The notes under the pieces are model-generated. The model was not told where the DNA came from. It searched no databases and saw only the letters and a program-made list of their open reading frames with translations. Positions 1 through 64,000 of a DNA stretch of 64,000 nt are shown here, piece after piece. The DNA comes from Collinsella sp. TF06-26 (lineage in GTDB: Bacteria; Actinomycetota; Coriobacteriia; Coriobacteriales; Coriobacteriaceae). The position numbers and the translations under genes were made by a program. Location of the stretch: contig NZ_NKXR01000004.1 of the NCBI RefSeq assembly GCF_002232035.1, positions 1 through 64,000 on the forward strand, written 5' to 3'. Position 1 is the stretch's first letter. The number at the start of each line of letters is the position of its first letter.

Positions 1-25
1 GCTTACGCTGATGAAGGGTGATGAG
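1..25 (-). repeat. Invertible-site copy 1 (exit motif of HsdS)
   Basis: This encodes the LITLHQRK exit motif on the minus strand. It matches the reverse complement of the stretch at about 994-1018 with one mismatch over about 25 bases, so copies 1 and 2 bound the 1-1018 segment as an inverted repeat. The copy may extend past the window edge. Confidence 0.75.
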
Positions 26-532
26 ATGGTCAAGTTGCTTGAACATGGACCCTATTGCAGTCTGCTCATCCTTTGAAGGAAAGGCGAATTCTCCGGCCGC
101 CAGACCCTTTCCAGATATCTCTAGGAAGGTTGATCCAGAAGCTTTTTGTTCAGCGAACTTCTTGATTCGATCGGTCATGGAGTAGACGAAATACACATCG
201 GTATCATCGTTCACGACTAAAGACTGGAAGCCTTGGTTTGTACATGCTGACCTGCGAAGGATCGCTGTATTGCCAATGCCCGCAGGGCTTGTAAAGAGAA
301 TTGTTTTACCAGCTGGAAGCAATGTTGCCGAGCAGCTATCGTAACCAGCCTGGGTTATCCTTCGAACACTCCTGTCGGCGTACACCTGCTCGCCTAATTC
401 GGCGGGCGAATACCAGTCTATATCGCCATCCCAGTACGCATCGTTATTGGTGCTCGGCGTGCCGCCGCCCACAATAGTGGCGACATCTCCCAACTTACGC
501 TGTTCCCAAGCGGTAATTTGAGCCAGCCAACT
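1..532 (-). CDS. hsdS: Type I restriction specificity subunit HsdS, TRD cassette (partial)
   Basis: The open frame runs off the left edge. It encodes one target-recognition domain (TRD) in the type I S-subunit layout: an entry motif AWEQRKLGD, then VGGGTPSTNN and WYSPAELGEQ, then LAAGEFAFPSKDEQTAIGSM and an exit motif LDHLITLHQRK. S subunits select the DNA sequence bound by the HsdM2S methylase and the HsdR complex. No ATG with a ribosome site precedes WEQRK; an in-frame stop lies at 533-535, so this may be a silent donor cassette or start at a weak non-ATG codon. It is head to head with a second cassette at 518-1096 and shares its entry and exit repeats. Identity is from the S-family motifs; whether it is expressed cannot be judged here. 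Confidence 0.8.
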
Positions 533-553
533 TCATCTTGGGAACAGCGTAAG
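494..553. repeat. 17-bp inverted repeat between the two hsdS cassettes
   Basis: CTTACGCTGTTCCCAAG at 494-510 is the exact reverse complement of 537-553, with 26 nt between them. Each arm encodes the WEQRK entry motif of one divergent TRD cassette. Such shared entry repeats are used for TRD exchange in shuffling hsdS loci. Confidence 0.8.
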
Positions 554-1096
554 TTCTCCGATCTGACCGATAGGGTTTCCATTCAGTCAAGCGATTCCGA
601 TTTGCCTCAGGTTGAATACGAGGACATCATTCCCGGTGAGGGCACGCTGAACAAAGATTTGCGCGACAAAGATGGCGGCAAAACAGGAATTAAGTTCTAC
701 GCCGGAGATGTTCTGTACGGGAAGCTTCGTCCTTATTTGATGAATTGGCTATACCCGCAGTTCAATGGTGTAGCTGTTGGTGATTTTTGGGTCCTTAGGG
801 CTACAGAGTGTGACAGTTCATTTTTGTATCGGCTGATTCAAACGAATAGCTTCCAAAGGCTCGCAAATGTATCTTCGGGCTCTAAGATGCCTCGTGCAGA
901 TTGGAAACTGATTTCGCAATCGTTCTTCGCCGTGCCTGCCGATCACGCCGAGCAGAAAGCAATTGCGAAGAGCTTAGCCGAGCTTGACTCCCTCATCACC
1001 CTTCATCAGCGTGAGCCACAATTTACTGATATGGGTTATATGAGAGTAGAAAGGGCTCTCATAACAATGTCGATGTCCTTGTTTTCAAGCTCTTGA
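518..1096 (+). CDS. hsdS: Silent HsdS TRD cassette, opposite orientation
   Basis: The reading frame opens at TTG 518 with no ribosome site. It holds a second, different TRD: SSWEQRKFSDL entry, EYEDIIPGEGTLNKD, YGKLRPYLMNW, SSGSKMPRADWK, then EQKAIAKSLAELDSLITLHQRE. Family resemblance ends at LITLHQRE, about 1014; the last 27 or so residues read into DNA antisense to the recombinase and are probably meaningless. With about 165 useful residues it is a half S subunit; complete ones have two TRDs and about 400 residues. It points away from the cassette at 1-532, so it probably supplies an alternative specificity after inversion. Confidence 0.75.
   Translation: MSQPTSSWEQRKFSDLTDRVSIQSSDSDLPQVEYEDIIPGEGTLNKDLRDKDGGKTGIKFYAGDVLYGKLRPYLMNWLYPQFNGVAVGDFWVLRATECDSSFLYRLIQTNSFQRLANVSSGSKMPRADWKLISQSFFAVPADHAEQKAIAKSLAELDSLITLHQREPQFTDMGYMRVERALITMSMSLFSSS
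1000..1017 (+). repeat. Invertible-site copy 2
   Basis: CCTTCATCAGCGTGAGCC lies at the end of the plus-strand TRD cassette. The exact reverse complement occurs at 1992-2009, so the recombinase gene is flanked by 18-bp perfect inverted repeats. A near-identical inverted copy is at 1-17. Confidence 0.8.
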
Positions 1097-1965
1097 ATGA
1101 CGTGAAGATAAGTTTCCTGGGTGGTAGTCATGCTTGCATGGCCGAGCCTTCTTGATACGCTCGCTATGGATACGCCAGCAAACAAGAGAAGTGATGCATG
1201 TGTGTGGCGCAAGCCATGGACGGATATAACTGGTACCCCGACGTTTTTGCAGTGACGCGCTAGAACACTGTTTGCTGTTGAGTTATATACCTTGCCCTTA
1301 ACGAATATTGGCTCAGACGGGGGGAGGTTCCTCAGTAGACCGGAGAGTTGCATGATTAGTTGCCAATCGAGCTGAACTTTCCGCACTGACGAGGCGTTTT
1401 TTGTGGGGACAAAGCCGCCGCCATTCTTGTAGTCCCAGGTTTTGTTTACGGAAAGCGTTTGATGGGCGAAATCGAAATCCTCGGGGGTAAGGCCTAGCGC
1501 CTCGGAGAAGCGCAGGCCTGTTTTGGCGACGATAAGGATGAGCCAGTCCCAACTTGGCTCGCTTGTTGACAAGTCAAGATCGCCGAGCATGGCATGGAGT
1601 TCGAACTGGTTGAGGTATTTAATCTTCTTTGCCCGCGGTTGCTTACCCTTGATGATTGCCTTTCGCGTAGGATCGCGCGGAATGAGTCCCTCGTCGACAG
1701 CGTCTAGGATCGCTCCTTTCAGCTGATGGTGAAAATCCATGGTCGTTTGCCGCTCGTGATGCTCAGCATAGCCATTTATGAGCCGCTGGTACGAGGTTCG
1801 GTCCAAATCCTTGATCCTGAGGTTAGGAACAAGCTTGGCTAGCCAAGATTGGGTGAGCCGATATTTCCCCATCGTGACTTCGCGGATGGCCCCTTCTTTA
1901 TAGACGCTAACCCATTGCGAGTAGTAATCGCAAAAAAGAGAGTCTTCGGTGATGGCAATGAGCAT
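1036..1965 (-). CDS. Tyrosine recombinase (phage-integrase/XerC-D type)
   Basis: A 309-residue tyrosine recombinase. The N-terminal SAM-like DNA-binding region (about 1-110) precedes a catalytic domain with TGLRFSEALGL (first Arg), HGLRHTHASLL (His-x-x-Arg), LGHASMTTTQETY (His and the nucleophilic Tyr). Known members cut and rejoin DNA at short inverted sites. It lies between hsdR and the hsdS cassettes and is flanked by 18-bp inverted copies of the HsdS exit repeat, so it is the likely invertase that exchanges the TRDs. A purine-rich ribosome site (GAAGGAGG) precedes the ATG. It could instead be a relic of a larger element, but no phage genes adjoin it. Confidence 0.88.
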   Translation of the reverse strand: MLIAITEDSLFCDYYSQWVSVYKEGAIREVTMGKYRLTQSWLAKLVPNLRIKDLDRTSYQRLINGYAEHHERQTTMDFHHQLKGAILDAVDEGLIPRDPTRKAIIKGKQPRAKKIKYLNQFELHAMLGDLDLSTSEPSWDWLILIVAKTGLRFSEALGLTPEDFDFAHQTLSVNKTWDYKNGGGFVPTKNASSVRKVQLDWQLIMQLSGLLRNLPPSEPIFVKGKVYNSTANSVLARHCKNVGVPVISVHGLRHTHASLLLFAGVSIASVSRRLGHASMTTTQETYLHVIQELENKDIDIVMRALSTLI

Positions 1966-1991
1966 TATTTGCCTCCTTCATCATGTGTGGC

Positions 1992-2009
1992 GGCTCACGC
2001 TGATGAAGG
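1992..2009 (-). repeat. Invertible-site copy 3, downstream of hsdR
   Basis: GGCTCACGCTGATGAAGG, the exact reverse complement of 1000-1017, lies 14 nt past the hsdR stop. Read on the minus strand it still spells a vestige of the exit motif (IILHQRE), which suggests an S-gene end once stood here. Confidence 0.75.
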
Positions 2010-2022
2010 ATGATGATGCCGC

Positions 2023-5000
2023 TCACTCGTCGATGTCGAAGCCGCCTTTCAGGATAAATCTCTTGAGAAGCGCCGCAGCCCGGGTGTTCACCTTGAATGG
2101 CGGCAGGCTCTTGCCTTCCTTCTGCTCGAAGAAAGCTTTGGCGCGGACTTTGTCAACCGAGTCTTTCAGGTCGTCGAAGCGTCCGAATTCGTTTATGTTC
2201 GATTCAGTCAAGTCAAGTGCCACCATGGCGGTGAGAAGGTCGCCATCTATGCCGAGAGCTTCGACAACGCGCTGGACCTGAGCATTTTTGGCCTTGCAGG
2301 CATATGACGTAATGTAGTCCCTCAGCGTCATGCCCTCCTCAAGGGTTGCATCGCCGCGCTCCACGTCGTGCAGAAACAGCTCCGCGAAGCGCTGGTCGTC
2401 TTGGCTCAAAGACGCAAAAGAACGGTGGAGCTCCTCGCGCGCCGCCGCGAGGCCCTCATCATCCTGTTCTAGGCACTTTAGCCATTTCTCAAAGTTCGAG
2501 TTCATGTAATCGCTGTCAATGAGGCCTGTGTCGATTTCCGTAATGTGCCCGTCCAACTCGTAGGGTGCATCGGGAGCATCGCCCGAGGTACCGCCAGAGA
2601 AGAGCTCTTTGTAGCGCTGCACGAGGACAAGATAGGTTCGCTCGTCGATGACGGGTTGGACGAGAACGGACTCGCTGAGTTGCGAGCCCTCTTTCGGTTC
2701 TTCCCTGAACTCGTAGGTATCCTGTTCCCATGTGAAGCCCTGTACCTTCGCGGCCTCAAGGAACTCGTTAAGCTCGACGAATTCCTTCGCGAACTTGCGC
2801 CTGGCCTCCTGCGATGCGGGAAGCTTCGAGAGATCTCCCACGCCAGCGGCCTCGAAAACCATGAGTATTTCCTGGAGGCGCGTATCCATCAACGCAATAT
2901 TCTCCGGCAGCTTCTGGACGAACATATCGAGCGGGCGGTCTCCCGAATACAGCTTCACCGCCGCTTCGATATAGCCCTTCATAGTATGGGGTCGACGGTA
3001 ATAGCGAATCGTGCCGAAAGGCTTGTCGGGCCCAAACAGGCGGTTCGTGCGGCTGAACGCCTGGATGATGCTCTCGTAGTCGATTACCTTGTCGAGATAG
3101 AGCGTGTTAAGCCATTTGGAGTCGAAGCCCGTGAGCATCTGATCAACCACGATGAGCAGGTCGATGCGGGAATCACGGTTGGTGTCGACGTTGACGTAAG
3201 GTTTCTTGTGGGACAGACGAGCCGAGATATCCTTCTTCATGGCGGGCCATGTGGGAATAGTGAATTCCTGACTGTATGCCTTGTTATAGTCTTCTATGAG
3301 CTCAACCAGAGCGTCTTCCTTTACCGTGGAGCCGGCGTTGTTGTCGACGCTCGGGTCGAAAAGAGCAGTCACCCTCATCTGCGGGGCGCGCTCCTTGAAG
3401 GCTCGGTAGTAGTCGATCGCCTCTGGGATGGAGCTCGTCGCCAGGATTGCATGGAACTTGTTGCCGTGGGAGAGCACCGGAAAGCGGCGCAGGATGTCCT
3501 CGACAACCTTTCCGTGATGCGGGGTGTCGGGCCAGTATTGGGCGCGAGTAAGGAAATCCTCGATTCCCTTGATATGGTTACCGGCGCCATCGACCATCGG
3601 CCCCATGGGAACCTTTGCCGAGTCCTTATAGTAGTAGAAAACTTTGCTCTTTCGGTCGTCGGAAATGGCTTCGGCGACGGTTGCGGCTTTCGCCTGCTCT
3701 AGGGCAACCGCTTCGCGCACGTCATAGTCATCGAACGTCGTCACCATGTAGGGGTCGAAGCCCAGCACGTTGCCGTCGCGGATGCCGTCGGCGATGCTGT
3801 ATCGGTGCAGGCATTCGCCAAACACCATGGCTGTGGTCGATCCCTTCTTCTGATTCTCGTCGAGGATTGGCGTTCCCGTGAAACCGAAGAAGAGGGCATT
3901 GGAGAAGGCGCGGCGTATGTCCTGGAGCATGTCACCGAAGGTAGATCGGTGGCACTCGTCAATGATAAATACGATACGTTTGCCAGCCAGGCGGTCGAGC
4001 TCGGCTTGGGTGATCCCCGTCTCGCCGGCCTTCAAGTTGCTCATCTTTTGGATAGAGGTGACGATAAGGCGATTCTTGGGGTCGTCACTAGCGAGCTTGG
4101 ACTTGAGGACCTGCGTATTCTCAGTGCCCTGCACGTCGTCGGCGTCGTCAGCGAAGGAGCGGTACTCCAAGAGCGACTGCGTGCCCAACTCGATGCGGTC
4201 CATTAGGAACACGACCTTGTCGGCATCATGGGAGTCAGCGACAAGTTGGGCCGATTTAAAGCTGGTCATGGTTTTACCGGAGCCGGTGGTGTGCCAGATA
4301 TAGCCGCCGGGACGACCGGGCGTGCTGCTGTGCCGCGGCTCGTCCCATTTGCATCTGCGAACCTTATCCGAGATGGCCGCGGCGGCATAGTACTGGTAGC
4401 TACGCATGACTTTTAGGCAGCCATCCGAGCTGTCGGCCACGGTATAGAACCCAATGAGCTGATGTGCCATGGGAATGGAGAGCAGCGTCGAGGTGAAGCG
4501 CTTCCACTCGTCAGTACCGGGCTTGTCGCCCGCGCAGACGGGCTCGTTGTTGAAGTCTTCCCAGTGGAAGAAGAAGTTGGGGTTAAACGCACCCGTTCCG
4601 GGGTTGGCGAAGTACCGCGCCTCGTCAGGGGTCATTCCCACGAAGATCTGCACCAGGCGGAAGAGTCCCGTGAACACACCTTCGTGCGCGTATTTTTCAA
4701 TCTGGCCGGTTGCCTGGCTTACGGGCACGCCGCTGCGCTTAAGCTCGATATGGATGACGGGCATGCCGTTGATGAGCAGGCATAGATCACCGCGACGATC
4801 GTTAAGGATTTTGCTTTTTGCGGGATAGATTGGCTGTTGGGCGATTTGGTACCGGCTTTGACCTGCAGCAATCTCTTGACGGTCGTAGATTTTCAGGCTG
4901 ACTTCCTTGCCCAGGTGAAGGACGTCATCAGGGTTGTCGCGGGTGATGGCAATGGTTTTGCCGTTGATGAACCCGTTGAGCGCCAGCGGGGTCTTAAGCG

Positions 5001-5220
5001 TTTCGATCTGTTCGATGACCTGTGCCATTTCACCCTGCGTGAGTGGACAGCCATTCAGGCGGTCTATGCCGGCATTGTTGTTAAACAGGATCTTCGCCCA
5101 GTTGCAGATAAGGTCCTGTTCGGTAGGGTAGCAAAGAACACCTTCCGCATCGTCCCAACCGTGCTGCTTCAACACAGCGATAACCGCTTCTTCGAACGAA
5201 GCTTCTTTATCGAAAACCAT
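2023..5220 (-). CDS. hsdR: Type I restriction enzyme R subunit
   Basis: A 1065-residue HsdR, the motor and nuclease subunit. The N-terminal PD-(D/E)xK nuclease shows RRGDLCLLINGMPVIHIELKRSG (Asp, then Glu-x-Lys). Superfamily 2 helicase motifs follow: Walker A TTGSGKTMTSF at about 312-322, motif II IIDECHRSTFG, FGFTGTPI, then LIVVDQMLTGFDSKWLNTLYLDK and QAFSRTNRLFG. In this family HsdR joins HsdM and HsdS, translocates DNA and cuts at a distance. Length and motif order are normal and the gene appears intact. hsdM is absent from the window; it probably lies beyond the left edge with the expressed hsdS. Transcription runs toward the recombinase and the cassettes. Confidence 0.95.
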   Translation of the reverse strand: MVFDKEASFEEAVIAVLKQHGWDDAEGVLCYPTEQDLICNWAKILFNNNAGIDRLNGCPLTQGEMAQVIEQIETLKTPLALNGFINGKTIAITRDNPDDVLHLGKEVSLKIYDRQEIAAGQSRYQIAQQPIYPAKSKILNDRRGDLCLLINGMPVIHIELKRSGVPVSQATGQIEKYAHEGVFTGLFRLVQIFVGMTPDEARYFANPGTGAFNPNFFFHWEDFNNEPVCAGDKPGTDEWKRFTSTLLSIPMAHQLIGFYTVADSSDGCLKVMRSYQYYAAAAISDKVRRCKWDEPRHSSTPGRPGGYIWHTTGSGKTMTSFKSAQLVADSHDADKVVFLMDRIELGTQSLLEYRSFADDADDVQGTENTQVLKSKLASDDPKNRLIVTSIQKMSNLKAGETGITQAELDRLAGKRIVFIIDECHRSTFGDMLQDIRRAFSNALFFGFTGTPILDENQKKGSTTAMVFGECLHRYSIADGIRDGNVLGFDPYMVTTFDDYDVREAVALEQAKAATVAEAISDDRKSKVFYYYKDSAKVPMGPMVDGAGNHIKGIEDFLTRAQYWPDTPHHGKVVEDILRRFPVLSHGNKFHAILATSSIPEAIDYYRAFKERAPQMRVTALFDPSVDNNAGSTVKEDALVELIEDYNKAYSQEFTIPTWPAMKKDISARLSHKKPYVNVDTNRDSRIDLLIVVDQMLTGFDSKWLNTLYLDKVIDYESIIQAFSRTNRLFGPDKPFGTIRYYRRPHTMKGYIEAAVKLYSGDRPLDMFVQKLPENIALMDTRLQEILMVFEAAGVGDLSKLPASQEARRKFAKEFVELNEFLEAAKVQGFTWEQDTYEFREEPKEGSQLSESVLVQPVIDERTYLVLVQRYKELFSGGTSGDAPDAPYELDGHITEIDTGLIDSDYMNSNFEKWLKCLEQDDEGLAAAREELHRSFASLSQDDQRFAELFLHDVERGDATLEEGMTLRDYITSYACKAKNAQVQRVVEALGIDGDLLTAMVALDLTESNINEFGRFDDLKDSVDKVRAKAFFEQKEGKSLPPFKVNTRAAALLKRFILKGGFDIDE

Positions 5221-5580
5221 GGCAAAACCTATCTGCGTAATTGCAAAAAGCGTTTTTTACTTATTTCAAACATTATAGGTCCCGCAGCCATTTCCCCGGG
5301 ATTGCCCGGGCCCTCTAAATTGACTGACAGGGCTTTTTGGAGCCGCTTCTGCCGCTCCGGACACCGATCAAAGTCAATGGAGTAGCCCACCTCAATGGAA
5401 TGTATAAAGCAAACGCACGTTTACGCCTAAACCCATGCGACAAATTGAGCCCCGATGACTTGAATTTGAGGTCATTCCAGGGGCGCCGTAGGCAGTCGAT
5501 CTGTATGCGTTGGTTCTATCAAATTGACATTGATAGCAGCGACCGCCCCGCGCACCTCGCCCATCAGTTATAGTCGCCCC
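5221..5580. other. Intergenic region upstream of hsdR
   Basis: No gene is supported here. It holds the hsdR upstream region, AT-rich just before the start, a CCCGGG-containing hairpin with GGGCTTTTT nearby (about 5294-5338), and an imperfect hairpin at 5449-5484. Confidence 0.5.
5449..5484. repeat. Hairpin repeat copy A (TGACTTGAAT type)
   Basis: A 36-nt imperfect hairpin with arms GCCCC/GGGGC outside and ATGAC/GTCAT inside around TTGAATTTGAG. A related copy lies at 6492-6527 in the same orientation. The pair bracket the exonuclease gene, and the outer stem pairs change in a compensating way between the copies. Confidence 0.6.
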
Positions 5581-6315
5581 CTACCTCCCCTCCGCCTTCA
5601 GCTTCAGCAGCAGGTCACCCAGCTCGGGGCACTTCTTGGAAAGGCGCGTCTGGGTTCGCTCGCCCATCCCCCACCGCTGGCGGACTTCCTGGGCGTGCGG
5701 GCTCACGCGGTAGTCCCCGTCCATCACCTGCTTGAGCAGCTTGGCGGTCACGCGCGCATCGGCTAAGGCGCTGTGGGCGTGGCCCGTCGACTCGTCAAAC
5801 TCGATGCCAAACCACATTGCCGCATCACTCAAAGAGACGCACCCGTGGCTGCCCACGTCCATAATCGAGGTATAAAACGCCTGCAGGTCGGCCCAGTCCG
5901 TAGGAAATGCGGCAAGGTCGATGTGTTTTGCCTGGCACTCGGTCAAAAGCTGTCGACGGTCCGTCCCGCTCCAGCAAACTATCTGGGCGGAGTAGCGACC
6001 GATCCAATCGCTGAGCCTTTTGATCACCACATAGAGCGGATCGGCCATCGCGGTGTCCACAGCCGATATCCCCGTAAGCTCGCGGACGGGAAACGCAACG
6101 CCTTCGGTAAATTCCGTCTGCACAAACTGCGAGAACTCGCCCATAACGTTGCCGTGGTAATCGAGCTTGACGGCGCCGACCTCGATAATCTCATTGCGCA
6201 GCCCACGGCGATGGCGCTGCTTTGGCACCGGCGCAAACTCAAAGTCCAGCACAATCTGGCGCGCAAAGTTCGTCGTATCGATAGCCGAGATACCTGGCGT
6301 CTTTTCAGCTGACAC
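5581..6315 (-). CDS. DEDDh 3'-5' exonuclease (DnaQ/ERI-1-like)
   Basis: A 244-residue exonuclease of the DnaQ-like superfamily. ExoI motif IVLDFEFAP supplies the first Asp and Glu. NEIIEVGAVKLD follows, and ExoIII HSALADARVTAKLL supplies the His and last Asp. These acidic residues bind the two metal ions that hydrolyse 3' ends. The arrangement is closer to the ERI-1/KapD branch than to the epsilon subunit of Pol III, since there is no polymerase-binding tail. The substrate (DNA or RNA) cannot be told. It is a single gene with no operon partner, and two related hairpins (5449-5484, 6492-6527) stand either side of it. Confidence 0.85.
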   Translation of the reverse strand: MSAEKTPGISAIDTTNFARQIVLDFEFAPVPKQRHRRGLRNEIIEVGAVKLDYHGNVMGEFSQFVQTEFTEGVAFPVRELTGISAVDTAMADPLYVVIKRLSDWIGRYSAQIVCWSGTDRRQLLTECQAKHIDLAAFPTDWADLQAFYTSIMDVGSHGCVSLSDAAMWFGIEFDESTGHAHSALADARVTAKLLKQVMDGDYRVSPHAQEVRQRWGMGERTQTRLSKKCPELGDLLLKLKAEGR

Positions 6316-6491
6316 GGTTAGGGCCTTTCTCCGTCAACTGCCGCTTGGTTACATAAGCGGCTACATTGCCGTAAGGATAGGCGCCCGTGCGGACATGAAG
6401 GCGGGACGCAATGCCACGCGCGCAAGGCACACGTCATACAGTCGACCCCAAGAGAGCCGCCCGCTCTATTCAAATGCATGAAAAAGATTGA

Positions 6492-6527
6492 GGCCCGGTG
6501 ACTTGAATCAGCGGTCATCCCGGGCCC
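6492..6527. repeat. Hairpin repeat copy B (TGACTTGAAT type)
   Basis: Related to the hairpin at 5449-5484: GGCCC/GGGCC outer arms and TGAC/GTCA inner arms around TTGAATCAGC. The second base pair of the outer stem is C-G in copy A and G-C here, a compensating change that favours a conserved structure. Confidence 0.6.
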
Positions 6528-6806
6528 ATCAGAGCTCGTAGAGCTCTTGGTTGCTTTGGTCTCGCTCTTCACGGCGCTTATCGAACTTTCCGAGGCACTC
6601 AAGCAGCATTCGAAGCCTAACAAGTCGCTGCCATTAAGGCACTGACCTCTTGACCAAGCAACGGCGCTGCCCAGCTCTTCACTACTTGGGCTGCCGTCGA
6701 CTTTATTCTATCCGCCCAATTAAACTGAGACAAGCATCGGTAAATGGACTATACCGATATCGCAGGCCCCGAATTCTGAGGCGCGCTTTTCACTCGAAGA
6801 CTCAGC

Positions 6807-6925
6807 CGGAAACGGCATCCCGTTCTGAGCGTCGAATCCGGGACGCAGTTTCCGTTTGAGGGCCGATTCGGAAACGGCCTCCCACTCTGGAGCCGAATTC
6901 TGGGACGCAGTTTCCGGTTGAAATC
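6807..6925. repeat. Two units of the 61-62 bp palindromic repeat
   Basis: Two units with TTTCC anchors at 6849 and 6911 (62 bp apart) and alternating arms of the GGAAA..TCCC and GGGA..TTTCC type. This is the same family as the nine-unit array at 8241-8752. The two blocks flank the gene at 7208-8206. Confidence 0.75.
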
Positions 6926-7130
6926 CGATCAACCGCTCACATCACACGTCCTCAAACGCGCAATCCAGAGCTGCAAAATAGCAGATAAACAACCATTTTT
7001 CTAAAAAGTACACGTCCTGAAACTTACCCAGTCTTCATAACTCGGTACCGTTCACGGTCGCCGATTACCGCCCACCGATTCAAACAAGAAATATGTCGCC
7101 AAAAGCAGGTCATCTACCTGCATGGTTAGA

Positions 7131-7152
7131 TTTTGGTCAGCTTTTGGTCAGC
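7131..7152 (+). promoter_or_regulatory. Tandem 11-bp direct repeat upstream of AbiEi-like gene
   Basis: TTTTGGTCAGC occurs at 7131-7141 and again directly at 7142-7152. The one-helical-turn spacing suits a dimeric repressor site. It sits 56 nt before the start codon, so autoregulation is a reasonable but untested guess. Confidence 0.4.
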
Positions 7153-7207
7153 TGAGCGACAAGTTCCAGCTGATACGTTTTTGCTACCCAAAAGGAGGCG
7201 GTAGCTC

Positions 7208-8206
7208 ATGACCCATTGCAATGACCAGCTCATCGACCAACTGCTCACTCAAGCCGAACAAGAGGGGCGCTGTCTGATTCCCCCGAGCACGGCGATCCGA
7301 AAAGCGCTCCTTCGGCGCACCGGCGGCACGGTTGTCTCGCCCGTGCCGGGGTTGTTTGCGCGAAAAACGCGCTGGGATGAACTCAACCGAGCGCAACGCC
7401 ATTGCGAAATCCTCCGCGCCCTTGCGATCATCCACCCCGATTGGACGTTCTGCTCGTTTTCGGCCGCCTGCCTGCTGGGGCTCGAGGTCTCGTGGCGACA
7501 CCTGAATGTCGTGCATGTCTGCAGCTCGACAAAGCCGTCGGCTCGCCCGGGCGCACATATTCAGCGGCACCAAATTGAGCCGGCCGGAGCAATACGCAGA
7601 GCCGGCATATCGGTAACGCCGCCCATCCAAACGGTCACAGATTGCCTGTTGCAGACCGGTTTTGCCGACGGCATGCCCATTGCCGATTCGACGATCTTAA
7701 AGCTCGGCCTTGCGCGGGAACAGCTGATGGAGGCCGTCGAGCAACGAGCGACCGCCCGCAATGGTCGCACGATTCGCACCGCCCTCACGACACTTCGATA
7801 TGCCGACTCCCGCGCCGAGAGCGGTGGAGAATCAGTCGTCCGCGCCATCATGATCGAGACGGGCTTTGCGCCCGACTGGCCTCAATACGAGCTGACGGAC
7901 CCCTTCGATTCGGCCAAGCCCATACGAACGGACTTTGCCTGGGAGCGCCAGGCGCGGGAGCTCACGCTGGGCGAGCTCGACGGGCTCATCAAATATACCG
8001 ACCAGACCATGCTGGCCGGACGCACCACCGCCGAGGCGCTCGTTGCCGAACGACAGCGCGAGGCGCACCTATCGCTCTACGGGCACCCTCTGCTGCGCTT
8101 TACCATGAACGAGGTCCGCTCGGCAGGAATGCTCTCTAAAAAGCTGCAGACGGCAGGTATCCGGCAGACCGCGCTGCCGACATGGCTCAACGACGTGAAG
8201 CTGTAG
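7208..8206 (+). CDS. AbiEi-type antitoxin-domain protein with PDDEXK-like C-terminus
   Basis: A 332-residue protein. The N-terminal half (about 1-130) resembles the AbiEi/type IV antitoxin-like winged-helix proteins common in Actinobacteria (TGGTVVSPVPGLFARKTRW, then the HPDWTFCSFSAACLLGLEV region). The C-terminal third carries a PD-(D/E)xK or DUF559-like signature: IRTDFAWERQARELTLGELDGLIKYTD, with Asp and Glu-x-Asp-Gly followed by Lys. In such proteins this fold suggests a nuclease or nuclease remnant. An AAAGGAGG site stands before the ATG. No AbiEii toxin partner adjoins it; it sits alone between two blocks of the palindromic repeat. Function is not established. Confidence 0.6.
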   Translation: MTHCNDQLIDQLLTQAEQEGRCLIPPSTAIRKALLRRTGGTVVSPVPGLFARKTRWDELNRAQRHCEILRALAIIHPDWTFCSFSAACLLGLEVSWRHLNVVHVCSSTKPSARPGAHIQRHQIEPAGAIRRAGISVTPPIQTVTDCLLQTGFADGMPIADSTILKLGLAREQLMEAVEQRATARNGRTIRTALTTLRYADSRAESGGESVVRAIMIETGFAPDWPQYELTDPFDSAKPIRTDFAWERQARELTLGELDGLIKYTDQTMLAGRTTAEALVAERQREAHLSLYGHPLLRFTMNEVRSAGMLSKKLQTAGIRQTALPTWLNDVKL

Positions 8207-8240
8207 GGACTGCTGAGCTTATGCCCGTCTGCCTGCCAAA

Positions 8241-8752
8241 CCGGGACACACTTTCCGGTTGGCAGCACCCGCGGAAACCATGTCCCAGACTGAGTGCTCA
8301 AAACGGGATACGCTTTCCAGATGGCGTGCCTAGCGGAAACCGTGTCCCGGAATCAAGGCCTAGAACGGGACACGCTTTCCGGTTGAACGCCCAGCGGAAA
8401 CTACATCCCGGAATAGACGCTCAAACTGGGCCGCAGTTTCCAAGTGAACGACAGCCGGAAAGCGCATCCCGGAATAGGCGCTCGGAATGGGATGCGCTTT
8501 CCCGGCGAAGCTCCTTGCGGAAAGCGTGTCCCAGAATGAAGACTCGGAATGGGATGCAATTTCCGCCTGAAGGCGATTCGGAAAGCGCATCCCATTCTGA
8601 GCATCGATTCCGGGTCGCAGTTTCCGGTTGAGGGCTGTTCCGGAAAGTGTGTCCCATTCCAGGCGCGGATTCCGGGATGCACTTTCCGTTTGAAGCTCCA
8701 ACCGGAAAGCGCATCCCATTCTGGAGCCGAAATCTGGGACGCAGTTTCCGTA
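8241..8752. repeat. Array of nine 61-62 bp palindromic repeats
   Basis: TTTCC anchors occur at 8252, 8314, 8376, 8437, 8498, 8560, 8621, 8683 and 8745, giving periods of 61 or 62. Each unit alternates a right arm such as GGAAAGCGCATCCC with a left arm such as GGGATGCGCTTTCC; some pairs are exact reverse complements. Intervening 12-17 nt segments are related to each other but diverged. The period is not a multiple of three, so the open frames crossing it are not a repeat protein. No cas genes are near. Confidence 0.85.
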
Positions 8753-8776
8753 TGCGGAGGTGCTTCAAACAAAAGG

Positions 8777-8804
8777 CCCCGGCTCGCGATGGAGCCGGGG
8801 CCAA
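8777..8804. terminator. Terminator hairpin 3' of xdhD
   Basis: GGCCCCGGCTC and GAGCCGGGGCC form an 11-bp perfect stem with a 6-nt loop. On the minus strand it is followed by TTTTGTTTG, which suits termination of the molybdenum hydroxylase transcript. Confidence 0.75.
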
Positions 8805-8871
8805 AAGCGCAGCATATGCAGTTGATGTTGAGCGCGAACAGCTCGTCAGCAATGGCTGTCCGCGCTCTACC

Positions 8872-11649
8872 CTACCCGCGGTGACGGGCGCGGCTGTACG
8901 GCGTATCCACCATAGGCAGATCCGGACGCAGCTTGCCGTCAAACGCGCGGTAGGCGTTCTGTACGGCGGGCGCCGTGGGAATCGTGGCGATCTCGCCGAT
9001 GCCCTTGCCGCCGAATGCCACGGGCAACAGCTCGTCCTTCTCCACGTAGATGGCGTGGATATCCGGAATCTCGGGCGCACGGAACAGCCCGAGCGTGCCG
9101 TACCTTGCCTGGGGTACGCAGTCCTTGAGCGGCCAGTCCTCGGTCAGCGCATAGCCCATACCCATGAGCACGCCGCCTTCGATCTGACCCTGGATGGAGA
9201 TGGGGTTGACCACCTTGCCGGAATCGTGTGCGGCATAGACCTCGCTCACGCGGCCGTCATCATCCAGAATGACCACATGTGTGGCAAAACCGTAGCAGAT
9301 GTGGCTCTTGGGGTTGGGAACATCGGCGCCCAGCTTGTCGGTCGGCTCCAGATACACGTAGCCAAACTCGCATCCCTCGAGCGCCTTGATGGTGGCCGCA
9401 GGGTCCTGAGGATGCATACCCTGGCCGGCGACGAGTTCCTGTGTGCGCAGCTGGTAGGCGCGACCGTCGTCGTACTCGATCTTGACGCCGTCGCCATGCG
9501 CGCTCACCGGAGCGGCGGGCGCAGGCTTGCCGGCCTCGATGCCAACCATGGCGTCGCGCAGCAGGAAGGCGGCACCGCGCACGGCCTCGCCGGTCACGAC
9601 CGTCTGACGCGAACCAGACGTGGTGCCGGAGTCGGGAGCGTTCTCGGTGGAGCACTCGCCGTTGGCAATGCAGCGAAGCGGCAGACCGCAGGCCTCGGCA
9701 ACGTCCTGCAAAAAGACCGTGTTGCAGCCCTGGCCGATGTCGGACGTGGCGGCATAGACCACGGCGCGGCCATCCTCGACGCGAATCTTGCAGCGGCCGG
9801 CATCGGGCAGACCCACGCCCACGCCGGCGTTCTTCATGGCGCAGGCAATGCCAGCGTGTCCGGGATGCGCGTAGTAGGCATCCTTGACCTCGAGCAGCGT
9901 CTCCTTAAGCGCCGTGGAACAGTCGGCAATCTGGCCGTTGGGCAAAACCTCGCCCGGCTCGATGGCGTTACGGTAGCGGATCTCCCACGGGTCCAGGCCG
10001 ACCTTCTCTGCCAGCAGGTCGATAAGGCTCTCGAGCGCAAACTCGGACTGACAAACGCCAAAGCCGCGGTACGCGCCGGCGGGCGGGTTGTTGGTGTAGT
10101 AGCCAAAACCGCGGATGTCAGTGTTCTGGTACTTATAGGGGCCAACGGCATGCGTGCAGGCGCGCTCGAGCACCGGGCCGCACAGCGAAGCGTAGGCGCC
10201 GGTATCAAAGTTGATCTCGCAGTCCAGACCGGTAAAGTTGCCCTCGGCGTCGCAGCCCAGCGTAAAGGTGCCGGCCATGGCGTGGCGCTTGGGATGGAAC
10301 GCGAGCGACTCGGCACGCGTGAGCTTGCACTTCACAGGACGCTGGAACTTATATGCGGCGAGCGCGGCCAGGTGCTGGACCGAAACGTCCTCCTTACCGC
10401 CAAAGCCGCCGCCCACGAGCATGGTCTCGACGACCACGCGCTCGGGCTCGTTGTCCCAGCCAAACATGTGGGCACACTCTTTGCGCGTGTCGTAGGCACC
10501 CTGGTCGGTCGACTGCACCTTGACGCCGCTCTTGTACGGGAAGGCAACGGCGCACTCGGGCTCCAAGAAGGCATGCTCGGTAAAGGGCGTGGTAAAGCGC
10601 TGCGTCACGGTAAACGCGCTCTCTGCCAGCGCCTTGGCGGCGTCGCCGCGCGTCACATGGCGGCTCTGACACACGTTGTCCTTGAGCTCCACCGTGTTGC
10701 CAAAGGCAAAGAAGCTGTCGTGCAGGCGCGGGGCGTCGGCAGCCCTGGCCTCGACAATGTTACGCACGGGCTCCAGCGGCTCGTAATCGATCCTGACGAG
10801 CTTCTTGGCCTTCTCGAGCGTCGCCTCGTCCTCGGCAACCACCAGCACGATGGCGTCGCCCACGCAGCGGGTGATATCGCCCGCCGCGATCATGACGTCC
10901 CAGTCCTGGATAAGGTGGCCGACCTGGTTGACCGGCACGTCCTCGGCGCGCAAGATGCCCACCACACCGGGCAGGGCCTCGGCCTTGGAGGTGTCAATGG
11001 AGAGCACGCGGGCGCGCGGGTACTTGGAGCGCACGGCGCTGGCATAGGTCAGGCCCGGCTGGTCAAGCTCGTCGATGTCGTCGGGATACTTGCCCTCGCC
11101 GAGCACCTTCTTGCGCACGTCGATGCGGAAGGCGCGCTTGCCCACGCCGTAGTTGTCGCCGCGCTCCAGATCCTCGTCGATCTGCTTTTCGCCGCGGAGC
11201 ACCGCAGCGGCCAGCGAGATGCCCTCGATGATCTTCTTGTAGCCGGTGCAGCGGCAGATGTTGCCGCGAATGGCGTACTTGATCTGCTCCTCGGTGGGTT
11301 CGGGATCCTCGGCGATGAGCGCTGCACCCGCCATGACCATACCCGGGATGCAAAAACCGCACTGCACGGCGCCCACGGCGCCAAAGGCGTACACAAAGGC
11401 CTCGCGAACGTCCTGGGGCAGGCCCTCGACAGTCACGATGTTGCGGCCGGCGGCAAGGGCGGTGGTCAGCACGCAGGCCTTGACGGCCGCACCGTCCACA
11501 TGAATGGTGCAGGTGCCGCAAGCACCCTCGGAGCAGCCGTCCTTGGCGGAATGGATGTGCAGGTCGTCGCGCAGGTAGCGCAGCAGCGGTTTGTTTTGGG
11601 TCGTCGTGTGCTCGACGCCGTTAACGGTAAAAGTGAATTCCTGTGCCAT
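8872..11649 (-). CDS. xdhD: Molybdenum hydroxylase, selenium-dependent xanthine dehydrogenase type
   Basis: A 925-residue fused protein. Residues 1-80 form a plant-type [2Fe-2S] domain (Cys39, 44, 47, 59), about 85-160 the second [2Fe-2S] domain (Cys97, 100, 132, 134), and about 170-925 the molybdopterin domain with VGGGFGGKED near 410, GAYRGFGVCQ, DIGQGCNT near 637 and catalytic GGKGIGE near 878. This two-in-one layout, without a FAD domain, is that of E. coli XdhD and the Se-dependent XDH family, which hydroxylate purines or similar heterocycles. Partners polyferredoxin, YgfK, SsnA and a purine permease follow on the same strand upstream. Substrate and the presence of labile selenium are inferred from neighbours, not seen. 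Confidence 0.88.
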   Translation of the reverse strand: MAQEFTFTVNGVEHTTTQNKPLLRYLRDDLHIHSAKDGCSEGACGTCTIHVDGAAVKACVLTTALAAGRNIVTVEGLPQDVREAFVYAFGAVGAVQCGFCIPGMVMAGAALIAEDPEPTEEQIKYAIRGNICRCTGYKKIIEGISLAAAVLRGEKQIDEDLERGDNYGVGKRAFRIDVRKKVLGEGKYPDDIDELDQPGLTYASAVRSKYPRARVLSIDTSKAEALPGVVGILRAEDVPVNQVGHLIQDWDVMIAAGDITRCVGDAIVLVVAEDEATLEKAKKLVRIDYEPLEPVRNIVEARAADAPRLHDSFFAFGNTVELKDNVCQSRHVTRGDAAKALAESAFTVTQRFTTPFTEHAFLEPECAVAFPYKSGVKVQSTDQGAYDTRKECAHMFGWDNEPERVVVETMLVGGGFGGKEDVSVQHLAALAAYKFQRPVKCKLTRAESLAFHPKRHAMAGTFTLGCDAEGNFTGLDCEINFDTGAYASLCGPVLERACTHAVGPYKYQNTDIRGFGYYTNNPPAGAYRGFGVCQSEFALESLIDLLAEKVGLDPWEIRYRNAIEPGEVLPNGQIADCSTALKETLLEVKDAYYAHPGHAGIACAMKNAGVGVGLPDAGRCKIRVEDGRAVVYAATSDIGQGCNTVFLQDVAEACGLPLRCIANGECSTENAPDSGTTSGSRQTVVTGEAVRGAAFLLRDAMVGIEAGKPAPAAPVSAHGDGVKIEYDDGRAYQLRTQELVAGQGMHPQDPAATIKALEGCEFGYVYLEPTDKLGADVPNPKSHICYGFATHVVILDDDGRVSEVYAAHDSGKVVNPISIQGQIEGGVLMGMGYALTEDWPLKDCVPQARYGTLGLFRAPEIPDIHAIYVEKDELLPVAFGGKGIGEIATIPTAPAVQNAYRAFDGKLRPDLPMVDTPYSRARHRG

Positions 11650-11661
11650 GGTGATTCCCTT

Positions 11662-12141
11662 CTACACGCCGGCGGCGATGCCGGTGCGGTCGTGGATGGC
11701 GCCATGCGGGCAAACGACGGCGCACATGCCGCACGACAGGCAGTCCGCACCGTCGATGTGGGCACAGTTGTCCTCGATGCGGATAGCGCCGGCAGGGCAT
11801 TTTTTGGCGCACATGCCGCAACCGATGCAGCTCGTGTCGCAAATCTTGCGGGCGATGGCGCCCTTATCGGTGTTGTTGCAGCGCACCAGGATGTTCTGGT
11901 AGCCGGGAACAAAGGCAATCACGCGCTGCGGGCACACCATGCCGCACAGGCCACAGCCCGTGCACTTGGAGCGGTCCACGCGGGCGATGCCATCAATCAG
12001 TGCAATGGCGCCGTGGGGACAGGCCGTGACACAGGCGCCACAGCCAATGCAGCCTTCGCTGCAGCGGGCGTCGCCGCCTGCGGAGGCGCAACCGCTTCCG
12101 CAGGCAACGTAGGCCACGTTATGTTGAATGGATTTGGCCAT
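11662..12141 (-). CDS. Polyferredoxin with four [4Fe-4S] motifs
   Basis: A 159-residue ferredoxin with four CxxCxxCxxxCP motifs: CIGCGACVTACP, CTGCGLCGMVCP, CIGCGMCAKKCP and CLSCGMCAVVCP. An extra cysteine-rich N-terminus is present (CGSGCASAGGDARC). Arrangement resembles the ferredoxin part of RnfB-like proteins but there is no membrane segment. It lies 12 nt from both xdhD and ygfK, so it probably shuttles electrons between the hydroxylase and the YgfK flavoprotein. This pairing is an inference from position. Confidence 0.88.
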   Translation of the reverse strand: MAKSIQHNVAYVACGSGCASAGGDARCSEGCIGCGACVTACPHGAIALIDGIARVDRSKCTGCGLCGMVCPQRVIAFVPGYQNILVRCNNTDKGAIARKICDTSCIGCGMCAKKCPAGAIRIEDNCAHIDGADCLSCGMCAVVCPHGAIHDRTGIAAGV

Positions 12142-12152
12142 AAGAGACTCGC

Positions 12153-15152
12153 CTATTTCTTAAGGAGATACGGATAGCTGTCGCGCACGGCCTTGATGGT
12201 CAGGCGGACGGCCTCGGGCAGACCGGTGTTGACGGCATCGACCGAGACGGTGCGGACCGTGCCGGCGACGCGGACCTTAAAGTGGTCCTCGTCCACGGCC
12301 AGGAAGCCCTCGTTCTCGGAGTTCTCCATGTCCTGATCGCTCCAGAACAGGGTGAGCTTGTCCTTGTAGGGACGACCCTCCTGGTAGGGGCAGAACACGG
12401 CGCAGTTGCCGCACTCGTTGCACATGCCGTCGACATGGACGACCTGATGCTTGGCCAGGCCCGGCACCTTAATGGCAACGTTGGCGCGGTTGGGGCACAC
12501 ATCGCAGCAGACCTCGCACACCGAACCGCAGCCCAGGCAGCGGGTCTTGGTGCAGTTGCGCTTGTCGCGGCACAGCAATCCCTTGCGCTCGTAGCAGGTG
12601 TCCTCGCGGCCGGCCTGCTCGTTGCAGTCGGCGTACTTGTTAAAGTCCACGCCGGCAATGGCACGGGCGACCTCGGCGGCGTCGGCGATAGCCTCGACCA
12701 CGGTAGCGGGACCGCGGCGGCAGTCACCGGCAGCCCAGACGCCCTCGACGCCGGTGGAGGTGGCGGCAAGGCGGCCGCGACGGTCGTGCTCGACGCCCGC
12801 GGCGTCGTACAGGCTGGCATCGATGCCCTCGCCCACGGCGCAGATCACCGTGGTGGCGGAAAGCTCGACGGTCTCGCCCGTGGCGACGGGGCTGCGACGG
12901 CCGCTTGCATCCGGCTCGCCAAGTTCCATGACGTCGCAGGTCAGCACGGCGCCGTTGAGCGCCTTGGGCGCCAGCAGCTCGCAGAACTCAACGCCGTCGG
13001 CAAGAGCAAGATCGAGCTCTTCCTCGTCGGCGGGCATCTGCTTCTTGGTGCGGCGATACACCAGGCGCACGTTCTTCACGCCAGCAAGGCGCTTGGCCAC
13101 GCGGGCCGCGTCCATGGCGGTGTTGCCGGCGCCGATGACCACGACGTCCTCGCCCAGCTCGAGCTTCTCGCCCTTCTTGGCGGCCTCGAGGAACTCCAGC
13201 ACGTCGAGCTCGGCACCCTCGCCCAGGCCCGCAGAGCCGGGCATCCAGGCACCAGTGGCCACGACTACGTCGGTAAAGCCCTGGGCCTTGAGCTCGTCAA
13301 TGGACTCCACGCGGGCGTTGAGCTGCACCTTGGCGCCAAAGGCCAGACAGAGCTCGGCATCGTGGGAGATATCGTCGCTCGCGATACGGAACTCGGGGAT
13401 CACGTGACGGACCACGCCGCCGAGAGAGTCGCGGGCCTCGAAGATAGTGACGGGCACGCCGGCGCGCGTCAGGAAGAACGCCGTCGCCAGACCGGCCGGG
13501 CCGCCGCCGATAACGGCAACGTTGCGCTCGGCGTCGTTGGCAATGGCCTGGGCGCGCAGCTTGGGCAGCACGGCGGTCATGGCCTCGCGGGCGGCCTTGA
13601 GCTTGCTGGCGCGAATCTGGGCGCCCTCGGGCTCGTAGAATGCACGCTCGCAGGCACGGCCGCAGGGATGCGGGCAGATGGTACCGGTAATGAACGGCAG
13701 GGCGTTGCGCTCGATGATGATGTTGAGCGCGTCCTCGTAGCGGCCCTCGTCAACAGCCGCCAGGTAGGCGGGAATATCCTGCTGGATGGGGCAGCTCGTG
13801 CGGCACGGCGTGGTAAAGCAGTCGGAAAGCGGGCTCTTGCCGGCGACCTTGCGGTCGGGCAGCGGGCGCAGCGGCTTCTTGTAGAGCGGGTTGGTGAGCG
13901 AGTCGGTCTGGATCGCGGTCACGGCCTCGAGAGTGACGCCCGTGAACGGCTTGCCATCCAGGTTGGCAAACTCGCCGGCCATCTGGCTAAAGCGCTCGTA
14001 GCCACCGGGCTTGAGTACGTCGGTCGCCAGGGTGACGGGCCAAATACCGGCGTCATACAGGGCGCGGATGTTGTAGACCGTGGCGCCGCCGGAGTAGCTG
14101 ATGCGCAGCTTGCCATCGAACTGCTCGGTAATGCGACGGGCGGCCTCGATGGTCAGCGAGAACAGCGAACGGCCGGACATGTACATCTCGGTGGAGGGCA
14201 GCTCGTTCCTCGTCACGTCGACGGGGAACGTGTTGGTCAGCTTGACGCCAAACTCCAGGCCGCGATCGGCGCACAGGGCAATCAGGCGCTCGAACATGGG
14301 CACGGCGTCGGCCCACTGCAGGTCCTCGCGGAAGTGCGTGTCATCAAAGACGATGTAGTCAAAGCCCAGATCGTTGAGGCGCTGGCGGGCAAACTCATAG
14401 CCCAACAGCGTGGGGTTACACTTGATGTAGGTGTTGAGGCCCTTCTCGGTGATCAGATAGGTCGCGATGCGCTCAATCTCGGCAGGCGGGCAGCCGTGCA
14501 GGGTAGACTCGGTGATGGAGTTGGAGACGCGCGCCGGGATGGACTCGACAAACGCGGCGTCGACATGCTCAAACTTGTCCAGGTTAGCGAGAGCCCAGGC
14601 ACGACACTCGTTCCAGACGTCGGAGCCGCTGGCGTCCTTCATGCCCTCAATGTACGCATCGACCTTGGGGCTCTTAATGCCCTCCAGGTCATAGCCCACC
14701 GACATGTTGAAGACAAAGCCGTCCGGGCTGCCCAGACCGTACTCGCGAGCGATCAGGTGGCAGGCAAACCATGCCTTCACGTACTCGGCAAATGCCTGCG
14801 GAACCTCGAGCTCGGTCGACCACTCGCAGTTGTAGCACTCGTCCTGAGCCACGATGCAGGGCTTGTTGACGCACTTGGAGAGCTCCTCGCCGTCCATAAC
14901 CTGGACGGTCTTGAGCTCAAAGAAGCGGGAACCAGCCACATAGGATGCCACGATGTTCTGGGCAAGCTGCGTATTGGGACCGGCGGCCGGGCCAAACGGA
15001 GTCTCGATGCGCTCGTCAAAAATGGGAAGCGCGCCCTCCTGGTTGGTCGTGGCCATCTTGCGCACGCCAAAGATGGCGTCCTGGGTCTTGTGCTCCTCGA
15101 TGATCCAGTTCATCAGCTGCGAAAACGGGATCGGCCTCATGATGTCGCTCAT
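12153..15152 (-). CDS. ygfK: YgfK-type flavoprotein (putative selenate reductase subunit)
   Basis: A 999-residue protein starting at MSDIMRPIPF, preceded by GAGGAG; the longer open frame to 15296 has no ribosome site. The N-terminal ~420 residues resemble a dihydroorotate-dehydrogenase-like barrel. A cysteine-rich linker follows (CFTTPCRTSCP, ICPHPCGRACE). A GltD-like half has a FAD site VIGGGPAGLATAFF near 545 and an NAD(P) site VVVIGAGNTAMDAARVA near 667. The C-terminus has cysteine clusters near 855-885 and VDGMCNECGNCAVFCPY near 910. Known YgfK genes accompany ssnA and Se-dependent hydroxylases. It probably passes electrons between NAD(P)H and the hydroxylase; the selenate reductase name is historical and untested. 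Confidence 0.88.
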   Translation of the reverse strand: MSDIMRPIPFSQLMNWIIEEHKTQDAIFGVRKMATTNQEGALPIFDERIETPFGPAAGPNTQLAQNIVASYVAGSRFFELKTVQVMDGEELSKCVNKPCIVAQDECYNCEWSTELEVPQAFAEYVKAWFACHLIAREYGLGSPDGFVFNMSVGYDLEGIKSPKVDAYIEGMKDASGSDVWNECRAWALANLDKFEHVDAAFVESIPARVSNSITESTLHGCPPAEIERIATYLITEKGLNTYIKCNPTLLGYEFARQRLNDLGFDYIVFDDTHFREDLQWADAVPMFERLIALCADRGLEFGVKLTNTFPVDVTRNELPSTEMYMSGRSLFSLTIEAARRITEQFDGKLRISYSGGATVYNIRALYDAGIWPVTLATDVLKPGGYERFSQMAGEFANLDGKPFTGVTLEAVTAIQTDSLTNPLYKKPLRPLPDRKVAGKSPLSDCFTTPCRTSCPIQQDIPAYLAAVDEGRYEDALNIIIERNALPFITGTICPHPCGRACERAFYEPEGAQIRASKLKAAREAMTAVLPKLRAQAIANDAERNVAVIGGGPAGLATAFFLTRAGVPVTIFEARDSLGGVVRHVIPEFRIASDDISHDAELCLAFGAKVQLNARVESIDELKAQGFTDVVVATGAWMPGSAGLGEGAELDVLEFLEAAKKGEKLELGEDVVVIGAGNTAMDAARVAKRLAGVKNVRLVYRRTKKQMPADEEELDLALADGVEFCELLAPKALNGAVLTCDVMELGEPDASGRRSPVATGETVELSATTVICAVGEGIDASLYDAAGVEHDRRGRLAATSTGVEGVWAAGDCRRGPATVVEAIADAAEVARAIAGVDFNKYADCNEQAGREDTCYERKGLLCRDKRNCTKTRCLGCGSVCEVCCDVCPNRANVAIKVPGLAKHQVVHVDGMCNECGNCAVFCPYQEGRPYKDKLTLFWSDQDMENSENEGFLAVDEDHFKVRVAGTVRTVSVDAVNTGLPEAVRLTIKAVRDSYPYLLKK

Positions 15153-15250
15153 AGTGAGCTCCTCTCTGTAACGCCCGGCGAGACCGCGCGGCGGGCGCAA
15201 ATACGGTGTAGCGCTAGCACAGCGCCGGCGACCCCGCGGAGGCCGCCTAT

Positions 15251-15286
15251 GCGCGCGTCGGATGCGGCGAAACATCCGACGCGCGC
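15251..15286. terminator. 14-bp perfect hairpin between ssnA and ygfK
   Basis: GCGCGCGTCGGATG and CATCCGACGCGCGC pair perfectly around an 8-nt loop. There is no T-tract, so it may be a processing or mRNA-stability structure rather than a terminator. It lies in the 150-nt gap between ssnA and ygfK. Confidence 0.5.
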
Positions 15287-15302
15287 GAATCTCCAATTGG
15301 AA

Positions 15303-16658
15303 TTAGTACACGCGATCGTTGAGCGTGCTCCAGAGCTTCTTGGACTCGGCCATGGTCCACGCGTTGATCTTTTCCTCATCAATCTCAACGAACTCACGAT
15401 CCTTGTACAGGACGCGGCCGTTGATGATGGTAGTGCGGCAGTTTTTGCCCATCATGCCAAAGAGCATGTGGCCGTCGATATTCTCCTCGCTCAGCGGCGT
15501 AAAGGGCTTGTAGTCCATGACGATGACGTCGGCGGCAGCGCCGGGCTCAAGCACGCCGAGCTTGCGATCGAAGTACTTGCTCGCCATCTTGGCGTTGTTC
15601 TCGAACAGCATGGTCATGGCCTCGCACCAGCCCACGTTGGGCATGGCGGCGTTGTGGCGCTGAATGATCAGGAAGACCTTAAGGCTCTCGAGCATATCGT
15701 GGGTGTAGGCGTCGGTGCCCATGCACACGGGGATGCCGCGGCGGAAGAACTCGAGCACGGGGGCGCAGCCCACGGCGTTGCCCATATTGGATTCGGGGTT
15801 GTTGACGAGCCAGGTGCCGGACTCTTTGACGATGTCCATCTCGGCGGGCGTCACGTGGATGCAGTGGCCCAGCATGGTGTCGGGACCCAGCAGATTGTGC
15901 TGCAGCAGGCGCTCGACGGGGCTGATGCCACCGCGGTTGAGGCGGGAATCCCACACGTCGTTCATGCCCTCACACACATGGATGTGGAAGCCGGTCAGGC
16001 CGTTATTGGCCTCGGCCATCTTATCCATGGTCTCGTCCGAAAGCGTAAAGGTGGCATGTCCGCCAAACATGGCGGCGATCATGTGGTTGTGGTTATCGCG
16101 ACGCTCCTTGGCGGCCCACTGGGCAAATTCGGCGTTCTCGGCAATGGCCTGGTCGCATTTTTCCTGGCCGCGGCGATCGGAGACCTCGTAGCACAGGCAT
16201 GAACGCATGCCCAGCTCCTGAGCTGCATCCTTAATGGTAAAGAGGCTTCCCGGGATTTCGCAGAAGCTCGCATGGTGATCGAAGATCGTGGTGACGCCAT
16301 CGCGTATGGAGTCCAAAATCGTGGCATAGGCGCTGGCCTTGGTGCCGTCGAGCGTCAGGTTGTCATCGATCTTCCACCACTGCTGCTCAAGATTCTCCAG
16401 AAAGTTGGTGGGGTTGCAGCCCTTAATGGCAAGGCCGCGAGCCAGACCCGAGTAGATGTGGGTGTGGCAGTTGATGAGTCCGGGCATGATGAGGTTGCCC
16501 TGGGCATCGACGTACTCGGCATCCGGGTACTTGGCCTTGAGCTCGCACTCGGGGCCCACTTCGACGATCGTATCTCCGTCAATGGCGACCGCACCGTTGG
16601 GAATGAACGGGGCCTGAGCGTTGCGGGTAAAGACGGAACCGTTAGCGACCAGAAGCAT
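15303..16658 (-). CDS. ssnA: SsnA-type amidohydrolase
   Basis: A 451-residue amidohydrolase of the TrzA/AtzB-like class. Start at MLLVANG is chosen because AAGGGAG lies 6 nt upstream; an earlier ATG six codons back has none. Metal-site residues are visible: NCHTH near 60, FHIHVCEG near 224, GHCIHVTP near 265 and GTDAYTHD near 315. SsnA is a conserved companion of ygfK and the Se-dependent xanthine dehydrogenase. The expected chemistry is hydrolytic deamination or ring opening of a heterocycle, in the same pathway as the permease and hydroxylase. The true substrate is unknown. Confidence 0.9.
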   Translation of the reverse strand: MLLVANGSVFTRNAQAPFIPNGAVAIDGDTIVEVGPECELKAKYPDAEYVDAQGNLIMPGLINCHTHIYSGLARGLAIKGCNPTNFLENLEQQWWKIDDNLTLDGTKASAYATILDSIRDGVTTIFDHHASFCEIPGSLFTIKDAAQELGMRSCLCYEVSDRRGQEKCDQAIAENAEFAQWAAKERRDNHNHMIAAMFGGHATFTLSDETMDKMAEANNGLTGFHIHVCEGMNDVWDSRLNRGGISPVERLLQHNLLGPDTMLGHCIHVTPAEMDIVKESGTWLVNNPESNMGNAVGCAPVLEFFRRGIPVCMGTDAYTHDMLESLKVFLIIQRHNAAMPNVGWCEAMTMLFENNAKMASKYFDRKLGVLEPGAAADVIVMDYKPFTPLSEENIDGHMLFGMMGKNCRTTIINGRVLYKDREFVEIDEEKINAWTMAESKKLWSTLNDRVY

Positions 16659-16806
16659 GGATGCTCCCTTCGACATCAGAGGCGGGGTTTGACACCTCTG
16701 ACATGGCGGAGTGCGAAGCGCCGGCCTACACCGGAAACGGGCCCTCTCCCGTCAACGCTTCACCAAAGGGACAAACCCTTTGAAGTGCGGCTTGGCGCCG
16801 CATGAC

Positions 16807-16836
16807 GTCGGCGGACGAGGCGATGCGTCCGCCGAC
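16807..16836. terminator. Hairpin between permease and ssnA
   Basis: GTCGGCGGACG and CGTCCGCCGAC form an 11-bp perfect stem with an 8-nt loop, 18 nt past the permease stop. No T-run follows, so partial termination or mRNA protection is as likely as full termination. Confidence 0.5.
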
Positions 16837-16853
16837 GAATAGCACCGAATTGG

Positions 16854-18248
16854 TTACTTCTTGCTCTCGGGCAAGACCAGATCCACGGCAGCGTCCTTGG
16901 CGGCATCGATGTGCTGAGCCACGACCGGCGTCTGCGGAAGGATCAGGTTAAGGACAATGGCCATGATGGCGGTGGGGGTTACGGCATTGGAGCCGATGAC
17001 GGTGGACACCCAGGCGGGCATACCCTCGCCGGCAAGGCAACCGCTGGCCATCCAGATACCCAGGCCAAAGACGACGGAGGTACCGACGATGGTGGTAGTG
17101 CGCTGCGTGAGGCCCTCGCGGGTGAACATGCGCACGCCGTTCATGGTGATGGTGCCAAAGACGCCGACGGTCGCGCCGCCGATGACGGGCTGCGGGATAG
17201 CGGAAAGGACGGCAGAAAGCTGCGGGAACAGACCGGCGATGGCAAAGACGGCCGCAATGATCACAAAGACCCACTTGTTGACGACCTTGTTGGAGCAGAT
17301 GATGCCCACGTTCTGGCCAAGGGCGCTGGTGGGAAGACCGCCCAGCAGGCCGCCGACCATAGAGGTGAGGCCCTGGGACACGATAGCGCCGGAGAGCTCG
17401 CGCTCGGTGGGCATACGGTCGATGGAGCCCAGGCAGGCGGCGGAGACGTCACCGATAACCTGGATGGCAACCATGGGGAACACGACGGCGAGGGTAATGC
17501 AGACCTCGGGATCAAACTCGAGCGCGTAGGGCATGAGCTTGGGAAGGGCAAAGACTTGAGCGGTGGCGACGCTGGAGAAGTCGATCATGCCAAAGGGGAT
17601 CGAAACGATCATGCCAACGATCATGCCAAAGAACACGGATCCCAGCTTGAGCGTGCCCTTGCCAAAGTTGGCGAGCGCAAAGACCACGGCGAAGGTGATA
17701 AGAGCGACGCACCAGGCCTGCGGAGTGCCCCACAGCGGCGTGCCCATACCGCCGGCCATATACTTGACGGCCGTGGGATACAGCGAAACGCCGATGGAGA
17801 AGATGACCGTACCGGTCACGACGGGCGGGAACAGCCACTTAATCTTGCTGTAGGCCAGACCAAAGAGGACCGCGACGGCGCCGCCGACGATCTCGCCGCC
17901 CAGCAGAGCACCAAAGCTAAAGCCCGAGGCACCCATGGCCTGCAGGGCCGGCAGGAACGCGAACGAAACGCCCATGACGATGGGCAGGCCGCCGCCGATG
18001 CGACGGAAGGGAGCGAAGGCCTGAAGGGCCGTATCGATCGCCGAAAGAATGAGCGCAACCTGAATGATGTCGGTGCTCTGCTGGCTATTAAAGCCGTAGA
18101 CGCCGGCCATGATGACAGCCGGGGTGATGATACCGGCAAACGAAGCCAGCACGTGCTGAAGGGCACACGGGATCATTTCCTTAACGGGAGGCATGCCTTC
18201 ACGAGTGAACAGGGCTTCAGTGCCGTTCTTAACCGTCTCCTGGGTCAT
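16854..18248 (-). CDS. NCS2-family purine permease (xanthine/uric acid type)
   Basis: A 464-residue membrane protein starting at MTQETVKNG; a longer frame to 18335 adds residues unlike the family. Many hydrophobic segments run throughout. NCS2 features include PPVKEMIPCALQHVLASFAG at the start, FAFLPALQAMG, and the signature GGLLGGLPTSALGQNVG near 320. Family members import xanthine, urate or uracil with protons. Downstream genes ssnA, ygfK, ferredoxin and xdhD on the same strand point to a purine substrate. A YheO-type regulator is divergent. The likely role is uptake of the compound that the hydroxylase and SsnA process. Confidence 0.88.
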   Translation of the reverse strand: MTQETVKNGTEALFTREGMPPVKEMIPCALQHVLASFAGIITPAVIMAGVYGFNSQQSTDIIQVALILSAIDTALQAFAPFRRIGGGLPIVMGVSFAFLPALQAMGASGFSFGALLGGEIVGGAVAVLFGLAYSKIKWLFPPVVTGTVIFSIGVSLYPTAVKYMAGGMGTPLWGTPQAWCVALITFAVVFALANFGKGTLKLGSVFFGMIVGMIVSIPFGMIDFSSVATAQVFALPKLMPYALEFDPEVCITLAVVFPMVAIQVIGDVSAACLGSIDRMPTERELSGAIVSQGLTSMVGGLLGGLPTSALGQNVGIICSNKVVNKWVFVIIAAVFAIAGLFPQLSAVLSAIPQPVIGGATVGVFGTITMNGVRMFTREGLTQRTTTIVGTSVVFGLGIWMASGCLAGEGMPAWVSTVIGSNAVTPTAIMAIVLNLILPQTPVVAQHIDAAKDAAVDLVLPESKK

Positions 18249-18600
18249 TTGACCACCAATCCTCGAAATAGTTGTTTTCGCATCTAACGCTCTATTGTGA
18301 CGCAGTGCGGGGTTGAGGTTGTGCCTTCGTTGCATATCGTATTAAAGATGATTCTCATTCTCAATAATAATTTTTTGTTATCAGACTATTCTTCAGCTGA
18401 GATAATGCATTTCCGCAGGTCAGGAAAGTGTCTGGTCAAAATAACATCTAACTTTTCTTTTGGTCAACCGTTTACCGCCAAAATCATACCGTTCGTCTGC
18501 ATTACGTCATGTACCTGCGGATATACGAGATGATGGGCAGCGTGTTACCATGAGAAAAAATTGTTATGAACATTTCCGATTTCACCCAAAGGAGTTGCCC
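18249..18600. other. Divergent control region, permease / YheO-type regulator
   Basis: An AT-rich stretch unlike the surrounding genes. It holds a Fur-like 7-1-7 sequence at 18349-18363 and the regulator's AAAGGAG site at 18588-18594. Both divergent transcripts presumably start here. No small gene is supported. Confidence 0.55.
18349..18363. promoter_or_regulatory. Possible Fur/DtxR-like box
   Basis: TGATTCTCATTCTCA reads TGAGAATGAGAATCA on the other strand, close to the Fur 7-1-7 pattern TGATAATNATTATCA. It is followed by an A/T-rich run. Only sequence resemblance supports this, so confidence is low. Confidence 0.3.
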
Positions 18601-19257
18601 GTGAACGAGACCGTACGTCGCTTTTTGCCGATGGTCGATTTTCTGGAGCAGATACTCGGCAAAAACAGCGAAATCGTGCTGCACGATTTCTCGGATCCCG
18701 ACCACGCCATCGTCGATATTCGCAACGGCATCGTGAGCGGCCGCAAGGTCGGCGGTCCCGCCACCGATCTGGCGCTCAAGATCATGCACGACGCCAAGTA
18801 TCGCGACCTGCCGTTTATTACGGGCTACGAGGGGCGCGGTGCCGGCGGCAAGACGTTGGAGTCAGCGACGTACTTTATCCGCGAGAATGACGAGATCGTC
18901 GGTATGCTCTGCGTCAACACCGACCTCTCGACCGTGCGCTCCATCAACACCATGGCGCAGCAACTCATGGCATGCTTCGACGCGGCGCCGACGCGCACGG
19001 AGCCCGCCCCTATCGAGGTCGAAAGCCTTTCGGAGTCCACGCAGGAGCTCATCGACCGCAGCATTGCCGAGTTGCTGAGCGCGCGCGGGCTGGATGTAGC
19101 GTCGCTTGGTCAGAGCGACCGCGTGGACGTCATTCGCCATCTCAACGGCAACGGGGTGTTCATGCTCAAGGGCGCAGTGGCCTGCGCCGCCACCGCGCTG
19201 GGCATTTCGGAGCCCAGCGTCTACCGCTACCTGCAAAAAGTCCGCAAGGAGGGCTAA
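18601..19257 (+). CDS. YheO/DauR-type transcriptional regulator (PAS-like + HTH)
   Basis: A 218-residue protein with a GTG start, chosen for AAAGGAG six nt upstream and because the family begins near VRRFLPMVDFLEQIL. The N-terminal YheO PAS-like domain (about 5-115) includes ILGKNSEIVLHDF and GGPATDLALKI. The C-terminal HTH (about 160-217) ends GISEPSVYRYLQKVRK. Such proteins (DauR, TfoX-type context) sense a small ligand and control nearby catabolic genes. Being divergent from the permease-ssnA-ygfK-xdhD cluster, it is the natural candidate for its regulator. It has its own terminator at 19315-19350. Confidence 0.82.
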   Translation: MNETVRRFLPMVDFLEQILGKNSEIVLHDFSDPDHAIVDIRNGIVSGRKVGGPATDLALKIMHDAKYRDLPFITGYEGRGAGGKTLESATYFIRENDEIVGMLCVNTDLSTVRSINTMAQQLMACFDAAPTRTEPAPIEVESLSESTQELIDRSIAELLSARGLDVASLGQSDRVDVIRHLNGNGVFMLKGAVACAATALGISEPSVYRYLQKVRKEG

Positions 19258-19314
19258 ACGTGATCCCTTGGGGACGAAGGGAAACGGATCATTTTTGTCG
19301 CATCGCTTGACAAA

Positions 19315-19350
19315 AGACCCTGCAGCTCGCACGCGCTGCAGGGTCTTTTT
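19315..19350. terminator. Bidirectional terminator
   Basis: AGACCCTGCAG and CTGCAGGGTCT form an 11-bp stem, with TTTTT on the plus side and AAAAG on the other. It serves the regulator at 18601-19257 and probably ridA, which converges on it. Confidence 0.88.
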
Positions 19351-19379
19351 GCATGTCATGTTTAGTTGTTACCAACACC

Positions 19380-19757
19380 TTAGAGAGCGGCGACAACCTC
19401 GATCTCGACCAGACCGCCAGCCGGAAGGGCGGCAACCTGGAAAGCGCTGCGCGCGGGGAACGGAGCCTCGAACTTGGAGGCGTAAATCTCGTTCACGGCG
19501 GCAAAGTCGGCGATGTCGGCCAGGTAGACCGTGGTCTTGACGACATCGGCAAACGTGGCGCCGGCAGCGGTCAGCAGAGCCTCGACGTTGGCGAGGGACT
19601 GCTTGGCCTGGGCCTCGACACCCTCGGGCAGCTTGCCGGTCGCGGGATCGATGCCCAGCTGGCCGGACAGGAACACCATGTTGCCAGTCTGGATACCGGG
19701 GGAATACGGGCCGATGGCTGCGGGTGCGTTATCGGAAGACACGACGGTCTTGCTCAT
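19380..19757 (-). CDS. ridA: RidA family enamine/imine deaminase
   Basis: A 125-residue RidA (YjgF/YER057c) protein. The start MSKTVVSSDNAP has AAGGAG upstream; the longer frame to 20150 is not family-like. Typical segments are APAAIGPYSPGI, VFLSGQLGIDPATG, QAKQSLANVEALL, KTTVYLADIADF and FPARSAFQVAALPAGGLVEIE, with the conserved Arg near 103 and Glu near 120. RidA hydrolyses reactive 2-aminoacrylate-type imines formed by PLP enzymes. It stands alone, with a terminator downstream, and its promoter faces the U32 gene. Confidence 0.95.
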   Translation of the reverse strand: MSKTVVSSDNAPAAIGPYSPGIQTGNMVFLSGQLGIDPATGKLPEGVEAQAKQSLANVEALLTAAGATFADVVKTTVYLADIADFAAVNEIYASKFEAPFPARSAFQVAALPAGGLVEIEVVAAL

Positions 19758-20043
19758 GTTTTTCTCCTTACAAGTAAAAGGGAACGGGAGCGCGGCGTTC
19801 ACACCGGGAGGCACAGTTCGGTCTGAACACCGCGCTTGATTGGGATAGTACTCAAGGTTTCCGCGCGATGCAAGATTATTATCACGTTGCGAGAATATTT
19901 TATCGCCCAACGGCGCGTACGGGCCGATGAGCGGCGTGACTGGCGACCCACCTGAAAACTTTGTCCTGCTTAGACTGCGGGCATCGTCCATCGCGACGGC
20001 ACCACTATACTTTTGAGTATCTGAGCATTTTGAAAGGCAGGAT

Positions 20044-22539
20044 ATGACCGCAACCGCCAGTCGAACCACCAACCGCAGACCCGAGCTTTTAGCCCCCGCC
20101 GGAGGCCCGGAGCCCTTTGCCGCCGCGCTCGCTGCCGGGGCAGACGCCATCTACTGCGGCATGGGCAGCTTCAACGCCCGCCGCAAGGCAACGAACTTTA
20201 CCGACGAGGCCTTTGAGCAAGCCTGCCGCGCCGCACATCTAGCCGGGTCGCGCGTCTACGTCACGGTCAACATCGTCATCAAGCAGTCCGAGATGGGCGA
20301 TGCGTTGCAACTCATCCATCGCTGCTCCACGTTGGGCGCCGACGCCTTCATCATCCAGGACTGGGGCCTGTTCTTTGAGGTCAAGCGCACGATGCCCGGC
20401 ATCGAGACGCATATCTCGACCCAGGCGAACATCCATGATGACCGCGGGACCCTTTGGTGCCGCGAGCAGGGCGCCGACCGCGTGACCCTCTCGCGCGAGC
20501 TTTCCATCGACGAGATTGCCACCATTCACGATGCCGCGCCCGATGTGGACCTCGAGGTCTTTAGCCACGGCGCCATCTGCTTTTGCTACTCGGGCCTGTG
20601 CCTGCTTTCGAGCTTTGCCATGGCGGGACGATCGGCCAACCGTGGCATGTGCGCCCAGCCCTGCCGCCTGCCCTACGAGCTGATCGACGAGAACGGTCGC
20701 GCGCTCTCCCCCGCCGGCCGCGAGCGCGCGCTATGCCCGCGTGACACCAACACCTCACAGCTTGTTCGCCGTCTGTATGACGCCGGCGCCGCGTCGCTTA
20801 AGCTCGAGGGCCGCATGAAGGCGCCCGATTACGTGTACTCCATCGTTGATGTATATCGTCATCAGATCGATGACATGCTGGCCGGGTTCGCCGTAGATAA
20901 GGACGAGGACGCCGCTCGCCAGCGCCAGCTCAAGCGCTGCTTCAACCGCGACTTTACGCACGCCTATCAGGACGGCACCTCGGGCGACGAGATGATGAGC
21001 TACGAGCGCTCCAACAACCGCGGCCAGATTGTGGGCACGGTGCTGGGCAGCCGTCTGGCCAACCGCGACGTGCGCGGTCTCAAGCCCGACGACCGCCGTC
21101 GCCGCGCCGCCATCGCCCGCATTGAGCTGTTTGAGCCCGTGGGCAAGGGCGACCTGCTGGAGCTTCGCCACGATAACGAGTTTGACCAGTTCCTGACCAC
21201 CATTGCCGCCGATGATGCCGCAGCCGGTGAAGTCATCGAATGTCGCGTACCCCGCAGCATGCCCGAGGGCTGCCGCGTCCGCGTGATTCGCAGTCAGCGT
21301 GCCATCGACGCCGCCGGCGCCGCGCTCAAGCGTGATGTGCTGCACCGCCGAGCTGTTGATGTGTCCGTCGTGGCGCGTCTGGGCGAGCCGTTTACCGTTA
21401 CGCTCACCTGCTGCGACGACCCTTCGCTTACGGCCACGGCCACGGGCTTTACCGTCGAAGCCGCCAAGACCCGTGCGGTCGAGGCGTCCGATCTGGTTGA
21501 ACACGTCGGCCGCATGGGTTCCTCTCCCTTTGAGGCTGCAAGCTTTGAGGTGGCACTCGATGAGGGCTGTGGCATGGGTTTCTCCGCCGTACATAAGGTG
21601 CGCGCCGCCGCTTGCAAGGCGCTGGAAGAGGCCATTCTGGCGCCGTACGCGGAGCGCGCGAAAACGCTCGAGCTGCCGGCGATTGTCACCAGTGATTCCC
21701 GCCCCGCGCCCGAGCACTACCGCGACGAGCCGCAGATCTGCGCCACCGTCACCTCGCTCGAGGCCGCTGAGGCAGCCCGCGCGGAGGGCGCAACGCGCAT
21801 CTACATGACCACCGACGTACTCGACGCGTCCGGGCTCTCCCCCACCGACGCATTTGAGCAGGGTATCGTGCCCGTACTCGACGAGGTCTGCCGCGCCGTT
21901 GACCACGTCCGCGTCGATCCCTGGATCAATGCCGGAGCCACCGTCGCCGTCGGCAATATCTCCGAGCTCGCCGTAGCCGCGCGTGCCGGCGCCACGGCCG
22001 AGATTCGCTCTTGCCTGCCTGTGCACAACACGCCTTGCATGGAGGCACTTGCCGAGCGCGGAGCCGGCGCGTTTTGGCTCTCGCCCGAGATCACGCTCGA
22101 CGAGATCGTCTCGCTCGGCGCCGCCGCGCCCGCGGCTCTGGGCATCACCGTCTTTGGCCGCCCGCGCGTCATGACAAGCGAGCATTGCATTCTGCAGGTT
22201 GCCAACGGCTGCATCCACGATTGTGCCAACTGCCGCCTGCGCGCCCGCAAGCTGTCGCTCAAGAATATCGACGGCAAGGTCATGCCGGTGCGCACCGACA
22301 TCCACGGCCGCTCACGCCTGTACGACGCCTACCCCATCGACCTTACGCCCCAGGTACCACAGCTGCTCGACGCCGGCGTCCGTCGTCTCATGGTGGACGG
22401 AACGCTGCTCGAGGCCGATGAGATTGGCCGTGCCGTCGCTCGCGTCCGTCGCGCTGTCGAGGCGGCTCAAGCCGGCCGCAAGCCGGCCGCCCGCCTGCGC
22501 GGCGCCACCTCGGGCTGCATGTTTGTGGGAATTAGCTAA
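20044..22539 (+). CDS. U32 family peptidase-like protein (RlhA/YhbU type)
   Basis: An 831-residue U32 protein. The N-terminal barrel starts ELLAPAGGPEPFAAALAAGADAIYCG, the family signature. The cysteine set CFCYSGLCLLSS and NRGMCAQPCR (about 178-206) matches members that bind an Fe-S cluster and act in tRNA/rRNA hydroxylation, such as E. coli RlhA. A DUF3656-like collagenase-associated region follows, and a second cysteine group near the C-terminus reads CIHDCANCRLRARK. It is longer than RlhA (about 650). AAAGGCAGG precedes the ATG. The next gene, an rRNA/tRNA pseudouridine synthase, starts 16 nt later, which supports an RNA-modification role over proteolysis. Confidence 0.8.
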   Translation: MTATASRTTNRRPELLAPAGGPEPFAAALAAGADAIYCGMGSFNARRKATNFTDEAFEQACRAAHLAGSRVYVTVNIVIKQSEMGDALQLIHRCSTLGADAFIIQDWGLFFEVKRTMPGIETHISTQANIHDDRGTLWCREQGADRVTLSRELSIDEIATIHDAAPDVDLEVFSHGAICFCYSGLCLLSSFAMAGRSANRGMCAQPCRLPYELIDENGRALSPAGRERALCPRDTNTSQLVRRLYDAGAASLKLEGRMKAPDYVYSIVDVYRHQIDDMLAGFAVDKDEDAARQRQLKRCFNRDFTHAYQDGTSGDEMMSYERSNNRGQIVGTVLGSRLANRDVRGLKPDDRRRRAAIARIELFEPVGKGDLLELRHDNEFDQFLTTIAADDAAAGEVIECRVPRSMPEGCRVRVIRSQRAIDAAGAALKRDVLHRRAVDVSVVARLGEPFTVTLTCCDDPSLTATATGFTVEAAKTRAVEASDLVEHVGRMGSSPFEAASFEVALDEGCGMGFSAVHKVRAAACKALEEAILAPYAERAKTLELPAIVTSDSRPAPEHYRDEPQICATVTSLEAAEAARAEGATRIYMTTDVLDASGLSPTDAFEQGIVPVLDEVCRAVDHVRVDPWINAGATVAVGNISELAVAARAGATAEIRSCLPVHNTPCMEALAERGAGAFWLSPEITLDEIVSLGAAAPAALGITVFGRPRVMTSEHCILQVANGCIHDCANCRLRARKLSLKNIDGKVMPVRTDIHGRSRLYDAYPIDLTPQVPQLLDAGVRRLMVDGTLLEADEIGRAVARVRRAVEAAQAGRKPAARLRGATSGCMFVGIS

Positions 22540-22554
22540 CCGAAAGGTTTACAC

Positions 22555-23214
22555 GTGAACGAAGAACCTCAAGTCCTCTATTGCGACGCCTGGCTCATGG
22601 CCATCGACAAGCCCGCCGGCATGATCGTCCACGGTGACGGCACCGGCGAGCGCACATTTACCGACTACGCCAGCGACCTTTTGCTGGCGATGGGCGACGG
22701 CTTTGCCGCGACCGACATGCAGCCGCTCAACCGCTTGGACCGCGACACCACCGGCGTGGTGCTGTTCTCGCTCGACAAGCAAACGCAGCCCGCCTTTGAC
22801 CAGATGATCATCGACCACGCGTTCGAAAAGCACTACCTGGCGCTCGCCGAGGGCAAGATCGACTGGAACGAAAAGCTCATCGACAAGCCCATCGCGCGCG
22901 ACCGCCACGATAGCCGCAAGATGCGTGTCGGCGCCAGCGGAAAGCCCTCTCAGACGCGCGTCAAGGTGCTCAAGCGCCTTAAGAGCCGCCGCGGCCTGCC
23001 CACGCGTTCGTATATCGATGTCGAGCTGCTCACCGGCCGCAAGCACCAGATCCGCGTGCATCTGGCCAGCGAGCGTCATCCCCTGGTAGGCGACGACCTG
23101 TACGGCACGCCGCGCCCCTGTGGATTGATGCTCCACGCCCACAGCGTGTCCTTTACGCATCCCGTAACCGGCGAGCACATCCACATCGAAGCCCCCTGCC
23201 CCTGGGAGCCCTAA
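22555..23214 (+). CDS. RluA-family pseudouridine synthase
   Basis: A 219-residue pseudouridine synthase with GTG start after GAAAGG. The catalytic motif RLDRDTTGVVLFS contains the essential Asp near 61. DKPAGMIVHGDG near the start and LLTGRKHQIRVHLASERHPLVGDDLYG at about 158-185 are characteristic of RluA/RluD types. No S4 domain is present. It isomerises uridines in rRNA or tRNA; the exact site cannot be told. It is probably co-transcribed with the U32 gene. A hairpin with a GGGACAGG loop follows just after the stop. Confidence 0.93.
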   Translation: MNEEPQVLYCDAWLMAIDKPAGMIVHGDGTGERTFTDYASDLLLAMGDGFAATDMQPLNRLDRDTTGVVLFSLDKQTQPAFDQMIIDHAFEKHYLALAEGKIDWNEKLIDKPIARDRHDSRKMRVGASGKPSQTRVKVLKRLKSRRGLPTRSYIDVELLTGRKHQIRVHLASERHPLVGDDLYGTPRPCGLMLHAHSVSFTHPVTGEHIHIEAPCPWEP

Positions 23215-23250
23215 AACCTGCCAAAAAGGGACAGGTTTATTTTGGCAGGT
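23213..23250. terminator. Terminator-like hairpin, GGGACAG-loop family
   Basis: AAAACCTGCCAAAA and TTTTGGCAGGTTTT give a long stem around the loop AGGGACAGGTTTA. It lies right after the pseudouridine synthase stop. Its core recurs at 60709-60741 in reverse orientation, and its loop resembles that at 25784-25845. Confidence 0.7.
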
Positions 23251-23304
23251 TTTATCTGGACAAACGTCAAAGCCACCACGATGGCTCAGCCGTGGCGCCA
23301 AAAC

Positions 23305-23521
23305 GTCTCGATCTGTAACAGTTAGAACCCATTTTCCGGTCTATCTGTTACAGATCGAGACATTCGAATCCCCCGCAAGAGAAAATCTCAATCTGTAACA
23401 ATAACTCGGCAAAATCGGTCCCAGCTGTTACAGATCGAGACAAAGGGACGGCGCGGTTCGGAAGTATCTCAGTCTGTAACATCTAGCCCACTTTTAATGG
23501 TCTAGTTGTTGCAGACTTAGA
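23305..23521. repeat. Three tandem palindromic elements, ~80 bp period
   Basis: Elements at 23305-23361, 23386-23441 and 23467-23521 each have arms like TCTCGATCTGTAACA and TGTTACAGATCGAGA around a 23-25 nt centre. TGTAACA recurs at 23314, 23394 and 23475. Copies decay from left to right. The centres are also partly complementary or similar. No gene occupies this stretch. Confidence 0.82.
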
Positions 23522-23538
23522 CAAAACCGGTAGACAAC

Positions 23539-23575
23539 AAAAGCGGCAACGCCCGTAATGGACGTTGCCACTTTT
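23539..23575. terminator. Terminator hairpin 3' of DeoR-type gene
   Basis: AAAAGCGGCAACG and CGTTGCCACTTTT pair around an 11-nt loop with A and T runs at the ends. It lies downstream of the minus-strand DeoR gene and could work in both directions. Confidence 0.8.
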
Positions 23576-23621
23576 CTACTGAGAAAACTAAATGGCATTG
23601 GCCTTAGCCTACCCCCGCTCG

Positions 23622-24368
23622 CTAGACCGTGATGACGTTGTCCATCGACTGGTACTTGGCGGGCACCTCGCCTGCGGTAATAATCGTTGCATCGCGGAAG
23701 TCTGCGAACTTGACGGGCGCCACCATGCCAAATTTACTGGCGTCCGAGATTACGAAGCGTTTGGCGGTATGACGCATCGAGATACGCTTGACCTGCGCTT
23801 CCTCGATATCCGGCGTGGTGAGACCTTGCTCGGCGGCGATGCCATTGGAACCCCAAAAGCCGCAGTTGAAGTTATAGCGGTCCAGGGTTGCCAAGGCATC
23901 GGGACCGACGAGCGCCTCGGTCTCGGGCTTGAGCTCGCCACCCAGCACAACGGCGCGCATACCGCGCAGGGCGAGATGCTGGGCATGGAGCACAGAATCG
24001 GTCACATAGGTGACGCCGTCGAGATGCGGAAGATGCTCGATGAGCTTGAGGGTCGTGGAGCCCGAATCGATATACACAAAGCTATCGGGCTCCACCAGGG
24101 CCGCGGCGCGGGCGCAGATGCGCTCCTTGTCATCGTTATGGAGATCACTGCGCTCGCTGATCGTCAGGTCGCGCGTCACGTGCGCGCGCTCCAGACTCGT
24201 CGCGCCTCCGTGCACCTTGGCGATACGGTGCGCGCGGTCGAGCGTTTGCAAGTCACGGCGAATGGTGGACGGTGTCACGCCCAGGGCCTCGGCAAGCTCC
24301 GGCACGGTAACCGAGCCGGTCTGCTGCACCATCGACACGATCGCGTTGAGCCTATCTTCCGCAAGCAT
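23622..24368 (-). CDS. DeoR-family transcriptional regulator
   Basis: A 248-residue DeoR/GlpR-type repressor. The N-terminal HTH spans about 1-55 with QQTGSVTVPELAEALGVTPSTIRRDLQTLDRAHRIAKVHGGA, the family signature. The DeoR sensor domain follows, with YIDSGSTTLKLIEHLP (phosphate-binding DSGST) and a C-terminal sheet. Such repressors release DNA on binding a phosphorylated sugar. The gene is 3 nt downstream of the oxidoreductase at 24372-25451, so both are one operon. A 24-bp perfect palindrome upstream at 25503-25526 may be its operator. Confidence 0.92.
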   Translation of the reverse strand: MLAEDRLNAIVSMVQQTGSVTVPELAEALGVTPSTIRRDLQTLDRAHRIAKVHGGATSLERAHVTRDLTISERSDLHNDDKERICARAAALVEPDSFVYIDSGSTTLKLIEHLPHLDGVTYVTDSVLHAQHLALRGMRAVVLGGELKPETEALVGPDALATLDRYNFNCGFWGSNGIAAEQGLTTPDIEEAQVKRISMRHTAKRFVISDASKFGMVAPVKFADFRDATIITAGEVPAKYQSMDNVITV

Positions 24369-24371
24369 CGC

Positions 24372-25451
24372 TTACTCCTCCTCGGGGTACACGACTCCCC
24401 AATCGGCGCGGAGCTTGGTCATCAGCTCCATAACATCAGAAGCATAGCCCAGAAGTTCGCGCTTCGAATCATCGCCAGCAACGGCCTTCTCCAGGTCGGC
24501 CATCTCGTAGCACAGCGCGTAGGCCTCGGTGCCAGCGTGGACCTCCTCACGGTGACCGTCCGCAGTCCACACGACGGTCGCATGGTCTGCACGCGGATAC
24601 TCGTTGACCTCGATATAGCACTTATCGAAGCTGATGACCGAGCGCTTGGGCTGCTTGGAGTGGAGCGTAAGGCTCACGACGCCCAGCTGTTGCTCGGCAT
24701 TACGGCAGACAATGCCACCCGCGACGTCAACGCCAGTCTCGCAGGTATTGCCCAGAGACACGACCTCGGCGGGTTGGCTGGCCATAAACAGGCGCATGAC
24801 GGAGAGCGCATACACGCCGATATCGAGCATGGCACCACCGGCAAGACTACGGTTGTAGAAACGGTTAGTCAGGTCGCCGTACTCCTTATAGCTGCCAAAG
24901 TTGAGCTGGACGAGGTTCATGTGGCCAAAGTCACCCGCATCCATACGGCGGCGCAGCTCCTGATACAGCGGCATATGGAGCACCGTGGTGGCGTCCATAA
25001 GGACCACGTTGTGCTCGTCGGCGATGGCGCGGGCCTCGTCGAGCTCGGCAGAGTTGAGGGTAATGGCCTTCTCGCAGAGCACGTGCTTGCCGGCGGCCAG
25101 CGCGGCACGCAGATAGGTGATATGCGTGTTGTGCGGCGTGGTGATATAGACAGCGTCGATGTCCGGATCGGCGTAGAGGTCTTCGACCGTGTCATAGACC
25201 TTCTCGATGCCATACTGCTCGGCAAAAGTCTGAGCCTTGGACAGCGTGCGGTTGGCGACGCCCGCGAGCTTGCGGCCGGCAAGAGCGAGGGACTGGGCCA
25301 TCTGGTTGGCGATAACGCCGCACCCGATCACGGCCCAATGGAGCTCGGGAGCCGTAAAGATGTCGTCGGGGAACGGCTTGTCCTGGACCGAAGCGAACGC
25401 TGCCTTTGCTGCTGCCGCGGAGTCGAGTGGAACCCGCTTGGAATCTGCCAT
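24372..25451 (-). CDS. Gfo/Idh/MocA family oxidoreductase
   Basis: About 359 residues. The second of two adjacent ATGs is preferred, since AGGAGG ends 3 nt before the first. A Rossmann domain has HWAVIGCGVIANQMAQSL near 40-57 and LCEKAITLNSAEL near 125, with the family Lys. The C-terminal half is GFO_IDH_MocA_C-like, with AGGAMLDIGVYALSVMRLF. Family members oxidise or reduce sugars or inositols with NAD(P). Pairing with a DeoR repressor suggests a sugar-derived substrate, not identified. Confidence 0.88.
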   Translation of the reverse strand: MADSKRVPLDSAAAAKAAFASVQDKPFPDDIFTAPELHWAVIGCGVIANQMAQSLALAGRKLAGVANRTLSKAQTFAEQYGIEKVYDTVEDLYADPDIDAVYITTPHNTHITYLRAALAAGKHVLCEKAITLNSAELDEARAIADEHNVVLMDATTVLHMPLYQELRRRMDAGDFGHMNLVQLNFGSYKEYGDLTNRFYNRSLAGGAMLDIGVYALSVMRLFMASQPAEVVSLGNTCETGVDVAGGIVCRNAEQQLGVVSLTLHSKQPKRSVISFDKCYIEVNEYPRADHATVVWTADGHREEVHAGTEAYALCYEMADLEKAVAGDDSKRELLGYASDVMELMTKLRADWGVVYPEEE

Positions 25452-25502
25452 CATGTGCCTCCTGTGTCATAGAACGTCTTGCATTTCGGACAGCTCTATA
25501 TT

Positions 25503-25526
25503 CGCACAGACGCGCGCGTCTGTGCG
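25503..25526. promoter_or_regulatory. 24-bp perfect palindrome, candidate operator
   Basis: CGCACAGACGCG followed by its exact reverse complement CGCGTCTGTGCG. It lies 52 nt upstream of the oxidoreductase start and next to a possible -10 (TATAGA). A DeoR-type dimer or tetramer could bind here; this is inferred from position only. Confidence 0.5.
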
Positions 25527-25783
25527 TGTTTCTGCGTACCTCACCGCTAAACGGTCATATTTGCCCCGTAAACGGCGCTTCTATACGCATATTCACGCAA
25601 TCCGACGCACCCAAATACGCACAAATGCGCACTGGTCATTGCTCAGAGACAGGGGCTTATGCTTAGAACTCAAAAGACAGGATGATCCGCTTAGCCTCGT
25701 CACTCATGGCGCGCTGCAGCTCTAAGGACCGTCCCAAACTGCAGACAGAAAAAGAACGTCCCCAGGCGCCGGCATTTCAAGAA

Positions 25784-25845
25784 CACTCATTTAAGTCTGT
25801 CCCCAATGAGTGCAATCACTCATTTAAGTCTGTCCCCAATGAGTG
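25784..25845. repeat. Two tandem 29-bp hairpins (GGGACAG-loop family)
   Basis: Identical units at 25784-25812 and 25817-25845 have arms CACTCATT/AATGAGTG around a 13-nt loop. On the minus strand the loop reads GGGGACAGACTTA, very near the loop AGGGACAGGTTTA at 23213-23250, although the stems are unrelated. Confidence 0.8.
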
Positions 25846-25866
25846 GGAGTAATCAGAGACCCTTTG

Positions 25867-25900
25867 CGAGGGAGGCCGGACGTGGCCTTCCTCGTTTTTA
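25867..25900 (+). terminator. Leader terminator-like hairpin of IS200 remnant
   Basis: GGAGGCC and GGCCTTCC pair around GGACGT and are followed by TCGTTTTT. IS200 elements carry such a structure in the leader to block read-through from outside. Confidence 0.55.
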
Positions 25901-25949
25901 TTCATGGACTTTAGTCCGTGCCGCGCGGCACGCGCGGCATAGAAAGCCA

Positions 25950-26041
25950 CCCGCTCAGCGGGTGGAGGCCAATTTCCGCTACGCGACAAAAACCTTCCCC
26001 CTAGCATGAGGATTGTTCAGGTCATCATACTAGGGGGAAGG
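25950..26041 (+). mobile_element. IS200/IS605-family left-end and leader structures
   Basis: CCACCCGCTCAGCGGGTGG at 25950-25968 is a compact end hairpin. A second hairpin (about 25993-26041) pairs CCTTCCCCCTAG with CTAGGGGGAAGG, placing the ribosome site GGGGGAAGG in the stem. Both fit IS200 design, in which the left end is a hairpin and transposase translation is repressed by a leader stem. Only remnants are present. Confidence 0.6.
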
Positions 26042-26106
26042 TGATTGCTGTGGCCCAGAAAGCCAACAGCCTCGCGCACACGAAATGGCTGTGCAAGCAC
26101 CGCATC
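26041..26106 (+). pseudogene. tnpA: IS200-type TnpA transposase, N-terminal remnant
   Basis: The frame reads VAQKANSLAHTKWLCKHRI, matching the start of IS200/IS605 Y1 transposases, which continue KYHIVFTPKYRRK. After about 20 residues the similarity stops and a DegV-like sequence begins in another frame. HUH and catalytic Tyr regions are missing, so it is inactive. Confidence 0.75.
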
Positions 26107-26327
26107 GCACCGAGGTCAAGCTCATCGCCGCCATCGTCGAGAAGCACCCCAAGGTGCGCTTTGCCGCGAGCCGCACCTCGGCCCACGCCGACCTCTACGA
26201 CCGTATGGAGCAGGCCCTGTGCGAGCGCGTGGCCAACGCGGTGGAGGTCGTCCGCTCCGACATCAGCCCCGCGCTTCTTGTCCACACCGGTCCAAACCTC
26301 GTGGGTGTGGCGGTCCAGGGACTCTAG
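26107..26327 (+). pseudogene. DegV-like protein, C-terminal fragment
   Basis: The frame reads TEVKLIAAIVEKHPKVRFAASRTS.., ending VRSDISPALLVHTGPNLVGVAVQGL. The HTGP..VGVAV ending resembles the C-terminus of DegV fatty-acid-binding proteins. About 73 of the usual ~280 residues remain. The gene is cut at 26107 by the transposase remnant, and a strong terminator follows at 26361-26410. Confidence 0.55.
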
Positions 26328-26360
26328 CGGAGGCGGGGCGTCCTGCCCAAAAACAAATGC

Positions 26361-26410
26361 AAAAGACGAGCACTTCTTGCCGCTCAATTGGCAAGAAGCG
26401 CTCGTCTTTT
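26361..26410. terminator. Strong bidirectional terminator
   Basis: AAAAGACGAGC and GCTCGTCTTTT form the outer stem and CTTCTTGCC/GGCAAGAAG the inner one, around GCTCAATT. It closes the sugar operon on the minus strand and the DegV fragment on the plus strand. Confidence 0.9.
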
Positions 26411-26442
26411 CTTAACGCGTTGTATGGCGGAGAGAGCGCAAG

Positions 26443-27327
26443 TTACGCGAGCGCCCTTCTTGCCAGCTCGGCCGCGCCGAGGATTCCTTGGTCGCCGCCG
26501 CAGCCCGGGGCGCAGATGTAGCTCTCCATGTCCTTAAGCTCGGCGGTCTGGATGTAGCCACCCAGATATTCGAGGGTCTTCTTGCGGACGATGCCGTAGA
26601 GCTGCTCCTGGTGCATCACGCCGCCGCCGAGGACGATGCGGCGAGGCGAGTACATGAGCACGAGGTTCGCGCACATCTGCCCCAGATAATCCCCCTCGAG
26701 CGCCCACACCTCATCGTTGTCCGCGAGCTCGGCCGCGGGCTTTCCCCAGCGCGCGGCGATGGCGGGGCCGGAGGCGAGCCCCTCGAGACAGCTCGCGTGG
26801 CTCGGGCAGACGCAGCGTCCCTCCTCGGTGGGACGGGTCCTTACCAGCATGTGACCGGCCTCGGGGTGCAGCATACCGTGAAGGAGTCTGCCCGCGCACA
26901 TGACGCCCGCGCCCACGCCGGTGCCGATGGTCACGTAGACGGCGTCCTCGAGCCCCTTGCAGCAGCCGAAGACCACTTCGCCGAGGCAGGCAACGTTAAC
27001 GTCCGTGTCGTAGGCCACCGGAATCCCGAGGTCGTCGGCGAACGCGGCGCGAAGACCATGGCCTCGCCACGCGAGCTTGGGCGTCTGGAGGATGGAGCCG
27101 TAGCGCTCGTCGTTGGGGTCGACGCAGGTCGGGCCGAAGGCGCCGATGCCCAACGCGTCCACATCGCGGGCGGTGAACCACTCGATCATCTGCGGGACGG
27201 TCTCGGCGGGCGTAAGCGTCGGGGTCTCCATACGGTCGAGGACCTCGCCGTCGCCGGACACCACGGCACAGACCATCTTGGTCCCGCCGGCTTCGAGGGC
27301 GCCGAGCCTCATTTGCTTTTCGCTCAT
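26443..27327 (-). CDS. ROK-family sugar kinase, fructokinase-like
   Basis: A 294-residue ROK kinase. ATP site MRLGALEAGGTKMVCAV at the start, GAFGPTCVDP near 64, DTDVNVACLGE near 107-117 with the catalytic Asp, ITIGTGVGAGV, and the zinc motif HPEAGHMLVRTRPTEEGRCVCPSHASCLEG at about 153-182. These features match ScrK/GmuE fructokinases. It would phosphorylate fructose in the cytoplasm. GGAGG precedes the ATG. It is last in the PTS/GH172 operon, so it probably uses the sugar released by GH172. Confidence 0.88.
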   Translation of the reverse strand: MSEKQMRLGALEAGGTKMVCAVVSGDGEVLDRMETPTLTPAETVPQMIEWFTARDVDALGIGAFGPTCVDPNDERYGSILQTPKLAWRGHGLRAAFADDLGIPVAYDTDVNVACLGEVVFGCCKGLEDAVYVTIGTGVGAGVMCAGRLLHGMLHPEAGHMLVRTRPTEEGRCVCPSHASCLEGLASGPAIAARWGKPAAELADNDEVWALEGDYLGQMCANLVLMYSPRRIVLGGGVMHQEQLYGIVRKKTLEYLGGYIQTAELKDMESYICAPGCGGDQGILGAAELARRALA

Positions 27328-27406
27328 GTGATCCTCCTTACAAAGGGACGCCCGCAGTCATGGTCAACCGCGGGCGCCCATAACGTTGGCTTGTTTCGAG
27401 GCGACC

Positions 27407-28531
27407 CTACCTGGGCACGCGGTCCCGCCTCGCGGCAAACGGGGCGAGCACGGCGTGCGGCTCGCTTTGGTACCAGTAGGCGACGGTGGAGATGTCGTCC
27501 TCGCGCTCGTAGAGCTTGATGTCGTCGTTGCCGAGGTCCTGGAACGTCACGCGCAGGTCCTCCTTGAACGAGATCGGGTCGGGAAGGTGCCACCTGTAGA
27601 GGCCGTGCCTGGGCAGCGCGTCGTCGTTAGTCGCGAGCATCGGATTCGGGTTCGGCTTGCCCGCGCTGAAGCGGTCGCGCGTGGCGTCGCGCGTCGAGCG
27701 GTACGGGTAGCCGGCGAACAGCGTGTTGAAGCACTGCGCCTCGGGCAGCGCGTGGGGCGGCCTGTCGAGGAAGGCCCAGGCACCGCCGAAGTAGTCCTCG
27801 GCTCCCGTCGAGGTGACCGTGGGGAACTCCTCGTCGCCGTCGAGGAAGAACTTCATCTCGCCCTCGCCCCACCAATAGCGCTCCAGGGCGCACAGGGCCA
27901 TGTAGGTGCCGACGTAGTAGCCCTTGCCGCGCACGCCGTCGAGCACGGTGTAGTCGACGCCCCTGCGGGTGCTGCGCTCGCGGTTAAAGCGGGCGTGGAA
28001 GTACATGGCGTCGTCCGGCACGTCGGTGAGCGCGTAGTTGAACGTGTAGAAGATGTACTTAATGAACCCGGGGTGCTCGCTCGTAAGCGTGACCTTGGCG
28101 TGCTTCCTGAAGGGCATCTCGAAGTAGCAGTTCATGCCGCCCGTCGGGTTCACGCAGATGGGCATCGAGTTGACGATGGCGCGCTCACCGAAGCCGTTGC
28201 AGAAGAAGTCGCCGACAGGGCACTCGACCGAGGGGGTCTCCTCGTCGTCCCAGTAGAAGCGCAGCACGAGGTCACGCATGACGAAGCTGCCAGCGGCGGT
28301 CTTGTCGGGGACGGTCATCCAGATGTGGCGGATGATGCCGGGGCCCTCGATGTCCGCGAGCGTGATGGTCTCGCCGGACTCAAGGGGCACGCAGCACGAG
28401 CCCTTGCGGCCGACGCCGAGGTGGCTGGCCGACATGGCGGCGCGGCCCTTCTCGCCCGTGATGTTCTCGGGGGTGATGGCGCGGCTTTCCTCACCGCCGT
28501 GCATCCACACGTCCTTAAGGAACTCTCTCAT
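27407..28531 (-). CDS. GH172 (DUF2961) glycoside hydrolase
   Basis: A 374-residue DUF2961 protein, the family renamed GH172 after difructose-dianhydride I synthase/hydrolase and arabinan-active members were described. Characteristic stretches include DIEGPGIIRHIWMTV near 62, DLVLRFYWDDEETPSVECPVGDFF near 87-110, ALERYWWGEGEMKFFLDGDEEFPT near 217 and STGAEDYFGGAWAF near 245. There is no signal peptide, so it acts inside the cell on PTS-imported sugar. It lies between the EIIA and kinase genes on the same strand. Fructosyl substrate is inferred from the fructokinase-like neighbour; an arabinofuranosyl substrate is the alternative. Confidence 0.85.
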   Translation of the reverse strand: MREFLKDVWMHGGEESRAITPENITGEKGRAAMSASHLGVGRKGSCCVPLESGETITLADIEGPGIIRHIWMTVPDKTAAGSFVMRDLVLRFYWDDEETPSVECPVGDFFCNGFGERAIVNSMPICVNPTGGMNCYFEMPFRKHAKVTLTSEHPGFIKYIFYTFNYALTDVPDDAMYFHARFNRERSTRRGVDYTVLDGVRGKGYYVGTYMALCALERYWWGEGEMKFFLDGDEEFPTVTSTGAEDYFGGAWAFLDRPPHALPEAQCFNTLFAGYPYRSTRDATRDRFSAGKPNPNPMLATNDDALPRHGLYRWHLPDPISFKEDLRVTFQDLGNDDIKLYEREDDISTVAYWYQSEPHAVLAPFAARRDRVPR

Positions 28532-28543
28532 CGTCGACCTCCT

Positions 28544-28942
28544 CTATTCGTCGTCGTCGCACTCGGCGGAACTGGCACCGTTCACGTAGATGATCTGCTG
28601 GCGCGCCTCGTTGACGAGGGCGTCGAAGTCGAGTTTCTCGTCGGGGCGCGCGAGCGCGACCGTCATGGCGAGCGGGAGGTTGACACCCGCGATCACGTGG
28701 ATCCGGTCGGAGGCGAAGCGGGAAAAGCGCTGGTTCACGCTGCCGCCGTACGCGTCGGTGAGGACGACGACCTCGTCAGTGCCCGAAAGAGCCGCCTCGA
28801 CCGCCGCGTCGAGCCCCTCGCCGTTGTCGTTCACGTAGGCGCACACGGCGTTGACGGCGTCGCCCTTACCCGTAAGGAACTCGAGGGTGTCCTTGAAGCC
28901 CTGGGCGAGAAGGGAATGGCTCGCCACAACTATCTTTCTCAT
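28544..28942 (-). CDS. PTS mannose-family EIIA
   Basis: A 132-residue cytoplasmic EIIA. The phosphoryl site is His9 in MRKIVVASHSLLAQG. DEVVVLTDAYGGSVNQRF and IHVIAGVNLPLAMTVAL follow, as in the ManX EIIA domain. It passes phosphate from HPr to EIIB. It is separate from EIIB, as in Aga/Lev/Sor-type systems. Order IIB-IIC-IID-IIA-GH172-kinase on the minus strand suggests one operon. The C-terminus ends in a short acidic tail. Confidence 0.93.
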   Translation of the reverse strand: MRKIVVASHSLLAQGFKDTLEFLTGKGDAVNAVCAYVNDNGEGLDAAVEAALSGTDEVVVLTDAYGGSVNQRFSRFASDRIHVIAGVNLPLAMTVALARPDEKLDFDALVNEARQQIIYVNGASSAECDDDE

Positions 28943-28968
28943 TGATTCACCAATCTCTTGGGTCGAAG

Positions 28969-29802
28969 CTAGGCGAGGATGCCGGCGGCGGAGGCGACCA
29001 TCGCGAGGACGATCACCACGAGGATGAGGGCCGTCATGCTCGCGTTCTTCTTGGTAAGAAGGTAATACGCGCTTCCCGTGATGGCGGCGGGGATCATGGC
29101 AGGCAGGATCTTGTCGAGCAGCGGCTGAATCTCCATCGCGACGTCGCCGAAGCTGAAGCTAATCGGGCAGGTGACGCCGATGACCGAGGCGATGAGGCAG
29201 CCGACCACGGTGAGGCCGAGCACGGAGGCGGCGGCAGTGAGGTTGGGAAGCTTCTCGCTGAAGTCGGTGACGAGCTTCACGCCCTGCTTGTAGCCGAACT
29301 CGAGGGCGTGCATGCGGACCCAGAAGATGGCCAGGATGAGCGCGAACCAGATGCCGGCTCCCACGGGGTTGCCCTCGATGGCCATGTAGGCGGCGATGGA
29401 GCCCATGATGGTCGGGATCATGGTCATGAGCAGGGAGTCGCCAACGCCGGCGAGCGGTCCCATGGTGCCGATCTTCAGGTCTTGGACGGCGTCCGCCGCC
29501 GCTAGGCCGTCGCGCTCCTCCATGGCCACGCAGGCGCCAAGGATGATGGCGGCGAGCCAAGGCTGGGTGTTGTAGTAGCGGAAGTGGTTGTTGAGCGCTT
29601 GCTTATAGTCCTCGTCGTTCGTGTAGATCTTCCTCAGGACCGGCGAGAGGGCGTAGGCGACTGAGGCGCCCTGCTGGGTCTGGTAGTTGAAGGTGCACAC
29701 GCTCATGAGCCAGCGCCAGTTCGCGTTGCGCAGGTCCTTCTTGGTGACCTTGTAGCCGGAGGGCTTGCCCTCGGCGACGGCGGTGATGTTCTCGTTTTCC
29801 AT
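28969..29802 (-). CDS. PTS mannose-family EIID
   Basis: A 277-residue EIID. Typical motifs include VTKKDLRNANWRWLMSVCTFNYQTQQGASVAYAL near 19-52, YNTQPWLAAIILGACVAMEE near 76, and KIGTMGPLAGVGDSLLMTMIPTI near 110, then membrane segments in the C-terminal half. Together with EIIC it forms the membrane channel. The start is 2 nt after the EIIC stop, so the two are translationally linked. Confidence 0.95.
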   Translation of the reverse strand: MENENITAVAEGKPSGYKVTKKDLRNANWRWLMSVCTFNYQTQQGASVAYALSPVLRKIYTNDEDYKQALNNHFRYYNTQPWLAAIILGACVAMEERDGLAAADAVQDLKIGTMGPLAGVGDSLLMTMIPTIMGSIAAYMAIEGNPVGAGIWFALILAIFWVRMHALEFGYKQGVKLVTDFSEKLPNLTAAASVLGLTVVGCLIASVIGVTCPISFSFGDVAMEIQPLLDKILPAMIPAAITGSAYYLLTKKNASMTALILVVIVLAMVASAAGILA

Positions 29803-29804
29803 GG

Positions 29805-30590
29805 TTACTCATCCTCTCCGATGAAGGCGTCTGCGGAAGCGTGGGCGGCGAGCTCGGTGTCCCTCTCGGCACGCTGGTAGAACGCAATCGCGAGGGCAAC
29901 GCCGACGATGGCGGCGCCGATGATGGGCACGTTCAGGAAGGCCGAGAGGAAGAAGCCGGCGAGCAGGTACTGGAAGTACTTGGCGGTTGGCATGTAGCGG
30001 AGCAGCATGGCGATACCGACGGCCGGGAGCATCTTGCCGGCGAGGGTGAGGCCGGAGAGGAACCACTGGGGCATGACCTCGAGGAGCCAGTTGACGGCGG
30101 GCTGGCCGAGCGTCACGGAGACAAAGACGGGCAGGGCGGCGCACAGGCCGAAGAGCGCGGGGCAGACCCACAGGATGGCGTTCATCTGATTGAACTTACC
30201 CTCGTTGCAGAACTTCTGGGACTTCTCGACGACAAAGCCGTTGAGGATCTTGGCGACGACGTCGAGCTGGATGCCGAGCATGCCGACCGGCAGGCCGATG
30301 GCGAGGCCCGTGTCGGAGCCCAGGGTCACGCCGTAGGCGGTGGCGATGATGGCCATCGTGCCGTAGTCGGGAATGGAGGAGCCGCCGAAGCCCGCGACGC
30401 CGAGCTGCATGAGCTGAATGGTGCCGCCGATGACAAGGCCGGTCTTCCAGTCGCCCATGACGACTCCGGTGATGAGGCCCCAGAAAACGGCGTAATTGAC
30501 GAAGATCATCGGGATGCCGTAGTAGTCCACGTGCTTGATGAAGGCCAGCAGGGTCAAAAGGACGACCTGCAGGATAGTGAAGTTGACCAT
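29805..30590 (-). CDS. PTS mannose-family EIIC
   Basis: A 261-residue integral membrane protein with several hydrophobic segments. GLITGVVMGDWKTGLVIGGTIQLMQLGVAGFGGSSIPDYGTMA (about 36-79) is the EIIC-man signature, followed by GSDTGLAIGLPVGMLGIQLD. It transports the sugar with EIID. AAGGAGGG lies before the ATG. The fact that the sorbose/galactosamine-type (Sor/Aga) and mannose-type subunits look alike prevents naming the substrate. Confidence 0.94.
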   Translation of the reverse strand: MVNFTILQVVLLTLLAFIKHVDYYGIPMIFVNYAVFWGLITGVVMGDWKTGLVIGGTIQLMQLGVAGFGGSSIPDYGTMAIIATAYGVTLGSDTGLAIGLPVGMLGIQLDVVAKILNGFVVEKSQKFCNEGKFNQMNAILWVCPALFGLCAALPVFVSVTLGQPAVNWLLEVMPQWFLSGLTLAGKMLPAVGIAMLLRYMPTAKYFQYLLAGFFLSAFLNVPIIGAAIVGVALAIAFYQRAERDTELAAHASADAFIGEDE

Positions 30591-30599
30591 GATCCCTCC

Positions 30600-31073
30600 T
30601 TAGATGAGGTCGGCGACGGAGACGGGCTTGTCGGCGGGCACGAACTGTGCCGTCACCTTGACGCCGCGGGCGATGAGCGCCTTGTAGCTCTGGACGTTCT
30701 CGGCGGAGGCGTAGGCGCGTTGGGTGAGCTGGATGCCGTCCTCCTTGACGAGCGAGCCGCCGACGACCAGCGACGGGAGCTCGACGCCCGACTCGACCAG
30801 GCGAAGCATCGTCTCGGGCTCCTTGGCGATGACGAAGACCTTCTCGCGGTCGTACTTGCCCGCGGCGAAGTTCTTGAGCGCGGTCTGCTCGGAGATGATC
30901 GAAACGGCCATGCCCGCGGGGCGCGCCATCCTCATGGTGGACTTCAGGACCTCGTCGCCGGCGACCTTGTCGTCGATGACCATGACTCGGGTCGCGCCCG
31001 ACACCGGGGCCCACTGCGTCACGATGATGCCGTGAAGCAGGCGATTGTCGATTCGTGCCATAACAACACTCAT
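30600..31073 (-). CDS. PTS mannose-family EIIB
   Basis: A 157-residue EIIB. The start MSVVMARIDNRLLHG is chosen for AGGAGC upstream; a longer frame to 31142 has no support. The phospho-His is His14 in IDNRLLHGIIVTQW, as in EIIB-man. VMVIDDKVAGDEVLKSTMRMA and the rest match the family. It takes phosphate from EIIA and gives it to the sugar. First structural gene of the operon, 123 nt after the regulator. No -24/-12 (sigma-54) promoter is visible in that gap. Confidence 0.94.
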   Translation of the reverse strand: MSVVMARIDNRLLHGIIVTQWAPVSGATRVMVIDDKVAGDEVLKSTMRMARPAGMAVSIISEQTALKNFAAGKYDREKVFVIAKEPETMLRLVESGVELPSLVVGGSLVKEDGIQLTQRAYASAENVQSYKALIARGVKVTAQFVPADKPVSVADLI

Positions 31074-31196
31074 GTTTGCTCCTATCAAATGAAGTTTTGC
31101 GTTCGGTACTGCCTCGGCGCTATCCGGATTCGCGCCGGGCAAGGGGTTATCGGATTATTGAGGACGCGCGGTCAGCTTGCGGCGGCGCGGGGAAGG

Positions 31197-33938
31197 TCAC
31201 TCGTCGAGCAGGAGGTCCGAGGAGCCGAGGCGCTCTTCTCGCGCCGGGGCGGCGCTCACGCTTATGTAGTCGAAGACATATGCGATCTCGCTTACGGGAA
31301 CCTCTACGCGATAGCGCGTCGAGATGCTCGAGAAGCTCTGCCTGAAGGACTCGATGAAATCGGCGCGTTCCTCCTCGAAGCGGTCCTGGCCAACGTAGGT
31401 CTCAATGGGGTTTCTGGTAACAAGGCGCTCGACGAGACAGCAGAGGTGAACGTAGAGCCCAATGATGGCGTTGCTGCCGATCTTCTCGCCTGTCCTGCGC
31501 TGAAGCTCGTGCACGGCGCTCTCGATCTCATGGAATAGCCGCTCCGGGTCGAGGATGGTGATGGAGCGGATGACGTTCTGCAGCGTCATGTTCGAGAGCA
31601 GCTTCTCGTGGAAAGAAGAGAGCTCGGAAGCGTCAAGCCACCTGCCGAACACGGCATCAACCTTAGAGGCGGACGCCGTCGACATGATGTCCTCGAGGGC
31701 GACGAAGGGGACGGAGGCGACCCCGGGGTCTCCCGTGCCGATGACGGCGCAGACGCGGTGCTCGGAGAAAACGGCGTCGTTCGACCCGTTCGCGACGAGC
31801 TGCTTGAAGGGCCTCGTGAGCAGGCGCGCGCCTATGGTGCGCGGGAGGCTCTGCGAGACGAGCTGGCGTATCCTCTCCGCGGCGTCGACCCCGGACTCGG
31901 AGCAGAAGACGATGGCGTCCTCACGGTTGACGCGCTCGATCACCTTGCAGTGCGTCACGCACGCGGCGGTCGCATCGCCAAGAACCTCGGCGATGGACTT
32001 GCCGCCGAGCAGCCCGACCCCGATCTCGAGCGCAAGACCGGTAGAGACGTTGTTCACCACGCCGATAGTGGAGTCGGTAACGTTCTCGAGGGCCTTATAG
32101 GCCTCCTCCAAGGAGCCCATGTCGACGAGGAACACGACCCCGGTGCAGTAGGAATGGCGGTCGACGAGGCGCTGGAGCGGACCGACGATGTCCTTCAGCT
32201 GCTGGTCGTAGGGCATGTCGACAGCCTCGTACACATGCATGCCGAGCATACGGTTCGCCGCGTCGGCGATGCTCGTCGCCGTTGAGTAGCCGTGGGACAA
32301 GATGACGCAGAGCGTCCGAAGGGCCTTCGCATCGCGAGACTCCGATGCGACGCACAGCGTCAGAAGCGCCTTCGTGAAGTGATCGAGCGAGATTCCCAGC
32401 GCCCCTTCCACGTCTGCGGCGACCTGATCGGAGACACTCGAGGCAAACGGCAATTCGGAGGTCACGGCACCGAGGAGATGGGAGATTTGCTCCGCACAGG
32501 CAGACTTTCGCTTAGCCAGGCCGATACCCGGCCACAACTGCAGGCAAATCTCCTGGGCCAGTAGAAAAGCGACCTTCCTCGAAAGCTCGATGCCATAAGA
32601 AGAGCCTGCGTCGGCAAGGACCGCGCCCACGACGCGCTCGAAGGCGCGCGACCTCGAGGAGGCGACGCCGTGGTCGAAGATCAAGTGATCCTCAACGCCG
32701 CGCACAGCGGAGACAGCTTGCGAGACAAGCTCGGAGACAGAGAGCTCCCCGGCGCAGAATCGCTCATCGAGGGAGCACAGGGCATCGAGCGCCTGCTCGA
32801 CCGGCCCTGTGCTCTCGGCGGCATCCAGAGACGCGTCGATCAGAACGCCATCGTCGGGCTGTTGATCGATCTGCGCGGAGGAGAGGAGCCCGCTGGGAAG
32901 AAGATACGGGCGAACGACGACGTAGTCGCCCTCGCGATTGAGGAACGCTTTGGCACAGCAGTTCGTCACGCAGGCGCGCAAGCCGGCGATGTTATCGGAA
33001 AAGTCCGCGTTCACGAGGCAACGGTATGCGCCGCGGCTGATCTTCACATCAGAACCGATTCGGCACCCCTCGCTGCGCAGGAAGCTCAAGATGAGATCCT
33101 CGCGCTCCTCGGGGGTCCGCTCCTTGAGTGAGGGGACGCGGGCACAGATGGGCATTTTGCTGTAGGCCGAGGAAACCTTCAGGTCATCGGCGGAAAGCGT
33201 CGTCGAAAGAACGAGGCGAGCGCGCGGCGCATCCTGGGAGGCATCGAGCCCGAGGGCCGTCGCAAGGCAGTGCTCCATCGCAGAGGGAGAGAGTGCCTCG
33301 ATGCCGTTGACAAAGACCACACCCCCGCGCGCTTTCGCGATCGACTCGTCAAGAAGCCCGTTGAACGAGGCGGCGTCCGGGACCCCGGCGCAGTCGATGC
33401 GCACATAGGAGGAGTCGCGGGACAGCAAGCCCTGGTTCTTGCCGTACTCGTATACAAGGCGAGAAAGGAAAGACTTACCGACACCCACGCCGCCGCTCAA
33501 GAGGATGGGCAGGCCAAACGGAGGGTACTGAACCGCAGCCTTGCACTGCTCGACAACGGAGCTGAGGCTCATGTCGAAGCCCACGGCACGCGCGAAGTCG
33601 CGGTGATCGGCGATTCCCGTCGCCTGGATGAGGTCGGCGAGCGAGGCGTACTCGCTTGCAGAGAGCTTTACCTGAAAACGCTTCTGGAACGCGCGGCGAT
33701 GAAAATAACGGACAGGCCTGCCCGCCACCTTAACCACAAGACCGGCGCGAACAAGGTCGTTGAGGTACTGGCTCGCCAGGCTCCTGGAGATGATGAGCGT
33801 CTCGGCGATGTCGGAGGTGGACAGACGGGCAAGGTCGTCGAGCGAGACGGCAGAGGTGAGGGCCTCGAGATGCTCGAGAATCCTGTCCCTCATGTCGACG
33901 GGTTTCTTTGCCAAGCTGTCCTGTGTGGTCTTGTCCAT
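31197..33938 (-). CDS. LevR/ManR-like PTS operon regulator, degenerate AAA+ domain
   Basis: A 913-residue regulator. A winged HTH lies at about 15-75 (LSTSDIAETLIISRSLASQYLNDL). The AAA+ domain has Walker A GGVGVGKS at 149-156, but the region that should hold GAFTGA is missing, and Walker B reads FVNGIEAL instead of FLDE. Next are an EIIA-man-like domain with LSHGYSTA (His near 545), an EIIB-like segment FCSESG near 676, and a PRD near 790-890 with YVHLCCLVERL. LevR-type proteins are controlled by PTS phosphorylation. It probably controls the downstream IIB-IIC-IID-IIA-GH172-kinase genes, but without sigma-54. GAGGAGG precedes the ATG; a TATACT -10-like box is at 33963-33968. Confidence 0.85.
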   Translation of the reverse strand: MDKTTQDSLAKKPVDMRDRILEHLEALTSAVSLDDLARLSTSDIAETLIISRSLASQYLNDLVRAGLVVKVAGRPVRYFHRRAFQKRFQVKLSASEYASLADLIQATGIADHRDFARAVGFDMSLSSVVEQCKAAVQYPPFGLPILLSGGVGVGKSFLSRLVYEYGKNQGLLSRDSSYVRIDCAGVPDAASFNGLLDESIAKARGGVVFVNGIEALSPSAMEHCLATALGLDASQDAPRARLVLSTTLSADDLKVSSAYSKMPICARVPSLKERTPEEREDLILSFLRSEGCRIGSDVKISRGAYRCLVNADFSDNIAGLRACVTNCCAKAFLNREGDYVVVRPYLLPSGLLSSAQIDQQPDDGVLIDASLDAAESTGPVEQALDALCSLDERFCAGELSVSELVSQAVSAVRGVEDHLIFDHGVASSRSRAFERVVGAVLADAGSSYGIELSRKVAFLLAQEICLQLWPGIGLAKRKSACAEQISHLLGAVTSELPFASSVSDQVAADVEGALGISLDHFTKALLTLCVASESRDAKALRTLCVILSHGYSTATSIADAANRMLGMHVYEAVDMPYDQQLKDIVGPLQRLVDRHSYCTGVVFLVDMGSLEEAYKALENVTDSTIGVVNNVSTGLALEIGVGLLGGKSIAEVLGDATAACVTHCKVIERVNREDAIVFCSESGVDAAERIRQLVSQSLPRTIGARLLTRPFKQLVANGSNDAVFSEHRVCAVIGTGDPGVASVPFVALEDIMSTASASKVDAVFGRWLDASELSSFHEKLLSNMTLQNVIRSITILDPERLFHEIESAVHELQRRTGEKIGSNAIIGLYVHLCCLVERLVTRNPIETYVGQDRFEEERADFIESFRQSFSSISTRYRVEVPVSEIAYVFDYISVSAAPAREERLGSSDLLLDE

Positions 33939-34131
33939 GACTTCTTACCTCCTCGTACAAGGAGTATAAGGGGAGAACAGAGAACGGAAGGGGGCGCGTG
34001 GGGGAATCAACAGCTCCGAGGAAAAGTCCACCACTTGAGGGGCAGAAAACAACGGCCATTGAACATTCAGGGCCGACGCTCAACACTTCGGCTCGACACT
34101 TCGCTTTGGAAAGGGCCCCGGCGCGCCGGGC

Positions 34132-34472
34132 CTAAAGCTTAACCATGCGCGCGGCGATGCGGGCGCAGTCGCAGGCGGCCTTCTTCTCGAAGGTGTTGTA
34201 GTCGACGACCCGGCCCTCGGCGCAGGGCTTGTCGCTGATGGCGCGCACGACGACGAGGGGCACGCCGTTGAGATAGGAGGCCTGCGCGATGGTGCAGCCC
34301 TCCATCTCGCAGCACAGGTCGCCGAAGGCCGCGAGGATTCGCTCCTTCTGTTCCGCGGGCGAGACGAACTGGTCGCCGGAGACGACGCGGCCCTTGAGGA
34401 CCTTAATGTCGGGGGCGACGGCGGCCGCGGCGGCGCACGCCGCCAGCAAGGGCCGGAACGGATCGCGCAAGA
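34132..34472 (-). pseudogene. mtnN: MTA/SAH nucleosidase, C-terminal fragment
   Basis: The last ~110 codons encode LKGRVVSGDQFVSPAEQKERI, then CCEMEGCTIAQASYLNGVPLVVVRAISDKP, matching the EMEG and R.ISD motifs (with the catalytic Asp) of methylthioadenosine/S-adenosylhomocysteine nucleosidase. Family members have about 230 residues; the N-terminal half is replaced by an IS3-family remnant at about 34465. The open frame to 34656 reads antisense through the IS and is not real coding. A GC hairpin at 34113-34131 sits at its end. Confidence 0.8.
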
Positions 34473-34907
34473 TCAAGGCGTCGCCCGGGAGGTCGGGCGT
34501 TACCGTCAGCCGGCGCCGCGTCTGCCGCATCATGAGGGAGAACGGCCTGGCCGGCGCATACGGCAGGAAGAGGTTCAAGGTGCACCCCGGGGCGGTCAAC
34601 GAGGCCGACGTGTCGAACGTCGTCGCGCGCGGCTTCGGCGGCAGGGCGCCGTGCACCCATATATGCAGCGACTTGGCCTGCGTGCACGTCGGGGCGTCGT
34701 GGAACTACGTCTGCCTGCTCGTCGACCTCTGCAACGGGGAGATCGTCGGCCACTCCGAAGGACCGAGGAGGGACGCGCGAGCTCCGAGCCAAGCTCTTGG
34801 ATTACGTGCACTGGTACAACAACTTCAGGATCCACTCGACGCTGGGCTACATGTCGCCGGTCGAGTTCAGGGAGGCGGGGCCGTCCCTCCCGGAATCGTC
34901 CAAATAA
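34465..34907 (+). pseudogene. IS3-family transposase OrfB, broken
   Basis: The first segment (about 34465-34780) reads GVTVSRRRVCRIMRENGLAGAYGRKRFKVHPGAV.. then HICSDLACVHVGASWNYVCLLVDLC, matching the HTH_21 and rve domains of IS3 OrfB. The second (about 34785-34907, other frame) reads LDYVHWYNNFRIHSTLGYMSPVEFREAG, the normal OrfB C-terminus. The central part with a catalytic Asp and Glu is deleted and the halves are out of frame. It truncated the nucleosidase gene. Confidence 0.85.
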
Positions 34908-35616
34908 GTGTTGCCAATCCATAGCCAATCCAGCCATCATCTTCGCGAAGGCGGACGTCAGGAAAAGCTCGGCTTGAGCTCGGTCGGACGCGGTCTGTGG
35001 GGCATCATTCAGGCTCAGGGGGTCTCCTTGTCTTCTTCGGTCGCAACCTGAATGATAGGGACGGCCCCTTCTCTCTTTCCCCTTCGTTTTCGACGCGTCA
35101 CCCTCTCGGCGGGCTTAAGGCCCGCGCTCGCGGGTGCAGGGGCTACGCCCAAACCCCAAAAACGTAACGCCGTGCTCGAAGCGTTTCCGGACGTCAGCGT
35201 AATCTCAAATCCCGTTCGTCAACTCATGGGCAAGCCACCTGAGACTACTCATTTCTCCTACTGGCAATGAAGACCTGCGACCTGCAGTTTTGCAAACTGC
35301 TTGAAAGCCACCTGCGTTGATTCACTTCCTATTGCAGCTGGCGGCTTGCACGCGAAAAGGCATTTAAGTTTCAAAACGGGCGTTTTCGGCGCTATCGAGC
35401 CTCCAAAGGCATCCCGCCGCGCCCTTTGGGACAAAAACAAAAACTCAAAGCCCTGAGTTCGAAAATAGTTTTTGGAGTTGTCCCGACTTTTGTCCCCGAA
35501 GCCGACGAAACGCGACAGGGTATCACCTGGCGGCACTCGATTCGAGACGGCACCGAAAACTGGATGCAACCGGAATGACGGGACGGCAGAACCGAAGCCA
35601 TCGAGTGGGGATAGAA
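34908..35616. other. Intergenic region after IS3 remnant
   Basis: No gene is supported. It contains a 10-bp inverted repeat ATCATTCAGG/CCTGAATGAT at 35004-35056 and a 7-bp-arm hairpin GCAGTTT/AAACTGC at about 35286-35302. A minus open frame at 35258-35656 runs into the r-protein terminator, lacks a ribosome site and is not called. Confidence 0.5.
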
Positions 35617-35648
35617 AAAGGCCCGGGTGCCGTGGCATCCGGGCCTTT
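35617..35648 (-). terminator. Terminator of the rplC-rplX operon
   Basis: AAAGGCCCGGGTGCC and GGCATCCGGGCCTTT pair around two bases, with further A residues on the minus-strand exit (TTTTTCT). It lies 27 nt past the rplX stop. It ends the S10-type transcript before any spc-operon gene. Confidence 0.88.
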
Positions 35649-35674
35649 GCTAGCAACTTGATGTTGCGGGCAGC

Positions 35675-35980
35675 TTAGAACTTGTGGCCGCACTTCTTGC
35701 AGACGCGCAGCTTGTTCTTGCCGTCCTTCTCGTGACCGACGCGGGTAACCTTACCGCACTCGGGGCAGACGAGATTGACGTTGGAGGCGTCGATGGGAGC
35801 CTCCTGCGAAACGATGCCGCCCTGCTGGTTGGCAGCGTTGGGCTTGACGGCCTTCTTGACGACCGAAACGCCCTCGACAACGACCTTGTTCTCGGCGGGG
35901 AGAGCACGCAGGACAACGCCCTGCTTGCCGCGATCCTTACCAGAGAGAACCTGGACCTTATCGCCCTTCTTGATATACAT
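35675..35980 (-). CDS. rplX: Ribosomal protein L24
   Basis: A 101-residue L24, an assembly-initiating large-subunit protein. KOW motif [25 protein letters not shown] at the N-terminus. The C-terminus has [32 protein letters not shown], a four-cysteine zinc-ribbon-like form. GGGGAG precedes the ATG. It is the last gene before a terminator; rplE and the rest of spc do not follow, which is unusual. Confidence 0.97.
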
Positions 35981-35993
35981 ATATCTCCCCTAA

Positions 35994-36362
35994 CTACAGG
36001 GTCTCGGGAGCGAGCGAGACGATCTTCATGTACTTCTTGTCACGAAGCTCGCGAGCGACGGGCCCGAAGATACGGGTGCCGACGGGCGAACCATCGTTGT
36101 TGATGACAACGCAGGCGTTCTCATCAAAGCGAATGTAGGAGCCATCCTTGCGGCGGATCTCCTTAACGGTGCGAACGACGACGCAACGGACAACGTCCTT
36201 CTTCTTGACGTTGGCGCCAGGGGTAGCCTCCTGGACAGCACCGATGAACACATCGCCGATGCCTGCATAACGACGCTTGGAACCGCCAAGCACCTTGATG
36301 CAGCGAATCTTGCGAGCGCCGGAGTTGTCGGCGACGTTCAGCATGGTTTGCATCTGAATCAT
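35994..36362 (-). CDS. rplN: Ribosomal protein L14
   Basis: A 122-residue L14 of normal length: [27 protein letters not shown] and the [29 protein letters not shown] signature. It binds 23S rRNA near the intersubunit bridge. GGAGG lies upstream of the ATG. A 118-nt gap with a long hairpin (36388-36453) separates it from rpsQ. Confidence 0.98.
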
Positions 36363-36387
36363 GGTAGATGTTCCTCCGAACTAAGAA

Positions 36388-36453
36388 CCGAAGAGAGGTG
36401 CGCAGCCTTTATACGGCCCGTGGTATGCAAGCCAGGCATACGCACATCTTCGG
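36388..36453 (-). promoter_or_regulatory. Long hairpin between rpsQ and rplN
   Basis: CCGAAGA and TCTTCGG plus GTGCG/CGCAC form a long imperfect stem; inside, GTATGC/GCATAC make a second hairpin. It lies in an unusually long gap for an r-protein operon, so it may act as an mRNA control or processing site. Confidence 0.45.
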
Positions 36454-36480
36454 AAACGTACAAGTCGTAAGAGCGACTGC

Positions 36481-36741
36481 TTATTTAGCGCGCTCGACGA
36501 CCTCGATGAGGCGCCAACGCTTCATCTTGGACATAGGACGGGTCTCCATAACGCGGACGGTGTCGCCCACGCCAGCCGTGCACTCCTCGTCGTGAGCGTG
36601 CAGCTTCTTGGAGCTGGTCATCATCTTGCCGTACTTGGGGTGACGCTTGCGCTCGGTGATGGTGACAACAATGGTCTTGGCACCGGAGACGGAGGTAACG
36701 ACACCCGTACGGACCTTACGCGAGTTACGCGAATCAGTCAT
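36481..36741 (-). CDS. rpsQ: Ribosomal protein S17
   Basis: An 86-residue S17 primary 16S-binding protein: RNSRKVRTGVVTSVSGAKTIVVTITERKRHPKYGKMM and DTVRVMETRPMSKMKRWRLIEVVE. It is of usual length and keeps the GDTVR.. motif. AGGAGAG precedes the ATG. It follows rpmC after 16 nt. Confidence 0.98.
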   Translation of the reverse strand: MTDSRNSRKVRTGVVTSVSGAKTIVVTITERKRHPKYGKMMTSSKKLHAHDEECTAGVGDTVRVMETRPMSKMKRWRLIEVVERAK

Positions 36742-36757
36742 GTTCTCTCCTTAGGTC

Positions 36758-36973
36758 CTACTCGGCGACAGCGGACTTCTCCGCTGCGATCTCGCGGGCG
36801 CGCTGCTCCGTGAGGACGCGAGCGATGTCCTTCTTCACGGTGTTGACGCGAGCGGTGTTGTCCAGCTGGCTGGTGGCCATCTGGAAACGAAGGTTAAAGA
36901 GCTCGGCGCGCATTTCCTTCAGCTTCTCAACGAGCTGAGCGTCCGAGAGCTCACGAATCTCTGCGGGCTTCAT
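36758..36973 (-). CDS. rpmC: Ribosomal protein L29
   Basis: A 71-residue L29: [39 protein letters not shown], the family signature, in a two-helix hairpin. It sits near the exit tunnel. Its ATG overlaps the rplP stop by one base (TAATG), so translation is coupled. Confidence 0.97.
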   Translation of the reverse strand: MKPAEIRELSDAQLVEKLKEMRAELFNLRFQMATSQLDNTARVNTVKKDIARVLTEQRAREIAAEKSAVAE

Positions 36974-37476
36974 TAGTTCTCCTCCTTGGCGGCGGCGGCG
37001 TCCTCAGCAGCCCACTTGGCCTCGAGAGCGGCCTCCTCAGCCATCTCCTTCTCGATGCGCTGCTCAGCGTTCTTGGCAGCAACAATCTTGGTCTTGATGG
37101 GAAGCTTGTGCTGTGCAAGACGCAGAGCCTCGCGAGCGACCTCCTCGGGCACGCCCTTGACCTCGAACATGATGCGGCCGGGCTTGACGACGGCCACCCA
37201 CTCCTCGGGGTTACCCTTACCAGAACCCATGCGAGTCTCGGCAGGCTTCTTGGTGATGGGCTTATCGGGGAAGATCGTGATGTAGACACGACCGCCACGC
37301 TTCATGTAGCGGGTCATGGCAATACGAGCGGCCTCGATCTGACGGTTGGTGATCCAATGGGCCTCGAGAGCCTGGATACCAAACTCGCCGAAATGCAGCT
37401 CGGTATTACCCTTGGCCTGGCCCTTCATGGAGCCACGCTGCACCTTGCGGTGAAGAATACGCTTAGGGGCAAGCAC
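36973..37476 (-). CDS. rplP: Ribosomal protein L16 with extended C-terminus
   Basis: A 167-residue L16 with a GTG start overlapping the rpsC stop. The normal part ends near 140 ([45 protein letters not shown]). The last ~30 residues are an Ala/Glu-rich helix-forming tail ([22 protein letters not shown]) beyond the usual 136-144. L16 shapes the peptidyl transferase centre and tRNA path. The tail's role is unknown; it overlaps the rpmC ribosome site, which may explain its retention. Confidence 0.97.
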
Positions 37477-38186
37477 TACTGACCCCTCCTCTCGGAGTTA
37501 CGACGACGAGGACGGGAAGAGCCCTCGAGTGCAGGGTTGGGAACAGGCTGGCCCGGGAGCTTCTCGCCCAGGTAGATCCAGACCTTCACGCCGCAAGCGC
37601 CCATGGTGGTGCTGGCGACAGCCGTGCCGTAGTCGATCTTGGCACGGAGGGTATGCAGAGGCACGCGACCCTCGCGGTACCACTCACGACGGCCCATCTC
37701 GGCACCGCCGAGACGACCGGAGCACTGGATACGGATGCCCTTAGCGCCGGCCTTGCGGGCAGACTGGACAGCCTTGCGCATAGCGCGACGGAAGGCAACG
37801 CGGCCCTCGAGCTGCTCGGCGATAGACTGAGCAACGAGGTTGGCGTCGAGCTCGGGGCGCTTAATCTCGACAACGTCGACGGAGAGCTGGCCCTTGGAGA
37901 CGCCAGCGACCTTCTCGAGCTCGGTGCGGAGGGTATCGATCTCGGCACCCTTCTTACCGATGACAACGCCGGGGCGAGCGGTGAGGATGATGACCTTCAC
38001 CTTGTCGCCAGCGCGCTCGATCTCGACGCGGGAGACAGCTGCGCGGGAAAGACGCTTCTCGAGGTACTTGCGGATCTCGAGATCGTTACCGAGGGTCTTA
38101 GCGTAATCCTTCTCTGCGAACCAGCGGGAGCGCCAGTTCTCGGTGATGCCAAGACGGAAGCCGGTGGGGTAGACTTTCTGACCCAT
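37476..38186 (-). CDS. rpsC: Ribosomal protein S3
   Basis: A 236-residue S3: [24 protein letters not shown], the KH domain [22 protein letters not shown] and [28 protein letters not shown]. The C-terminus is basic. It lies at the mRNA entry channel. The start has AGGAGG upstream. Its TAG overlaps the GTG of rplP. Confidence 0.98.
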
Positions 38187-38192
38187 ACAGCT

Positions 38193-38564
38193 TTACGCCT
38201 CCTTTCGAGGAGCAACGACGACGGTGATGTGGGAAGTACGCTTCAGAATGCGAGAAGCGGAACCCTTGGCGCGGGGACGGATGCGCTTAAGCGTCGGACC
38301 CTCGTCAACATAGGCAGCGGCGACAACCAGGTTGTCGGCACGCAGACCGTTGTTGTTCTCGGCGTTCGCAACGGCGGAACGGAGAACCTTCTCGACATCC
38401 ACGGCGACGGCGCGGTCGCAGAAGTGGAGGATGTCGAAGGCCTGAGCGACAGGCTTGCGGCGGATCAGATCGACCACCAGGCGGGCCTTGCTGGGGGAAA
38501 CACGCACGTACTTAGCGACGGCGCGAACCTCGGTGGCCTCAGTTTCAATAGACTTAGTTGCCAT
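38193..38564 (-). CDS. rplV: Ribosomal protein L22
   Basis: A 123-residue L22: [34 protein letters not shown] and the C-terminal hairpin region [29 protein letters not shown] that lines the exit tunnel. Length is normal. It lies 6 nt before rpsC. Confidence 0.98.
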
Positions 38565-38578
38565 TTACGGTTAACCCC

Positions 38579-38839
38579 CTATTTGGCCTTGTGGCCACGG
38601 AACGTACGAGTCGGCGCGAACTCGCCGAGCTTGTGACCAACCATGGACTCGGTAACATACACGGGCACATGCTTGCGGCCGTCGTGGACGGCGATGGTGT
38701 GACCAACCATCTCGGGGAAGATGGTAGACGCGCGGGACCAGGTCTTCACGACGTCCTTCTTGCCAGCCTCGTTCATCGCGGTGATACGCGAGAGAAGGCG
38801 AGTCTCCACGAACGGGCCCTTTTTGAGACTTCTGCTCAT
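38579..38839 (-). CDS. rpsS: Ribosomal protein S19
   Basis: An 86-residue S19: [70 protein letters not shown]. It sits at the head of the small subunit. AGGAG precedes the ATG, and it is followed closely by rplV. Confidence 0.98.
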
Positions 38840-38871
38840 AAGTGCTTTCTCCTAAAACTCGGTATCCGAAA

Positions 38872-39702
38872 TTACTTCTTACGGCGACGAATAATGTGCT
38901 GGTTCGAGACCTTCTTCTTCTTGCGCGTACGAAGGCCCTTCGTCGGCTTACCCCAGGGGGTAACGGAGGGACGACCAGAGGTGTGGTTCTTGCCCTCGCC
39001 ACCGCCGTGCGGGTGGTCGACAGGGTTCATGACGGTACCGCGGACGGTCGGGCGCACGTTCATGTGACGCTTACGGCCGGCCTTGCCGATGACGATGTTG
39101 GCGTGATCGGCGTTGCCGACCTCACCGACGGTGGCGCGGCAGGTAACGAGGATGCGGCGCATCTCGGAGGAAGGCATACGGACGATGGCGTACTTGCCCT
39201 CCTTACCCATCAGCTGGCAGGAGTTACCGGCGGAACGGGCGATAGCAGCGCCCTTGCCCGGCTGGAATTCGACGGCGTGGATGAGCGTACCGACGGGGAT
39301 GTCGGCGAGGGGCAGAGCGTTGCCCGGCTTGATGTCGGCGTCAGAACCGGACATGATGGTCTGACCGACCTCGAGGCCCTTGGGGGCCAGGATGTAGCGC
39401 TTCTCACCGTCAGCGTAGTGCAGCAGAGCGATGCGAGCGGAACGGTTCGGATCGTACTCGATCGTGGCAACCTTGGCGGGCACGCCGTCCTTGTTGCGCT
39501 TGAAGTCGATCACGCGGTAACGACGCTTCACGCCGCCGCCCTGGTGGCGGGTGGTGATGCGGCCGTTGTTGTTACGACCGGCCTTCTTGGGCAGGGGCTC
39601 GAGAAGAGACTTCTCGGGCTTGGTGCAGGTGATCTCGGAGAAGTCGGAGATCGTCTGCCAACGCCTACCAGCGGAGGTCGGCTTAAGGTGCTTTACAGCC
39701 AT
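38872..39702 (-). CDS. rplB: Ribosomal protein L2
   Basis: A 276-residue L2 starting [15 protein letters not shown] after AAAGGGA. Signature stretches include [23 protein letters not shown] and PHGGGEGK (the His required for peptidyl transfer support) in the [32 protein letters not shown] segment. Length is normal. A 179-nt gap with a hairpin (39828-39863) and a conserved motif (39783-39808) separates it from rplW, so a second transcript may start here. Confidence 0.98.
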
Positions 39703-39782
39703 TACAATCCCTTTCAATAGGAATCCGTTAGCCATCGCAGACAGGGATTCGAGGTTCTGCCTCGGGTGCGATGACACCGGAC

Positions 39783-39808
39783 GTATACACGGTTCCGGGC
39801 GTGTCCAT
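39783..39808 (-). promoter_or_regulatory. Motif copy upstream of rplB
   Basis: GTATACACGGTTCCGGGCGT plus GTCCAT matches 41648-41673 at all but three or four positions. A weaker relative is upstream of rpsL. It shares CGGGCGT and TCC. It may mark a promoter or a shared regulator site in r-protein transcripts. Confidence 0.45.
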
Positions 39809-39827
39809 TTTATACGCCCAAAACCTT

Positions 39828-39863
39828 GAGCTCTCGCCTCCCCTATTTGGGAGGCATGAGCTC
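39828..39863 (-). terminator. Hairpin between rplW and rplB
   Basis: GAGCTC..GCCTCCC and GGGAGGC..GAGCTC pair around CTATTT. On the minus strand AAGGTTTTGG follows. It may attenuate or process the transcript between rplW and rplB. Confidence 0.5.
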
Positions 39864-39881
39864 ACTCAACAGCAGCGAGTC

Positions 39882-40169
39882 TTAGGCCTGGTTGCCAAAG
39901 ACCTCGATGGTGTCGCCCTCGGCCAGCGTGACGATGGCCTTCTTCCAAGAACGGGTCTTGCCGGCGACATAGCGCACGCGCTTGGTCTTGGGCTTGACCG
40001 TCAGGGTGTTCACGCGAACGACCTTGACGCCGAAGATCTCCTCGACAGCGTCCTTGATCTGATACTTGTTAGCATCCTTGGCGACCTCGAACGTGTACTT
40101 GTTCAGCTCCATACCGGAGAAGGAACGCTCGGACACGATCGGACGGATGATGATCTCGTGGGCGGTCAT
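39882..40169 (-). CDS. rplW: Ribosomal protein L23
   Basis: A 95-residue L23: HEIIIRPIVSERSFSGMELNKYTFEVAKDANKYQIKDAVEEIFGVKVVRVNTL and a basic loop. It sits at the exit tunnel and docks trigger factor and SRP. The ATG follows the rplD TAA directly, so translation is coupled. Confidence 0.98.
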   Translation of the reverse strand: MTAHEIIIRPIVSERSFSGMELNKYTFEVAKDANKYQIKDAVEEIFGVKVVRVNTLTVKPKTKRVRYVAGKTRSWKKAIVTLAEGDTIEVFGNQA

Positions 40170-40796
40170 TTATGCAAGCACCTCCCCGAAGTGAGCGGCG
40201 ATGTCGGCGGGCATCAGCACGGCGTTGTTGTTGACGAGATCGTAGGTGTTGGCCTCGTCGGCAGTGATGATGAACGTCTTGGGAATGTTGCGGAACGACA
40301 GGTAGGCGTTGACGTCCTCATCGCGAACGATGATGGTCAGACGCTTGCCCTCAAGGCCGAGAGCCTTGAGCATGGCGACGGCAGCCTTGGTGGAAGGCTT
40401 CTCGAAGCCGTAGTCGTCGACGAGCACGAGCTCGCCATCGGCCAGCTTGGCGGACAGCGCAGAGCGCATAGCCAGCTTGACCTCCTTGTTGTTCATACGC
40501 TTAGCGTAGGAACGGGGCTTGGGGGCGAAGACAACGCCACCGTGACGCCACTGGGCAGCACGGATGGAACCCTGGCGGGCACGGCCGGTGCCCTTCTGAC
40601 GCCAAGGCTTCTTGCCGCCACCGGAAACCTCAGAGCGGCCCTTAGCGGACTGGGTGCCCTGACGCCAAGAGGCCATCTGGCACTTGACGATGTGGTGCAT
40701 AACGTGGATGTTCGGCTCGATGCCGTACACCTCAGCGGCGAGCTCGGCCTCGGCGACCTTCTTGCCCTCGCTGTTCTTTACTTCAAACTTTGCCAT
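40170..40796 (-). CDS. rplD: Ribosomal protein L4
   Basis: A 208-residue L4: RQGTQSAKGRSEVSGGGKKPWRQKGTGRARQGSIRAAQWRHGGVVFAPKPR, the tunnel-loop signature. In many bacteria L4 represses the S10 operon leader; the leader here starts at rplC rather than rpsJ. AAGGAG precedes the ATG. Confidence 0.98.
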   Translation of the reverse strand: MAKFEVKNSEGKKVAEAELAAEVYGIEPNIHVMHHIVKCQMASWRQGTQSAKGRSEVSGGGKKPWRQKGTGRARQGSIRAAQWRHGGVVFAPKPRSYAKRMNNKEVKLAMRSALSAKLADGELVLVDDYGFEKPSTKAAVAMLKALGLEGKRLTIIVRDEDVNAYLSFRNIPKTFIITADEANTYDLVNNNAVLMPADIAAHFGEVLA

Positions 40797-40842
40797 TTAA
40801 GTGTTCTCCTTGGTATGACGCTGGGCTAAATGGGCTGGGCCC

Positions 40843-41463
40843 TTAGGCCATACGGATGGCGACGAGACCATTCTTGGCACCCGGGACAGCGCCCTTGACC
40901 AAGATGAGGTTCTGCTCGGCATCGATGCGGACAACGGAAAGGTTCTTGACGGTAACGCGCTCGTTACCCATGTGACCGGCCATCTTAACGCCCTTGAGGA
41001 CGCGCGCAGGATAGGCGCACTGACCGATAGAACCGGGGTGACGCTGGAAGTGAGAACCATGCGTCATAGGACCGCGGCGCTGACCCCAGCGCTTGATGCG
41101 ACCCTGGAAGCCCTTACCCTTGGAGGTACCGATGACGTCGACCTTCTCGACATCAGCGAAATCAGCGACGGTGACGACCTCGCCGACCTTGTGCTCCTCG
41201 CCGTTCTCGACGCGGACCTCACGAAGGAAGCGGACAGGCTCGACGCCAGCCTTAGCGAAGTGACCAGCCATGGGCTTGTTCACGTTCTTGGCCTTGATGT
41301 CGCCGAAACCGATCTGGACGGCGTCATAGCCGTCGGTTGCCTGAGTTTTAACCTGCGAGACAGCGCAGGGGCCAGCCTGGATGACCGTGACGGGGACGAC
41401 GTTGTCGTTCTCGTCCCAAACCTGGGTCATGCCAATCTTGCGGCCGAGAATCATGCTGATCAA
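40843..41463 (-). CDS. rplC: Ribosomal protein L3
   Basis: A 206-residue L3 starting [16 protein letters not shown]. The first codon is TTG, chosen because the family begins M-I-x-x-ILG; an ATG three codons in (41454) is the alternative. [32 protein letters not shown] and [15 protein letters not shown] are typical. First gene of this operon because rpsJ is elsewhere (55385). Only a weak GGGA precedes it. Confidence 0.97.
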
Positions 41464-41647
41464 GATATGATCCCAACTCTCGCGTGGTCTTGGGACAATG
41501 CGTACACCACCGAGCGTACGCCCCTAGAGGACCACTACTTACACGACGTGCTCCCCAGCCTTGTATTTCGCCCGGACTACCTGACAACCCTATTAAGCAG
41601 GCATTTTGTCCAGCCAGAATACTCCCCTGGTTTCACACAGCTGTTTA

Positions 41648-41673
41648 GTATACACGGCTGCGGGCGTATCCAT
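41648..41673 (-). promoter_or_regulatory. Motif copy upstream of rplC
   Basis: GTATACACGGCTGCGGGCGT plus ATCCAT, nearly identical to 39783-39808. On the minus strand it reads as a TATACT box preceded by a conserved CGCCCG block, about 185 nt before rplC. Confidence 0.45.
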
Positions 41674-41724
41674 CGAGATTCATATTTCACTCACATTGTT
41701 TACGCAGGTAAAGTGCGTGGATGG

Positions 41725-41875
41725 CTCCCGAGCACGGCGGAGGGCCGGAGAAATATATTAAGGTCCCTGCTCTACAGTCCTGCGCAAGACGGAGAGCACA
41801 TTAAGTGCTCTCCTTTGCGTGCGGAACTCGCGATGACCTTAATATATTTCTCCGGCCCTCCGCCGTGCTCGGGAG
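41725..41875. repeat. 151-bp element with 41-bp perfect inverted repeats
   Basis: Arms 41725-41765 and 41835-41875 are exact reverse complements (CTCCCGAGCACGG.. through ..TTAAGGTC). The centre contains another hairpin, GGAGAGCAC/GTGCTCTCC at 41791-41813. Perfect arms of this length are far more than a terminator needs. It could be a miniature inverted-repeat element or a long hairpin RNA. No clear target duplication flanks it. Confidence 0.88.
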
Positions 41876-41913
41876 ACGACACGTTGATGTCTGCTTAACT
41901 CTGCTCGCTCAGG

Positions 41914-42540
41914 CTAATGACTTTGTTGGGGGTCCACTATTTGCTGGAGGGTGAACTTGCATTGCATTGGCTCGCCCTCTACTTGTGGCTCCGCCTCATC
42001 AAAATCGAAAATCATAATGGCGCAGTTGGGGAGTTTTGTTGGGAGCTCGAAGCCCTCTGGGGCTGCAGCCTTGATGAATTGGCGGCTGGCGCTGCCGTGG
42101 CTTACTGCTAGGAGGGTTTCGATGCCCTCGGCGCCCATGAGATTGGTGAGGGTGCCCACCATGCGCTCCTGCAGGGCATGGCTTCCTTCTCCGCCAAATG
42201 GGATCAGGTCCTCGCCGGGGTCCCAGACGTCGGTGGGTAGGGCGTCGTGGGGGCCTTCTTCGAAGGTGCCGTAGCTGCGCTCGATGATGCCTTCGCAGGG
42301 CTCGACTGCTGCATCCCGGCCGAGGAGTTCGGTTGCGACGAGACTTGCCGTGTCCATGGCTCGGCCTAAGGGCGAAGAGACCACTTTGTCGGGAACGACG
42401 TTGTGGGCTTTGAGCCACGCGGCTGCCATCCCGGCTTGCTGACGACCCAGGTCGGTCAGCGGTGAATCGCAGCGGCCCTGGACCAGCTTTTTGACGTTAA
42501 ACTCCGTCTGACCGTGGCGGAGTAGATACAGCTTCTTCAT
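41914..42540 (-). CDS. Histidine phosphatase family protein
   Basis: A 208-residue protein of the phosphoglycerate-mutase-like superfamily. LYLLRHGQTEFNVKKLVQGRCDSPLTDLG at the start holds the RHG catalytic His. SSPLGRAMDTASLV and LLAVSHGSASRQF supply the other conserved Arg and His. Such enzymes act on small phosphate esters (for example cobalamin or sugar phosphates). No pathway partner adjoins it, so the substrate is unknown. It lies between the rplC leader and the CDF transporter on the same strand. Confidence 0.88.
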   Translation of the reverse strand: MKKLYLLRHGQTEFNVKKLVQGRCDSPLTDLGRQQAGMAAAWLKAHNVVPDKVVSSPLGRAMDTASLVATELLGRDAAVEPCEGIIERSYGTFEEGPHDALPTDVWDPGEDLIPFGGEGSHALQERMVGTLTNLMGAEGIETLLAVSHGSASRQFIKAAAPEGFELPTKLPNCAIMIFDFDEAEPQVEGEPMQCKFTLQQIVDPQQSH

Positions 42541-42579
42541 GCTCTCCCCTTCTGCATAACCTGCTTTGCCGGCACAGCC

Positions 42580-43740
42580 TTACTCGTGGGTATGCCCTAC
42601 GTAGTCTTCGTCGATCGTGATCTTGGCAATCGACTTGGGATATTCCGATTCGACCCGTTGTGCCAGCGCGTGCTTTAAGTCTTCGGCACTCATCTGCAGA
42701 TCCGAGGGACGCACGCAGTCAAAGATCACGTTGGTGTGCGTGGGGCCCGGAACACAGCGTAGGTCGTGGATCGAGAGGCAGCTATCAATCTCTTGAGCCA
42801 TAGCGTTGATGCGCAGACGCATGCTCGCCACCTTTGGATCGTCGGTCACGATGGGGTCGTAATGGAGCGTGACAATCATGCCGTCTTCGTTCCTAAATGC
42901 CTGTTCAATGTTGTCGAGCGTGTCGTGACTTTCCAGCGGGCTGGCCTCGGCTGCCATCTCGGCGTGAGCGCTTGCGAACTTCCTGCCCGGGCCGTAGTCG
43001 TGAACCATCAAATCGTGAACGCCCAAAACGCCGGGGTAGCTCATGATCTTGTCTCGAATGTGCTTGACCAGCTTTGGATCGGGTGCCTGGCCCAAAAGCG
43101 GGCTCACCGTATCCTGGATGAGCTCAAAGCCGCTCCAGCCAATATAGGCGCCAACGGCAAGGCCGACCCATGCGTCAAGATTGATGTGCGTCACCTGCGA
43201 AACAATTGCGCACGCCAGCACAGCACCCGTAGCTAGGACATCGTTCTTTGAGTCCTGAGCGGTCGCATGCAGCGTCTCGGACTCAATGCGATCGCCGAGC
43301 TTTTGGTTGAGGGCCGCCATCCAGAGCTTAACAATCATCGAAAGCACCAAGACTGCCACCAGGGCAAGCGAGAACTCGACAGGTTCGGGGTGGATGATGC
43401 GCTCAACCGAGGACTTCACCAGCTCAACGCCAATCAGCAGCACGAGCGCCGCCACGACCAGACCCGAGAGATACTCGTAGCGGCCATGTCCGTAAGGATG
43501 CTCGGGGTCGGCCGGCTTGCCCGCCAGCTTAAAGCCAAGCACGCTCACGATGTTCGAGCTGGCATCGGACAGGTTGTTCATGGCGTCCGCCACAATCGAA
43601 ACCGATCCCGACAGCACGCCAATTGCACCCTTCGCAGCGCAAAGCGCAACATTGGCGAGAATACACACTATGCCCGTCAACGTTCCCACGCGCGCACGGT
43701 CGCCCTGCGCACGACGAACAATCCACTCGACCATCCTCAT
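42580..43740 (-). CDS. Cation diffusion facilitator (CDF) metal transporter
   Basis: A 386-residue CDF exporter. Six hydrophobic segments lie in the first ~215 residues. The metal sites show ADAMNNLSDASSN near 51 (Asp-Asp), then PYGHGRYEYLSGL near 82 and ATAQDSKNDVLATGAVL near 160 (the second site). The cytoplasmic C-terminal domain follows. Members expel Zn, Mn, Fe or similar using protons; HxxxD at the second site is changed to AQDSKND, which fits a Mn/Fe-type group rather than Zn, with low certainty. It probably exports a divalent metal. Confidence 0.9.
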   Translation of the reverse strand: MRMVEWIVRRAQGDRARVGTLTGIVCILANVALCAAKGAIGVLSGSVSIVADAMNNLSDASSNIVSVLGFKLAGKPADPEHPYGHGRYEYLSGLVVAALVLLIGVELVKSSVERIIHPEPVEFSLALVAVLVLSMIVKLWMAALNQKLGDRIESETLHATAQDSKNDVLATGAVLACAIVSQVTHINLDAWVGLAVGAYIGWSGFELIQDTVSPLLGQAPDPKLVKHIRDKIMSYPGVLGVHDLMVHDYGPGRKFASAHAEMAAEASPLESHDTLDNIEQAFRNEDGMIVTLHYDPIVTDDPKVASMRLRINAMAQEIDSCLSIHDLRCVPGPTHTNVIFDCVRPSDLQMSAEDLKHALAQRVESEYPKSIAKITIDEDYVGHTHE

Positions 43741-43813
43741 CAGTCCCCACGGTACTACCTATATATCTATTGCTCAAACGGATTGTAGTGTAGCCACTTT
43801 GTCCTCCAGATAC

Positions 43814-43846
43814 AAAAAGGCCGCAGCCCACACGGGCCGCAGCCTT
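43814..43846 (-). terminator. Terminator after orphan EIIC
   Basis: AAGGCCGCAGCCC and GGGCCGCAGCCTT pair imperfectly around ACAC, with TTTTTG on the minus-strand side. It lies between the EIIC stop and the CDF start. Confidence 0.65.
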
Positions 43847-43848
43847 GG

Positions 43849-43886
43849 AATGCGACATGCGGGACCGTCCCTTTGTCGCACAGATT
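43849..43886 (-). repeat. GGGACGG-loop hairpin after EIIC
   Basis: TGCGACA and TGTCGCA form the stem; on the minus strand the loop starts AAGGGACGG. It directly follows the EIIC stop. A close relative follows accDA at 45114-45146. Confidence 0.65.
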
Positions 43887-45100
43887 TATGCGCTTGCTTC
43901 AGCAGCGCTCGCCACTGTTTCGGGCGAATCAGCTTCGCCTTCTGCCGCCTGCACCTTTGTCGGCACCACGCCAAAACAGCAGCTCAGCGCCGCAGACACC
44001 GCAAATGCTGCGCCGCCGGCAGCGCAGCACCACAGCAGATTCGAGATGCCGCCCGTGGCAAAGCCAATGACCATAAGAACATTCGTCATACCGATGGTAT
44101 AAGCCGTAACGTGGCCTACGGCCGCAACAAGTCCTCCGACGGCGCCGCCAACGGCCATGCACGTCAGACACCTGCCATATTTAAAGCCGCATCCGTACAG
44201 CGCTGGCTCGCTTACGCCGCCAAGAATACCCGAGATTGAATAGCCCAGCATGAGCGCCTTCTCGTCCTTATCCGCAACGCGGAGCGACGCGCCAAAGGGC
44301 ATACCCCAAACGGCGAACGTTGCCATCGTCGCGGCGATCAGGATGCACGAATCCGTTCCCACACTCATAAACTGCGCATAGGCGAGCGATAGGACAACGT
44401 TGCTGACACCCGCGATCTTAAGAAACTCCCAGCCCGCGGCAAGCCCCATGAGCGTGAGCAGCGACACGATGCCACCGGAATTGCCAAGCATAAACATAAG
44501 CTGTCCCAACAGCATGCCCAGATAGCTGCCTGCCGGCGCCGTAACACACAGCGACACCGGAACCATGACAAGCATGGTTGCAAACGGTACAAAAGAAAAC
44601 GCCACAGCCTGAGGGATAGTGCGCTTAAAGAAACGCTCCACCTGCCATAGCACGGGCACCGAGATGAGAACCGGAATAACAGTCGTCGTGTAATCGTTGA
44701 CCGGCGCGGGAAGTAGACCATACACGAAAGTCATCGATGCCCCCGTCGTCGATGCGGCATCAACGAGCTTAAGCAGATCGGGCACAATCAATACGCCGCC
44801 CAGCATCATGCCCAGCTGCTCCGAGCAACCGAGCTGGCGGGCAGCGGCCCAACCAAGATAGATGGGCAAAAAGTAATAGCCAGCGTTATACAGCCAGCTG
44901 TAAAACAGGCGATAGATTTCGGAATCGGCAGGCCATAGACCAAGCATGCCTTCGCCCATAATGGCGGCAACGGTGCGGAACAGCGCCGCGCAGACAATAA
45001 ACGGCAACGCCGACATCATGCTTTTGGACAGATAGTCCACCACGGCCATGGCGTTTGATGAAACCGTCGTTGTAAACGAGGTGTTAGAAACTTGTGACAT
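43886..45100 (-). CDS. Orphan PTS EIIC, beta-glucoside (Bgl) family
   Basis: A 404-residue membrane protein starting MSQVSNTSFTTTVSSN after GAAAGGCG; the open frame to 45400 is not supported. Many hydrophobic segments match the EIIC of glucose/beta-glucoside PTS permeases, with LMLGYSISGILGGVSEPALYGCGFKYGR near 280 as the substrate-site signature (the GxSEPAxYG motif). No EIIB or EIIA domain is attached and none is near, so it would have to borrow them. The tail (PTKVQAAEGEADSPETVASAAEASA) is low-complexity. Sugar unknown. Confidence 0.85.
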   Translation of the reverse strand: MSQVSNTSFTTTVSSNAMAVVDYLSKSMMSALPFIVCAALFRTVAAIMGEGMLGLWPADSEIYRLFYSWLYNAGYYFLPIYLGWAAARQLGCSEQLGMMLGGVLIVPDLLKLVDAASTTGASMTFVYGLLPAPVNDYTTTVIPVLISVPVLWQVERFFKRTIPQAVAFSFVPFATMLVMVPVSLCVTAPAGSYLGMLLGQLMFMLGNSGGIVSLLTLMGLAAGWEFLKIAGVSNVVLSLAYAQFMSVGTDSCILIAATMATFAVWGMPFGASLRVADKDEKALMLGYSISGILGGVSEPALYGCGFKYGRCLTCMAVGGAVGGLVAAVGHVTAYTIGMTNVLMVIGFATGGISNLLWCCAAGGAAFAVSAALSCCFGVVPTKVQAAEGEADSPETVASAAEASA

Positions 45101-45113
45101 GGAACGCCTTTCC

Positions 45114-45146
45114 CAATGTGACATGCGGACTGTCCCTTTGTCACAT
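45114..45146 (-). repeat. GGGACAG-loop hairpin after accDA
   Basis: ATGTGACA and TGTCACAT form the stem around AAGGGACAGTCCGCA (minus strand). The accDA stop codon lies in the stem. It is a member of the conserved-loop family. Confidence 0.65.
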
Positions 45147-46865
45147 CGTGCGGTACTGACCGATTGCGCGGTACTTTTCGTAGCGGAGGTTTGTGAGGGT
45201 CGCGTCGTCGAGCTGCCCAAGCGTATCGAAGGCATCAAATGCCGAGGACATGACGACACCGGCAATCTCCTCATGCGACAGGCCCCTATCGTCAACAATG
45301 CCGTCGATGATGCCGAGCGCCAACAGATCGGGGGCCGTGAGCTTAAGCGCCTCAGCGGCCTCATTCGCGCGCTCGGTATCCTTCCACAGGATCGACGCAC
45401 AGGCCTCGGGGCTCACGACCGAATAGGCCGAGCTCGAGAGCATCAGGATGCGGTCGGCCACGGACAGCGCCAGCGCGCCACCAGAGCCGCCCTCGCCTGT
45501 CACCACCGAGACAATCGGCGTCTTAAGGCCGCTCATCTCCATGAGATTCTGGGCAATCGCCTCGCCCTGGCCGCGCTCCTCGGCACCGATGCCGCAAAAC
45601 GCGCCCGAAGTATCAACCAGGCACAGAACCGGCCGACCAAATTTCTCGGCTTGGTGCATCAGGCGACGTGCCTTGCGGTAGCCCTCGGGATGTGCCATAC
45701 CAAAGTTGCGACGCATGCGCTCTTTGGTCGTGGTACCGCGCTCGATGGCGATAACCGTCACGGGTCGCCCGTCTTTCCAGCCGATGCCGCCCACCACGGC
45801 AGCATCGTCGCCAAAGTAGCGGTCGCCGTGCAGCTCTACGAATCCGTCGAGACCCAACGAGATCATCTCGCCTGCCGTGGCGCGGTTCGCCGAGCGAGTC
45901 TGTTTGACGATTTCGAGCGCGCTTTTTGGTGCGGCCGAGCGCTTAAACAAGTGTCCCAGCTTTTTGTCGCGACGACCCGTATGCACGATCTCATGCGGTG
46001 CCCCCAGGCCGGGCGCGTGCCCTTCGTGCAGCGCCAGCAGCTCGCCTACCGTGAGCGCAATCTCACCACGCGGAACAACGGCATCGCAAAAGCCGTGCTC
46101 CAGCAAAAACTCGGAACGCTGGAATCCCTTGGGCAGACGCTTGTGCATGTTCTGCTCGATCACGCGCGGGCCGGCAAATGCCGTCAGGGCATCGGGCTCG
46201 GCCAGGATAATGTCGCCCTCCATGGCAAAGCTCGCGGTTACACCTCCGGTCGTGGGATCGGTGAGCACCGTGATATACAGGCCGCCCGCCTCGCTGTGGC
46301 GCCTAACCGCCGCAGAAATCTTGGCCATCTGCATGAGTGAGGTCACGCCCTCCTGCATGCGGGCGCCGCCCGATACGGTAAAGCCAACGACCGGCAGCCC
46401 CAACTCGGCCGCGCGCTCAAAGACACGACAGATCTTCTCGCCCACCACGGAGCCCATTGAGCCCATCATAAAGTTGGCATCCATAAAGAAGAGCGCGGTA
46501 TCGCAGCCGCAGATTTTGCCCCTGCCGCACACAACGGCATCGCGCTCGCCCGAACGCTCGCTCACGCTCTTAAGCTTGTCGGCATAACCGGGAAACGAGA
46601 GGAAGTCCTTCGACGCCAGATTGGCATCCCATTCCTCAAAGGTACCCGCGTCGACCGTCATGCGCATGCGCGCGCGACCGCTCACGCGAAAGTGTTTGCC
46701 GCAACGAGGGCAGACCTCGAGGTTGTCGTGCAGGCGCGCCTCATCAATCACACGGCGGCACTCCGGGCATTTGACAAACACGTGGCGCGCGGGGAACTCG
46801 GCGCACGACTCGGTTATCGGCCCCTCAAGGACATTGACCGTCTTCGCTTTTCTATTCATCAGCAT
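45141..46865 (-). CDS. accDA: Acetyl-CoA carboxylase carboxyltransferase, fused beta and alpha
   Basis: A 574-residue fusion of AccD and AccA. The N-terminal AccD half holds a four-cysteine zinc finger (CPECRRVIDEARLHDNLEVCPRCG) and GLPVVGFTVSGGARMQEG; the AccA half (about 310-574) has LDGFVELHGDRYFGDDAAVVGGIGW and GEGGSGGALALSVADRILML. It moves CO2 from biotin-AccB to acetyl-CoA. Most bacteria encode the two halves separately. The start overlaps the accC stop. It ends the FAS operon. Confidence 0.96.
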   Translation of the reverse strand: MLMNRKAKTVNVLEGPITESCAEFPARHVFVKCPECRRVIDEARLHDNLEVCPRCGKHFRVSGRARMRMTVDAGTFEEWDANLASKDFLSFPGYADKLKSVSERSGERDAVVCGRGKICGCDTALFFMDANFMMGSMGSVVGEKICRVFERAAELGLPVVGFTVSGGARMQEGVTSLMQMAKISAAVRRHSEAGGLYITVLTDPTTGGVTASFAMEGDIILAEPDALTAFAGPRVIEQNMHKRLPKGFQRSEFLLEHGFCDAVVPRGEIALTVGELLALHEGHAPGLGAPHEIVHTGRRDKKLGHLFKRSAAPKSALEIVKQTRSANRATAGEMISLGLDGFVELHGDRYFGDDAAVVGGIGWKDGRPVTVIAIERGTTTKERMRRNFGMAHPEGYRKARRLMHQAEKFGRPVLCLVDTSGAFCGIGAEERGQGEAIAQNLMEMSGLKTPIVSVVTGEGGSGGALALSVADRILMLSSSAYSVVSPEACASILWKDTERANEAAEALKLTAPDLLALGIIDGIVDDRGLSHEEIAGVVMSSAFDAFDTLGQLDDATLTNLRYEKYRAIGQYRTM

Positions 46866-48195
46866 AGAGATGCCCCATCAGATCGGTGTGATACATGCCC
46901 GACAAAAACTCGTCGTTTGCCAGCACGTCGAGCTGAAGCTCGCTATTTTCGCTCACGCCCTCAATCACGAGCTCGCCCAGGGCCGAGCGCATCTTGCGAA
47001 TGGCACCGTCACGCGTGGGCGCGCACACGATGAGCTTGCCGAGCATGGAGTCGTAGTACGGCGGAACTTTCGCTCCGGTAAACATGGCGGAATCCCAGCG
47101 CACGCGCGGACCACCCGGCACACGCAACGCGGTGACCGTTCCACATGACGGTAGAAAGTCCGGCGTTTCGGCATTGATGCGGCACTCCATGGCGTGGTTG
47201 CGGACCGGTAGGTCCTCCTGCTCAAAGGGCAGAGGCTGGCCGGCAGCCACGCGCAGCTGCCACTTAACCAGGTCGGTATCGGTCACAAACTCCGTAACCG
47301 GATGCTCCACCTGCAAGCGCGTGTTCATTTCCATAAAGTAGAAATTGCCGTCATCTGAGTACAAAAACTCGATGGTGCCAGCGCCCTCATAACCGACGGC
47401 ACGAGCCAAGTCGCGCGCCGCCTTGTGCATACGGGCACGAATATCGTCGCGTCCGTCGAGGCACGGCGCGGGGCTCTCCTCGATCAGCTTTTGGTTGCGG
47501 CGCTGCACCGAGCACTCGCGCTCACCGAGCGAAAACACATGGCCCTGCTTATCGGCCATAATCTGTACCTCAACGTGATGCGCCGGCGCGACGAACTTCT
47601 CCATGTAGCACTCGCCGTCGCCAAAAACGGCCTCGCCCTCGGCACGCGCCTCGATGAACGCCTTTGCCGCGTCTTCCACGCGCTCGACCTTGCGAATACC
47701 GCGACCGCCACCGCCGGCACGCGCCTTGATGAGCACGGGACAGCCGATGCGCTCGGCCTCGGCCGTCGCCTCCTCGGGGCTTTTGAGCAAATCGCAGCCC
47801 GGCACGATGGGCACGCCCGCGGCGGCGGCCGTTCGGCGTGCGGCGTCCTTGTCGCCCATGCTGTCGATCACCTCGGCCGAAGGACCGACAAACGCCAGAC
47901 CGAACTTGTCGCAGTCGCGCACGAAGCTCGCCTTCTCGGAAAAGAAGCCATAGCCGGGATGAATTGCCTTAGCTCCCGACTTTACGGCACAGGTGAGCAC
48001 GGCATCGTCGTTGAGGTAGCTCTCGGCAAGACGCGGGCCGCCGATGCAATACGCCTCGTCGGCAAGCTGCACGTGTAGCGCGTCCGCATCGGCCGTGGAA
48101 TAAACGGCGACGGTCTTGATGCCCATATCGCGGCACGCGCGGATAACACGGACCGCGACTTCGCCGCGGTTGGCGATGAGCACTTTGTCGAACAT
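46852..48195 (-). CDS. accC: Acetyl-CoA carboxylase, biotin carboxylase subunit
   Basis: A 447-residue biotin carboxylase starting MFDKVLIANRGEVAVRVIRACRDMG, preceded by GGAAGG. The ATP-grasp domain has KARAGGGGRGIRKVE near 160, then the catalytic YMEKFVAPAHHVEVQIMADKQG and FMEMNTRLQVEHPVTE near 285. It carboxylates the biotin of AccB. It overlaps accDA. The order fabZ-accC-accDA is compact. Confidence 0.97.
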   Translation of the reverse strand: MFDKVLIANRGEVAVRVIRACRDMGIKTVAVYSTADADALHVQLADEAYCIGGPRLAESYLNDDAVLTCAVKSGAKAIHPGYGFFSEKASFVRDCDKFGLAFVGPSAEVIDSMGDKDAARRTAAAAGVPIVPGCDLLKSPEEATAEAERIGCPVLIKARAGGGGRGIRKVERVEDAAKAFIEARAEGEAVFGDGECYMEKFVAPAHHVEVQIMADKQGHVFSLGERECSVQRRNQKLIEESPAPCLDGRDDIRARMHKAARDLARAVGYEGAGTIEFLYSDDGNFYFMEMNTRLQVEHPVTEFVTDTDLVKWQLRVAAGQPLPFEQEDLPVRNHAMECRINAETPDFLPSCGTVTALRVPGGPRVRWDSAMFTGAKVPPYYDSMLGKLIVCAPTRDGAIRKMRSALGELVIEGVSENSELQLDVLANDEFLSGMYHTDLMGHLYADE

Positions 48196-48205
48196 GGAGC
48201 CTTCC

Positions 48206-48628
48206 TTAACTTTCGTGCATGAGTGCAAAAGACATATCGGCGCGGCAGCAAACCTCACCGTTGACGCTCGCAGTACCCGTCGCAAAGCGGAACGGCCCGC
48301 GCGCACGCGTGATGGAGCACACTAGATCCACCGTGTCGCCCGGGCGCACCGGACGCTTAAAGCGCACCTCGTCCAGACTCGTGTAGAACGGCGTCGCGCC
48401 GCGCGCCTCCTCATCGCCCATCAGCAGCACGCAGCAGTTCTGGGCGAGCATCTCGCACTGAATCACGCCGGGAACGACCGGGTTTCCCGGAAAATGTCCC
48501 TGCAAAAAGTACTCGTCGCCCGTAATCGTGATCTTGCCGTGGGCCTCGTCGCCCACCAGCTCGGCTTCGTCGAGCAAAAGCATCGGCTCGCGATGCGGTA
48601 ACAGCTTCTTGAGCTCTTCTTTGTTCAT
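48206..48628 (-). CDS. fabZ: 3-hydroxyacyl-ACP dehydratase
   Basis: A 140-residue FabZ starting MNKEELKKLLPHREPMLLLDE. The catalytic His lies in YFLQGHFPGNPVVPGVIQCEMLAQ (about 48-71), with the usual Glu/Asp. It removes water from 3-hydroxyacyl-ACP in each elongation cycle. An upstream GTG in frame (48637) is less likely as a start. Confidence 0.96.
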   Translation of the reverse strand: MNKEELKKLLPHREPMLLLDEAELVGDEAHGKITITGDEYFLQGHFPGNPVVPGVIQCEMLAQNCCVLLMGDEEARGATPFYTSLDEVRFKRPVRPGDTVDLVCSITRARGPFRFATGTASVNGEVCCRADMSFALMHES

Positions 48629-48637
48629 GGATATCAC

Positions 48638-49111
48638 CTATCCGATCCTCATGAGGCAGCTGTCAAACTCCACGAGGTCGCCGTCGGCCACGCAGATCTC
48701 GAGCACCTCACCGTCTGCCTCGGCCGTCACCTCGTTGAGAACCTTCATGGCCTCGATGATGCAGAGGGTCTCGCCGGCCTTGACCTTGGAGCCCACGCGC
48801 ACAAACGGCTCGTCGCCCGGCGCAGGGGCAGCATAGAAGACGCCCACCATGGGAGCAGTCACCTCGGTGCCCTTGGGCTCCGGCGCGGCGGCAGGTGTCT
48901 GCGTGGCGGGTTCCGGTGCGGCAGGCGCGACTGTGGGAGCTGCAACTTGAGCGGCCATGGCGCTCGGCATAGGCATGGGCACGGCAACCGGCTGCGCCAC
49001 ACTCGCACGCTCGAGTTCGACCGCGGTGCCATCGGGCTCCTCAACACGTACGCGCGTAAGGCCGCGGTCCTCCATCACATCGGCTATCTCGGCAAGTCTT
49101 TTGGAATCCAT
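48638..49111 (-). CDS. accB: Biotin carboxyl carrier protein
   Basis: A 157-residue AccB. A proline/alanine-rich linker (about 45-75) leads to the biotinyl domain, with the attachment Lys in EAMKVLNEVTAEADG. AMKV replaces the usual AMKM/AMKL. It carries CO2 between AccC and AccDA and is biotinylated by BirA, encoded nearby at 54492. Start 49111 lies 3 nt from the fabF stop. Confidence 0.96.
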   Translation of the reverse strand: MDSKRLAEIADVMEDRGLTRVRVEEPDGTAVELERASVAQPVAVPMPMPSAMAAQVAAPTVAPAAPEPATQTPAAAPEPKGTEVTAPMVGVFYAAPAPGDEPFVRVGSKVKAGETLCIIEAMKVLNEVTAEADGEVLEICVADGDLVEFDSCLMRIG

Positions 49112-49114
49112 GCT

Positions 49115-50362
49115 CTAGCTCCTCGTATATCTACGCAGCGCGATGGCGGCGTTGTGCCCGCCAAAGCCCAGGTTGGTCGAAAGCGCCCAGGTAAGGTCGG
49201 CGCGAACCGCGCGATTGGGCGTGTAATCAAGATCGCAGGCGGGATCGGGCGTGTGGTAGTTAATGGTCGGCGGCACCACGCCCTGCTCGAGTGCCATGGC
49301 GCAGGCCATGACCTCAATGGCCCCCGTGGCACCGATCATGTGCCCGGTCATCGACTTGGTCGACGAGACATGTGCGGCGCGCGCCGCGTCCTCGCCGAGC
49401 GCTCGCTTAATGCCCGCCGTCTCGGACGAATCATTAAGCTTGGTCGAGGTGCCGTGGGCATTGATGTAGAGGCCCTCGGAAGGCTTGACGTCGCCCTCGG
49501 CCACCGCCAGCGATATCGCGCGGGCAATGCCGGCAGCCTCGGGATCGGGACTCGTGATGTGATAAGCATCATCGGTGTTGCCGTAGCCCACGACCTCGGC
49601 ATAAATGTGCGCACCGCGTGCCTGCGCATGTTCCATGCTCTCGAGTACCAGCACGCAAGCGCCCTCGCCCATCACAAAGCCGTCGCGGTCTGCATCGAAC
49701 GGGCGGCAAGCCGTCGCAGGATCGGGGTTGGTGGTCAATGCGCGGCAGGACGTAAAGCCTGCAACGGCATCGGGGATAATGGCCGCCTCGGCGCCGCCCG
49801 CGAGGATCGCGTCGGCATAGCCGTGCTTGATGGCGCGGAACGCCTCGCCCACCGCATGGGCCGAGGTCGCGCAAGCAGTCACGACTGGCAGGGTCGGTCC
49901 CTTTGCCTTGTGGCGGATCGCGATATTGCCCGAAGCCATGTTGGGGATCATCATCGCAATCATATAGGGCGATGCGCGGCGAGGTCCACGATCGGCGATC
50001 GTGTGGACGTTGTCGACGAGCGTCGTCATGCCGCCCACGCCCGAGCCCACGTAGACGCCCAGACGCTCACGATCGATGGCGCCTTCGACATCAAAGCCCG
50101 CATCGTGCATTGCCTCGTCCGAAGCCGCCATCGCAAACTGAACGCAGGGGTCGAGATGCTTGGCGTCACGCTTGCCAAAGTACTCGTTGCCGTCAAAGCC
50201 CTTGACTTCGGCCGCCACCTTGACGGTAAACGCATCGGTATCGAAGTGCGTGATCGGGCCGATGCCACAGGTCCCGGCGCACATGGCCGCCCAGGTGGCA
50301 AGTGCGGTGTTGCCGAGCGGCGATACGGCACCGATGCCGGTGATTGCAACTCTCTGTTCCAT
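49115..50362 (-). CDS. fabF: 3-oxoacyl-ACP synthase II
   Basis: A 415-residue ketosynthase starting MEQRVAITGIGAVSPLGNT. The second ATG of a pair is favoured since GAGGAG lies 6 nt before it. Nucleophilic Cys is in VVTACATSAHAVGEA near 165, and the two His in NAHGTSTKLND near 305 and GHMIGATGAIEVMA near 342. It extends acyl chains with malonyl-ACP. Part of the fab/acc operon. Confidence 0.97.
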   Translation of the reverse strand: MEQRVAITGIGAVSPLGNTALATWAAMCAGTCGIGPITHFDTDAFTVKVAAEVKGFDGNEYFGKRDAKHLDPCVQFAMAASDEAMHDAGFDVEGAIDRERLGVYVGSGVGGMTTLVDNVHTIADRGPRRASPYMIAMMIPNMASGNIAIRHKAKGPTLPVVTACATSAHAVGEAFRAIKHGYADAILAGGAEAAIIPDAVAGFTSCRALTTNPDPATACRPFDADRDGFVMGEGACVLVLESMEHAQARGAHIYAEVVGYGNTDDAYHITSPDPEAAGIARAISLAVAEGDVKPSEGLYINAHGTSTKLNDSSETAGIKRALGEDAARAAHVSSTKSMTGHMIGATGAIEVMACAMALEQGVVPPTINYHTPDPACDLDYTPNRAVRADLTWALSTNLGFGGHNAAIALRRYTRS

Positions 50363-50401
50363 CATGGTCTCCTCATCCAAGCCGTTCTTCGGCCTTGGTT
50401 T

Positions 50402-51175
50402 CTACATCGCCATTCCGCCGTCGACGCGCACGACCTCGCCCGTAATGTAAGCAGCCGCATCGCTCGCTAAAAAGCGCACCACGCCGGCCACTTCCTCGGG
50501 ACGTGCCATGCGCTTAAGGGGAATCTGTTCCTCGGTTGCCGTACGCACCTTCTCCGAGAGCTTTGCCGTCATATCTGTCTCGACAAACCCGGGGGCGACC
50601 GCGTTCGCTCGTACGCCACGAGGCGCAAGCTCGCGCGCCACCGCCTTGGTAAGCCCTATCACGCCCGCCTTGGAAGCAGCGTAGTTGGCTTGCCCGGCAT
50701 TGCCCATCAGGCCCACGACCGAGCTCATGTTGACGACGCAACCGCCGCGCTGGCGCATAAAGGTCTTGGTGAGCGCGCGCGTCATGTTGAATGTTCCCTT
50801 GAGATTGACATCGAGCACGCGATCGAATGCGTCATCGCCCATGCGCATGAGCAGGCCATCGCGGGTGATGCCGGCGTTGTTGACGAGCGCCCAAATGGAA
50901 CCAAAGTCGTTGAGGACCGCTTCCACGCACGCGTTGACAGCAGCGGGATCGGCCACGTCGCATTGATATGCGCGTGCCGTGGCGCCAACCGCCTCACAGG
51001 CTTCGCACGTCTTGCGCGCCGCATCGACGCTGCCGGCATAGACGACGGCGATATCAAAGCCGTCCTCCGCCAGACCGACAGCGCAGGCGCGGCCGATACC
51101 CCGCGAGCCGCCCGTGACCAGTGCCACGCGACGTGAGTCGTTGCGCTCGAGCGCGCCGTTGTTCAAGTTGCCCAT
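50402..51175 (-). CDS. fabG: 3-oxoacyl-ACP reductase
   Basis: A 257-residue short-chain dehydrogenase. Cofactor site LVTGGSRGIGRACAVGL near 19-35, NNAGIT near 98, and the catalytic Ser/Tyr/Lys in VNMSSVVGLMGNAGQANYAASKAG near 149-172. ARP..EVAGVVRFLASDAAAYITGEVVRVDGGMAM is the FabG ending. NADPH dependence is expected. It is one step of the FAS II cycle. Confidence 0.97.
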   Translation of the reverse strand: MGNLNNGALERNDSRRVALVTGGSRGIGRACAVGLAEDGFDIAVVYAGSVDAARKTCEACEAVGATARAYQCDVADPAAVNACVEAVLNDFGSIWALVNNAGITRDGLLMRMGDDAFDRVLDVNLKGTFNMTRALTKTFMRQRGGCVVNMSSVVGLMGNAGQANYAASKAGVIGLTKAVARELAPRGVRANAVAPGFVETDMTAKLSEKVRTATEEQIPLKRMARPEEVAGVVRFLASDAAAYITGEVVRVDGGMAM

Positions 51176-51205
51176 GTCATTCCTTTCGGGTTACAGCCCT
51201 GTGGA

Positions 51206-52138
51206 CTATGCGAGCTCGTCGGCAATAGCTGCGACCTGCTCGGCCGTTTCGCACGAATACACGCGAACGTCGCTCAGCGTACGCTTGGCCAGGCCCGACA
51301 GCGTTTTGCCAGGGCCGACCTCAATAAACGTGTCGATGCCCTGATTCTGCAGAGCATGCAGCGTGTCGACCCAGCGAACGGCATGACTCACCTGATTGGC
51401 CAAGACATCCGATGCCGCTCGCGGGTCCGCCGGATAGGGCGCCGCCGTCATGTTTGCCATGACCGGAATCAGCAGCGGTGACGGCGCGTGGCCGGCTTGG
51501 ATATACGTCGCCAGCCCCTCAGTCGCCTCGGCCATATAGGGGCTATGAAATGCGCCCGACACCGCGACTTTCATAGCGCGGCCGCCAGCCTCTTTTACTA
51601 GGACGTCGAGCTCCTGCAGCGCCTCGGGCGCTCCGGCAACAACCGTCTGCTGCGGACTGTTGTAGTTGACCGGCCAGCAGTCCTCGCCGGCCTGTTTTGC
51701 CAGGTTCTCGACTTGCGCCGCATCGAGCTTGATGACGGCGCGCATGCCGCCCGGATGGCGCTCGGCAGCCGCGGCCATCAGCGCCGCGCGCTCGCACACG
51801 AGCTCAAAGCCCGCTCGCGTATCGAACGCCCCCGCAAAGGTGAGCGCGGCGACCTCGCCAAGCGAAAAACCCGCACAGGCGGCAGGTACCACGCCGCGCT
51901 CACGCAGGGCGGCAGCCGCTGCCAGATCGTGAACGAACACGCACGGCTGCGTGTTCTCGGTCTGCGAGAGTTCCTCCTTGGAGGCGCTTCGGCACTGCTC
52001 ACTGGTCCCCGGGCGCACCTCGTCGGCAATGGCGAGCACCTCGGCGGCGGCCGGCGATGCCTCGATCAGGTCGACGCCCATCGCGGGGTGCTGGGCGCCC
52101 TGGCCGGCAAACAGAAACGCTACGCCACCCATGCGCAC
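51206..52138 (-). CDS. fabD: Malonyl-CoA:ACP transacylase
   Basis: A 310-residue FabD. FLFAGQGAQHPAMGVDLIEASP at the start, nucleophilic Ser in AGFSLGEVAALTFAGAF near 92, the His in VSGAFHSPYM near 205. It moves malonyl groups from CoA to ACP. The start overlaps the fabK stop by 19 nt; an ATG two codons later (52132) is possible. Confidence 0.97.
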   Translation of the reverse strand: MRMGGVAFLFAGQGAQHPAMGVDLIEASPAAAEVLAIADEVRPGTSEQCRSASKEELSQTENTQPCVFVHDLAAAAALRERGVVPAACAGFSLGEVAALTFAGAFDTRAGFELVCERAALMAAAAERHPGGMRAVIKLDAAQVENLAKQAGEDCWPVNYNSPQQTVVAGAPEALQELDVLVKEAGGRAMKVAVSGAFHSPYMAEATEGLATYIQAGHAPSPLLIPVMANMTAAPYPADPRAASDVLANQVSHAVRWVDTLHALQNQGIDTFIEVGPGKTLSGLAKRTLSDVRVYSCETAEQVAAIADELA

Positions 52139-53064
52139 GCACCCTTCAGGACGTGCTCGGCGCCATCGACCAGGTCGTCAACGATTTCACGTGCACTTTG
52201 GCGCTCGTTGACCATGCCGGCAATCTGTCCACACAAAAACGAGCCCTCTTCGTAATCGCCGTCCTTGGCGGCCTTGCGAAGGGCGCCCGTGCCCATGGCC
52301 CCGAGCTCCTCGACGCTTACGCCCGCCGCCTCGCTCTTGGCGTAGGCGTTGGTGAAGGGGCTCTTGAGGGCACGCACCGGGTGTCCCGTCGAGCGGCCGG
52401 TCGCACGCGTCGAGGTGTCGTTGGCCTTCAGGACCATCTCCTTGTACTGCTCCGATACGGTGCACTCATCTGCGATCAGAAAGCGCGTACCCACCTGCAC
52501 GCCGGCGGCGCCCAGCATAAAGGCGGCCGCCACGCCGCGGCCATCGGCGATACCGCCAGCCGCAACCACGGGAATATCGACCGCATCGACAACCTGCGGC
52601 ACCAGTGCCATCGTCGAGGTCTCGCCAATATGGCCGCCTGATTCGGTACCCTCGGCAACCACGGCAGTGGCTCCACGACGCGCCACGAGGCGCGCCAGCG
52701 CCACCGAGGCAACGACCGGGATGACCTTGATGCCCGCCTCGTTCCACGCCTTCATGTACTTGGTGGGATTGCCGGCACCCGTCACGACGACCGGCACCCG
52801 CTCGTCAATCACGACCCGCGCGACCTCGTCGGCAAACGGGCTCATGAGCATGACGTTGACGCCAAAGGGCTTATCCGTCCTGGCGCGCAGCTCATGAATC
52901 TGGTCGCGCAGCCAGTTGGCGTCGGCGTTCATGGCCGCGATAATCCCTAAGCCGCCCGCCTCGGACACTGCGGACGCCAGCGAGGCGTCGGCGATCCAGG
53001 CCATACCGCCCTGGAACACGGGCTTTTCGATGCCGAGCAGATCGCAGAGAGGAGTCTTGAGCAT
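52120..53064 (-). CDS. fabK: Enoyl-ACP reductase II (FMN-dependent)
   Basis: A 314-residue FabK: LLGIEKPVFQGGMAWIADASLASAVSEAGGLGIIAA, VTGAGNPTKYM, AEGTESGGHIGETSTMALVPQVV and FMN phosphate-binding AAGGIADGRGVAAAFMLGAAGVQVGTRFL. FabK reduces enoyl-ACP in place of FabI, which makes FAS insensitive to triclosan-type inhibitors. No fabI is present in the window. Confidence 0.97.
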   Translation of the reverse strand: MLKTPLCDLLGIEKPVFQGGMAWIADASLASAVSEAGGLGIIAAMNADANWLRDQIHELRARTDKPFGVNVMLMSPFADEVARVVIDERVPVVVTGAGNPTKYMKAWNEAGIKVIPVVASVALARLVARRGATAVVAEGTESGGHIGETSTMALVPQVVDAVDIPVVAAGGIADGRGVAAAFMLGAAGVQVGTRFLIADECTVSEQYKEMVLKANDTSTRATGRSTGHPVRALKSPFTNAYAKSEAAGVSVEELGAMGTGALRKAAKDGDYEEGSFLCGQIAGMVNERQSAREIVDDLVDGAEHVLKGACAWVA

Positions 53065-53066
53065 CT

Positions 53067-53303
53067 CTACTTCTCCAATGCCGCCTCGACCGTATCGGCG
53101 AACTCGCCGACCGTCTTGGGGTTCTCCTCGGTATCGAGCTGGATGCCAAACTCGTCCTCAACGGCGACGAGGATCTCGACGGTGCCCAGACTGTCGAGAC
53201 CAATCTCCTCGAGCGTGGACTCGGGCTTCATCTCGACGTCGTCAAGACCGGCGGTCTCGCGGATAACATCGCAAACGCGCTCGAAGGTCTTCTGATCTGC
53301 CAT
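53067..53303 (-). CDS. acpP: Acyl carrier protein
   Basis: A 78-residue ACP with the phosphopantetheine Ser in IGLDSLGTVEILVAVEDEFGIQL. It is strongly acidic with the four-helix pattern. It carries the growing chain for the neighbouring enzymes. It lies 2 nt from fabK, and AAAGGAGAAC precedes the ATG. Confidence 0.96.
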   Translation of the reverse strand: MADQKTFERVCDVIRETAGLDDVEMKPESTLEEIGLDSLGTVEILVAVEDEFGIQLDTEENPKTVGEFADTVEAALEK

Positions 53304-53355
53304 GGTAGTTCTCCTTTGTTTGTGCCCTAGGGGCGTTTTTATTTCCTATGTGCGA

Positions 53356-54318
53356 CTACTTCCAACGAAGTAGATAGCCACCTATATCCAGACCGGCGCC
53401 AAATCCAACGAGGGCGATGGTATCGCCCGCATTCAGTGCGTCGGTGCGTGCCAGCCGGTCAAGCGCAAAGGGAATGCAGGCGCTCGAAATGTTGCCGGTC
53501 TCGCGCAGCGTTCGAACCACGCGCTCGCCTGGCACGCCGAGGCGCTTGACCGCCTGACTCAGGATTCGTTCGTTAGCCTGATGGAATACAAAATGGTCGA
53601 TGCCCTCGACCGAAATGCCCGCATCGCTCGCAAGCTTATGGACCGTGTCGCAGATGGCGTTGACGCCGAACTTGAACACGCGGCGGCCATTCATGGACAG
53701 CACGCTCTCGCTATCTGCGGAGGCCTTAAACGGCGAGGTGCCGACCAGACCGGGAACGCACAGCGTCTCGACGTCGGGCGCCGTCGAAAGCTCAACGGCA
53801 AGGGGGCTGTCTCCCCCAGCCTCAATCACCGCGGCGCCTGCCCCATCGCCAAAGAGCACACAGGTGGCGCGGTCGGTCCAGTCGAGCGCGCGCGTCATCT
53901 GCTCGGCAGCAATGACCAACACACGCTCGGCACGACCGCGGGTGATATAGCCCTCGGCGACATCGAGCGCAAATACGAAGCCGGCACAGGCCGCCGAAAC
54001 GTCGAAAGCAGGACATGTGGCACCCAGGCGCTCAGCAATGGCGCACGCTTCGGCAGGAACGAGATGATCGCCCGTCGTCGTCGAACAGACGATAAGATCC
54101 AGCTGGCTCGCATCGATTTCGGACGTCTGGAGCGCTTGCTCGCTCGCTGCCACGGCAAGGTCGTCGAGCGACTCGGTGGTGCACACATGACGGCTCTTGA
54201 TGCCTGTGCGGGTAAAAATCCACTCATCCGAGGTATCGAGGAACTCGGACAGCTCGTCATTAGAAACACTGCGCTTGGGAAGCGCCGAGCCTGTTCCAAG
54301 AATCGTGAAACCCATCAC
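53356..54318 (-). CDS. fabH: 3-oxoacyl-ACP synthase III
   Basis: A 320-residue KASIII. FTILGTGSALPKRSVSNDELSEFLDTSDEWIFTRTGIKSRHV at the start, nucleophilic Cys in VSAACAGFVFALD near 112, His in FVFHQANERI near 240 and Asn in RETGNISSACIP near 270. It starts fatty acid synthesis from acetyl-CoA or branched primers. First gene of the operon; two matching dyad sites lie upstream (54333-54398). Confidence 0.97.
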   Translation of the reverse strand: MMGFTILGTGSALPKRSVSNDELSEFLDTSDEWIFTRTGIKSRHVCTTESLDDLAVAASEQALQTSEIDASQLDLIVCSTTTGDHLVPAEACAIAERLGATCPAFDVSAACAGFVFALDVAEGYITRGRAERVLVIAAEQMTRALDWTDRATCVLFGDGAGAAVIEAGGDSPLAVELSTAPDVETLCVPGLVGTSPFKASADSESVLSMNGRRVFKFGVNAICDTVHKLASDAGISVEGIDHFVFHQANERILSQAVKRLGVPGERVVRTLRETGNISSACIPFALDRLARTDALNAGDTIALVGFGAGLDIGGYLLRWK

Positions 54319-54332
54319 TAACCTCCTTTAAG

Positions 54333-54398
54333 TTGTTGACGTGTTTACATCGACCAAGAGAGGATAGCGCATTCTTCACCTTGTTGACGTGTTAACAT
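54333..54398. promoter_or_regulatory. Pair of TGTTGACGTGTTnACA dyads between fabH and birA
   Basis: TTGTTGACGTGTTTACAT at 54333-54350 and TTGTTGACGTGTTAACAT at 54381-54398 are direct repeats spaced 48 bp; each is an imperfect dyad. They lie between the divergent fabH and birA genes. On the minus strand TATCCT (54366-54371) between them may be a -10 box for fabH. A shared repressor for fatty acid and biotin ligase genes is likely. Confidence 0.6.
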
Positions 54399-54491
54399 TA
54401 AATTGTCCAAATGCGACAAAGGCTTCACATTGTGTCTATCTATCGACACCATTGCGTCATTCACTTATTCATTAGGGAGGTAGCAGCCGCT

Positions 54492-55268
54492 ATGGATGCC
54501 CAATTAACGATAGTCGACGTAACCGGATCGACCAACGATGACCTGCTCGAAGCAGGAAAACAGGGAGCGCCGCACGGCACAGGACTTGCCGCCCGGACTC
54601 AGACAGCAGGACGCGGCCGACGCGGCCACAAGTGGGATTCAACCGCCGGCAATCTGTTACTCTCGATTGCCCTACGTCCTCGTGTTGATCCCGCCAAGTA
54701 CTCTGGCCTTGCCGCCGTCAGCGGCCTAGCGGTACTCGAGGCGCTCGAAAAGCAGGGTCTTGCAAACGAGATTGGCCTCAAATGGCCCAACGACCTGGTC
54801 GCGCGAGGACGCAAGCTCGGCGGCATTCTGGTCGAAGCCGCACGCGATAACGAAGGCAACCCCTTTGCGGTCTGTGGCATCGGCGTCAACGTGAACTATG
54901 TGCCCGCGGAGGTGCCCGATGGTGGCCTGCCGGCAATCGGTCTCTCGGACCTCAACGAGAACGTTCCCGCCGTCGATATGCTCCTCGATGAGGTCTATCA
55001 CACCGTCGTAAACGCTGTAGACGCGTGGGCAGATCTGCTCAACGCCATGGAAGAAAACGCCGGACCGCTCGCGCCCGTCCACGGCGAATATGTCGCTCAC
55101 CTCAATTGGATTGGAAAGCACGTTATCGCCCGCTCCCCTGCCGGTGACGAGCTGGCGCGAGGCATCTTTAAAACCGTCGATGGCTTTGGTCGTGCGTGCA
55201 TCGAAACAGAAGACGGCTTGCGATCCTTCCATTTTGAGGAAGCGTCATTGCGCCCCTTGAGTGAGTAG
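54492..55268 (+). CDS. birA: Biotin--[acetyl-CoA carboxylase] ligase
   Basis: A 258-residue BirA without a HTH domain, thus a pure ligase. The start MDAQLTIVDVTGSTNDDLLE is the first family-like ATG, after GGGAGG. Biotin/ATP site TAGRGRRGHKWDSTAGNLLLSIAL near 38-61, LKWPNDLVARGRKLGGILVEA near 96. It attaches biotin to Lys of AccB, encoded in the divergent fab/acc operon. It shares the control region at 54319-54491 with fabH. Confidence 0.93.
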   Translation: MDAQLTIVDVTGSTNDDLLEAGKQGAPHGTGLAARTQTAGRGRRGHKWDSTAGNLLLSIALRPRVDPAKYSGLAAVSGLAVLEALEKQGLANEIGLKWPNDLVARGRKLGGILVEAARDNEGNPFAVCGIGVNVNYVPAEVPDGGLPAIGLSDLNENVPAVDMLLDEVYHTVVNAVDAWADLLNAMEENAGPLAPVHGEYVAHLNWIGKHVIARSPAGDELARGIFKTVDGFGRACIETEDGLRSFHFEEASLRPLSE

Positions 55269-55328
55269 GTCGCCACAGCCAGCCGCTCGGCAGCCTTACC
55301 CGGCGATCCAAACCCATCATGCAAAACA

Positions 55329-55365
55329 AAAGGGCCCCGCTACCGTAATGGCAGCGGGGCCCTTT
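55329..55365. terminator. Bidirectional terminator between birA and rpsJ
   Basis: AAAGGGCCCCGCT and AGCGGGGCCCTTT form a 13-bp perfect stem around 11 nt. It ends both convergent transcripts, including the str-type operon after rpsJ. Confidence 0.92.
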
Positions 55366-55384
55366 AAGCTATGAGGAATATCGC

Positions 55385-55693
55385 TTAGAGCTTGATGTCG
55401 ATGTCGACGCCAGCGGGGAGGTCGAGACGCATGAGCGAATCAACGGTGCCCGAGGTGGGGTCGAGGATGTCGATAAGGCGCTTGTGGGTGCGCATCTCGA
55501 ACTGCTCACGGGAGTCCTTGTTCACGTGCGGCGAGCGGATAACCGTGTACAGGTTGCGCTCGGTGGGCAGGGGGACAGGACCGGAAACGCGAGCACCGGT
55601 CTTCTGAGCGGTCTCGACGATGAGCTTCGCGGACTGATCGACGACCTCGTGATCATAGCCCTTGAGGCGAATGCGGATCTTCTGGGTAGCCAA
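55385..55693 (-). CDS. rpsJ: Ribosomal protein S10
   Basis: A 102-residue S10 with a TTG start ([21 protein letters not shown]), after [44 protein letters not shown] is the signature. It is also the NusE transcription factor. It closes the rpsL-rpsG-fusA operon; in most bacteria it heads the S10 operon with rplC, which here lies 14 kb away. Confidence 0.98.
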
Positions 55694-55753
55694 CTTAAAC
55701 CTCCAAAGAGTGCGAGAGATGTTCTCGCGGATTACGTAACAGGGAGCTCGAAC

Positions 55754-57853
55754 TTAGGCGTTCTTGCTCATGACCTCGTCCACGATGGACTTGGGCGCGG
55801 GCTCATAAGAGTCGAACTGCATCGTGTAGGATGCACGGCCCTGGGTCTGGGAGCGAAGGTCGGTAGCGTAACCGAACATCTCGCCCAGCGGCACCTTGGC
55901 ACGGATGAGCTTGCTGTTCTTGCGATCCTCCATGCCCTCGATCTTGCCGCGGCGACCGGAGAGGTTGCCCATAACGTCGCCCATGTACTGCTCGGGGGTC
56001 TCGACCTCGACAGCCATGATCGGCTCGAGCAGCTGCGGATCGGACTTCTTGAGAGCGTCCTTGATAGCCATGGAACCGGCGATCTTGAAGGCGGCCTCGG
56101 AGGAGTCGACCTCGTGGTAAGAACCGTCGAACAGGGTGACCTTAACGTCGAGGACCGGGAAGCCGGCGATAACACCGGTGTTCAGGGCCTCCTGGATGCC
56201 CTTGTCGATGGACGGGATGTACTCCTTGGGCACGACGCCGCCGACGATAGCGTTGACGAACTCGTAGCCGAAGCCCTCCTCCATCTTCTCGAGCTTGATG
56301 ACGGCGTGGCCGTACTGACCGCGACCGCCGGACTGACGGACGAACTTGCCCTCAGCCTTCTCGACGTCGTGACCAGCGGTCTCGCGGTAGGCAACCTGGG
56401 GCTTACCGACGTTAGCGTCAACCTTGAACTCGCGGAGCAGACGGTCGACGATGATCTCGAGGTGCAGCTCGCCCATGCCGGCGATGATGGTCTGACCGGT
56501 CTCGTGGTTAGTGGACACCTGGAAGGTCGGGTCCTCCTCGGCGAGCTTGGTCAGAGCCAGGGACATCTTGTCCTGCTCGGCCTTGGTCTTGGGCTCGATG
56601 GCAACGTCGATAACGGGCTTAGCGAACTCGATCTTCTCGAGGACGATCTCCTTGCCCTCGGCGCACAGGGTGTCACCAGTGGTGGAGTTCTTGAAGCCGA
56701 CGCAAGCGACGATGTCGCCGGCGGCAGCGTCGTCACGGTCGATACGCTCGGCGGCGTTCATCTCGAGGATGCGGCCGAGGCGCTCGCGCTGACCGTTGGA
56801 AGCGTTGACAACGTAGGAGCCAGACTCGGCGCGGCCGGAGTAAACGCGGACGTAGGTGAGCTTACCGACGAACGGGTCGGTCATGATCTTGAAGACCAGG
56901 CCGGAGAAGGGCTCGTCGAAGGAAGGATGACGCTGGATCTCCTCGCCGGTGTCCGGATCGGTACCGGTGACGGCCTCGACGTCAAGCGGGCTGGGCAGGT
57001 AGTCGACGACAGCGTCGAGCAGCTCCTGAACGCCCTTGTTCTTGTAGGCGGAACCCACGAAGACGAGGTTGAGCTCGTTGGCCAGAACGCCCTTGCGCAG
57101 AGCAGCCTTGAGCTCCTCGACGGTGAAGTCCTCCTCCATGAGGATCTTCTCCATGAGCTCGTCGTCAAAGCTGGCAGCAGCGTCAAGGAGCTCCTCGCGC
57201 TTGGTGGCAGCGATGTCGGCAAACTCAGCCGGGATCTCGTCCATCGGCTCGGGGTAGGTCATACCCTTCTCGTCGGCCTTGAAGTCCCATGCGGTCATGG
57301 TGACCAGGTCGATGACGCCCCAGAAGTTGTCCTCGGCGCCCATCGGGACCTGAGCGGCCACGGCGTTGGCGTCGAGACGATCCTTCATGGTCTCGATAGC
57401 GTTGAAGAAGTCAGCGCCCACGCGGTCATACTTGTTGATGAAGGCGATGCGGGGGACGTTGAAGGTAGAAGCCTGACGCCAAACGGTCTCAGACTGGGGC
57501 TGAACGCCGGCAACGGCGTCGAAGACGGCGACAGCGCCATCGAGGACGCGCAGGCAGCGCTCGACCTCGGCGGTGAAGTCAACGTGGCCCGGGGTGTCGA
57601 TGATCTGGATGCGGTAGTCCTTACCGTCCTTGTTCCAGAAGCACGTGGTAGCAGCGGAGGTAATGGTTACGCCGCGCTCCTGCTCCTGAACCATCCAGTC
57701 CATGGTGGCAGCGCCCTCATGGACCTCACCGATCTTGTGGGTCTTACCGGTGTAGTAAAGAATACGCTCGGTCGTGGTGGTCTTACCGGCATCGATGTGA
57801 GCCATGATGCCGATGTTACGGGTATCGGAAAGCTTGTACTTAGGCTTAGCCAT
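55754..57853 (-). CDS. fusA: Elongation factor G
   Basis: A 699-residue EF-G. G-domain motifs: G1 AHIDAGKTT near 18-26, G2 region [15 protein letters not shown]3 DTPGHVDF and G4 NKYD (the usual NKMD has changed to NKYD). Domain IV has [19 protein letters not shown]. It drives ribosome translocation with GTP. AAGGAAC precedes the ATG. tuf does not follow, unlike in many str operons. Confidence 0.98.
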
Positions 57854-57872
57854 GTTAGTTCCTTACCTTAAC

Positions 57873-58346
57873 TTACCAACGATAGTGAGAGAACGCGCGG
57901 TTGGCCTCGGCCATCTTGAAGACGTCCTCACGCTTCTTGACGGAAGCGCCCAGGCCGTTGGAGGCGTCGAGGATCTCGTTGGCGAGACGCTCGGCCATGG
58001 TCTTCTCCTTGCGAGCGCGGGAGAAGTTGACGATCCAGCGGATACCCAGAGCGGTGGAACGACGGGAGTTGACCTCCATCGGGACCTGATAGGTAGCGCC
58101 ACCGACACGCTTGGGCTTAACCTCGAGCGTGGGCTTGACGTTGTCCATAGCCTTCTTGAAGGTAGCGAGAGCGTCGCCACCCTCGGACTTCTCGGCAACG
58201 ATCTCGAAAGCGGTGTAAACGATGCGCTCAGCGGTGGCCTTCTTGCCGTCAAGAAGGACCTTGTTGATGAGCTGAGTCACCAGGCGGTTGTTGTAAACGG
58301 CGTCAGGCTGAACCTCACGACGATTAGCTGCTGCACGACGCGGCAT
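57873..58346 (-). CDS. rpsG: Ribosomal protein S7
   Basis: A 157-residue S7: [47 protein letters not shown] and [29 protein letters not shown]. It nucleates the 30S head. AAGGAG precedes the ATG. Second gene of the str-type operon. Confidence 0.98.
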
Positions 58347-58420
58347 GTGAAATCTCCTTAAGTGTCTACCGTGCGGCGCTCAAGGCGGCACACGGCGAAA
58401 GTATCAAAACGTTATCTAGC

Positions 58421-58798
58421 TTATTTAGCCTTGGGGCGCTTAGCACCGTACTTGGAACGGGCCTGCATACGGTTCTGGACCGGAGCAGCGTCGTAGGCGC
58501 CACGGATGACGTGATAACGGACACCAGGGAGGTCACGGACACGACCGCCGCGGACGAGCACGATGGAGTGCTCCTGCAGGTTGTGGCCCTCACCCGGGAT
58601 GTAAGCAGTAACTTCGATGCCGTTGACAAGGCGAACACGGGCAACCTTACGAAGAGCCGAGTTCGGCTTCTTGGGGCTCGTGGTGAAGACGCGGGTGCAC
58701 ACGCCGCGCTTCTGGGAGTTGTGCTGCAGAGCAGCGTTCTTGGACTTCTTGGGCACGGAACGACGGCCCTGGCGAACCAGCTGGTTAATAGTAGGCAA
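58421..58798 (-). CDS. rpsL: Ribosomal protein S12
   Basis: A 125-residue S12 with a TTG start 6 nt after [48 protein letters not shown] contains the Lys at the streptomycin site, and [32 protein letters not shown] follows. It monitors decoding. First gene of the operon; a good promoter lies at 58892-58920. Confidence 0.98.
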
Positions 58799-58891
58799 AG
58801 CGTACTCCTTCTCGAATGATTCCAGCTCTCTGTAAAGTGCAACGGCTTGAATCGAGGGGTCAGCATCCCCCTACGAAACACGCAGTTCGAT

Positions 58892-58920
58892 AGGATACGT
58901 GGCGTTAGCTGTGCCGTCAA
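58892..58920 (-). promoter_or_regulatory. Promoter of the rpsL operon
   Basis: On the minus strand TTGACG (58915-58920) and TATCCT (58892-58897) are separated by 17 nt, an excellent sigma-70-type pair. The leader to the rpsL start is about 90 nt. Confidence 0.75.
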
Positions 58921-58924
58921 CAGA

Positions 58925-58946
58925 CCACGCCGCCGGGCGTATCCCA
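58925..58946 (-). promoter_or_regulatory. Motif relative upstream of the rpsL promoter
   Basis: CCACGCCGCCGGGCGTATCC shares CGGGCGTATCC and flanking bases with 41648-41673 and 39783-39808. It lies 5 nt upstream of the -35 box, where an activator could act. Confidence 0.4.
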
Positions 58947-59032
58947 AAATAGCTATATTTCCGCAAAGCCTCCATAAAAGGAATCCCCGCCTGTGCGCAA
59001 GTGCCCATTCCAGCCGTCCATGTAACGCAAAA

Positions 59033-59063
59033 TAGGCCGCTTCCCCTCTTGGGAAGCGGCCTA
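59033..59063 (-). terminator. Terminator hairpin of the anti-sigma gene
   Basis: TAGGCCGCTTCCC and GGGAAGCGGCCTA form a 13-bp perfect stem with a 5-nt loop. On the minus strand TTTTGCG follows. It is 5 nt past the stop at 59068. Confidence 0.85.
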
Positions 59064-59067
59064 GACC

Positions 59068-60144
59068 TTACGAATAGACGATGGTAAAGGGTACTTTCGT
59101 TTCGGTCTCCCCCGTTGATGTGTACCTCGCGCCCTCGAGGGTTACCGAGACCACTTGGTCGACATCAATCAACTTCGTTGGCACCCAAATGTTCTCTCCG
59201 CTATTGCGTCCCATCGAAACATAGAAATTGTACGCCCCTGCGTCGTCATCTTCGATAATCTGCTCTGACCCATCCTTGTAGGTGACGGTCAGTTTATGAT
59301 CAACTGCTTCATAGCCCAGATCATCGATGTGCGTCTGGATGGAAAACGGACTGATCTCGAGAGGCGAGTCATCGGAGCGGAGTTCTTTTGTATCGACGTG
59401 CGCTCCGACGTTAAACTCTGGCGTCGATACCTCGATCACCTTCGCATCCTCACCTTTGCCCTCCGTCCAACTGATATTCCAGGTGACCGCATGTCGTAAA
59501 TCTCGATCGCGATTCCAAGATGCAAAGTACATCGTGCCGTTAATGACCGTGTCGCTTGATGTGTCTTTATCAATGGTGCAGCGTGTATCAGCCCATTCCT
59601 CGCCGAAGTTCATGCTGGGTGTACTGACGCCCCCTTCTTCTTCACCATAGAGAACAAGTTCGCCAAGCTCTGCCGCCGGCTTGTAGTAGTTAACGCCATT
59701 CGGATTGGACAATGTAAACGTCACAGCACCGCAACCGTTCTCGTCGATTGCCATCTCATGAATGTCGAGCGTATAGCCGTTGCCCTCGACGGACAGATTG
59801 ACCTTCTGGACTGCGCCCTCCAGGCTTTGGGGCGCGATACCATCACCAAACTCTCTGGTGTAGGTATATTTCGTCCCCGACGAGCCGCCATTTGTCCAGG
59901 TAACGGACTCTCCGTTGCCATGGTTTCCCCAGGCAGAGGCAAAATAACTGGAATTGACAACAGCGTAGGCGACCCCTCCGGTCGCCAGCACTCCGGCAAG
60001 ACATCCGATTACGGCAACATACAGAGGCTTCGCGTGACCCTTTCGGCGAAGCGGCTCGCCAGCAGCGGCATAAAGAACACGGTCAGCAAGATCGCTATCG
60101 GCTTGGACGGACTCGAAGGCCTGCTTGATCTGGTTGGATTTCAC
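59068..60144 (-). CDS. Membrane anti-sigma-like protein (DUF4179-type)
   Basis: A 358-residue protein. A short cytoplasmic N-terminus (about 1-40) precedes one membrane segment (about 42-63, PLYVAVIGCLAGVLATGGVAYAV), then a ~290-residue exported domain rich in beta-type sequence. The layout resembles DUF4179 proteins, which are encoded after ECF sigma factors and act as membrane anti-sigma factors. It overlaps the sigma gene by about 50 nt, so the two are translated together. It may bind the sigma factor until a surface signal arrives; that is inferred. Confidence 0.7.
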   Translation of the reverse strand: MKSNQIKQAFESVQADSDLADRVLYAAAGEPLRRKGHAKPLYVAVIGCLAGVLATGGVAYAVVNSSYFASAWGNHGNGESVTWTNGGSSGTKYTYTREFGDGIAPQSLEGAVQKVNLSVEGNGYTLDIHEMAIDENGCGAVTFTLSNPNGVNYYKPAAELGELVLYGEEEGGVSTPSMNFGEEWADTRCTIDKDTSSDTVINGTMYFASWNRDRDLRHAVTWNISWTEGKGEDAKVIEVSTPEFNVGAHVDTKELRSDDSPLEISPFSIQTHIDDLGYEAVDHKLTVTYKDGSEQIIEDDDAGAYNFYVSMGRNSGENIWVPTKLIDVDQVVSVTLEGARYTSTGETETKVPFTIVYS

Positions 60145-60613
60145 GGTCGCCCTCCTCTAGGATGAACTTGAGCTTCGATCTGCCGCGAGCTAAACGCGTT
60201 CGAACGGTCGCGGCTGGCACATGCAGTAACTCGGCAATTTCTGAAGTCGAGAAGCCCAGATAGTAATAGAGCACGATAGGAATACGGAATCGCTCCGGAA
60301 GTCGCATAACGTCTGACAGGACCGCCTTGGTCTCCTCCTGCGCCGTCGAAAGCGAATCGGCCAGATTCTCAATATCCTCCACGCGCCTCCACGGCTTTCG
60401 AAAGAGAGATTTACATTCATTGATCGTGACCCGGATAAGCCATCGACGAAGATGCTCCCAGTTTTCAAATTGCGCGTCGTTTTTGAGCAACTTAAGAAAG
60501 ACGTCTTGAGCGACATCGTCGGCGTCAGCGCGATCACGCAGATACGTCAATGCGATCCGAAACACGACATCCCGGTGGTCTTCGACCGCCTGTCTAAAAG
60601 CTTGTTCTTCCAT
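60095..60613 (-). CDS. ECF-type RNA polymerase sigma factor
   Basis: A 172-residue sigma-70 family protein. The start MEEQAFRQAVEDH follows GGGAGGTG; an in-frame GTG two codons earlier (60619) is less likely. Region 2 has YLRDRADADDVAQDVFLKLLK near 25-45 and region 4 has LPERFRIPIVLYYYLGFSTSEIAELLHVPAATVRTRLARGRSKLK near 108-152. It would direct RNA polymerase to a small regulon. The overlapping gene is its probable anti-sigma. Confidence 0.92.
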   Translation of the reverse strand: MEEQAFRQAVEDHRDVVFRIALTYLRDRADADDVAQDVFLKLLKNDAQFENWEHLRRWLIRVTINECKSLFRKPWRRVEDIENLADSLSTAQEETKAVLSDVMRLPERFRIPIVLYYYLGFSTSEIAELLHVPAATVRTRLARGRSKLKFILEEGDREIQPDQAGLRVRPSR

Positions 60614-60708
60614 AATCACCTCCCGGTGACATTAATGGTTCTCGATGAGGCCCTCACCATAGATACGCTCTTGTCGGGCGAAATGTTTCAAATTCAAGCA
60701 TGAAAAAC

Positions 60709-60741
60709 CGACCAAAATAAACCTGTCCCTTTTTGGCAAGG
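60709..60741 (-). repeat. GGGACAG-loop hairpin upstream of the sigma factor
   Basis: On the minus strand, GCCAAAA and TTTTGGT surround AGGGACAGGTTTA. The loop is identical to that at 23213-23250 although the outer stem is weaker. Confidence 0.6.
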
Positions 60742-60780
60742 GATCAACGGAACGCAACAGGTTGAGCATACGCAAGCGAG

Positions 60781-60880
60781 CGGCCCCCAGAGCGTACAAG
60801 GTGGCATGAAAAAGGCAGGGCATTGACCTTTTGGTCATGCCCTGCCTTTTGAATGACAGATTGTAGCTCTGGGGGCCGCG
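60781..60880. terminator. rpoC terminator nested in a 14-bp inverted repeat
   Basis: An inner hairpin at 60811-60851 (AAAAGGCAGGGCA against TGCCCTGCCTTTT) is a good terminator for rpoC. GCGGCCCCCAGAGC at 60781-60794 is the exact reverse complement of 60867-60880 and encloses it. Confidence 0.8.
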
Positions 60881-60923
60881 CAGCGACGGAGGTCGCCGCC
60901 GTTCGTTAGAACGGCGGAACTAA

Positions 60924-64000
<3,077 letters not shown>

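Follow-up and report, generated by a model that had tools for sequence, protein, structure and literature searches.

The left end of the window, the 64,000-nucleotide stretch of Collinsella sp. TF06-26 analysed in this study, carries two silent hsdS cassettes bounded by short repeats, a tyrosine recombinase gene and hsdR. Base 1 of the window is the end of contig C34 in an assembly of 2.26 Mb and 41 contigs. Cassette B (8–510, minus strand, 168 amino acids) and cassette C (537–1009, plus strand) are each a startless hsdS half that is open and in phase. The initial annotation had described two different TRD cassettes standing head to head, and both stretches indeed match Pfam Methylase_S above its cut-off of 22 bits (69.4 bits for TRD B, 24 bits for TRD C), with cassette C also matching PADLOC Specificity_I at 2e-36. 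Neither contains an in-frame hsdS start, again as first described; the sole start-bearing N-terminus is on another contig, C10, whose TRD A differs from both B and C as these differ from each other. A search for relatives of TRD B in IMG/VR found none.

The cassettes face each other across their entry repeats, which were initially given as a 17-bp exact pair (494–510/537–553) and extend in full to 19 bp. The copy of cassette B (492–510, minus strand; CTTGGGAACAGCGTAAG) is the same as the Listeria site agcttgggaacagcgt and encodes WEQRK; that of cassette C (537–555, plus strand) is its exact inverted copy, 100% complementary across a spacer of 26 bp (511–536). The exit repeats likewise form an inverted pair of about 25 bp, as proposed, but the partner of 1–25 lies at 992–1016, 2 bp from its originally assigned position, and the two are complementary at 24 of 25 positions inside a 34-nt stretch matching at 88%. 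The exit repeat of cassette B (1–25, minus strand; TCATCACCCTTCATCAGCGTAAGC on that strand) sits at the contig end, and the same 25 bp open contig C10; that of cassette C spans 992–1017 on the plus strand as an inverted copy of 1–25. The exit repeat TCATCACCCTTCATCAG encodes LITLHQ, and a core, CAGCGTAAG, is common to entry and exit repeats. A third exit repeat (1992–2016, minus strand), absent from the initial annotation, lies immediately upstream of the recombinase start and marks a cassette slot, lying between the recombinase gene and hsdR, that has been emptied here but is occupied in C. stercoris, among others. The longest exact inverted repeat within 1–1018 is 21 bp, compared with a maximum of 11 in 60 first-order Markov shuffles, and a pattern search of the whole genome returned four exit and three entry repeats, every copy at the hsd locus.

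The tyrosine recombinase reported to adjoin the cassettes is the 309-amino-acid product of an open reading frame at 1036–1965 (minus strand), which matches Phage_integrase at 65.1 bits (cut-off 27.1; 8.9e-18) and likely inverts the cassettes. Its catalytic residues R152, H250, R253, H276 and Y286 are invariant in 17 homologues. The family is widespread, with at least 562 confirmed homologues among the matches listed, and both repeats occur near 56 of the 80 best homologues. A role at the entry and exit sites is suggested by linkage and position, the catalytic residues, the homologues and precedent. The gene is itself flanked by inverted exit repeats (992–1017 and 1992–2016) and may be invertible as well. 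Beyond it lies hsdR (2023–5220, minus strand), encoding an EcoR124-like restriction subunit with PF12008 EcoR124_C, HSDR_N and SWI2_SNF2 matches that passes the TIGR00348 cut-off (322 versus 284.6 bits).

The start-bearing hsdS on contig C10

A search for hsdM and a start-bearing hsdS, which the initial annotation had expected left of the window, located both on contig C10, where the entry and exit repeats of the window recur. The first 25 bp of this contig are those of the window, and it encodes hsdM (315 bits against the TIGR00497 cut-off of 242.8). Behind hsdM, hsdS starts at a GTG codon preceded by GGGAGG, and its N-terminal half contains TRD A and an exit repeat. The contig is tied to the window only through the shared repeat and the layout in relatives. 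Fusing the hsdS start on C10 through the entry repeat to either cassette, B or C, leaves the reading frame intact. A pattern search and probes made from the C. stercoris hsdS tail found no second TRD or C-terminus of this hsdS in the assembly, a weak negative in that the tail may have diverged. The predicted HsdM (555–3116 of C10) has 853 amino acids, about 370 of them past the TIGR00497 match (residues 3–485), and some related loci align to it over residues 1–484 only.

Contigs C10 and C34 both end at the same base of the 25-bp repeat. This shared stop fits, without proving it, a mixed culture in which reads have several possible continuations; active switching may also explain the assembly break at the locus. 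Contig ends do fall near the recombinase more often than expected (8 of 55 within 1 kb, against 1.6, for contigs of at least 20 kb), an enrichment that is only suggestive, not being significant for contigs of at least 50 kb.

Cassette arrangements in related genomes

We compared 18 regions around recombinase homologues and collected 210 cassettes from related loci, 122 of them silent. Most of the regions are organised in a similar way; the largest number of cassettes is seven (L044), and the complete C. stercoris genome has six (L045). Because 118 of the 122 silent cassettes have an open, in-phase reading frame, they appear to be maintained as coding sequence, as sometimes-expressed sequences should be.

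The codons of the repeats are near-fixed in 88 expressed-type copies (GAA in 88, CAG in 87 and the arginine codon CGT in 82), whereas the arginine codon of the RF motif, adjacent to the entry repeat, uses all six codons in expressed copies. Since one arginine codon is near-fixed while its neighbour is free, this comparison argues for conservation of the repeats at the DNA level, as recombination sites should be. As a control we took 26 Collinsella Methylase_S loci with hsdS and no recombinase, in none of which either repeat was found; the protein motifs are absent there too, so that the codon comparison, and not this control, separates DNA-level from coding conservation.

Both window cassettes have close counterparts in other slots. 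Cassette B is identical at 492 of 503 positions (97.7%) to a C. stercoris cassette, and cassette C at 440 of 473 to one in locus L062 and 431 of 473 to one in L056 (91–93%). In each case similarity stops at the boundaries of the two repeats, and the neighbouring slot is a different one; in L062 the facing-repeat spacer beside the entry repeat is partly conserved too. The clearest natural experiment comes from two genomes (G010 and G014) that are 99.8% identical in hsdR and 99.9% in the recombinase gene: a single cassette (485 of 485 positions) is silent between hsdR and the recombinase gene in G010 and stands behind the hsdS start in G014. With the recombinase gene unturned, this difference is what two successive inversions would give. 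One TRD also occupies different halves of hsdS in different loci (L045 slot 1 versus L044 slot 2, 493 of 512 positions), and the entry repeat precedes the second TRD of hsdS as well.

At 10413–10961 of locus L043 (in G014, a near-complete genome), hsdS consists of a start, one TRD and an exit repeat followed directly by the recombinase-proximal flank; either an apparent excision has left an HsdS with a single TRD, or the assembly has collapsed at this point. Two identical copies of a TRD cassette are present within one locus in L049 (7118–7629/9013–9524), L066 (7119/12769) and L096 (10957/15185). Inversion alone cannot duplicate cassettes, and copying by gene conversion or unequal exchange must therefore also occur.

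A probable shuffling array and its alternatives

We consider it highly probable that the locus is a recombinase-driven TRD shuffling array, an inverting Type I restriction-modification system of which the window holds the silent end. A single hsdS, the one that starts downstream of hsdM on C10, would be expressed, and the other TRDs would be kept in half-gene cassettes that lack a start and are flanked by the same pair of short repeats. The adjacent tyrosine recombinase would recombine inverted entry repeats with each other and inverted exit repeats with each other, such that two successive inversions would trade one TRD for another with the reading frame intact, and each swap would give HsdS a new recognition sequence and alter both methylation and restriction. 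The sequences themselves show the anatomy of the locus, the shared sites, the preserved frame and the different slots that cassettes occupy in relatives. The initial proposal of invertible hsdS cassettes with a dedicated recombinase accordingly remains the best reading, given the repeats at hsdS and hsdM on C10, the slot changes in relatives and the Listeria precedent. Inverting 1–1018 by itself, however, would only flip two silent cassettes, and specificity would change only by exchange with the hsdS on C10. We infer that this recombinase carries out the exchange, that it operates in the present strain and that the methylome is altered.

The strongest competitor, in our judgement improbable, is that RecA-dependent homologous recombination or gene conversion between hsdS copies moves the cassettes and the recombinase is a bystander. 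Gene conversion would leave identical TRDs twice in one genome, as in L096 and L066, and the longer pneumococcal repeats IR2 and IR3 do recombine without PsrA, if at a much reduced rate (PMC7096588). The shared stretches at issue here, however, measure 17–25 bp, short for RecA-dependent exchange, and homology ends with them; moreover, synonymous positions within the entry repeat are conserved across phyla, and the recombinase accompanies both repeats in the 56 of 80 loci noted above.

A still less probable account treats the cassettes as defunct relics left by an old duplication of hsdS beside a decaying recombinase, with nothing moving now. Such decay could leave cassettes lacking start codons, the empty slot at 1992–2016 and an expressed hsdS that is interrupted in the assembly, but it fits poorly with a full-length recombinase retaining its catalytic residues, with open and in-phase frames in 118 of the family's 122 silent cassettes, or with cassette placement that differs between very close genomes. 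That the recombinase is a phage or conjugative-element integrase present by chance, as its matches to phage integrase families (PHROG 1) and its 47–65% identity to integrases in Listeria and Enterococcus phage records might suggest, is scarcely credible and largely refuted by conserved linkage: phage and conjugation genes are absent between hsdR and hsdS, and the recombinase stands beside hsdS cassettes and hsdR in Coriobacteriia, Bifidobacterium and Clostridia.

Beyond the shuffling array itself, there is about an even chance that Coriobacteria, Bifidobacterium and Clostridia of the gut share an open-ended form of it, in which one recombinase serves many single-TRD cassettes that all carry the same two short sites and fit either HsdS half. 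If so, six or seven cassettes would provide about 30–42 ordered pairs of different TRDs, n(n−1), far above the four to six alleles known from the systems described so far, and might also yield half subunits with a single TRD.

Known inverting systems and significance

The mechanism is already known from Listeria and pneumococcus. In L. monocytogenes ST8, four arrangements of the hsd locus arise by inversions at agcttgggaacagcgt and ctatcgctcttcatcagcgtaagttagat (PMC4783014), sites that contain the core of the Collinsella entry and exit repeats. The Listeria ST8/CC8 locus (LMR479A_0528-0532, PMC4783014) resembles that of Collinsella in comprising hsdR, hsdM, hsdS, an integrase and an inverted hsdS. 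It differs in having two oppositely oriented hsdS genes and four variants, whereas Collinsella has single-TRD cassettes, up to seven in relatives, whose TRD fits either half of hsdS. PsrA, the tyrosine recombinase of pneumococcus, has been shown to invert hsdS genes both in vivo and in vitro (PMC4948785, PMC7096588), and its locus, cod/SpnD39III, is likewise a Type I restriction-modification system with silent inverted hsdS, a tyrosine recombinase in the locus and a short repeat, IR1; the likeness of PsrA to the Collinsella recombinase is one of locus description rather than sequence alignment. Unlike the two short repeats of Collinsella, the pneumococcal repeats measure 15, 298 and 85 bp, and they yield six active alleles. 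For Mycoplasma pulmonis, the HvsR tyrosine recombinase is described, as cited in PMC4948785, as inverting hsdS and changing specificity in the hsd loci, a comparison by description with a different organism and layout.

A REBASE survey of inverting Type I systems (PMC7394358) covers the same general class, including several with a recombinase gene, and its main text names neither Collinsella nor Bifidobacterium. Our literature search combining Collinsella, hsdS and inversion returned no relevant paper, and the Collinsella case is apparently undescribed in the literature searched. Its most distinctive trait would be the many single-TRD cassettes usable in either HsdS half.

This gut Collinsella can probably reshuffle the DNA sites methylated by its restriction-modification enzyme. 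Were the system active, cells within one Collinsella clone would differ in their methylomes and in their phage restriction ranges, with consequences for phage–host dynamics in the gut, for transformability and for the comparison of strains.

A point against the shuffling array is that other members of the recombinase family work at loci of a different kind. We had considered Ligilactobacillus salivarius plasmids as a case of strain-level hsdS inversion and rejected them, the inversion there being that of an adhesin with other repeats. On these plasmids (NZ_CP114511, CP114516, CP114529 and CP114514; loci L169–L172), a recombinase homologue of 55% identity adjoins an adhesin with a GbpC/Spa domain. 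Comparison of strains S35 and S40 shows a 2115-bp segment (L169 7781–9895) that is perfectly inverted between 29-bp inverted repeats with a TGAATCCAAGTGATAAGATATTTGAGGTG core, and the same recombinase family thus appears to switch a surface protein in L. salivarius.
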